Assembly (NCBI RefSeq): GCF_030682935.1
Contig: NZ_JAUXNA010000279.1
Location: forward strand, 1-34,209
DNA: 34,209 nt
Reading direction: 5' to 3'
Source of the DNA: Polaromonas sp.
Lineage (GTDB): Bacteria; Pseudomonadota; Gammaproteobacteria; Burkholderiales; Burkholderiaceae_C
Position numbers and translations under genes: made by a program
Notes under the pieces: generated by a model
Told to the model about the DNA's origin: nothing
The model's database searches: none
The model's input: only the letters and a program-made list of their open reading frames with translations
Part shown: positions 1-34,209 of the stretch, piece by piece
How positions within the stretch are numbered: position 1 is the first letter of the stretch
Layout of the letters: each line of letters starts with the position of its first letter

Positions 1-212
1 CGCCCAATGTAGTGCGCCGTCTCCCAGGCGCGGGACACGTCGCTGGCGTAAATGGACGTGATGGGGTCGTCTTTCAGGGCCAGCGCCATCCGCCAGGCTA
101 GGCTGTGGCCGGAGTCGATGAGCGGGATGTCCAGGTGACCCTGAATGCGGGTGTCGACGTTCCAGGTGGTTTCACCGTGGCGGATGGCGATGATGCGGGT
201 GGCTTCAGTCAT
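1..212 (-). CDS. Histidine phosphatase (phosphoglycerate mutase-like), 3' part outside the window
   Basis: The first 70 codons of a gene reading leftward off the window are visible, starting at the ATG at 212. The N-terminus reads IIAIRHGETTWN, the RHG(E/Q) motif whose histidine is the phospho-acceptor in the histidine phosphatase superfamily, followed by QGHLDIPL and YASDVSRAWETA, the usual order in the GpmB/PhoE/CobC-like branch. The activity is therefore phosphoester hydrolysis or phosphoglycerate mutation in the cytosol, but the substrate cannot be told from this fragment. The missing C-terminal half should carry the second catalytic histidine. The family is certain; the specific function is not. 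Confidence 0.85.
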   Translation of the reverse strand, partial: MTEATRIIAIRHGETTWNVDTRIQGHLDIPLIDSGHSLAWRMALALKDDPITSIYASDVSRAWETAHYIG

Positions 213-230
213 GGGGCTGGTCCCTTTAAG

Positions 231-348
231 GGCAGAGAGCTAAGGAAAGTGGAGGCGCGCATTTCACCGCAGGGCCGCCCCAAGGTGAAATAGCCCCCTC
301 GGGGGGGCAGAGAGCTACACGCAGTGAGCGAACGTGGGGGCCACATTT
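231..348. other. Intergenic stretch with GC-rich repeat fragments
   Basis: The stretch between the phosphatase start and the end of the lipoprotein gene contains no convincing gene. It holds the 12-bp direct repeat GGCAGAGAGCTA at 231-242 and 306-317, and a longer GC-rich element at 293-341 that recurs near 18.6 kb (listed separately). It is probably the upstream region of the phosphatase gene broken up by repeat sequence. Confidence 0.5.
293..341 (-). repeat. Dispersed GC-rich intergenic repeat, copy 1
   Basis: Read on the minus strand this element begins GCCCCCACG and ends CTGCCCCCCCGAGGGGGC, with a C-run/G-run palindrome at one end. The same layout recurs on the plus strand at 18563-18609: GCCCCCACG, about 25 variable bases rich in CGCT/TACG, then a C-run/G-run palindrome. 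Both copies are intergenic and next to a stop codon. From memory, such 'CCCCC-AAGGGGGC' elements are common between genes in Comamonadaceae; that is background knowledge and was not searched here. Confidence 0.6.
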
Positions 349-966
349 CTAGCGTGGAATTTCAACATTGATCCGGCGCGTGCCGGGTGGTGGCTGAGGA
401 AAGCCCTGCAGGGCGGCGTCCAGCATCGCGGGCAGCACCGCCAGGGTGTCGCTCCACACGCCGTCGTGCACGGCCCGGGTTTCAAATACGACCTGGCCGC
501 TGTTCAACTCGCGCATCAACATGCTCAGCTCGCGCTTGAAGTAGGGCTCCGGGAAGCGCAGGGGAAACGACATGCCGAGCGACGCGCCGCGGCTGCCGCC
601 ACCCAGAAAAAAACCCGGCATGGGGTATCTGAAGCCGTCATACCCTGCGCCGCCATAGGGCCCGCGCTCCAGAATCAGCGTGCTGACGACCACTTGCACG
701 CTGTAGCGGGCCACGGTGGGATTCAAATCGAGGCCGACCTTGGCCAGGGCAGCGCGCGCCAGCGCTTCGACCTGGTCCTGCTGCGCCGCAAGGGTCTGCT
801 GCGACGGCAGGCGCTCAAACCGGTAGGGCGTGCCGGGTGCTGGCGGGGCTGCGCTCCAGCGGGAAAAGGCGGTGACATCGCTGTCCACCAGCCGCACGGT
901 CGAGCAGCCCGCCATGAAAAGCGCCAGAACGGCGACGGTGAAAAGTGCTGAAAATACCCGTTTCAT
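349..966 (-). CDS. DUF4136-like lipoprotein
   Basis: The start is placed at the ATG at 966 because it is preceded by GGAGG and opens a clean lipoprotein signal: MKRVFSALFTVAVLALFMAGC, with the lipobox FMAGC and the acylated cysteine at about residue 21. This gives a 205-residue protein, normal for the DUF4136 family of small envelope lipoproteins. The mature part has the family's pattern of a domain with a 'VQVVVSTLILERG' strand, a glycine-rich loop (GGAGYDGF, FLGGGSRG) and a C-terminal half with VFETRAVHDG. Its role is unknown; a membrane-anchored periplasmic location is predicted. A longer in-frame start at 1029 would overlap the ttcA 3' end and bury the signal peptide, so it is rejected. 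Confidence 0.8.
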   Translation of the reverse strand: MKRVFSALFTVAVLALFMAGCSTVRLVDSDVTAFSRWSAAPPAPGTPYRFERLPSQQTLAAQQDQVEALARAALAKVGLDLNPTVARYSVQVVVSTLILERGPYGGAGYDGFRYPMPGFFLGGGSRGASLGMSFPLRFPEPYFKRELSMLMRELNSGQVVFETRAVHDGVWSDTLAVLPAMLDAALQGFPQPPPGTRRINVEIPR

Positions 967-1000
967 ACGGCCTCCAGAGAGATGGCTGAAAAACCCGCCG

Positions 1001-1945
1001 TTAACGTGCGCTGAGCGCCGTGATGCCAATCACGGAAACACCCGGCACGGCGGTTTCCCTGAATTCTTCGGCGTCAAAGGCCTTGTCGCCGTCAGCATCG
1101 GCCACGCCCGTGGCCCGGATGTTCTTGAAATCATGGCGCTTGCTGTCCATCAGGTGCGAAGGCACGATGTTTTGCAGCGCTGAAAACATGTTTTCAAGGC
1201 GTCCCGGGTGTTTTTTGTCCCATTCGCGCAGCATGTTGCCGACCTGCTTGCGCTGCAGGTTTTCCTGGCTGCCGCACAGCGTGCACGGAATGATAGGGAA
1301 GTCCTGCACCTGGGCCCAGCGCGTCAGGTCTTTTTCGGTCACATAGGCCATCGGGCGGATCACGATGTTCTTGCCGTCGTCGCTGACCAGCTTGGGCGGC
1401 ATGCCCTTGAGCTTGGCGGCAAAAAACATGTTCAAGAAGAAGGTTTGCAGCATGTCGTCGCGGTGATGGCCGAGCGCGATCTTGGTCGCACCGAGTTCGC
1501 CCGCCACGCGGTACAAGATGCCGCGCCGCAGCCGCGAGCACAGCGAGCACAGGGTTTTGCCTTCGGGAATCACGCGGGTCACGATGCTGTAGGTGTCCTG
1601 GTTCTCGATGTGAAACGGCACGCCGAGCTTGCCGAGGTAGTCGGGCAGCACCTGCTCGGGAAAGCCGGGCTGCTTCTGGTCGAGGTTGACGGCGATCAGC
1701 TCGAAGTTGATCGGCGCGCGCTTTTGCAGTTTCAGCAAAATGTCGAGCATGGCGTAGCTGTCCTTGCCGCCCGAGACGCACACCATGACCTTGTCGCCTT
1801 CTTCGATCATGTTGAAATCGACAATCGCCCGGCCGACCTCGCGGCACAGGCGCTTTTCCAGCTTGTGGTCTTCGCGTTCTATCTTCATCGAGTTTTGCAC
1901 CCGCGCCGAACTCTCGGCCTGCTCATCTGTCCACACTGCGCTCAT
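1001..1945 (-). CDS. ttcA: tRNA 2-thiocytidine(32) synthetase TtcA
   Basis: TtcA inserts sulfur at C2 of cytidine 32 in certain tRNAs, using ATP and a [4Fe-4S] cluster. With the ATG at 1945 the protein has 314 residues. The PP-loop ATP-pyrophosphatase motif SGGKDS lies at residues 58-63, a CSLC pair at 133-136 and a CTLC pair at 221-224. The family's iron-sulfur ligands come from these cysteines. The conserved GHHRDD at about 159-164 is also present. A GTG at 1957 would add four residues and overlap the folB stop, so the ATG five bases after that stop is preferred. It is the last gene of a tight minus-strand run after two FolB-like genes; the coupling with pterin genes looks positional rather than functional. 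Confidence 0.97.
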
Positions 1946-1950
1946 TTTGA

Positions 1951-2343
1951 TTACCACTGTCCTGTCTCGATGCGAATGGCTACTTCGCAGTCGTCAAAAA
2001 TTTCAAGTTTTGCAATTTTCACACGCACGCCCAGCACCCCGGGCAGCTGCATCAGCCGGTGCGCCAGCTTGCCGATCAGGCTTTCGAGCAGGTTGACATG
2101 CTCGGCCGTGCATTCGGTGATGATGATCTGGCGCACCTTGCGGTAGTCCAGCACGCCGGAGATGTCGTCGTCGTGGGGCAGCAGCGGCTGCGTGCCCAGG
2201 TTCAGTTCGGCATCGACCTGGATCGGCTGGGGCGCGGTTTTTTCGTGCTCCAAAATGCCCAGGTTCGCGTCAAAACGCAAGCCGGTGAGGGTGAGGATTT
2301 GGGTGCCTTTGGTCGCAAGAATCACAGTGTGGGCGCCATCCAT
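1951..2343 (-). CDS. folB: Dihydroneopterin aldolase-fold protein (FolB/FolX family), copy A
   Basis: This 130-residue protein has the short FolB fold. Residues that match the family's functional positions are visible: the glutamate in GILEHE, the tyrosine in LDYRKVR, the glutamate in HVNLLESL, and the lysine in [15 protein letters not shown]. FolB converts dihydroneopterin to 6-hydroxymethyl-dihydropterin and glycolaldehyde in folate synthesis; the sister enzyme FolX epimerises dihydroneopterin triphosphate. The copy is shorter and more diverged in the K-x-(6-8)-V-x-V region than copy B, so which of the two is the true aldolase is open. The ATG at 2343 overlaps copy B by 22 bp. A GTG at 2325 forms a GTGA overlap with the copy B stop and is an equally reasonable coupled start. 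Confidence 0.85.
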
Positions 2344-2738
2344 AGTTCGTGGGCTTTACATTGAAATGATTCGACACCTACCGCCTCGCAGTCTTCATAC
2401 ACATCAGGCTTTCGGGTCGATACTCGCGCAGCCACCACATGCGGATGAGTCAGAATGGCTTGCATCACGGTGTCACACAGGGTTTCTTGCAGCCCGGTGT
2501 GGCGCTGGTCAATTACCTGCGAAACGATATCGCGCACAAAGTCATAGTCCACAACCTCCTCAATTCGGTCGTTTTGAGGGGTACATTCAGCCAACGGAAC
2601 GTATAAATCGATATCAAAAATTACGCGCTGTGCTGCTTGGAGCTCAAAATCATGAATTCCAATCCGAACTTGCCGAGTCAGTCCGCGTACAAAAATTCGT
2701 CGGCAATGCTGTAACAGAGTATGGGGTAGTGAGTTCAA
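2322..2738 (-). CDS. Dihydroneopterin aldolase-fold protein (FolB/FolX family), copy B
   Basis: A second, adjacent FolB-fold protein. Family positions are well kept: RIGIHDFE (active-site Glu), VDYDFVR (Tyr), HTGLQETLCD (Glu) and STRKPDVYEDCEAVGVE, with the catalytic-type Lys followed by Pro as in classical FolB. No ATG lies near the expected N-terminus. The open frame extends to 2819, inside the upstream SDR gene, but the extra residues are not FolB-like. A TTG at 2738 that overlaps the SDR stop codon (TTGA) gives a normal-length 138-residue protein and is chosen here; this start is inferred. Lying directly behind a pteridine-reductase-like SDR, it fits a pterin pathway, either folate itself or tetrahydromonapterin (the FolX/FolM route). 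Confidence 0.8.
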   Translation of the reverse strand: MNSLPHTLLQHCRRIFVRGLTRQVRIGIHDFELQAAQRVIFDIDLYVPLAECTPQNDRIEEVVDYDFVRDIVSQVIDQRHTGLQETLCDTVMQAILTHPHVVAARVSTRKPDVYEDCEAVGVESFQCKAHELWMAPTL

Positions 2739-3526
2739 GGTTGCTTCTGCATGAGTTGATCGGTAACAAACATAATGTCGCGTTCCAGAGGGACTAGGTG
2801 CTGGCCTTTGTCGACACATAAGGTGACGCCGGTCATTGATTCGTTTTCCGCCAGGAACACTGCCGTCCTGGCAACATCCACCGAATTTATTGGGCTACGC
2901 AGTAGGTTGATTGAACGGGCTTTGTTGAAATTTTCCTCGTTTTGGGGTCCGCTGACATAAATCAGCCCGGGCGCAATAGCGGATACGCGCACATGGGGTG
3001 CCAATGCCTGCGCCTGCAACGCCACCATCCGTTCCAGCGCGAGCTTGGACACTGTGTAGGAGAAATAGTCTGGGTTGGGATTGAAAACTTTTTGATCGAG
3101 GATATGGATGACGGCAGGACTGCCCCGCTTGGTATTGCCCTGAACCGATCGTGCCAGCAGGCTACCCAAGTGCAGTGGCGCTACCAGATTGACTTCAAGC
3201 TGGCGATGCAACAGTTGCGGCGACAGATTAATGCCGTCATCGGGCTCGAACACCGATGCGTTGTTCACTAATGCATCCAAATGCCGTCCGGTTGCCTGCG
3301 TAGCTTTTGCAAATACATCTTCTCGATCTGCTTCCTTGGAAAGGTCGCCAGCGATAGCAATGGCCTTAGGCCCAAGTCGCTCAATTGCTGCACAGGTTTG
3401 CAGGGCATCCTCAAAAGAGGATTGGTAATGACAAATCACGTTCCAACCGGCTCGCGCAAATGCCAAACAAAATTCGTGGCCCAGACGTCGTCCACCCCCT
3501 GTTACCAAGACCCAACGCTGGCTCAT
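2735..3526 (-). CDS. Pteridine reductase-like SDR (FolM type)
   Basis: A 263-residue short-chain dehydrogenase/reductase. The nucleotide-binding motif is TGGGRRLG at residues 9-16, the TGxxxRxG variant typical of pteridine reductases, followed by NNAS at 88-91. The usual catalytic serine is replaced by Asp144 (HILDQK), 13 residues before Tyr157, with Lys161 in YTVSK. This D-x12-Y-x3-K spacing equals the Asp181/Tyr194/Lys198 arrangement I recall for Leishmania PTR1, and E. coli FolM also has Asp there. It probably reduces dihydropterins (dihydrofolate or dihydromonapterin) with NADPH. It overlaps the upstream membrane-protein gene by ATGA and the downstream FolB copy by two bases, so it is translated in an operon. 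The exact substrate is inferred. Confidence 0.88.
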   Translation of the reverse strand: MSQRWVLVTGGGRRLGHEFCLAFARAGWNVICHYQSSFEDALQTCAAIERLGPKAIAIAGDLSKEADREDVFAKATQATGRHLDALVNNASVFEPDDGINLSPQLLHRQLEVNLVAPLHLGSLLARSVQGNTKRGSPAVIHILDQKVFNPNPDYFSYTVSKLALERMVALQAQALAPHVRVSAIAPGLIYVSGPQNEENFNKARSINLLRSPINSVDVARTAVFLAENESMTGVTLCVDKGQHLVPLERDIMFVTDQLMQKQP

Positions 3527-4311
3527 AAAAAAGCACCTTTTCCGATCGGGAGTGCACGGCGTGCGGTATCACACTGCGCTTCGATGACGCCCCGTATAAA
3601 AAAGCTTAAATCCTGGCAAAAATACAGACGGGCCGCTGGCTTGATAAGGAAATCCGGATCCAACTCACGAAAAAAAAGGATACCTTGGCCTTTTCCAGAA
3701 CCGAAATAGCGAGCCGGGGAGTCATTCATCCGGTATCCCTCTGCCAATGCGCCTGCAATAACGTGCCGAAAAACTTTGAGTGACTCGGTCTCTATCGAGA
3801 TAGACTCCGGCAATACATGGCCATTTAACCAGAGGGCAAGATTGATCTTTCGGACATTGAGTTCGACAGAAAACTCCAACTCGACCCCTGACAATGTGCT
3901 ATTCCCTTTGAAGCTCAGGTGATAGTCACACCGGCAGCCTTGGAGGGTTTTCTTGATGACCGATGATATCTCTGCCGAAGAGAGATTGGCTTGTAGTGTT
4001 TGGGGGAATTCAATGTCCAGCAACGTGGAAGTGTTGACTTTTAAACGTTTTTCACTGCTCTGACCAAACACTAAAGCGACAACAACCAGCATAACTGGTA
4101 GAGCTACCGTGAGCAAGGTCATTGCAGCGGCAATATTTTCTTTTTCTTGCAGAAAAAGACCATTACCCAGCAGGATCAGCCCGCCTGCGACAATCAGTGC
4201 CATGACCAAGAGCAGACTTATGCGTGCCCAAAGTGGAAGAACTAATAGTTGTAGCCAACGTACTAGTTCATTGGATGCTTCGATAGGATTGGGGGTTTTT
4301 TCTTCGCTCAT
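3523..4311 (-). CDS. Unknown two-TM membrane protein, first gene of the pterin run
   Basis: I do not recognise this 262-residue protein. After a short polar N-terminus (MSEEKTPNPIEASNELV) it has two strong hydrophobic segments at about residues 22-50 and 62-85, separated by a short loop with LFLQEKENIAA. A soluble domain of about 170 residues follows, containing a CRC pair (QGCRCDY), another cysteine in LYFCQDL and one in EAQCDT. The base composition is slightly more AT-rich than its neighbours. The last codon overlaps the SDR start (ATGA), so the two are probably co-transcribed. It diverges from the MidA-family methyltransferase across about 49 bp. No function is proposed. Confidence 0.7.
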   Translation of the reverse strand: MSEEKTPNPIEASNELVRWLQLLVLPLWARISLLLVMALIVAGGLILLGNGLFLQEKENIAAAMTLLTVALPVMLVVVALVFGQSSEKRLKVNTSTLLDIEFPQTLQANLSSAEISSVIKKTLQGCRCDYHLSFKGNSTLSGVELEFSVELNVRKINLALWLNGHVLPESISIETESLKVFRHVIAGALAEGYRMNDSPARYFGSGKGQGILFFRELDPDFLIKPAARLYFCQDLSFFIRGVIEAQCDTARRALPIGKGAFL

Positions 4312-4360
4312 GGATACGTCTAATGGGCCGCTTTGTGAGCTTTATTGCTGAGTAAGTATT

Positions 4361-5443
4361 ATGCCGATGACGCACTTGGCCAGTTGGATTGCTATGAAAA
4401 TCGCCTGTCAGGACGAGTGGATCGGTTTTGACAAATTCATGGCGCTGGCGCTGTATGCGCCCGGCCTGGGCTACTACGCGAACGATTCCCGTAAGTTCGG
4501 CCTGATGCCGGCCGGCGGAAGTGATTTTGTCACCGCGCCCGAGCTGTCCCCTCACTTTGGCCGGGCGCTGGCCCGCCAGGTGGCCCAGGCGCTAGAGGCC
4601 AGCGGCACGGCCGAGGTCTGGGAGTTTGGCGCCGGTTCCGGCGCGCTGGCGCTGCAGTTGCTCGATACGCTGGGGCCACAGCTTGAGCGCTACACGATCG
4701 TCGACCTGTCAGGCAGCCTGCGCGAGCGCCAGCGCGAGCGGCTGGCGGCCCATGCCGGCAAGGTGCATTGGGCCACCGAACTGCCGCCCGCCATGCGCGG
4801 CGTGGTGCTGGGCAACGAGGTGCTGGACGCGATGCCGGTCAAGCTGCTGGCGCGCCTGGAGGGCGTCTGGCACGAGCGCGGCGTGGTCCTGCATGAAGGC
4901 CGCTTCACCTACGCCGACCGGCCGACGGACCTGCGGCCGCCGCTGGACGTGGCAGGCCACCATGATTACGTCACCGAAATCCACCCGCAGGCCGAAGGCT
5001 TTGTCGGCACGCTGGCCGACCGGCTCGAAACCGGCGCGGTGTTTTTGCTCGACTACGGCTTTCCCGAGCATGAGTATTACCACCCGCAGCGCAGCATGGG
5101 CACGCTGATCTGCCACCGTGCCCACCTGGCGGATGCCGATGCGCTGGCCGATGTGGGCGAAAAAGACATCACCGCCCATGTCAACTTCACCGGCATCGCG
5201 CTGGCCGGGCAGGACGCCGGGCTGGAAGTGCTGGGCTACACCAGCCAGGGCCGGTTTTTGCTGAACTGCGGCCTGCTGGGCGGCCTGGAAAACGCCTCGC
5301 TGGGCGAGCGCGCCATGGTGCAAAAGCTGGTCAACGAGCATGAAATGGGCGAGCTGTTCAAGGTGATCGCGTTTGGGGCCAAAGGTAGCCCTGTGTGGCA
5401 GCCGCTGGGCTTTTCGGCAGGTGACCGCATGCACACGCTGTAG
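4361..5443 (+). CDS. SAM-dependent methyltransferase, MidA/NDUFAF7 (DUF185) family
   Basis: The 360-residue protein has the family's N-terminal block WIGFDKFMALALYAPGLGYYA and the segment DFVTAPELSPHFGRALARQ. The SAM-binding region is EVWEFGAGSGALALQLL, and VVLGNEVLDAMPVKLL follows as the conserved post-motif region. In mitochondria NDUFAF7 methylates an arginine of complex I subunit NDUFS2; the bacterial role is not settled and is not assumed here. An in-frame TGA a few codons upstream limits the start to the ATGs at 4361 or 4367. It is divergent from the membrane protein and pterin operon and is followed within 11 bp by a DUF2905 gene. Confidence 0.92.
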   Translation: MPMTHLASWIAMKIACQDEWIGFDKFMALALYAPGLGYYANDSRKFGLMPAGGSDFVTAPELSPHFGRALARQVAQALEASGTAEVWEFGAGSGALALQLLDTLGPQLERYTIVDLSGSLRERQRERLAAHAGKVHWATELPPAMRGVVLGNEVLDAMPVKLLARLEGVWHERGVVLHEGRFTYADRPTDLRPPLDVAGHHDYVTEIHPQAEGFVGTLADRLETGAVFLLDYGFPEHEYYHPQRSMGTLICHRAHLADADALADVGEKDITAHVNFTGIALAGQDAGLEVLGYTSQGRFLLNCGLLGGLENASLGERAMVQKLVNEHEMGELFKVIAFGAKGSPVWQPLGFSAGDRMHTL

Positions 5444-5454
5444 ATTCACGCGCC

Positions 5455-5649
5455 ATGATTCGCTGGTTCATCATCATTTTTCTGGCCCTGGTTTTTATCA
5501 GCTGGTTCAGCCCGCTGCTGCAAAAACTCGGCTTTGGAAAATTGCCGGGCGACCTGCGCTTTCGCCTGTTTGGCCGCGAGTGGTTTATTCCCCTGACCAC
5601 CACGATTTTGCTGAGCTTTGTGGCCAGCCTGATCAGTCAGCTGATCTGA
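5455..5649 (+). CDS. DUF2905 small membrane protein
   Basis: A 64-residue protein with a hydrophobic N-terminal helix (about residues 3-20), a central conserved segment GKLPGDLRFRLFGREWFIPL, and a second hydrophobic helix to the C-terminus (TTTILLSFVASLISQLI). This size, the 'LPGD' turn and the 'FxxPLTT' start of helix two are the hallmark of DUF2905 proteins. Function is unknown; an inner-membrane location is predicted. It follows the methyltransferase by 11 bp and is likely co-transcribed. Confidence 0.85.
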   Translation: MIRWFIIIFLALVFISWFSPLLQKLGFGKLPGDLRFRLFGREWFIPLTTTILLSFVASLISQLI

Positions 5650-5747
5650 AGCTGGCTGCCGGGTGTTCGGTGCCGTCTACCTGCTTGGTAACTTTATTGC
5701 TGGCAACCCGTTAGCATATGGGGCTTGCACAGGCGTGGCCGCACCCC

Positions 5748-6116
5748 ATGAAAACCATCCCCCGCACCGAAACGATTGAACGGGCCGAACGGTCCTGGGG
5801 GTGGTATGAAACCGTGTCCGAAGTGCCGGGCAACAAGGTCAAGCGCATCCATATTCACCCGGGGCAGCAACTGAGCCTGCAAAAACACCACCAGCGCGCT
5901 GAGCACTGGGTGGTGGTGCAGGGCACGGCGCGCGTCACGCTGGGAGAGCGCCAGTTTGACATGCGGCAGGGCCAGGTCTGCGACATTGCGGTGGGGCAGG
6001 TTCATCGTCTGGCCAACCTGACGCAGGACCCGGTTGAAATTGTTGAAGTGCAATTTGGCCACTACCTCGGCGAAGACGACATCGTGCGTCTGCAGGACGA
6101 CTACGGCCGCGCCTGA
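5748..6116 (+). CDS. Cupin, similar to the C-terminal domain of type II mannose-6-phosphate isomerase
   Basis: With the ATG at 5748 the protein has 122 residues and is a single cupin barrel. Metal-binding cupin motif 1 reads HIHPGQQLSLQKHHQRAEHW with G-T-A-R-V-T-L following; motif 2 reads IAVGQVHRLANLTQDPVEIVEVQFG. The sequence ERSWGWYETV followed by VKRIHIHPGQQLSLQ, together with the C-terminal EDDIVRLQDDYGR, is characteristic of the isomerase domain of bifunctional ManC/AlgA proteins, here as a stand-alone unit. Mannose-6-phosphate to fructose-6-phosphate isomerisation is the family activity, but without the GDP-mannose pyrophosphorylase domain the substrate is inferred. It lies about 40 bp before the ROK kinase. 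Confidence 0.85.
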   Translation: MKTIPRTETIERAERSWGWYETVSEVPGNKVKRIHIHPGQQLSLQKHHQRAEHWVVVQGTARVTLGERQFDMRQGQVCDIAVGQVHRLANLTQDPVEIVEVQFGHYLGEDDIVRLQDDYGRA

Positions 6117-6158
6117 CCCGCCCTTACTTTTACTCATATTCACTCACCCGCTCTCACC

Positions 6159-7151
6159 ATGACCCTCTTTGCCCCAGTCCAGCCGGCTGATTTCAATTTC
6201 AGAATGCCCGAAGGTGCCGCGCCGGTGGCCTGCGTGGACGTGGGCGGCACCAAGGTTGCGGTCAGCGTGGCCGATCACCGCGGCATTCGGGGCCGCGTGG
6301 CGGAACCGACGGCCCGTCAGGGGGGCGTCGACGCGCTGGGCCAGCAGGTGCTGCGCATGGTGGGTGAAAGCTGCCGGCTGGCCGATGTTTCGCCGGACGC
6401 ACTGTCGGCGGTAGGCGTGGCCTCCTGCGGCCCGTTTGTGATGAACCAGGGGCTGGTGGAGCTGGCGGCCCCGAATATCTGCGGCGGGCTGGCCGGCAAG
6501 GCGCGCGGCCTGCCCAACGACTGGACCAGCGCGGTACTGGAAGCGCCGCTGCGGGCCGCGTTCAGGCAGGTACGCATTGAAAACGACGGCATCGCCGCGC
6601 TGGAGGCCGAGCGCCGCTGGGGCGCGCTGCAGGGCCTGAGCCACTGCGCCTACCTGACCTGGAGTACCGGCATTGGCATGGGCCTGTGTGTGGACGGCCA
6701 CGTGCTGCGCGGCAAAAACGGCAACGCCGGGCACGCCGGCCACATGTTCGTCAGCGACAACAACGAGGCCTTGTGCGGCTGCGGCAACGTTGGTGATCTG
6801 GAGGGGCTGGTGGCCGGTAACGCAGTGGCGCGGCGCTTTGCGGCACAGGGTTACCCCGATTCCGCTACGCTTTTGACAGCTGCGCGCGCCGGTGAAGCAG
6901 CGGCGGTGGAAATTGTTGATGACCTGTGCCGGATCATGGGGCGGGCCATCTACAACCTGGTGGTCACGCTGGACTTGCAGTGCATCAGCATGGGGGGCAG
7001 TGTGTTCTGGCACCACCGCGACTACCTGCTGCCACGGCTGCAATCGCACGTCAGCGGCAAGCTGCCTGCGCTGACGCAGGACTTCACGCTGGTGCCTGCC
7101 GGCCTGCAGGACCGGGTGGGCGACTACGGGGCGCTGGCGCTGGTGGCCTGA
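6159..7151 (+). CDS. ROK-family sugar kinase
   Basis: A 330-residue cytosolic kinase of the ROK family, likely phosphorylating the hexose delivered by the ABC importer encoded next. The phosphate-binding motif is CVDVGGTKVAV (DVGGTK at residues 27-32), and the catalytic aspartate is in ENDG (Asp143). A glycine-rich segment STGIGMG follows at about 169-175. The ROK zinc region is GHAGH (191-195) then CGCGNVGDLE (206-215). The normal consensus is CxCGxxGCxE, so the third zinc cysteine is an aspartate (Asp213) here. No N-terminal HTH is present, so it is an enzyme rather than a repressor. Glucokinase is the likeliest role, but the sugar is inferred from context. Confidence 0.88.
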   Translation: MTLFAPVQPADFNFRMPEGAAPVACVDVGGTKVAVSVADHRGIRGRVAEPTARQGGVDALGQQVLRMVGESCRLADVSPDALSAVGVASCGPFVMNQGLVELAAPNICGGLAGKARGLPNDWTSAVLEAPLRAAFRQVRIENDGIAALEAERRWGALQGLSHCAYLTWSTGIGMGLCVDGHVLRGKNGNAGHAGHMFVSDNNEALCGCGNVGDLEGLVAGNAVARRFAAQGYPDSATLLTAARAGEAAAVEIVDDLCRIMGRAIYNLVVTLDLQCISMGGSVFWHHRDYLLPRLQSHVSGKLPALTQDFTLVPAGLQDRVGDYGALALVA

Positions 7152-7158
7152 TTTTTCG

Positions 7159-7190
7159 GGCGGCTTTTCGCTGCCGCCTTGTCCTTTTCT
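7159..7190 (+). terminator. Probable terminator after the ROK kinase gene
   Basis: Eight bases past the stop codon, GGCGGC (7159-7164) and GCCGCC (7173-7178) form a stem around an eight-base loop, followed by TTGTCCTTTTCTTTT. A second hairpin CGGCCG-N7-CGGCCG lies at 7198-7216. This suggests the kinase transcript ends or is weakened before the importer genes. Confidence 0.5.
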
Positions 7191-7216
7191 TTTCTTCCGG
7201 CCGCTCTTTTCGGCCG

Positions 7217-7379
7217 AAATTCATGATGTTTCTTGCAATTTCACGGTCAAACTCCGGGTAAGTACTAGGTTTTTCGTTGAAAGATTAATGAATAATTAAT
7301 TAATTCGACGGGCGTGGTGTTCGCCGAATCCATTCCTGCTCCTGGCGCTGAGTGCCCAAGGAGCTTACCTGGAGACAAC
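7217..7379 (+). promoter_or_regulatory. AT-rich leader of the sugar importer operon
   Basis: The stretch ahead of the binding-protein gene turns AT-rich at 7270-7306, with a possible -35 TTGAAA at 7277-7282 and an ATTAATTAATT run about 17 bases downstream that could hold the -10 box. ATTAATTAAT is also a palindrome. GGAG at 7370-7373 precedes the ATG at 7380. The promoter call is an inference from composition and spacing. Confidence 0.35.
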
Positions 7380-8630
7380 ATGTTCAAGATTTCAAGCCTG
7401 ACGGCTGCCGTATTACTTGCCACCGTGGCCGTGTCTGCACGGGCCGGTGAGGTGGAAGTTCTGCATTACTTGACCTCGGGCGGCGAGGCCAAGTCGGTTG
7501 TCGAGCTGAAAAAAATCATGCAGGCCAAGGGCCACACCTGGAAAGACTTTGCCGTGGCGGGTGGCGGTGGCGACAATGCCGCGACCGTGCTGAAAAGTCG
7601 TGTGGTGTCGGGCAACCCGCCCGCTGCCGCCCAAGTCAAGGGCCCGGCCATCCAGGAATGGGCCGCTGAAGGCGTGCTGGCCAACCTGGACAAAATAGCC
7701 AACGCCGAAAAATGGGACAGCCTGCTGCCCAAGGCCGTCGCCGATGTCATGAAGTACAAAGGCAACTACGTCGCCGTGCCGGTCAATGTGCACCGCGTGA
7801 ACTGGGTCTGGGCCAACCCCGAGGTGCTGAAAAAAGCCGGTGTGGCCGGCATGCCCAAGAACTACGACGAATTTTTTGTCGCTGCCGACAAGATCAAGGC
7901 CGCAGGCCTGATCGCCGTGGCCCACGGTGGCCAGAACTGGCAAGACTTCACCACCTTTGAGTCGGTGGTGCTGGGGGTGGGGGGCGCCAGGTTCTACAAC
8001 GACGCGCTGGTCAAGCTCGATGCCAAGTCCTTGAACAGCGACACCATGAAGAAGTCGCTGGAAACATTCCGCAGGATCAAGGGCTACACCGACGCAGCGT
8101 CCGCCGGGCGCGACTGGAACCTGACCACCGCGCTGGTGATGCAGGGCAAGGCCGGCTTCCAGTTCATGGGTGACTGGGCCAAGGGCGAGTTTCTGGCTGC
8201 TGGCAAGGTGCCGGGCAAAGACTTCCTGTGCGCCGCAGCGCCCGGCACCGCCAACGCCTACACCTTCAACGTCGATTCGTTCGCCATGTTCAAGCTCAAG
8301 GCCGCCGACGCGCAAAAAGCCCAGGGCGACCTGGCCACGGCGATCATGGGAACCGAATTCCAGGAAGTGTTCAACCTCAACAAGGGCTCGATTCCTGTGC
8401 GCCTGAACATGAAGATGGACAAGTTTGATGATTGCGCCAAAACCTCTGCCAAAGACTTTGTGGACACCGCCAAGACCGGCAGCCTGGTGCCCTCCATCGC
8501 GCACGGCATGGCCGTCAGCCCCGCTGCTGAAGGCGCGATCAAGGACGCGGTCAGCCAGTTCTGGAACAACGACAAGATCAGCGTGGCTGATGCCATGAAG
8601 GCGATCACTTCTGCCGCTGCGACCAAGTAA
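7380..8630 (+). CDS. Sugar ABC transporter substrate-binding protein (GtsA-like)
   Basis: The ATG at 7380 has a GGAGACA Shine-Dalgarno sequence and opens a signal peptide (MFKISSLTAAVLLATVAVSARA, cleavage predicted after ARA near residue 22). That gives a 416-residue precursor, usual for family 1 solute-binding proteins. The mature start EVEVLHYLTSGGEAKSVVELKKIM and the GGGGDNAATVLKSRVVSGNPP segment closely resemble the glucose/mannose-binding protein GtsA of Pseudomonas as I remember it. It should capture a hexose in the periplasm and deliver it to the two permeases encoded next. The longer frame upstream of 7380 adds residues that are not signal-like. Glucose as ligand is inferred. Confidence 0.9.
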   Translation: MFKISSLTAAVLLATVAVSARAGEVEVLHYLTSGGEAKSVVELKKIMQAKGHTWKDFAVAGGGGDNAATVLKSRVVSGNPPAAAQVKGPAIQEWAAEGVLANLDKIANAEKWDSLLPKAVADVMKYKGNYVAVPVNVHRVNWVWANPEVLKKAGVAGMPKNYDEFFVAADKIKAAGLIAVAHGGQNWQDFTTFESVVLGVGGARFYNDALVKLDAKSLNSDTMKKSLETFRRIKGYTDAASAGRDWNLTTALVMQGKAGFQFMGDWAKGEFLAAGKVPGKDFLCAAAPGTANAYTFNVDSFAMFKLKAADAQKAQGDLATAIMGTEFQEVFNLNKGSIPVRLNMKMDKFDDCAKTSAKDFVDTAKTGSLVPSIAHGMAVSPAAEGAIKDAVSQFWNNDKISVADAMKAITSAAATK

Positions 8631-8647
8631 ACAGCGTCTTTTACGCT

Positions 8648-8684
8648 GCCCACCTGCCCCCTGTTGTCGGCCGGGTGGGCTTAT
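8648..8684 (+). other. Intercistronic hairpin between binding protein and permease
   Basis: GCCCACC (8648-8654) pairs with GGTGGGC (8674-8680), followed by TTATT. Hairpins at this position are common in ABC importer operons, where they protect the abundant binding-protein mRNA or partly terminate transcription, giving more binding protein than permease. The structure is seen; the role is inferred. Confidence 0.5.
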
Positions 8685-8705
8685 TCACTTCGGAGAGCCA
8701 CTCCC

Positions 8706-9587
8706 ATGAAACCGACCTTTGAGGCTACCCTGCCCAAGCTGGTGATTGCACCCGGCTTTGTGCTGGGCTTTGCCTTCATTTACGGGCTGATGATCTGGAA
8801 CGGGGTCTTGTCCCTGACCGCCTCGCGCATGTTGCCCAACTACGACGAGTTCGTCGGTCTGGCGCAGTACGCCAAACTCTGGGAGATGGACCGCTGGTGG
8901 CTGGCCCTGAAAAACCTGGGGATTTTCAGCGTGCTGTACGTTGGCGGGGCCATGCTGATCGGCATGGCGCTGGCGATCGTGCTGGACCAGAAGGTCCGCG
9001 CCGAAGGCTGGCTGCGCACCATCTACCTCTACCCCATGGCGCTGTCGTTCATCGTGACCGGCACGGCCTGGAAATGGATCCTGAACCCCAGCCTGGGGCT
9101 GGAAAAGCTGATGCACGACATCGGCTGGAGCAGCTTCAGCTTCGACTGGCTGGTGCAAAGCGACACCGCCATTTACTGCGTGGTGATTGCCGGCATCTGG
9201 CAGTCGGCCGGGTTTGCCATGGCGCTGTTTCTGGCCGGGCTGCGCGGCATCGACGACAGCATCATCAAGGCGGCGCAGATAGACGGCGCCAGCCTGCCGC
9301 GCATTTACTGGCGCATTATTTTGCCGATTTTGCGGCCGGTGGTGTTCTCCACCGTCATGGTGTTGTCGCACCTGTCGATCAAGAGCTTTGACCTGGTGAT
9401 GGCCCTGACCGGCGGCGGCCCCGGCTATGCCACCGACGTGCCCGCCACCTTCATGTACGTGATGAGCTTTACCCGCGGCCAGATCGGTCTGGGCGCCGCC
9501 AGCGCCACCATGATGCTGGCCACCGTGGCGGCGATTGTGGTGCCCTATTTGTACAGTGAACTGCGGAGCAAACCCCATGATCGCTAA
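8706..9587 (+). CDS. Sugar ABC transporter permease 1 (GtsB-like)
   Basis: The ATG at 8706 follows GGAGAG by a normal spacing and gives 293 residues with about six hydrophobic helices, starting with LVIAPGFVLGFAFIYGLMIWN. The cytoplasmic EAA-type loop that contacts the ATPase reads AAQIDGASLPRIYWRIILP at about residues 195-215. The protein belongs to the MalF-like group of carbohydrate permeases. It overlaps the next permease gene by 11 bp, so the two are translationally linked and should form a heterodimeric channel. Confidence 0.92.
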   Translation: MKPTFEATLPKLVIAPGFVLGFAFIYGLMIWNGVLSLTASRMLPNYDEFVGLAQYAKLWEMDRWWLALKNLGIFSVLYVGGAMLIGMALAIVLDQKVRAEGWLRTIYLYPMALSFIVTGTAWKWILNPSLGLEKLMHDIGWSSFSFDWLVQSDTAIYCVVIAGIWQSAGFAMALFLAGLRGIDDSIIKAAQIDGASLPRIYWRIILPILRPVVFSTVMVLSHLSIKSFDLVMALTGGGPGYATDVPATFMYVMSFTRGQIGLGAASATMMLATVAAIVVPYLYSELRSKPHDR

Positions 9588-10431
9588 GAACTTTTCGCGG
9601 GTGCTGATCTACGGCGTGCTGCTGCTGGCGGCGGTGTTGTTTCTGGCCCCGATGTATGTGATGCTGGCCACCTCGTTCAAGGACGCCGAAGAAATCCGAA
9701 GCGGTAATCTGCTCAGCCTGCCCTCCAGCCTGAACTTCGAGGCCTGGACGCTGGCCTGGTCGAGCGCCTGCACCGGCACCGACTGCCGGGGCTTGCAGCC
9801 CTTCTTCTTTAACTCGGTGCTGATCGTGGTGCCGGCGGTGCTGATTTCCACCTTGTGGGGCGCCATCAACGGCTACGTGCTGAGCCTGTGGAAGTTTCGC
9901 GGCAGTGATTTGCTGTTTGGCTTCATGCTGTTTGGCGTGTTCATGCCCTTTCAGGTGGTGCTGCTGCCGATGAGCCAGGTGCTGGGCTGGCTGGGCATTT
10001 CCAGTTCGGTCGGCGGCCTGATTTTTGTGCATTGCCTGGCGGGCCTGGCCGGCACCACGCTGTTTTTTCGCAACTACTACGCCGCTGTTCCCAAAGAGCT
10101 GGTGAACGCGGCGCGCATTGACGGCGCGGGTTTCTGGCGCATCTTCTTGCGCATCATCGTGCCGCTGTCCACGCCCATCGTGATGGTCACGCTGATCTGG
10201 CAGTTCACCAACATCTGGAACGACTTTTTGTTCGGCGTGGCCTTCAGCGGCGCCGACAGCAAGCCCATCACCGTGGGCCTGAACAACATGGTCAACACCA
10301 GCAGCAGCGTGAAAAACTACAACGTGGACATGGCGGCTGCCGTGATTGCGGGCTTGCCCACCATGCTGATTTATGTGCTGGCGGGTCAATATTTTGTGAA
10401 AGGACTCACGGCCGGCGCCGTGAAAGGCTAA
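9577..10431 (+). CDS. Sugar ABC transporter permease 2 (GtsC/MalG-like)
   Basis: The ATG at 9577 lies inside the end of the preceding gene and gives 284 residues. The N-terminal helix VLIYGVLLLAAVLFLAPMYV, the segment MLATSFKDAEEIR and the EAA loop NAARIDGAGFWRIFLRIIVP are typical of MalG-like partners. A periplasmic loop holds two cysteines (SACTGTDCRG). It ends two bases before the ATPase start codon. Confidence 0.92.
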   Translation: MIAKNFSRVLIYGVLLLAAVLFLAPMYVMLATSFKDAEEIRSGNLLSLPSSLNFEAWTLAWSSACTGTDCRGLQPFFFNSVLIVVPAVLISTLWGAINGYVLSLWKFRGSDLLFGFMLFGVFMPFQVVLLPMSQVLGWLGISSSVGGLIFVHCLAGLAGTTLFFRNYYAAVPKELVNAARIDGAGFWRIFLRIIVPLSTPIVMVTLIWQFTNIWNDFLFGVAFSGADSKPITVGLNNMVNTSSSVKNYNVDMAAAVIAGLPTMLIYVLAGQYFVKGLTAGAVKG

Positions 10432-10433
10432 CT

Positions 10434-11501
10434 ATGGCTTCAGCACTGCATATTTCCGGCATCCGCAAGACCTTTGGCAGCGGCGACAAAACCGTCGAGG
10501 TGCTCAAGCGCATCGACATCGATGTGGCACCGGGCGAATTTCTCATCCTGGTCGGTCCCTCGGGCTGCGGCAAATCAACCCTGCTCAACATCATTGCCGG
10601 GCTGGACGACCCTACCGAGGGTGAAATCCGCATTGGCAACCGCAACGTGGTGGGTGTTCCCCCCGCCCAGCGCGACATCGCCATGGTGTTCCAGAGCTAC
10701 GCGCTTTACCCGACCATGAGCGTGGCCGAGAACATTGGCTTTGCGCTGGAGATGCGCAAGGTGCCCAGGGCGGAACGCGAAAAGCGCATCGTTGAGGTGG
10801 CCGCCATGCTGCAAATCACCCACCTGCTGGACCGCCGTCCGGCGCAACTGTCGGGTGGCCAGCGCCAGCGCGTGGCCATGGGCCGGGCCTTGGCACGCCA
10901 GCCGCAGCTGTTCCTGTTTGACGAACCCCTCTCGAACCTGGACGCCAAACTGCGCGTCGAGATGCGCGCCGAGATCAAGCGCCTGCACCAGCTCAGCGGC
11001 ATCACCAGCGTTTACGTGACGCATGACCAGATCGAAGCCATGACCCTGGGCAGCCGCATTGCCGTCATGAAAGACGGCGTGCTGCAGCAATTGGGCACGC
11101 CTGACGACATTTACAGCCGTCCGGCCAACACCTATGTGGCCTCCTTCATTGGCTCGCCTACTATGAATATGATAGCTGGTAGTTCAAGCAAGACGCTGGC
11201 TGGAGGCCTGTTTGACATCAAAGAAGCGAGTTTGCCACTGGTTAGCCCGGCTGGCGGTCCAGCGCTGCTCGGTGTGCGGCCCGAGCACATCAGCTTTGCC
11301 GATGACGCCGCCTGGCGCGGCCAGGTCAGTTTGGTGGAGCCCACCGGTGCCGACACCTTTGTGGTGGTCAAGACCGCCGCCGGCGACATCACGGTACGCG
11401 CCTCACCGCAAACCCAGGCCAAGCCCGGTGACACGGTGGGTCTGCAGATCAGTGGCGCGTATGTCAACTGGTTCGATGCGGCCAGCGGAGTCAGGCTTTA
11501 A
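10434..11501 (+). CDS. Sugar ABC transporter ATPase (UgpC/MsmK/GtsD type)
   Basis: A 355-residue ATPase powering the importer. Walker A is GPSGCGKST (41-49), the Q-loop glutamine is in FQSYALYP (Gln87), the ABC signature is LSGGQ (139-143), Walker B is LFLFDE (159-164), and the switch histidine is in VTHDQ (His197). A C-terminal TOBE domain (from about 235) contains LLGVRPEHISF. Such ATPases can serve several sugar importers. At 11157-11220 the linker codes for an unusual AT-rich stretch (MNMIAGSSSKTLAGGLFD) that resembles a dispersed intergenic repeat; see findings. Its 3' end overlaps that of the convergent histidine kinase gene by 11 bp. Confidence 0.95.
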   Translation: MASALHISGIRKTFGSGDKTVEVLKRIDIDVAPGEFLILVGPSGCGKSTLLNIIAGLDDPTEGEIRIGNRNVVGVPPAQRDIAMVFQSYALYPTMSVAENIGFALEMRKVPRAEREKRIVEVAAMLQITHLLDRRPAQLSGGQRQRVAMGRALARQPQLFLFDEPLSNLDAKLRVEMRAEIKRLHQLSGITSVYVTHDQIEAMTLGSRIAVMKDGVLQQLGTPDDIYSRPANTYVASFIGSPTMNMIAGSSSKTLAGGLFDIKEASLPLVSPAGGPALLGVRPEHISFADDAAWRGQVSLVEPTGADTFVVVKTAAGDITVRASPQTQAKPGDTVGLQISGAYVNWFDAASGVRL

Positions 11502-12900
11502 GGCCAGGCAGCGGCAAGGTCAGCCGCACCAGCAAGCCTGAAGGCTGCACCGGGTGCACGCTGGCTGCGCCGCCATGGCGCTGGGCAATTTCAGCCACGA
11601 TGGCCAGCCCCAAGCCGCAGCCGCCGGGCAACTCGCTGGCGCGCCAGAAGCGCTCGAAGGCATGGGGCCTGTCCGCCTCAGGCAAACCCGGCCCATCGTC
11701 TTCCACTTCGAGCAGGCAGTGGCCCGACTTCCGGCGTATCCGCACCGTCAGCGTGGTACCGCGTCCCGCGTAGTGCAGGGCGTTCTCGATCAGGTTGTTC
11801 AGTGATTCGCGCAGCAGCAGTTTTTCGCCCTCGATCTCCAGCGTGTCTTCACCCTCGTAGCCCAGGTCGACGCCTGCCACAAGGGCGCGCGGCGTCCATT
11901 CCCGGGCGACCTCACGTGCCAGCGCGGCCACGTCGAGCGGCTGCAGGCTCACGTCGGCCTCGGTGCGGGCCAGCGACAGCAACTGGTGCACCAGATGCGC
12001 GCTGCGCAGGGCCCCGGCATGCACCTTGGTCAGTCGGACTTTCAGGGCCTGCAGTTCGGTTTCCTGCAACGCCAGTTCGGTCTGGCTGATCAGCCCGGCC
12101 AGCGGGGTGCGCAACTGGTGCGCCGCGTCGTTCAAAAAGCGCTTTTCCTGGCTCAGGCTGCGCCTGACCGCATCAAGCAACTGGTTGACGGCGGCGGCCA
12201 GCGAATGCACTTCCTGTGGGGCCTCTTTCAGCTCAATCGGTGGCAGCGTGGTCAGTGTGCGGCCGGTCCGGTCGCCGAGCAGGGCCTCCAGCCGTTTGAG
12301 CGGACGCAGACCGCGCGTGATGCCGCCATACATCAGAGCCCCCAGCAACAGGCCCAGCGCCAGCAGCGGCAGCAGCATGTCGGCCACCAGTTCGCGCGCA
12401 ATGCGCTGCTGCACCGCCAGGCTTTTGGCGACCTGCACGCGCAGGCGCTGGGGTGCATCGGCGTCGCCGTAGTTCACCTCCAGCAGGGCCACGCGCACCG
12501 GTTTTCCCGCCAGCGGCGCCTCGTAGATCAGGGGCTCATTGGCCTTGATCGCAAGACTGGCTGGCGGCGGCGGCAGCTGACCGTTGCCCAGTACAAAGCG
12601 GCCCGGTGGCGACGACACCATGTAGCCCATGCGGTCGGTCGGGTCCTGCTCCAGAATATCCTGCGCGGCGCGCGGAAAATCGACCAGCAGGCCCGAGCCG
12701 ATGGGCTTGACCTGGCGCGCCAGCGCGCGCACCGATTGCGTCAGGGACTGGTCAATGCCTTTCTCGGCGTAGCTCAGCGCCACGCGCCAGGCCAGTACGC
12801 CGCCCGCCAGCCACAGCACCAGCTGCGGCAGCAGCAGCCACAGCAGCAGTTGCCGCCTGAGCGACAAGCCCGGCGCTACAGCTCGGACCGGACGTTTCAT
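11491..12900 (-). CDS. Sensor histidine kinase, TctE-like
   Basis: A 469-residue inner-membrane sensor. Transmembrane segments lie at about residues 18-40 and 174-193 and flank a roughly 130-residue periplasmic sensor domain of the kind found at the N-terminus of TctE-like kinases. A HAMP-like region follows (GLRPLKRLEALL). The phospho-acceptor is His261 in FLNDAAHQLRTPL, the N box is ESLNNLIENALHYAG, and the G boxes are DDGPGLPE and GCGLGLAIV. It overlaps the start of its response regulator partner (ATGA), so the pair is co-translated. TctE responds to tricarboxylates, but related kinases sense other ligands; the signal here is unknown. Confidence 0.92.
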   Translation of the reverse strand: MKRPVRAVAPGLSLRRQLLLWLLLPQLVLWLAGGVLAWRVALSYAEKGIDQSLTQSVRALARQVKPIGSGLLVDFPRAAQDILEQDPTDRMGYMVSSPPGRFVLGNGQLPPPPASLAIKANEPLIYEAPLAGKPVRVALLEVNYGDADAPQRLRVQVAKSLAVQQRIARELVADMLLPLLALGLLLGALMYGGITRGLRPLKRLEALLGDRTGRTLTTLPPIELKEAPQEVHSLAAAVNQLLDAVRRSLSQEKRFLNDAAHQLRTPLAGLISQTELALQETELQALKVRLTKVHAGALRSAHLVHQLLSLARTEADVSLQPLDVAALAREVAREWTPRALVAGVDLGYEGEDTLEIEGEKLLLRESLNNLIENALHYAGRGTTLTVRIRRKSGHCLLEVEDDGPGLPEADRPHAFERFWRASELPGGCGLGLAIVAEIAQRHGGAASVHPVQPSGLLVRLTLPLPGLKA

Positions 12901-13595
12901 GAGGTGCCGGATTCGAGCATGTAGCCCAGCCCGCGCACATTGCGAATGCTCAGGCCCGACTCTGCCAGCTTGCGGCGCAGGCGGTGCACATACACCTCCA
13001 GCGCGTTGGAGCCTTGCGCGCCTTCAGCCGGCTCGGCCTGCCAGGCATTGAGCACGTCTTCGCGGCTGACCACCTGGCCGGCATTGGCCACCAGCAGCTG
13101 CAGCAGCGCCCATTCGCGCTGCGTCAGCTCCAGTGCCTCGTCGTCCAGCCAGGCGCGCGGCAGCGTGGCATCGACCCGCAGCCGGCTGGTGCCGCCGCTG
13201 CCGATCTCGAGTGAGCCGCCAAAAGCCGGCAGGCGGGAGCGCCTGAGCATGGACTGCAAGCGCGCCTGCAACTCGGCAATGACGAAGGGCTTGGTGAGGT
13301 AGTCGTCCGCGCCTGCATTGAGGCCCTGTACCCGGTCGTCAATGCCGTCGCGCGCCGTCAAAATCAGCACCGGCAGGGCCATCAGCCGCTGGCGTATCCA
13401 GCGCAGCACTGCCATGCCGTCAAGCAGCGGCAGCCCCAGGTCCAGGATCACGCCGTCAAAGCGGGTGGATTCGAGTAGTGCGCGCGCGATGGCGCCATTG
13501 GCTGCGCAGGCCACGCTGTGCCCGCTTTGCTCCAGCAGCGCTGCCAGCGCATCGCGCAGCAGCTCGTCGTCTTCAGCGATCAGTAAATGAGCCAT
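12897..13595 (-). CDS. OmpR-family response regulator (TctD-like)
   Basis: A 232-residue regulator. The receiver domain has the acidic pair in IAEDDELLRD, the phospho-accepting Asp52 in VILDLGLPLLDG, Thr80 in LTARD, and Lys102 in LTKPF. The winged-helix DNA-binding domain follows, with LTQREWALLQLLVANAGQVVSREDVL and SNALEVYVHRLRRKL. It should be phosphorylated by the kinase encoded directly downstream. The gene starts seven bases after the lytic transglycosylase stop codon, so the three genes probably form one transcript. Confidence 0.95.
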   Translation of the reverse strand: MAHLLIAEDDELLRDALAALLEQSGHSVACAANGAIARALLESTRFDGVILDLGLPLLDGMAVLRWIRQRLMALPVLILTARDGIDDRVQGLNAGADDYLTKPFVIAELQARLQSMLRRSRLPAFGGSLEIGSGGTSRLRVDATLPRAWLDDEALELTQREWALLQLLVANAGQVVSREDVLNAWQAEPAEGAQGSNALEVYVHRLRRKLAESGLSIRNVRGLGYMLESGTS

Positions 13596-13602
13596 GGGCG
13601 GC

Positions 13603-15630
13603 TTAAGGCAAGTCCTTGTTGACCTCAGGCAAGGCCGCCTCGCGCGGCCCCACCATGCCCAGCCGCGCCTTCAGCGACTGGGGCTGGCCCGTCAAAATCG
13701 CCGCGTAATTGGTAGCATTGGACAGCACTTTTTTCACGTAGTCGCGGGTTTCGCTGAAGGGCACGTTCTCGGCCCATATCGCGGCGTCGAGCACATGGCC
13801 ATTGCGCCAGGTGCGCGGCCGGCCGGGTCCGGCATTGTAGGCGGCTGCGGCCATGGGCATGGAGCCATTGAGGTCGTCGAGGGCCAGCTTCAGGTAGGCC
13901 GTGCCAATCGTGATGTTGGTGTCTCGGTCGTTGATCTGCTCGGGGCTGAAGCCCTCCAGGCCGATCTTGCGCGCGGTCCAGCGCGCCGTGGCGGGCATGA
14001 CCTGCATCAGTCCCGAGGCGCCTACACCCGAGCGGGCGTCCATGATGAAACGGCTTTCCTGGCGGATCAGGCCATACACGTAAGCCGGGTCCAGGTTGAT
14101 GCTCTGGCTGCGTTTGATCACCGCCTCGCGAAAAGGCATGGGAAAGCGCTGCTCAAAGTCGGTTTCGGTGGCGGTGCGCTCGCTGGTGTTGATGCAGCGG
14201 TCCCAGATCTGGCGGTCGCAGGCAAACTGGGCCGCGGCCAGCAACTCGCGTTCGCCCATGCCGCCGCGCTGGTGCAGGCTGGTGCTGTAGTTCCACTCGC
14301 GCACGCCCTCGCTGCGCAAACCCATCGCAATCGCGTAGGCGCCGCGGTTCAGACCCGGGTTGAGTCGTGCGGTTTCTTTTTCCTGCACGCTGAGCGGCGT
14401 CGGCTTGGCCGGCACCGTGATTTTCTGGCCCAGATCTTCGAGCGCCAGTTGCTCGTAAAAACCGCGCACCGAGGCGATCGACTGCAGCAGCGCCTGCGCC
14501 TGGGCGCGCTGCGTCGCATCGGTCGGCGCCGTGGCCAGCAGCGCGCGCGCTTTCCAGTAGCGCCAGGTCGGGTCCTCGCGCGCTGCGTCGCTCATGGCAT
14601 TGACCGCCATCAGCACCTGCGGCCATTTGGGCTGGGTGCCGTCGCGCAGGGCGGCCCTGGCTTTCCAGGCCAGCATATCGTCGGTCAGGTCGGTGTCCTT
14701 GCTGACCCTGGCAAAGTACTGCATCGCGTCGCTGGCTGGCTGCGCGCCCAGGCGCATGGCGACCCGTTTGCCAATCAGTCCCCAGACCCAGTTGCGCTCT
14801 TCGGCTGTCAGTTGCACCGCCCATTTGCGCTCCATCTGGGTGGCGGCCGCCTCCGTGTCGCTGGCGGCCAGCTTGACCAGCGCCAGCGTGACGATTTCCT
14901 TGCGCACCTTGCGCAGCGCCAGCTGTTTTTCCGTGAGGAACTTGGCGGGGTTGTTGTTCAGCTCGGCCACCAGCCCCAGGGCTTCCGGGGCAATGATCTG
15001 CACCGCGTCGCGCGCGGCACCGGGGCGGTTGGCTTCCAGGGCCAGGCGCGCCTTGTGCCAGACATCTTGCTGCGTGAGGTTTTTGGCACCCACCAGCCGC
15101 TCGGCCGCCGCGGTGCAGCCGTCGCCCGCTTCGCGCTGCGCCTGCCAGTTGCCGCGCACTTCGTTCGACAGGCTGGCGTCCAGCGCCGGATTTTTCAGGT
15201 GCTCTACCAGCAGCGCGTAGCAGCGCACCTCACGGTCGTCGTTCATGCGGAAATTCGGGTATTCGGCGGCAAAACCGGCCCAGTCGCGGCGCTGGCCCAG
15301 CAGCAGCAGCCAGTCGTTGCGCAGGCGGTCTTCCTGGTAGCTGCCGGCGTAGCGGGCCATGAAGCCCTGCACTTCCTGCGGGCTGGCTTCTTCGAGCCGG
15401 GCCTTGAGTTCCCAGTAGGCCGCCCAGGGTTCCAGGGCGTGGCCTTTGGTCTGGGGCAGCAGTTGCGCCAGCCTGGTTTTGTCGCCGCGCCGGAAGGCCT
15501 TGTTCATCTCCAGGATCAGGCTGTCGCCAGCGGCGGCGCTGGCTGATGTATTCTGGGCCGCTGCGGGCGCCACCCAGGCGGCGCAAAGTGCCGCAGAGAG
15601 CGTCGCACTGAAAACAAATTTATTTAGCAT
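13603..15630 (-). CDS. slt: Soluble lytic murein transglycosylase
   Basis: This periplasmic enzyme cleaves the glycan strand of peptidoglycan to give 1,6-anhydromuropeptides. The 675-residue precursor begins with a signal peptide (MLNKFVFSATLSAALCAAWVAPAAAQ). A long alpha-helical superhelical region (about 30-490) is followed by the lysozyme-like catalytic domain, with the catalytic glutamate Glu525 in YGLIRQESRF, GASGLMQVMPATA at about 537-549 and AAAYNAGPGR near 600. Length and order match Slt70-type enzymes. The gene is head-to-head with the fau-like gene with only nine bases between start codons. It is followed at seven bases by a two-component system. Confidence 0.95.
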   Translation of the reverse strand: MLNKFVFSATLSAALCAAWVAPAAAQNTSASAAAGDSLILEMNKAFRRGDKTRLAQLLPQTKGHALEPWAAYWELKARLEEASPQEVQGFMARYAGSYQEDRLRNDWLLLLGQRRDWAGFAAEYPNFRMNDDREVRCYALLVEHLKNPALDASLSNEVRGNWQAQREAGDGCTAAAERLVGAKNLTQQDVWHKARLALEANRPGAARDAVQIIAPEALGLVAELNNNPAKFLTEKQLALRKVRKEIVTLALVKLAASDTEAAATQMERKWAVQLTAEERNWVWGLIGKRVAMRLGAQPASDAMQYFARVSKDTDLTDDMLAWKARAALRDGTQPKWPQVLMAVNAMSDAAREDPTWRYWKARALLATAPTDATQRAQAQALLQSIASVRGFYEQLALEDLGQKITVPAKPTPLSVQEKETARLNPGLNRGAYAIAMGLRSEGVREWNYSTSLHQRGGMGERELLAAAQFACDRQIWDRCINTSERTATETDFEQRFPMPFREAVIKRSQSINLDPAYVYGLIRQESRFIMDARSGVGASGLMQVMPATARWTARKIGLEGFSPEQINDRDTNITIGTAYLKLALDDLNGSMPMAAAAYNAGPGRPRTWRNGHVLDAAIWAENVPFSETRDYVKKVLSNATNYAAILTGQPQSLKARLGMVGPREAALPEVNKDLP

Positions 15631-15639
15631 TGGGACATT

Positions 15640-16278
15640 ATGGACAAATTAAGTACCCGTAAAGCACTCATTGAATCGCGCCTCAACATGCCCGACCGCC
15701 AGGCGCGGGCCGATCTGCTGCAGCGCGTCATGCGCATCTGGCTGTTTGACCGTCCCGACGTGGTGATTGGCGCCTATTGGCCCATCAAGGGCGAGTTTGA
15801 CCCGCTGCCCGCGCTGTACCGCTGGCAGGAAGACGCCATTTTGGGCCAGGAACCCCAGGAAAACCAGGCCCTGACGCCCGAAGGACGGACGCAGCTGGCG
15901 ACTGAAAGCATCGCCAGCCGCTCGCCGCGCAAGATTGGCCTGCCGGTGATCAACAAGCTGCATAAAACCCTGACTTTTCATGCCTGGTATCCCGGCTGCC
16001 CGATGGAGGAAGACGCCTACGGCATTCCCAAGCCCAAGGGCACCGAAGTGATCGTGCCGACGCTGCTGTTTGTGCCCTGTGTGGGCTATGGGCCGGGCGG
16101 CTACCGTCTGGGTTACGGCGGCGGCTTTTATGACCGCACGCTGGTGACGCTGCAGCCCCGTCCGGTGACTGTGGGCCTGGGCTACAGCCAGGGCTGGCTG
16201 CCGGACCTGGAACCCGAACCTCACGACATTGCCCTCGATGCGCTGCTCAATGACAAAGGCGTGGCCTGGCCGGTGTGA
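15640..16278 (+). CDS. 5-formyltetrahydrofolate cyclo-ligase
   Basis: A 212-residue enzyme that converts 5-formyl-THF to 5,10-methenyl-THF using ATP. N-terminal basic residues (STRKALIESRLNM) and VIGAYWPIKGEFDPLP match the folate-binding part. The C-terminal signature is YGPGGYRLGYGGGFYDRTL at about residues 147-165. A central stretch of about 35 residues (around EDAILGQEPQENQALTPEG) looks longer than in the compact bacterial enzymes. The start codon is nine bases from that of the divergent slt gene, so its promoter must lie within slt coding DNA or overlap the start region. Confidence 0.93.
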   Translation: MDKLSTRKALIESRLNMPDRQARADLLQRVMRIWLFDRPDVVIGAYWPIKGEFDPLPALYRWQEDAILGQEPQENQALTPEGRTQLATESIASRSPRKIGLPVINKLHKTLTFHAWYPGCPMEEDAYGIPKPKGTEVIVPTLLFVPCVGYGPGGYRLGYGGGFYDRTLVTLQPRPVTVGLGYSQGWLPDLEPEPHDIALDALLNDKGVAWPV

Positions 16279-16384
16279 TTTATTCCATTTCTACTTCAAT
16301 GCGATAGGTCGTTGCCCCGCCTTGCCGTGCGACAAGCACTGTCTGCGGCGGTGCGCCTACTTTCTCATCGAATTGAAAATGGAA

Positions 16385-16777
16385 TTAGCCGCGCGGCTTG
16401 TAAGCCACCACATCAATTTCAACCCGTGCATCCACCATCAGGCGCGCCTCGGTGGTGGAGCGCGCCGGTTTTTTGTCACCAAAGTAACTCATGTAAACGC
16501 GGTTAAAACTGCCGAAATCGCGCGCGTCCTGCAGCCACACCGTGGTTTTGCATACGTCGTCCAGCGTACAGCCGGCCAGCGCCAGAGCGGCGGACAGGTT
16601 TTTCATGACCTGCCGCGTCTGCACTTCAATGCCGCCTTGCACGATTTCTCCTTTTTCGTCGCCCGGAACCTGACCCGACACATAGACAAAGTCGCCCGCG
16701 CGCACGGCGGGCGAGAACGGCCGGGGCTGGTGGTCAGAGGCGATAGGCGGGTTGCCAAAGTATTCAAGTGCGGACAT
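16385..16777 (-). CDS. RidA family enamine/imine deaminase
   Basis: The ATG at 16777 follows AGGAG and gives a 130-residue protein, the usual RidA length. Recognisable blocks are FVYVSGQVPGD, VMKNLSAALALAGCTLDDVCKTTVWL, FNRVYMSYFG, PARSTTEARL and VEIDVVAYKP. The arginine in TTEARL corresponds to the catalytic Arg105 region of E. coli RidA. RidA hydrolyses 2-aminoacrylate and related enamines released by PLP enzymes before they damage other PLP enzymes. It is transcribed divergently from the peptide importer and D-amino-acid operon, which contains a PLP-dependent deaminase-like gene, so a dedicated protective role is plausible. Confidence 0.92.
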   Translation of the reverse strand: MSALEYFGNPPIASDHQPRPFSPAVRAGDFVYVSGQVPGDEKGEIVQGGIEVQTRQVMKNLSAALALAGCTLDDVCKTTVWLQDARDFGSFNRVYMSYFGDKKPARSTTEARLMVDARVEIDVVAYKPRG

Positions 16778-16883
16778 TGCAAAAAACTCCTGGTTGGGTG
16801 AAGAAAGAAAACGGGCTGGCAGACACCAGACTGGGGCGCAGTGCCAGGCACTACGCTCCAAGATCATGCTGCTCGGCCGCTTG

Positions 16884-16902
16884 TATGAAATATATTTTCA
16901 TA
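16884..16902. promoter_or_regulatory. Inverted repeat TATGAAA-N5-TTTCATA, candidate RpiR operator
   Basis: A perfect 7-bp inverted repeat with a 5-bp spacer lies in the region between RidA and the peptide importer operon. It is placed so that a bound repressor could control both directions. An RpiR-family regulator is encoded in the same operon, and T-G-A-A-A/T-T-T-C-A half-sites are compatible with what is known for that family, so it is the natural candidate to bind. The site is seen; the regulator assignment is an inference. Confidence 0.55.
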
Positions 16903-17001
16903 TTTACTGTTTCATTCTAGGGTTTGTACCCATTTTTCCGAAATAAAAGGTGGAATATTCTTTGTATGTTGAAAAATACTTTCACTTTTAAGGAGATTGG
17001 C

Positions 17002-18561
17002 ATGCTGCAAAAATTCTGGATCAACCGCCGCAAGGCGGTGGCTTTGGCGCTGGTGGTGGGTGGTACGGCCTTGTTGCCGATCGGAGCCCAGGCGCAAGCG
17101 CTTTCAAAATCCGCCCTCAACCTGGCCATGATTGCCGAGCCGCAAACGCTGGATCCGATGGCATCGCCCACGGACCTGGTGGCCACCATCATGCAGCATG
17201 TGTATGAGCCGCTTTTTACCTTTGATGCCAGCTGGAAAATAGTGCCCATGCTGGCTGAAAGCCTGCCCAAGGTATCGTCCGATGACAAGCGCTACAGCAT
17301 CACGCTGCGCAAGGGTGTGCAGTTGCACAATGGCCGCGAATTGAATGCCGAAGACGTGGTGGCCAGCCTCAAGCGCTGGATGGAGGTGTCGCCGCGCGGC
17401 AAGGCGCTTTCCAAAGAGGTGGAAGACCTGTCGGTCAATGGAAGTCATGGCATTGAGATCACGCTCAAGGCACCCTATGCACCGCTGCTGTCGCAACTGG
17501 CCATGCCTTCCGGCATGGCCGCCATCATGGCCAAAGAGTCGATTGCCACGCCGCTGAAAGAGTTCGTCGGAACCGGCCCCTACAAATTCAAGGAGCGCCG
17601 TCCTGACCAGTATGTTCTGCTGACGCGCTTTGACCAGTACGCTGCCCGCAAGGAGGCCGCCAGCGGCTATGGCGGCAAGAAAATCGCGGTTGCCGATGAG
17701 CTGCGTTTCATCCCCGTGCCCAACGCCAACACGCGCGTTGAGGGCTCGCTGGCCGGGCAATACCACTTTGCCGACCTGCTGCCCACCGAAGCGCTGGGCC
17801 GTCTTGAGAAATCGGGCGGCAAGACCGTTCCCATCCTGACGCCATCCTTTGGTTTTCCGTACTTTGTGTTTAATACCAAAGAGGGCGTGATGGCCTCCCA
17901 GCCCGTGCGCAAAGCGGTGCAAACCAGCATTGGCGAAGGTGAAATGCTGGCCGCCGGGTTTGGCGACACGCGTTTCTTCACGGCTGAGCCCAACCATTTC
18001 CCCAAAGGGACGCCCTTTTATTCGACCGCCGGTGCGGCCAAATACAACGAGCGTGATGCGGTCAAGGCCAAAGCTCAGGCCGTTCAGGCCGGGTACAAGG
18101 GCGAACCCATCCGTATTTTGACCAGTCGCCAGTACGATTTTCACTACAACATGGCGCTGATCATGGCCGAGCAGCTCAAGCGCGCCGGCTTCAAGGCCGA
18201 GCTGAACGTGGTGGACTGGGCCACGCTGGTACAGCGCCGCGGCGACTCCAGACTCTGGGATGTTTACATCACGCATTCGGGCCAGTTCCCTGAACCCATG
18301 CTGTCCCCACCACAACTGGGCGAGGGTGCGCCGGGCTGGTGGAGCTCACCGGCCAAGCAGGCTGCGCTGGCTGCGCTGAACCACGAAACCAATCCCGCCA
18401 AGCGCGGCGCCTTGTGGGGTGCGGTGCAGCAGGTGATCTATGACGAAGTACCGTATATCAATGCGGGCAAGTTCAACAGCCTGTCGGCCAGGTCGCCAGC
18501 GCTGCAGGGCTATGTGCCTTCCACCTGGCCCTTCTTCTGGAACACCGGCCTGAAGAACTAA
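17002..18561 (+). CDS. Peptide ABC transporter substrate-binding protein (family 5)
   Basis: The ATG at 17002 follows AAGGAG and opens a signal peptide (IN-RRKAVALALVVGGTALLPIGAQAQA). The 519-residue precursor matches DppA/OppA-type binding proteins. Family landmarks are LNLAMIAEPQTLDPMASPTD, VYEPLFTFDASWKIVPMLAES, YSITLRKGVQLHNGRELNAEDVVASLKRW, and GTGPYKFKERRPDQYVLLTRF. It should bind oligopeptides or related amides in the periplasm for the DppBCDF-like importer encoded next. Catabolic genes downstream suggest ligands with D-amino acids or N-acyl groups, an inference from context. An earlier in-frame start at 16924 is not signal-like and lacks a ribosome binding site. Confidence 0.93.
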   Translation: MLQKFWINRRKAVALALVVGGTALLPIGAQAQALSKSALNLAMIAEPQTLDPMASPTDLVATIMQHVYEPLFTFDASWKIVPMLAESLPKVSSDDKRYSITLRKGVQLHNGRELNAEDVVASLKRWMEVSPRGKALSKEVEDLSVNGSHGIEITLKAPYAPLLSQLAMPSGMAAIMAKESIATPLKEFVGTGPYKFKERRPDQYVLLTRFDQYAARKEAASGYGGKKIAVADELRFIPVPNANTRVEGSLAGQYHFADLLPTEALGRLEKSGGKTVPILTPSFGFPYFVFNTKEGVMASQPVRKAVQTSIGEGEMLAAGFGDTRFFTAEPNHFPKGTPFYSTAGAAKYNERDAVKAKAQAVQAGYKGEPIRILTSRQYDFHYNMALIMAEQLKRAGFKAELNVVDWATLVQRRGDSRLWDVYITHSGQFPEPMLSPPQLGEGAPGWWSSPAKQAALAALNHETNPAKRGALWGAVQQVIYDEVPYINAGKFNSLSARSPALQGYVPSTWPFFWNTGLKN

Positions 18562-18562
18562 T

Positions 18563-18609
18563 GCCCCCACGCTTGTCGCTTCGCATACTACGCTGCCCCC
18601 CAAGGGGGC
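18563..18609 (+). repeat. Dispersed GC-rich intergenic repeat, copy 2
   Basis: It starts one base after the binding-protein stop codon with GCCCCCACG and ends with CTGCCCCCCAAGGGGGC, matching the inverted copy at 293-341 in its ends, length and order. It lies within an operon, between the binding-protein and permease genes, and its terminal CCCCC/GGGGG palindrome may act as an mRNA-stabilising or attenuating hairpin. Confidence 0.6.
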
Positions 18610-18676
18610 GGTGCTTGCTTGGGGTGGCCCGGCGCGGCGCACTTCATCCATTGTTTATGGTTAAAGAGAAATTATC

Positions 18677-19618
18677 ATGACCCGCTATCTGTTGTCACGC
18701 GTCATGGGCATGCTGATGGTCATGGCGCTCGTGGCGGTCATCGTGTTTGTACTCACACGCGCCGCATCGGGCGACCCCATCACGGTGCTGCTGGGCGACC
18801 AGGCAACGGCGGAAGACATTGTCCGCGTGCAAAAAGAGTATGGCCTGGACAAGCCGCTGCCGGTGCAGTTTGGCTACTGGCTCAAGGAGTTGTCGCAGGG
18901 CAACCTGGGCCAGTCCATCTTCCTGCAGCGCCCGGTCACCCAGGCGCTGTGGGAGCGGGCCGAGCCCACCACCTTGCTGGCACTGATGGCCGTCTTCATT
19001 GCAGCGGCGATTGGCGTGCCCTGCGGCATTGTTTCGGCGGTGTTTCGCGGCAAGTTCATTGACCAGTTCCTGACCGGCTTTGCCATGCTGGGCGCCAGCA
19101 TTCCCAGTTTCTGGTTCGGGCTGGTGCTGATGCAGATTTTTGCCGTGTCCATGGGCTGGTTTCCGGTGTCGGGCTACGGCGACCCAGGCGCCTCGCTGGC
19201 CGAACGCATTCACTACCTCGTGCTGCCTTCGGTGGTGCTGGGCGTGCTCAACTCCGCGCTGATCATCCGCTTCACGCGCGCCTCCATGCTCGATGTGCTG
19301 GGTGAGGACTATGTGCGCACCGCGCGCGCCAAGGGGCTGTCTGAAAAGGTGGTGGTGCTCAAGCATGCGCTACGCAATGCGCTGGTGCCCATCATCACCG
19401 TGCTGGGCCTCACCGTCGCGCTGATGATTGGCGGCGCTGTGGTCACCGAAACCGTGTTTGGACTGCCCGGTGTCGGCAACCTTGTGGTGAGCGCCGTCCT
19501 GCGGCGCGACTACCCGGTGATCCAGGGCGCCTTGCTGGTCATCGCCATGATTTATGTGGTGATCAATTTCCTGACCGACCTGCTGTACATGGTGGTGGAC
19601 CCCCGGGTGAAGTACTGA
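18677..19618 (+). CDS. Peptide ABC transporter permease 1 (DppB-like)
   Basis: A 313-residue inner-membrane permease. The N-terminal helix (MTRYLLSRVMGMLMVMALVAVIVFVLTR) is followed by the DppB-type periplasmic segment SGDPITVLLGDQATAEDIVRVQKEYGLDKPLPVQFGYWLKEL, five more helices, and the ATPase-contacting loop RTARAKGLSEKVVVLKHALRNALVP. The end has the usual VINFLTDLLYMVVDPRVKY. It lies 115 bp after the binding-protein gene, the gap being occupied by a repeat, and four bases before the next permease gene. It pairs with the DppC-like protein. Confidence 0.94.
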   Translation: MTRYLLSRVMGMLMVMALVAVIVFVLTRAASGDPITVLLGDQATAEDIVRVQKEYGLDKPLPVQFGYWLKELSQGNLGQSIFLQRPVTQALWERAEPTTLLALMAVFIAAAIGVPCGIVSAVFRGKFIDQFLTGFAMLGASIPSFWFGLVLMQIFAVSMGWFPVSGYGDPGASLAERIHYLVLPSVVLGVLNSALIIRFTRASMLDVLGEDYVRTARAKGLSEKVVVLKHALRNALVPIITVLGLTVALMIGGAVVTETVFGLPGVGNLVVSAVLRRDYPVIQGALLVIAMIYVVINFLTDLLYMVVDPRVKY

Positions 19619-19622
19619 CTGT

Positions 19623-20462
19623 ATGAAAATTCCGCTGATTCTCAAAAAACTGTTCCGGCGCCGCATCGTGCTCGGCGCCGCCATCTGCTTGCTGGTCGTG
19701 GTGCTGGTCGCCTTGCTGGCCAACGTGATCACCGGCTACGACCCGAACGAAACCGCGGTCAGCCAGCGCCTGTCGGTGCCTACGGCCACCCATCTCATGG
19801 GCACCGACGAACTGGGGCGGGACCTGTTTGCGCGCATTGCCTTTGGCGGCCGCTATTCACTCACCATTGCGGCGTTGACGGCCATAGGTGCCATTACCTT
19901 TGGCACGCTATTTGGCCTGGTGGCGGGATTTTTCCGCCGGCTGGACGCGCCCATCATGCGCGTGGTGGACGCGATGATGTCTTTCCCCGACATCCTGCTG
20001 GCCATTGCGCTGGTAGCCATTCTCGGCCCGTCCATGCTCAACGTGGTGCTGGCGCTGGTGCTGGTGTACACGCCGCGCGTGGCCCGTGTGGTGCGCGCCT
20101 CCACGCTGGTGGTGCGTGAGCTGCTGTTTGTGGAGGCGGCGCGTGCCGTGGGTGTGTCAACGGCGCGCATCTTGTGGCGGCACATTCTGCCCAACCTGAT
20201 GTCGCCCATTCTGGTGCAGGCCTCCTTCATCTTTGCCTATGCCATTTTGGCCGAGGCGGCGCTATCCTTTCTGGGCGTGGGCGTGCCGCCCGAAATACCG
20301 ACCTGGGGCACCATGGTGGCGGGCAGCCAGCAGTATGCGCACGACGCGCTCTGGGTTGTTCTGTTTCCCGGATTCGCCATCATTCTGACCGCGCTGTCGT
20401 TGCAGTTGCTGGGTGACGGCGTGCGCGACCTGCTGGACCCCCGGCTTAAAAAGTCGATGTGA
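19623..20462 (+). CDS. Peptide ABC transporter permease 2 (DppC-like)
   Basis: A 279-residue partner permease. It has the N-terminal helix LGAAICLLVVVLVALLANVITGYDP, the typical HLMGTDELGRDLFARIAFGGRYSLTI, and an EAA loop EAARAVGVSTARILWRHILPNL. The C-terminal end LLGDGVRDLLDPRLKKS is diagnostic of DppC/OppC. It sits directly between the DppB-like gene and the first ATPase. Confidence 0.95.
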   Translation: MKIPLILKKLFRRRIVLGAAICLLVVVLVALLANVITGYDPNETAVSQRLSVPTATHLMGTDELGRDLFARIAFGGRYSLTIAALTAIGAITFGTLFGLVAGFFRRLDAPIMRVVDAMMSFPDILLAIALVAILGPSMLNVVLALVLVYTPRVARVVRASTLVVRELLFVEAARAVGVSTARILWRHILPNLMSPILVQASFIFAYAILAEAALSFLGVGVPPEIPTWGTMVAGSQQYAHDALWVVLFPGFAIILTALSLQLLGDGVRDLLDPRLKKSM

Positions 20463-20472
20463 GACCCCACCC

Positions 20473-21533
<1,061 letters not shown>

Positions 21534-21537
<4 letters not shown>

Positions 21538-22505
21538 GCGCGCCACTGATTGAAGTCAAGAACCTGCGCCGCTACTTTGGCGCGCCTGCCAAGCCGGTGC
21601 GTGCGGTAGATGATGTGTCTTTTTCCATCCAGCCTGGTGAAACGCTGGGGCTGGTCGGGGAATCGGGGTCTGGCAAAAGCACCATTGGCCGCACGCTGCT
21701 GCGGCTGATTGAGAGCACCTCGGGCCAGGTGTTGTACCGGGGCGAAGACCTCGGGTCGGCATCAAGTTCCCGCATGCGCGCCCTGCGCAGCAAGCTGCAG
21801 ATGATTTTTCAGGACCCCTACGCCAGCCTGAATCCGAAAATGCGCGTGAAGGACATTCTGGGCGAGGCCTTGCAGGTGCATGGTCTTGCCAAGGGCCAAA
21901 AAGCCCGTGACGCGCGTATCGCCGAGTTGCTCGAGCTGGTCGGCCTGCGCGCCGAGCATGCCAGCCGCTATCCGCATGAATTTTCCGGCGGCCAGCGCCA
22001 GCGCATTGGCGTGGCCCGAGCCCTCGCGGTTGAGCCCGAATTCATCGTGGCTGACGAGCCTTTGTCCGCGCTGGACGTGTCGATTCAGGCGCAGGTGGTC
22101 AACCTGCTGTGCGACCTGCGCGACCGCCTGTCGCTGACCATGCTGTTCATCTCGCACGACCTGGACGTGGTGGAATACCTGTGCGACCGGGTGGTGGTGC
22201 TGTACCTGGGCCGCGTGATGGAAGTGGCGCCCACGGCCGAGCTGTTTGCCCGGCCTCTGCACCCCTACAGCCAGGCCCTGCTGGCCGCCTCGCCCAAGCC
22301 CGACCCTGAGCAAAAAAGTGAACGCATTGCGCTCACCGGCGACATTCCCAGCCCCGTCAACCCGCCTTCCGGTTGCGTGTTTCGTACCCGCTGCCCCCAT
22401 GTGATCGACGCCTGCGCCAGCACCCGTCCCGAGTTGCGGGACATGGGGCAGGGCCGTTTCAAGGCCTGCATCCGCGATGACATCGCGCGGGTGGCAACGA
22501 CATAG
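21534..22505 (+). CDS. Peptide ABC transporter ATPase 2 (DppF-like)
   Basis: A 323-residue ATPase. Walker A is GESGSGKST (42-50), the Q-loop is MIFQDPYASLNPKM, the signature is FSGGQRQRIGVARAL, Walker B is FIVADEPLSALD, and the switch is ISHDLD. The C-terminal domain has CVFRTRCPHVIDAC. With the DppD-like protein it forms the heterodimeric motor of the peptide importer. The stop is 23 bases before the deaminase-like gene. Confidence 0.95.
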
Positions 22506-22528
22506 AACTGAATAAAGAAGAACCAGCC

Positions 22529-23827
22529 ATGACCACTTTGCAAGACATCCTCGACCCGCAGATTGACCACTCTTTCAAGGGCTTTCCGCACACCAGCCCG
22601 CCCTTGCGCCGCTCGCAGATTGCCGCCCAGAACTGGCGCGTGCTGGGCGGTGATTTGCCGCTGCCGTTGGCGCTCGTCAAGCAGCAGGCGCTGCAGCACA
22701 ACCTGTCGTGGATGCAGCGCTTTGCTGCCGATCATGGCCTTGATATGGCCCCGCACGGAAAAACCACCATGTCGCCCCAGTTGCTCAAGCGACAGCTCGA
22801 CGAGGGCGCCTGGGGCCTGACCTTTGCCACCGTGGCCCAGGTACGCGCCGGGGTGTCGGTGGGTGCGCGCCGCTGCATGATTGCCAACCAGGTGTTCGCC
22901 GCAGTGGATTTGGCCGGCATTCAGGACATGCAGCGCGAATACGACGGGCTGCGAATTGCCTTCCTGGTGGATTCTGTGGCGCAGCTGGCGCTGATCGAAG
23001 CCTGGTACCTGTCACCCAAAGAGCCCCAGGTACAGGTGCGTCCTTTTGAGGTCTTGCTGGAAATCGGTGTCGATGGTGGCCGTACCGGCTGCCGCAATCA
23101 GCACGATGCCGTGACGCTGGCGCGCCGCCTCCATGACAGCCCGGCATGCCGCCTGGTCGGCATCGAGTGCTATGAAGGCCTGGGCGCGACCGGGCAATCA
23201 GCGGCGGACGAGACCTATGCCGCGGCGCTGATGCAGCGCGTGTGTGACATTGCCGTCGTGTGTGATCAGCAGAATTTTTTTGACAACGAAGAGGTGCTGG
23301 TCAGCGCCGGCGGCTCGGCGATTTTCGACCTGGTGGCAAACCGGCTCAAGCCCGAACTCTCCCGGCCTGTGCGCGGCATCTTGCGATCAGGGTGCTACGT
23401 GACGCACGACCACGGGTTTTACAAACGCATGGTCAATGCGGTCAATTCGCGCCTGCACTGCAGCGGCGGCTTGCAGGCGGCGATGGAGGTCTGGGCCTCT
23501 GTGCAGTCCTGCCCCGAGCCCGGTCTGGTGATCCTCGCCGTGGGCAAGCGCGACATTTCCTACGATCTGGATTTGCCTGTCCCGCTCACTTTTTGCAAGC
23601 CCGGTGGCGCGGCCATCACGGATGCGCCCGCCGACTGGAAGATCAGCGGCCTGAACGACCAGCATGCCTATTTGCGTGGTGCCGGTCCCGAGCATGCGGC
23701 GCTGCAGGTCGGCGATCTGGTGGCGCTGGGTATTTCGCACCCCTGCACCACGTTTGACAAATGGCGCTGGATGCCGGTGGTGGATGAAAACTACCGGGTG
23801 TGCGATGCCCTCGTGACCTGTTTCTGA
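22529..23827 (+). CDS. PLP-dependent D-amino-acid deaminase-like enzyme (DSD1/alanine-racemase-fold)
   Basis: A 432-residue fold-type III PLP enzyme. The N-terminal alanine-racemase-like barrel carries the PLP lysine Lys78 in APHGKTTMSPQL. The C-terminal D-serine-dehydratase-like domain ends with ISHPCTTFDKWRW, where His404 and Cys406 correspond to the zinc ligands of eukaryotic-type D-serine dehydratases. The family includes D-serine dehydratases, D-threonine aldolases and proteins annotated as amino acid deaminase. Here, with an N-acyl-D-amino-acid deacylase and RidA as neighbours, a D-amino acid dehydratase releasing 2-aminoacrylate or a related enamine is the best guess. D-threonine aldolase activity cannot be excluded. 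Confidence 0.88.
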   Translation: MTTLQDILDPQIDHSFKGFPHTSPPLRRSQIAAQNWRVLGGDLPLPLALVKQQALQHNLSWMQRFAADHGLDMAPHGKTTMSPQLLKRQLDEGAWGLTFATVAQVRAGVSVGARRCMIANQVFAAVDLAGIQDMQREYDGLRIAFLVDSVAQLALIEAWYLSPKEPQVQVRPFEVLLEIGVDGGRTGCRNQHDAVTLARRLHDSPACRLVGIECYEGLGATGQSAADETYAAALMQRVCDIAVVCDQQNFFDNEEVLVSAGGSAIFDLVANRLKPELSRPVRGILRSGCYVTHDHGFYKRMVNAVNSRLHCSGGLQAAMEVWASVQSCPEPGLVILAVGKRDISYDLDLPVPLTFCKPGGAAITDAPADWKISGLNDQHAYLRGAGPEHAALQVGDLVALGISHPCTTFDKWRWMPVVDENYRVCDALVTCF

Positions 23828-23872
23828 CGCCCGTCCAGCCTTTATTACCACCCGCCTGATTCATTCCCATTC

Positions 23873-24784
23873 ATGACTTCAAAAGTGCTTGCCAAAATTG
23901 CCGAAACCATGGCGAACGCGCCGACCTCCAGGCGCAATGTGCTGGCACTGATCCTGCAGGACCCCCAGCGTGTGCTGGATGAAAGTTTTGAGCAGCTGGC
24001 GCAGCGGGCGGGCAGTTCGGTGCCTACTGTCATGCGCACCTGCCGCAACTTGGGTTACCCTGGTCTGCGCGAGTTCAAGCTGGCGCTGGCGCAGGAAATG
24101 GCTGTTAGCGGCTCGCCCCTGCATCGCCGGGTGCAGCTCCATGACGGTACGCAGGAAGTCATCTCCAAAGTCATCAAGGGCGCTGCCACTGCGGTCAACG
24201 GCGTGCAGGCGCAACTCAGTGTGGCGGCGGTCGAGCAGGCGGCTGACGCCATCGTTCGTGCCAGCCGCGTGGACTGCTACAGCGTGGGCGTGACCTCCAG
24301 CTTCATGGCGTCCGACATGCAGGCCCGGCTGTTTCGGCTGGGGCTGGTTTCCAATGCTTATCTGGATATTCATTTGCAACTGGTGTCGGCGGCCACCATG
24401 GGCCCGCAGGGTGTGGTGTTTGCCATTTCGCATGTGGGCGGCATGCCCTCGCTGATCGAAGCGGTGGACGTAGCCCGCTCACAAGGCGCCACGGTGATTG
24501 CCCTGACCCAGCAGGGAACCGTGCTGGCCGAGCACGCCGACATCGTGCTGGGCATCCATGTGCCGGAAGACCCGGTCATGCATGTGGGCACCGAGGCCTA
24601 CTTGGTACACCTCACCGTGATTGAAATCGTCACGGTGCTGGTCGCGCAGCGGCTGGGGGATCTGGCCGTCAAGCGCCTGGGTGGCGTGCGCGACGTGCTC
24701 AGCACGCGCGGGGTGGACATGCGGCACTACCCCAAGCTCGATTGGGGCACTGTCGCAGCCGTTAACGAAAGCCAACTCAAATGA
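23873..24784 (+). CDS. RpiR/MurR-family transcriptional regulator with SIS domain
   Basis: A 303-residue regulator. The N-terminal RpiR helix-turn-helix covers about residues 1-75, with DESFEQLAQRAGSSVPTVMRTCRNLGYPGLREFKLAL as recognition region. A SIS sugar/phosphosugar-binding domain follows at about 125-260 (YSVGVTSSFMASDMQARLFRLG, VFAISHVGGMPSLIEAVDVARSQGATVIALT). SIS domains usually sense phosphosugars, for example N-acetylmuramic acid 6-phosphate in MurR, which would fit a cell-wall-derived ligand. It likely controls this operon and RidA through the inverted repeat at 16884-16902. It overlaps the deacylase start by ATGA. Confidence 0.93.
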   Translation: MTSKVLAKIAETMANAPTSRRNVLALILQDPQRVLDESFEQLAQRAGSSVPTVMRTCRNLGYPGLREFKLALAQEMAVSGSPLHRRVQLHDGTQEVISKVIKGAATAVNGVQAQLSVAAVEQAADAIVRASRVDCYSVGVTSSFMASDMQARLFRLGLVSNAYLDIHLQLVSAATMGPQGVVFAISHVGGMPSLIEAVDVARSQGATVIALTQQGTVLAEHADIVLGIHVPEDPVMHVGTEAYLVHLTVIEIVTVLVAQRLGDLAVKRLGGVRDVLSTRGVDMRHYPKLDWGTVAAVNESQLK

Positions 24785-26289
24785 CACGCGCTACCCTGCT
24801 TGAAAACGGTCTGGTGATTGACGGTACAGGCGCCCCCGGCTGGATCGGCGATGTGCTGCTGGAGGGCGACCGGGTTGCGGCGGTGGGCAAGGCGCTACGC
24901 CACCAGTTGCCTGAGGGCCTGAGGCTTGAAGCAGTGAGCTGCATCGATTGCACCGGCCTGGCCATTACCCCGGGCTTCATCGATGTTCACACGCACGACG
25001 ATGCGATTGTGCTCAAGCACCCCGACATGCTGCCCAAGGTGTCGCAGGGCATCACCACCGTCATCACCGGCAACTGCGGCATTTCGCTGGCGCCTTTTGT
25101 GGTGGAGAAGCCCGAGCCGCCGCTGAATCTGCTCGGCGCCGATTCATTCCAGTTTGATTCCGTGCAGAGTTATGAGCGCGCCGTGGCCGCCGCGCAGCCC
25201 GCGGTCAATGTGGCCGTGTTGATTGGCCACACCACGCTGCGCTTTGCCTGTATGGATGACCTGAGTCGCGCGGCCAGCGCCAGCGAGCTCGACGCCATGT
25301 GTGCGCTGCTCGCGCGCTGTATGGAGGGCGGTGCGGCCGGCCTGTCTTCGGGCCTTTTTTATGAACAGGCTTTTGCTGCGCCTGCCGAAGAAGTGGTGCG
25401 GCTGGCCCAGGTGGTTTCGCGCTTCGGCGGGGTCTATGCCACCCATCTGCGTAGCGAGATGCAAGCCATCATTGAAGCGCTGCATGAGGCCGGCGACACG
25501 GCCTTTCGCGCTGGCGTTCCGCTGATTATTTCGCACCACAAATGTGCCGGCCCGGCCAACTGGGGGCGCACGCAGGAAACCCTGCCGCTGATCGAGTCGC
25601 TTGCCAGCCGCCAGCCTGTGGCCATGGACGTCTACCCCTACGTGGCGGGTTCCACCGTGCTGCGTGAGGATCTCGTCGATGGCGTGATCGATGTGCTCGT
25701 GAGCTGGTCCACGCCGCATCCTGAAATGACGGGCCGCACACTGGCCTCGATTGCGGCCGAGTGGGGCGTTGACCAGAAAACCGTCTGCCGCCGGCTGCAG
25801 CCCGGTGGCGCCTGCTATTTCCAGATGCACGAAGATGACGTGAAACGCGTCATTGCCCACCCCTTGAGCATGATCGGCTCGGACGGTTTGCCGCACGACC
25901 AGCATCCGCATCCGCGGCTGTGGGGCGCATTTCCGCGCGTGCTGGCGCGCTACTGGCGCGAGCAGCAACTTTTTTCGCTTGAGACAGCCATCTACAAGAT
26001 GACGGGCTTGTCGGCCCGCAATTTCCGGCTGCACCAGCGCGGACAGTTGCAGGTGGGCTGGCACGCTGACGTGGTGGTGCTGGACCCGGCCAGGGTCCGC
26101 GATGTTGCTACCTACGAGAAACCGGTTGCGCTGTCCGAGGGCATTGAAAAAGTCTTCGTCAACGGCGCGCTGGCTTATGCCGCAGTTGGCTCCGACGTCG
26201 CAGAGCCCGGTGAAGCCCGTGTGCAAGCGCGCGCTGGCCGGCTGCTCAAGCGGCATGCGCCGCCGCCACTTGCCGCGCCCGTCCGTTAA
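24781..26289 (+). CDS. N-acyl-D-amino-acid deacylase (D-aminoacylase)
   Basis: A 502-residue zinc amidohydrolase that removes the acyl group from N-acyl-D-amino acids. Motifs line up with the Alcaligenes D-aminoacylase (numbering from memory): His70 and His72 in DVHTHDD (H67/H69), Cys99 in ITGNCGIS (C96), His222 in YATHLRSE (H220), His252 in IISHHKC (H250), and Asp368 in IGSDGLPHDQHPHP (D366). The N-terminal LLENGLVIDGTGAPGW and C-terminal LQVGWHADVVVLDP form the usual small beta domain. It is the last gene of the operon. The substrate may instead be an N-carbamoyl or dipeptide analogue, but the D-aminoacylase subfamily match is strong. Confidence 0.95.
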   Translation: MTRATLLENGLVIDGTGAPGWIGDVLLEGDRVAAVGKALRHQLPEGLRLEAVSCIDCTGLAITPGFIDVHTHDDAIVLKHPDMLPKVSQGITTVITGNCGISLAPFVVEKPEPPLNLLGADSFQFDSVQSYERAVAAAQPAVNVAVLIGHTTLRFACMDDLSRAASASELDAMCALLARCMEGGAAGLSSGLFYEQAFAAPAEEVVRLAQVVSRFGGVYATHLRSEMQAIIEALHEAGDTAFRAGVPLIISHHKCAGPANWGRTQETLPLIESLASRQPVAMDVYPYVAGSTVLREDLVDGVIDVLVSWSTPHPEMTGRTLASIAAEWGVDQKTVCRRLQPGGACYFQMHEDDVKRVIAHPLSMIGSDGLPHDQHPHPRLWGAFPRVLARYWREQQLFSLETAIYKMTGLSARNFRLHQRGQLQVGWHADVVVLDPARVRDVATYEKPVALSEGIEKVFVNGALAYAAVGSDVAEPGEARVQARAGRLLKRHAPPPLAAPVR

Positions 26290-26679
26290 CCGCTTGTTTT
26301 CAGCCGACCTTGTCCAGCGTGTCGGGCTCGTGCGTATCGCCAATCGCTTCGTGGTTCTGCGTCGCTGGCAACACACTTCTACCCGCCCAGCCTGGTGGCC
26401 AGCCAGTTTGAAGCCTTGCAGGACCCCTCGGTCGGGTACGGCGTGCTGACCCTGGCGGCCGATGCGCATCTGGAGCTGAGCGCTGTAACCTGGCTCGGCG
26501 CATTTCGCTGGTGAACTGGCCGGTGGGGATGCTGTTTTTTGGCGAGTCCGCTGGATCTTTGGCTATTGGCAATCGGTTTAACCATGCGTAACTGATTACG
26601 GTTAAGTAAAATGAAAGCCGAATCGCCCCAGTCTGTGCGGTGTACAGATTCCGGCGGGCGCCATCACCAGGAAACCTCC
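26290..26679. other. Gene-poor stretch between deacylase and MBL-fold genes
   Basis: These 390 bases hold no intact gene I would defend. The central part contains the gluconokinase-like remnant. The segment 26560-26610 is more AT-rich (ATGCGTAACTGATTACGG-type sequence) and probably carries the promoter for the MBL-fold gene, whose ribosome binding site is likely CCAGGAAAC at 26667-26675. Confidence 0.5.
26338..26514 (+). pseudogene. Probable remnant of a gluconokinase (gntK) C-terminus
   Basis: The plus-strand frame starting around 26374 reads HFYPPSLVASQFEALQDPS then VLTLAADAHLEL and stops at 26512. GntK-type gluconokinases end with a block of this form: H-F-x-P-x-S-L-x-x-S-Q-F-x-x-L-(E/Q)-x-P, then V-L-T-V-D. 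Just upstream, in another frame, NRFVVLRR resembles the preceding GntK strand. The ATP-binding first half is absent. This looks like a broken gene left after deletion and frameshift. It is an inference from motif memory without a database search. Confidence 0.5.
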
Positions 26680-27672
26680 ATGACCCAAGCCGCCACCAAA
26701 GCCTTCGCTTCGCAGTCCGACCTGACGGACAAGACCATCACCTTTGAGCAGCTCAGTGCGCATTGCTGGGCCTATACCGCCGAGGGCGACCCGAATTCGG
26801 GCGTGGTCATAGGCGACAAATTCATCCTGGTGAGCGACGCTACGGCCACGCCCGCCATGGCGCAGGACCTGATTGCACGCATTCGCACGGTGAGCGACAA
26901 GCCCATCAAGTACGTGCTGCTGACCCACTACCACGCCGTGCGCGTGCTGGGCGCCAGCGCCTACCTGGCGGAAGGCGCGACCGAAGTCATCGCCAGCCAG
27001 GGCACGTACGAGCTGATCGTCGAGCGCGGCGCCCAGGACATGCAAAGCGAGATGGAGCGCTTTCCGCGCCTGTTTCGCAACGCCGAAAGCGTGCCGGGCC
27101 TGACTTGGCCGACGCTGGTGGTGGGCGACGGAAAGCCGGGCCGGCAAGGCTCGCTCACGGTGGACCTGGGCGGCGTGAAGGTGCAGATCTGGCACCCGGG
27201 CGCAGGCCATACGCGCGGCGACACGATTGCGTGGGTCGAGGAAGAAAAAGTGCTGTTCTCGGGCGACCTGGTGGAATACGAAGCCGGCGTGTACACCGGC
27301 GACGCCCAGCTCGAAGAATGGCCCGCCACGCTGGAAGCCTTGCGCGCCCTGAAGGCTGAGGCCATCGTGCCCGGTCGCGGCGAGGCCATGAAAGGTGCCG
27401 CCAATGTGAACAAGGCGCTGGACTACACCAGGCGCTGGGTCGAAACCCTCTACACGGCAGGCAAGGAGGCCGCTGCGGCCGGCATGGACCTGAAGGCAGC
27501 GATGGCGCATGCCCGCAAAAGCATGGACCCTGTTTTTGGCCAGGTGTTCATTTACGAGCACTGCCTGCCGTTTGACGTGAGCCGCGCTTTTGACGAGGCC
27601 CGCGGCATCAAGAACCCGCGCATCTGGACCGCCGAGCGTGACCAGGAAATGTGGCGCGCGCTGCAGGGTTGA
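26680..27672 (+). CDS. MBL-fold protein with incomplete metal site
   Basis: A 330-residue metallo-beta-lactamase-fold protein. The core motif reads LLTHYHAVRVLGA, giving His83 and His85 but Val87 and Arg88 where the usual HxHxDH has Asp and His. A histidine in GHTRGD (His177) and Asp196 in LFSGDLVEYE are present. The position that normally holds the last histidine (PGHG) is arginine (PGRGEAM, Arg233). The ligands of the second metal are therefore missing, while those of the first and the bridging Asp remain. It may bind one metal or none and could act outside the usual hydrolase chemistry. A C-terminal domain of about 80 residues (VNKALDYTRRWVETLY) is helical. Function unknown. Confidence 0.85.
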   Translation: MTQAATKAFASQSDLTDKTITFEQLSAHCWAYTAEGDPNSGVVIGDKFILVSDATATPAMAQDLIARIRTVSDKPIKYVLLTHYHAVRVLGASAYLAEGATEVIASQGTYELIVERGAQDMQSEMERFPRLFRNAESVPGLTWPTLVVGDGKPGRQGSLTVDLGGVKVQIWHPGAGHTRGDTIAWVEEEKVLFSGDLVEYEAGVYTGDAQLEEWPATLEALRALKAEAIVPGRGEAMKGAANVNKALDYTRRWVETLYTAGKEAAAAGMDLKAAMAHARKSMDPVFGQVFIYEHCLPFDVSRAFDEARGIKNPRIWTAERDQEMWRALQG

Positions 27673-27701
27673 CGCACCCTTGGGGTCTGCGCCGCGGGGG
27701 C

Positions 27702-28109
27702 TCAGGAATCCCAGTCGACGGTAGGAAGCAGCGCCACGAAAGCGTCGACGGCCAACTGGCCGTCCAGTCGTTCAAGCTGCTCCAGCGCATCTTCGCTGTC
27801 CGCCGAGGTGTAGCCCAGGCTGAAGTGCTTGAACCTTCGTTCGGCAAGGGGGCCATGGTGCAGGATTTCGACGTTGATGTGGCGCGCGTCGTGGCGAATG
27901 CGCTCCAGCAGCGCCAGAACCCCCTTCTGGCCGCCCTCCAGTTGCTGGCAAAAGCGCATGCCATCAAAGATCAGCAGGCCCGTGATGTCCCGCTCCTGAT
28001 TGGCCGGGCGCGCTTTCCCGGCAATGGCCGCCACCACGCTAATGGGGGCATCGGGCGCCAGGGTGCTGACGTAGAGGACTTCGTACAATCGGGCTGTTTT
28101 ATTCATCAT
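27702..28109 (-). CDS. BLUF-domain blue-light photoreceptor
   Basis: A 135-residue stand-alone BLUF domain that binds FAD and responds to blue light. The family positions are present: Tyr13 in VLYVS (AppA Tyr21), Asn37 in PANQERDITGLL (AppA Asn45), and Gln55 in FCQQLEG (AppA Gln63). The loop that normally reads (D)WSMG reads HFSLG (around FKHFSLGY), so the semi-conserved Trp and Met are Phe and Leu. No output domain is fused, so it must signal through a partner. The start is one of two adjacent ATGs (28109 or 28106). It is divergent from a Crp/Fnr-type regulator across about 80 bp. Confidence 0.92.
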   Translation of the reverse strand: MMNKTARLYEVLYVSTLAPDAPISVVAAIAGKARPANQERDITGLLIFDGMRFCQQLEGGQKGVLALLERIRHDARHINVEILHHGPLAERRFKHFSLGYTSADSEDALEQLERLDGQLAVDAFVALLPTVDWDS

Positions 28110-28187
28110 TGCGGGCAAATGTAGTGGGCCATAGCGAGTCGGGCAATGTGAAAAGACACAGTGTTGCGTGCCTGAAACTTGCCATTT

Positions 28188-28946
28188 ATGAATAACCCTG
28201 TCATTACCCCCGGGACCTGTCCGCCGCGCTGTTCGGGTTGCCGCTTGCGCCAGACAAGCGCTTTCACGCCGGTCAAACCAGACGAGCTTGATTTCATTGA
28301 GGCCTTTCGCAGCGGCACGTCATCGGTGCCTGCGGGCGGCACCATCATTTACGAGCAAAAGTCCAGCGGCAAACTCTTCACGCTGTATTCGGGCTGGGCC
28401 TTTCGCTACAAGACCTTGAGCGACGGCCGCCGGCAGATCCTGAATTTCTTGCTGCCTGGCGACTTTATCGGCCTGCAGCAGGAGTTCTCGGACGGCGCCA
28501 TGCACGGCATTGAGGCCGTGACCGATGTTGCCCTGTGCGTGTTCCCGCGCGAAGGGCTCTGGAAGCTGTTTCGTGAATATCCCGGCCTCGGTTACGACAT
28601 CACCTGGCTTTCGGCGCGCGCAGAAGGCATGGTCGACGACAACCTGCTGACCGCTGGCCGGCGCAACGCGACCGAGCGCGTGGCCGTGTTGCTGATGCAC
28701 CTGTACCGCAGGCTGGAGCGCATCGGCCTGGCCGAGGGCGGCGCCATCGACTTTCCGCTCAATCAGCAACACATCGCTGACGCGCTGGGGCTGTCGCTGG
28801 TGCACACCAACAAAACATTGAGGCGCCTGCAGCAGCTGGGCCTGCACGAACTCTACAACGGGCGGCTGCGCCTGCTCAATCCCAAGGCGCTGCAGCGCAT
28901 CGCCGACTACTACGAAACACCGCCCCGACAAGTGCCGCTGGTGTAG
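28188..28946 (+). CDS. Crp/Fnr-family transcriptional regulator
   Basis: A 252-residue regulator with an N-terminal cyclic-nucleotide-binding-like domain and a C-terminal winged helix (INFP-type strand then LNQQHIADALGLSLVHTNKTLRRLQQLGL at about 190-218). Cysteines at 11, 15 and 18 (GTCPPRCSGCRL) plus Cys117 (VALCVFP) resemble the four-cysteine layout of FNR (C20, C23, C29, C122), although the spacing is C-x3-C-x2-C rather than C-x2-C-x5-C. An oxygen- or redox-responsive cluster is possible but not shown. The ATG at 28188 is chosen over a TTG nine bases earlier. It is divergent from the BLUF gene, so light and redox control could meet here. Confidence 0.88.
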   Translation: MNNPVITPGTCPPRCSGCRLRQTSAFTPVKPDELDFIEAFRSGTSSVPAGGTIIYEQKSSGKLFTLYSGWAFRYKTLSDGRRQILNFLLPGDFIGLQQEFSDGAMHGIEAVTDVALCVFPREGLWKLFREYPGLGYDITWLSARAEGMVDDNLLTAGRRNATERVAVLLMHLYRRLERIGLAEGGAIDFPLNQQHIADALGLSLVHTNKTLRRLQQLGLHELYNGRLRLLNPKALQRIADYYETPPRQVPLV

Positions 28947-29086
28947 GTGGTTTCAATTCGACATGCCGCCATCAGGCGTGGGTCAGTGCCAGTACGACCA
29001 GCACGCCGATAATCCGGGTATGTCGTTTTCGCCCGGCCGGGGCTGGAGGCGCGCGCCCCACCCCTAATAAATTCACAGGAAATCTC

Positions 29087-30505
29087 ATGGCAATCCCAAT
29101 CGATGTCGTCATCATGGCCGCAGGCAAAGGCACGCGGATGAAAAGCGCGCTGCCCAAAGTGTTGCATCGATTGGGCGGCCGCGCCTTGCTGGCGCATGTG
29201 ATTGACTGCGCAGCGCGGTTATCGGCGCGCCAGGCGGTCGTGATCACCGGCCACGGTGCTACAGAAGTGGAAGCAGCTTGCGCAGGAATGACGGGTGCTG
29301 CAGCCGGTTTTAGCCTGAAATTTGCGCGCCAGGAGCCGCAGCTTGGCACCGGTCATGCGGTGCAGCAGGCGCTGCCGCTGCTGCAGGATGACGGCGTCAC
29401 GCTGGTGTTGTCGGGCGACGTGCCGCTGACGCAGGCCGGCACGCTGATGGCGCTGCTGGCGCAGTCGGGCGGCCAGCGGCTGGCACTGCTCACGCTGAGC
29501 ATGGCCGACCCCACGGGCTACGGGCGCATTGTTCGCGCCGGCCCGCAGGCCTCAAGCCAGGTGCGCGCCATCGTCGAGCACAAGGACGCCAGCGACGCCC
29601 AGCGCGACATCCATGAAATTTACAGCGGCATCATGGCCGTGCCGACGCGCCTGCTGCGCCGCTGGCTGGCCCGGCTGGACAACCAGAACGCGCAAAACGA
29701 GTACTACCTGACCGACATCGTGAAGTTTGCCGTCGAGGACGGCGTGGCCGTGGTGGCGCACCAGATCCTGGACGCGCCCCAAGTGGCCGGCGTGAACAGC
29801 CCGGTGCAACTGGCCGAACTGGAGCGCGTGTTCCAGCTGCGCCAGGCCACGGCCCTGATGGAGCAGGGCGTTCGCCTGGCCGACCCGGCGCGCTTTGATG
29901 TGCGCGGCACCCTGACCTGCGGCCAGGATGTCGAGATTGACGTGAACTGCTTGTTTGAAGGCCATGTCAGCCTGGGCGATGGCGTGCGCGTGGGCGCCAA
30001 CTGCGTGATTGCCAACTGCGTGATTGCCGCCGGCGCGGTGATTCATCCGTTTACCCACATCGACGGTGAAAAGCTCGGCGTGCAGGTCGGCGAGGGCGCG
30101 CTGGTGGGCCCGTTTGCCCGGCTGCGGCCGGGTGCCGTGCTGGGCGCCGAGGTGCATATCGGCAATTTCGTCGAGGTCAAGAATTCCACGCTGGCCAGGG
30201 GCGCCAAGGCCAACCACCTGGCCTACCTGGGCGACGCCACGGTGGGCGAGCGCGTCAACTATGGCGCCGGCAGCATCACCGCCAACTACGACGGCGCCAA
30301 CAAGCACCGCACGGTGATCGAGGCCGACGTGCACATCGGCAGCAACTGTGTGCTGGTGGCGCCGGTGACGATAGGCGCTGGCGGCACGGTGGGCGGCGGC
30401 TCGACGATTACCAAGGATGTGCCGGCAGGGAGTCTGAGTGTGGCGCGGGGCAAGCAGGTGAACATTTCCAACTGGTCGCGGCCGGTTAAGCCGCCTAAAG
30501 GTTGA
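29087..30505 (+). CDS. glmU: Bifunctional GlcNAc-1-P uridyltransferase / GlcN-1-P acetyltransferase GlmU
   Basis: GlmU acetylates glucosamine-1-phosphate and then couples it to UTP, giving UDP-GlcNAc for peptidoglycan and LPS. The 472-residue protein has the pyrophosphorylase motif MAAGKGTRMKSALPKVLH near residues 10-27, and QEPQLGTGHA and LVLSGDVPLT follow. The C-terminal left-handed beta-helix hexapeptide repeats start near 265. The acetyltransferase region includes NFVEVKNSTLARGAKANHL, YLGDATVGERVNYGAGSI, and TANYDGANKHRT. AGGAAA precedes the ATG at 29087 by a normal distance. Together with glmS nearby, the window covers much of the UDP-GlcNAc route. Confidence 0.97.
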   Translation: MAIPIDVVIMAAGKGTRMKSALPKVLHRLGGRALLAHVIDCAARLSARQAVVITGHGATEVEAACAGMTGAAAGFSLKFARQEPQLGTGHAVQQALPLLQDDGVTLVLSGDVPLTQAGTLMALLAQSGGQRLALLTLSMADPTGYGRIVRAGPQASSQVRAIVEHKDASDAQRDIHEIYSGIMAVPTRLLRRWLARLDNQNAQNEYYLTDIVKFAVEDGVAVVAHQILDAPQVAGVNSPVQLAELERVFQLRQATALMEQGVRLADPARFDVRGTLTCGQDVEIDVNCLFEGHVSLGDGVRVGANCVIANCVIAAGAVIHPFTHIDGEKLGVQVGEGALVGPFARLRPGAVLGAEVHIGNFVEVKNSTLARGAKANHLAYLGDATVGERVNYGAGSITANYDGANKHRTVIEADVHIGSNCVLVAPVTIGAGGTVGGGSTITKDVPAGSLSVARGKQVNISNWSRPVKPPKG

Positions 30506-30591
30506 GTTTTTAGTTAAATGTGGCTTTGGCGCAATGGATTCGAGCTTTGGTAGCTATTGAATTCATAGTGGTGTTAACTCTTGCTGGTTTT

Positions 30592-30618
30592 GCTGGCCGG
30601 CAGGCGAGACCGGCCAGC
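30592..30618. terminator. Perfect 9-bp hairpin between glmU and the convergent Lrp-type gene
   Basis: GCTGGCCGG (30592-30600) pairs perfectly with CCGGCCAGC (30610-30618) around a 9-base loop. It lies about 90 bp after the glmU stop and 55 bp past the end of the convergent regulator, the place for a bidirectional terminator. No strong U-run follows on either strand, so classification as terminator is tentative. Confidence 0.4.
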
Positions 30619-30640
30619 CAAACCCCGAAAAACCAAATTT

Positions 30641-30657
30641 GCTATTAATTAAATAGC
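30641..30657. repeat. GCTATT-N5-AATAGC palindrome
   Basis: An AT-rich palindrome just beyond the 3' end of the Lrp-type gene. A related TAGCTATT lies at 30551. TAGCTATT/AATAGCT motifs are, from memory, part of small dispersed repeats in Comamonadaceae. A similar ATGATAGCTG occurs inside the ABC ATPase gene at about 11171. Confidence 0.35.
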
Positions 30658-30672
30658 TGTATATCCCCGAAA

Positions 30673-31158
30673 TTATTGGGCTAGAAGCACTTTTGGCTTA
30701 AATTTTGCGCGCTTGGTGCTGAAGAAAGCCTTCACATTGCGCACATTCGCATCGCTGGTAAACAGCCGCTGCGACAGCGCCAGGTAGGCCGGCATGTCGG
30801 CCACATGCACCAGCAAGATAAAGTCCGGCCCCGGCGACACGCGGTAGCACTGCTGCACGGCGTCATCCAGCACCACCCGCGCCTCAAACGCCTCCAGTTG
30901 CTCTGCCCCCTGCCGGTCCAGGGTGATCTCGACCAGCGCCGTCAGCCCATGCCCCAGCGCGGCGGCGAGTTTGTCGGGGCTGAGCAGGGCGATTTCGCGC
31001 TCAATCAGCCCGGCATCGCGCAGTCGCTTGACCCGCCGCAAACAGGTGGGCGGCGACACATGGACGCGCTCTGCCAGGTCCATGTTGCTGAGCGAGGCGT
31101 CATCTTGCAGGACCTCCAGCAGTTTGATGTCAGTGGTATCTATGTTGATTTGTTCCAT
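30673..31158 (-). CDS. Lrp/AsnC-family transcriptional regulator
   Basis: A 161-residue regulator with the N-terminal AsnC helix-turn-helix (DTTDIKLLEVLQDDASLSNMDLAERVHVSPPTCLRRVKRLRDAGLI at about 7-52). A RAM ligand-binding domain follows with VEITLD, QCYRVSPGPDFILLVHVADMPAYL and NVRNVKAFFSTKRAKF. Such proteins sense amino acids or their metabolites. It is divergent from glmS across about 130 AT-rich bases and convergent with glmU. Its effector is unknown. Confidence 0.94.
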   Translation of the reverse strand: MEQINIDTTDIKLLEVLQDDASLSNMDLAERVHVSPPTCLRRVKRLRDAGLIEREIALLSPDKLAAALGHGLTALVEITLDRQGAEQLEAFEARVVLDDAVQQCYRVSPGPDFILLVHVADMPAYLALSQRLFTSDANVRNVKAFFSTKRAKFKPKVLLAQ

Positions 31159-31159
31159 A

Positions 31160-31218
31160 TTTGGATTGTCAATGAACTTAAATTCAATTTGTTTAAATTA
31201 TTGAAATTTAATTCCAAA
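31160..31218. promoter_or_regulatory. AT-rich nested inverted repeats in the Lrp/glmS intergenic region
   Basis: TTTGGA (31160-31165) and TCCAAA (31213-31218) enclose TTCAAT (31183-31188) and ATTGAA (31200-31205), an AT-rich inner palindrome. Lrp-family proteins bind AT-rich imperfect palindromes near their own genes, so autoregulation is likely, with possible effects on glmS. The repeats are seen; binding is inferred. Confidence 0.45.
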
Positions 31219-31292
31219 TAACTTCATAAATCAATCACATTAAAAAACAGCTAAGTCGTAGCATCAGCGCATTGTCTTTTCTGGAGTGCCTT

Positions 31293-33143
31293 ATGTGCGG
31301 TATTGTTGCGGCGGTTTCTACAAGAAATATTGTTCCCATCCTGGTGCAGGGCCTGCAGCGGCTTGAATACCGGGGCTACGACTCCTGCGGTGTGGCGGTC
31401 TATGCCGACGGGCTCAAGCGCGCGCGCAGCACCTCGCGCGTGGCCGAGTTGCAAGCCCAGGTCGCGAGCGACCACCTGGAAAGCGGCACCGGCATTGCGC
31501 ACACCCGCTGGGCCACGCATGGCGCGCCCGCCATCCACAACGCGCACCCGCACTTCAGCCACGGCCCGGGCGCCAACAGTGCAGCCCGCCCCGGCAAAGT
31601 GGCGCTGGTGCACAACGGCATCATTGAAAACCACGACGAACTGCGCGCGGCCCTGCAGGCCAAAGGCTATGTGTTTGAAAGCCAGACCGACACCGAGGTC
31701 ATCGTTCACCTGGTCGACAGCCTGTATGACGGCGACTTGTTTGAAGCGCTCAAGGCCGCCGTCAGCCAGCTGCATGGCGCCTACGCCATCGCTGCGTTCT
31801 GCAAGGACGAGCCGCACCGCGTGGTGGGCGCCCGCGCCGGCTCCCCGTTGATTCTGGGTGTTGGCAAAGACAACTCGGAGAATTTTCTGGCCAGTGACGC
31901 CATGGCGCTGGCCGGCGTGACCGACCAGATCGTGTACCTCGAAGAAGGCGATCTGGTCGATCTGCAGCTGGGCAAGTACTGGGTGTTTGACCGCGATCAC
32001 AAACGTGTCGAACGCGAGGTCAAGACCGTGCATGCCCACAGCGGCGCGGCCGAGCTGGGCCCCTACCGCCATTACATGCAAAAGGAAATCTTCGAGCAGC
32101 CGCGCGCCATTGCCGACACGCTCGAAGGCGTGAAAGGCATCGTGCCCGAGCTGTTTGGTGATGGTGCCTACCGTGTTTTTCAGGACATCGATTCGGTGCT
32201 TATCCTGGCCTGCGGCACCAGCTACTACAGCGGCTGCGCGGCCAAATACTGGCTCGAATCCATTGCCCAGATCCCGACCCAGGTTGAAGTGGCCAGCGAA
32301 TACCGCTACCGCACCTCGGTGCCCAACCCCAGAACGCTGGTCGTCACCATCACCCAAAGCGGCGAGACCGCCGACACGCTGGCCGCGCTGCGCCACGCGC
32401 AAGGCCTGGGCATGACGCAAACCTTGACGATTTGCAACGTTGCCACCTCGGCCATGGTGCGCGAATGCAAGCTCGCCTACATCACGCGCGCCGGCATCGA
32501 GATCGGTGTCGCCTCCACCAAAGCCTTCACCACCCAGCTGGCGGGGCTGTTCCTGCTGACGCTGGTGCTGGCCCAGGCCAAGGGCCGGCTGAGCGAGGAA
32601 GAGGAAGCCGGCCACCTCAAAGCCATGCGCCACTTGCCCGCTGCGCTGCAAGCCGTGCTGGCGCTCGAACCCCAGGTCATCAGCTGGGCCGAAGACTTTG
32701 CCAAAATGGAAAATGCCCTGTTTTTGGGGCGCGGCCTGCACTACCCGATTGCGCTGGAAGGCGCGCTCAAGCTCAAGGAAATTACCTATATTCATGCCGA
32801 GGCTTACCCGGCCGGCGAGCTTAAGCACGGCCCGCTGGCGCTGGTTACCAGCGCCATGCCGGTGGTCACGGTCGCGCCCAACGACAGCCTGCTGGAAAAG
32901 CTCAAAAGCAATATGCAGGAAGTGCGCGCCCGCGGCGGCGTGCTCTATGTGCTGGCCGATGCCGACAGCCGCATCGTCAGCAGCGAAGGCGTTCACGTCA
33001 TCCGCATGCCCGAGCATTACGGCGCCCTGAGCCCGCTGCTGCATGTGGTGCCGCTGCAGTTGCTGGCCTATCACACGGCCTGCGCGCGCGGCACGGACGT
33101 GGACAAACCGCGCAACCTGGCAAAAAGCGTGACCGTCGAATGA
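31293..33143 (+). CDS. glmS: Glutamine:fructose-6-phosphate aminotransferase GlmS
   Basis: GlmS makes glucosamine-6-phosphate, the entry step to UDP-GlcNAc. The start is fixed at the ATG at 31293 because the N-terminus must be MCGIV, with Cys1 as the glutaminase nucleophile after Met removal; GGAG lies about nine bases upstream. The 616-residue protein has [19 protein letters not shown] and [12 protein letters not shown] in the glutaminase domain. Two SIS domains follow ([36 protein letters not shown]) and the conserved end is [12 protein letters not shown]. That last segment is the TnsD target in Tn7 systems, and a Tn7-like end follows immediately downstream. Confidence 0.97.
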
Positions 33144-33164
33144 TGGGAGGGCGGTGCGCTTTGG

Positions 33165-33260
33165 TGTTCCGCGCAATTAAAGTCGTAAACACGGCTCTAG
33201 CATCCATGCGGGTTTGCCGGTAGGCGATTTTCAGGGGCCAATTTGTAAAGTCGTAAACAA
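33165..33260 (+). mobile_element. Probable Tn7-like transposon end with two TnsB-type binding sites
   Basis: At 33165 TGT opens a segment with AAAGTCGTAAAC at 33179-33190. In the Tn7 right end (sequence from memory) TGT is followed, at exactly the same distance, by AAAGTCTTAAAC, an 11 of 12 match. The 13-bp sequence AAAGTCGTAAACA recurs at 33247-33259, 68 bp on, again preceded by CAATT. The end sits about 21 bp behind the glmS stop, close to the Tn7 insertion distance of about 25 bp. TTTGG at 33160-33164 would be one copy of the 5-bp target duplication. The far end and tns genes lie outside the window, so intactness is unknown. Confidence 0.65.
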
Positions 33261-33310
33261 GATCGTGAACGCGGCCGCTGAACGGCCCCAATGCAGGGGA
33301 ATTGACACTT

Positions 33311-33338
33311 GGCCGATAGTGGATTTCCGCTATTGGCC
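33311..33338. repeat. Strong 13-bp-arm hairpin inside the Tn7-like end region
   Basis: GGCCGATAGTGGA and TCCGCTATTGGCC form a near-perfect inverted repeat around a two-base centre. As RNA all 13 positions pair, two as G-U wobbles. No U-tract follows. It could be a terminator-like insulator, a repeat or a recombinase site. Confidence 0.5.
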
Positions 33339-33508
33339 AGCTGCCATTCAGTTTTCGCCGCTGGATGCCTGCGCAGGGCTGCGGACGAGTCACCCAGGGC
33401 AACCGCATCAAAGCTGATGTTCAGTCAACAAACTTGGGGAAAGACAATTAAACCGATCATCCGTCGATCTTTAGGTAGGATCGAGACAATTCACTTTCCG
33501 CCGATCTT

Positions 33509-34209
33509 GTGGCGCCAAATTTGCAGTCGTTCAACATCGTCCAAGTACCAGAAAACGCCGCAGAGAAAACTGAGCAGCTCGGTACAAAATTCAAGTTTTG
33601 GTATCACGACCGAAGCTACGGCATTGCCTTGTTCAAAGAGGGGCGACCAGGAACAGGTGAAAACTGGGCAGAAAAAATTGCCTGTGAACTTGCCACCTTG
33701 CTGAGCCTCCCTCACGCGCACTACGAGTTGGCACAATTTGGCAAAAGAAATGGGGTCATGGGAGTTTCGCTAGTGTCCGGAGGCGCCAGACTGGTCCACG
33801 GGAATGAATTGCTGTCAGCGTATGTTGCCGACTATGGTCACACGGACGCTAAGTTGTATCGTAGAAGGGAGCATACGCTACGGCGGGTGGTGGGATACTT
33901 AAAGGCCAGTGCAGAAATACTGGGCGCTCCATATGGTTTTCAGCGAACTGATAGCATTCGCAATGCTTTAGATGTTTTCATTGGGTATCTGATGTTTGAC
34001 TGTTGGATCGCCAACCAAGATCGTCATGATCAAAACTGGGCGGTGCTTCGTACGAGTGATGGCAACAGCTATCTCGCTGCAACGTTTGATCATGGGTCTA
34101 GCATGGGGCGCAACGAATCGGATATTAAGCGCCAAAGGATGCTCGACACCAAGGATTTAGGACAGCACATTTCAGCGTACGCAACTAAAGCCCGTTCTGC
34201 CCTTTATCC
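33509..34209 (+). CDS. HipA-like kinase-domain protein, 3' end outside the window
   Basis: The open frame begins after a stop at 33476 and continues past the window end. The N-terminal part has EQLGTKFKFWYHD, ALFKEGRPGTGENWAEKIACELATLL (ATP-binding lysine region) and ARLVHGNELL. The catalytic loop reads WIANQDRHDQNWAVLR (the N-x-D-R-H-x-x-N type), followed by the metal-binding ATFDHGSSMGRNE. This is the HipA/phosphatidylinositol-kinase-like fold seen in stand-alone HipA-domain proteins of mobile regions. There is no ATG near the start, so GTG at 33509 or TTG at 33521 is likely. Codon use is distinctly more AT-rich than the rest of the window. The substrate is unknown, and no HipB-like antitoxin is visible upstream. 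Confidence 0.8.
   Translation, partial: MAPNLQSFNIVQVPENAAEKTEQLGTKFKFWYHDRSYGIALFKEGRPGTGENWAEKIACELATLLSLPHAHYELAQFGKRNGVMGVSLVSGGARLVHGNELLSAYVADYGHTDAKLYRRREHTLRRVVGYLKASAEILGAPYGFQRTDSIRNALDVFIGYLMFDCWIANQDRHDQNWAVLRTSDGNSYLAATFDHGSSMGRNESDIKRQRMLDTKDLGQHISAYATKARSALY

Follow-up and report, generated by a model that had tools for sequence, protein, structure and literature searches.

A very probable glmS-facing end of a Tn7-like element in Polaromonas sp. and the family of ends related to it

The end behind glmS and its occurrence in Polaromonas

The window, i.e. the whole stretch of DNA analyzed here, is one entire contig (34,209 bp) of a Polaromonas sp. genome of 3.59 Mb (403 contigs, 89% complete). 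Its last part contains glmS and the features collected in Table 1. The contig stops 1.04 kb into the putative element, inside a kinase gene, and the far end and the transposition genes would lie beyond it.

Table 1. Features at the right side of the window (positions of the window)
Feature	Position	Strand	Remarks
glmS, 616 aa	31293..33143	+	Pfam SIS and GATase domains
TTTGG, expected place of the 5-bp target duplication	33160..33164		assigned by position alone; a second copy would fall beyond the contig
Putative element tip TGTTCCGCGCAATTAAAGTCGTAAAC with first TnsB-like site (33179-33190)	33165..33190	+	weight-matrix score 45.9; starts at the 22nd base past the stop
Second TnsB-like site, 68 bp past the first	33247..33258	+	exact copy; the 0,68 layout recurs among other ends
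Conserved subterminal stretch of the glmS-facing (B) end	33176..33308	+	94.7% identity over 133 bp to the end of Rhodoferax ferrireducens OTU1
Hairpin, 14-bp stem and 4-base loop	33309..33340	+	-24.3 kcal/mol, z -7.0
HipA-like kinase gene, putative first cargo gene, 3' end beyond the contig	33509..34207	+	PADLOC PDC-M03A match

The 3' end of glmS is, by analogy with Tn7, the expected binding site of TnsD. The 21 bases after its stop (33143) read TGGGAGGGCGGTGCGCTTTGG and are followed by TGTTCCGCGCAATTAAAGTCGTAAAC from 33165 onward. At both TnsB-like sites the 12-mer AAAGTCGTAAAC is exact, the exact repeat common to the paired sites has 14 bp, and no further exact copy of AAAGTCGTAAAC was found elsewhere in the 3.59 Mb of the own genome. 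The pattern TGT-N11-AAAGTCNTAAAC, which we take, following the preliminary description, to be that of the right end of Tn7, is found once in the window. A first-order Markov model predicts 3.2e-5 occurrences for the window and 2.7e-8 for the 60 bp downstream of glmS. This confirms the TGT at 33165 with a site after 11 bases and a second copy, as well as the claim that the spacing, together with the distance of some 21 bp from the stop, is hardly due to chance. With two mismatches allowed, 20 of 100 shuffles reach the two matches of the window, which is unremarkable; the improbable part of the paired sites is their exactness and place and not a loose count of matches. The GC content is 0.595-0.73 over glmS (200-bp steps from 31400 to 33000) and 0.45-0.58 from 33200 onward. 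This means that the shift to AT-rich DNA noticed earlier is a real drop in GC, but a modest one. The hairpin is shared with Rhodoferax KJN.1 (L210), where paired changes occur on both arms, and the sequence of R. ferrireducens (L142) diverges directly before the hairpin position.

A comparison of the locus with relatives had been named as a test that could refute a transposon end. The 3' segment of glmS matched 75 of 87 genomes of the genus, and 78 loci were examined, which after subtraction of six duplicate fetches and one locus of another genus gives 71, with downstream DNA varying from 178 bp to 2 kb per locus. An end of the family described below is present at 20 of these 71 loci at a score of at least 10, including two weak ones (10.5 and 14.5). 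Ten of the ends are located 17-25 bp past the stop, nine farther away (40-290 bp) in the same orientation and one, in strain JS666, is reversed at 519 bp. At the other 51 loci no family end was found, and these include the locus with the most similar glmS 3' segment (94%; G084, 868 bp of downstream DNA). Therefore, the end represents an insertion and not ordinary DNA behind glmS, and the earlier proposal of a Tn7-like end has come through this comparison.

Some glmS loci show further peculiarities. The terminal 33 nt of glmS, which include the stop, are repeated behind the gene in 12 of 76 loci (six of the 76 being duplicate fetches; L026, L027, L104, L224, L239, L252, L253, L271, L274, L275, L276 and L280), mostly 110-140 bp apart, with 0 of 1520 in a shuffled-tail control. 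In L026, L027 and L104 a family end starts 25-28 bp past the last of these copies, as if the copy had served as attTn7. Other Tn7R-like repeat arrays behind glmS are built from AATAAAGTCCGTCGG, AATAAAGGGTGTCAA or AATAAAGT..GAGA (L061, L031, L270, L211, L036, L245), and some of these arrays of other families bracket a second type of TnsABCD.

A family of ends and the units between them

Search with positions 33144-33520 by blastn matched 23 of 149 genomes and a 24-base pattern with up to three mismatches matched 26 of 149 (the own genome included in both counts), while the reversed control pattern matched once. An exact 25-base pattern was found in 49 stretches of named genomes from Polaromonas, Rhodoferax, Curvibacter, Variovorax, Pseudorhodoferax, Diaphorobacter, Hylemonella and Xylophilus, together with Bordetella ansorpii and metagenome-assembled genomes labelled Sulfuricaulis, Ralstonia and others; glmS is present in 19 of the 49 (tblastn). 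With a 26-base weight matrix built from 52 ends, the number of matches in 120 loci (1.12 Mb) was 92 at score 12 and fell only to 88 at score 20, and all loci examined contain 97 distinct ends at score 15.

The tip of these 97 ends is TAT in 65, TGT, as in the window, in 18 and different in 14. Their commonest layouts have sites at 0 and 68 (36 ends), a single site (29) or sites at 0, 20 and 88 (15). Two end types can be distinguished, namely B, which faces glmS, and A, the far end, the labels resting on short inner motifs and many of the 97 ends carrying neither. The closest relative of the window end is the one behind glmS of R. ferrireducens OTU1 (L142), followed by an end of Rhodoferax KJN.1 (L210; 88.5% over 113 bp). 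Compared with L142 the window copy is without exactly the 20-bp site unit. It has two exact predicted TnsB-like sites; relatives have up to three. The 68-bp spacing that had been contrasted with the close packing of Tn7R thus holds for the window copy, but many relatives' ends add a site 20 bp in. Back-to-back ends occur as well; they are separated by 5 bp (CAAGC) in Polaromonas sp. OV174, by 4 bp in L038 and by 2 bp in L210.

Within all loci examined, 14 inverted end pairs lie less than 25 kb apart. Identical 5-bp flanks surround eight of these closed units, compared with 3 of 182 mispaired flanks in the control: L018 (0.65 kb, ACTAC), L081 (1.7 kb, ATTGA), L297 (2.9 kb, GAAGG), L079 (6.4 kb, CCAGC), L296 (9.1 kb, GAAGG), L026 behind glmS (12.1 kb, GCACT), L294 behind glmS of Rhodoferax sp. 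U2-2l (14.8 kb, AACAC) and L078 (15.0 kb, GCCGG). The remaining six have no matching 5-bp flanks. Two of them, L149 and L158 (corresponding in place to L023 and L024), share the far-end sequence and a neighboring gene family and differ in cargo, which makes an exchange of cargo between the ends possible. A search within 400 bp of 10 insertion sites gave no tRNA. As the search for closed units had an upper limit of 25 kb and used pieces no longer than 20 kb, small units are favored in these numbers and larger autonomous ones under-counted.

Six named genomes (Pseudorhodoferax, Diaphorobacter, two Variovorax, a Ralstonia metagenome-assembled genome and Bordetella ansorpii; L122, L123, L138, L143, L150, L163) are alike in this end and in its flank, ACGGTGGC. 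Longer stretches from three of the six (L299, L300, L309) have an ORF layout in common, and the ACGGTGGC-flanked copies probably represent a single island that was moved in its entirety.

Transposition genes and cargo

Search by tblastn with 44 tns proteins revealed no homologue in any of the 14 closed units and matched all four control stretches. Likewise, two TnsB profiles found no match in the 14 units, and 40 ORFs from nine of them contain no Pfam transposase domain; eight of the 40, including a 1111-aa protein in L079, matched no Pfam family at all. For the other five units the check consisted solely of homology searches with the tns genes known from this analysis.

Genes for TnsA, TnsB, TnsC, TnsD and a second TniQ-family protein are found in three genomes. 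In Polaromonas G064 (L058, L059) and Rhodoferax U11-2br (L186) they lie inside the end behind glmS, in Rhodoferax KJN.1 (L210, L187) inside one of type A. TnsA, TnsB and TnsC are encoded on one strand, the second TniQ and TnsD on the other. Rhodoferax BP02 (G171), with its end 24 bases past the glmS stop, shows TnsD and TniQ before the contig stops. The gene names are based on Pfam for part of the G064 set, on a TnsD model over its cut-off in G064, on tblastn elsewhere and on profiles compared with solved structures. In that comparison the proteins of Tn7 itself were the best solved matches (TnsA 1.6e-14, TnsB 1.5e-60, TnsC 7.3e-28, TnsD 4.4e-15). The TnsB profile contains L070 as a distant row (24% identity), and a row of the other type, L060, is part of the TnsD profile. 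Some tnsB genes give no Pfam transposase match and their identity was settled by profile comparison. D337, D425 and E460 are invariant in the four TnsBs; their counterparts in the alignment with Tn7 TnsB are D, D and E, which we take to be its catalytic residues. A structure prediction for TnsB from a four-row alignment (mean pLDDT 33.9) was too poor to be used.

In the own genome, 89% complete, no match was obtained with TniQ, TnsD, TnsA_N or the TnsB profile; TnsC_Int and TnsA_C were silent there and in 14 of 14 control genomes as well and are uninformative. TnsD exceeds the family cut-off in four of the 26 end-bearing genomes (G064, G075, G088 and, as a fragment, G080). The second TnsABCD type (G075, G088 and contig C8 of G150) sits between ends of other families, and its TnsB matches Tn7 TnsB at 1.1e-5 only. 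The three second-type glmS loci also bear an end of the described family, so that they contain nested elements. As a candidate mover, the TnsABCD of G075 and G088 (L060 type) was dropped, since its genes lie between other families' ends (AATAAAGTCCGTCGG in G075 and contig C8 of G150, AATAAAGGGTGTCAA in G088, where the far side has a single copy with two mismatches). A repeat search beside tnsA gave a different site array for L070 and, in the stretches searched, nothing like the ends of the described family. No contig of any genome shows both family ends with tns genes between them, and the link of the first TnsABCD type to the ends is therefore a consistent association and not a proof.

Besides tns genes, recombinase-like genes were seen at two places. 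In Polaromonas G080 runs of adjacent related ORFs cluster together (L032 4295-12560, L035 3911-7114), and two scanned ORFs of L032 are recombinases of the phage-integrase type; such runs may resemble recombinase-in-trio elements. The tyrosine recombinases near L032 were set aside as movers because of the 5-bp duplications. In L060 (4964-6825) a tyrosine-recombinase-like gene adjoins a short TniQ gene beside tnsABC and might be compared with the TnsF selectors mentioned in the excerpted text of PMC10293859.

The first gene within the window end looks like a candidate phage-defense kinase, judged from its sequence. It matches PADLOC PDC-M03A with E 2e-90 over model positions 3-226 of 305 (224 positions, the rest falling beyond the contig) and the solved CtkA (PDB 3akj) with E 7.8e-4, and reaches 21.6 bits with Pfam HipA_C, below the cut-off of 30.5. 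No relatives were found in the loci examined, apart from the window's own copies, or in viral contigs; seven plasmid records contain relatives with less than 60% identity. Other defense-like genes inside relatives' ends encode a capP-like peptidase (L042) and a DNA methyltransferase (L023). Metabolic cargo includes, in L078, tannase and acyl-CoA genes, in L296 a DctM/DctP transporter and in L294 genes for an esterase, an alcohol dehydrogenase and YcaO.

Interpretation and comparison with known systems

Positions 33165-34209 very probably represent the glmS-facing end and the first kilobase of a Tn7-like cut-and-paste element at attTn7. According to the excerpted text of PMC2918618, insertion of Tn7 is guided by TnsD, which binds the end of glmS; it takes place some 20 bp beyond the stop of this gene, always in one orientation, and produces a 5-bp duplication. 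The window fits the visible part of these rules, and the relatives fit the remainder. By analogy with Tn7, TnsD would bind the 3' end of glmS and TnsC would link this site to a position some 20 bp beyond the stop, whereupon TnsA together with TnsB, bound at the AAAGTCGTAAAC sites, would cut the element from its donor and join it here, leaving a 5-bp duplication. The relatives' TnsA/B/C/D would act on the described ends in this way, with TnsB binding the predicted sites, and we infer a Tn7-like route also for the window copy. Against this explanation speak the prevalence of TAT tips, with only 18 of 97 ends showing the TGT of Tn7, and the three TnsABCD sets of the other type, between ends of other families, at glmS loci that also bear an end of the described family. 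The six of 14 closed units with unmatched flanks count against it as well, and so do the missing far end and tns genes on the window contig and the lack, in all genomes, of a contig with tns genes between two family ends.

That the sequence is no transposon end at all and represents another repeat behind glmS, such as a regulatory repeat or an integrase site, is hardly conceivable: the tyrosine-recombinase genes near some ends (L032) would suit it, but it is contradicted by inverted pairs that 5-bp duplications flank in unrelated places and by the lack of a detectable end at 51 of the 71 glmS loci. Much less extreme, yet still improbable, is a leftover, i.e. one end of a former Tn7-like element that has lost its far end and tns genes and is immobile now. 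Isolated ends such as the reversed one of JS666 do exist, the own genome gave no tns match, and the window end has lost the 20-bp unit compared with L142; on the other hand, its tip and both sites are exact, and the own genome is incomplete and fragmented.

Opinion may be evenly divided on whether the window element is a cargo unit without transposase, moved in trans by the TnsABCD of another element. The closed units, none of the 14 with tns homologues and eight with perfect duplications, favor this, as does TnsD being over the cut-off in only four of 26 end-bearing genomes, one of them with a fragment. But the search below 25 kb in pieces of at most 20 kb disfavors units that carry tns genes, five of the 14 were checked by homology to known tns genes only, and the window's own unit is not closed. 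The preferred reading of a Tn7-like element at attTn7 concerns a known kind of element. Beyond it, we suggest, with arguments for and against in balance, that Polaromonas, Rhodoferax and relatives host multi-copy Tn7-like cargo islands (closed at 0.65-15 kb, with perfect duplications) that keep only two ends and are moved in trans by the TnsABCD of a few autonomous relatives into attTn7 and unrelated sites, in some cases in tandem, and that the window's end with its defense-like kinase is one of them. A search by ends makes trans-mobilization by Tn7-like systems directly testable and connects the glmS hotspot of environmental beta-proteobacteria with defense-like and metabolic cargo. Among open-licence papers we recognized no description of this family of ends, whose tips are mostly TAT, or of many closed units without tns genes.

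With Tn7 (attTn7, TnsABC plus TnsD) the family shares the place and orientation behind glmS, the 5-bp duplication seen in relatives and the best solved protein matches. In contrast with Tn7, its tips are mostly TAT, its sites are spaced by 68 bp, tnsA lies distal to glmS, two TniQ-family proteins are encoded and many closed units lack tns genes. Dual tniQ-tnsD Tn7-like transposons (Faure et al. 2023, PMC10293859, as far as excerpted) resemble L059, L186, L187 and L188 in having TnsD and a second TniQ-family protein. They differ from the arrangement reported here, in which the genes of TnsABC and of TniQ-TnsD are on opposite strands, and the excerpted text does not mention Rhodoferax. The survey of Tn7-like cargo (Benler et al. 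2021, PMC8649781), in its excerpted part, likewise describes TnsB-site arrays that bound varied cargo including defense genes. It scans around tnsB, however, so that units without a nearby tnsB would not enter, whereas a search based on the ends reveals mobile islands that such a tnsB-first survey would miss.
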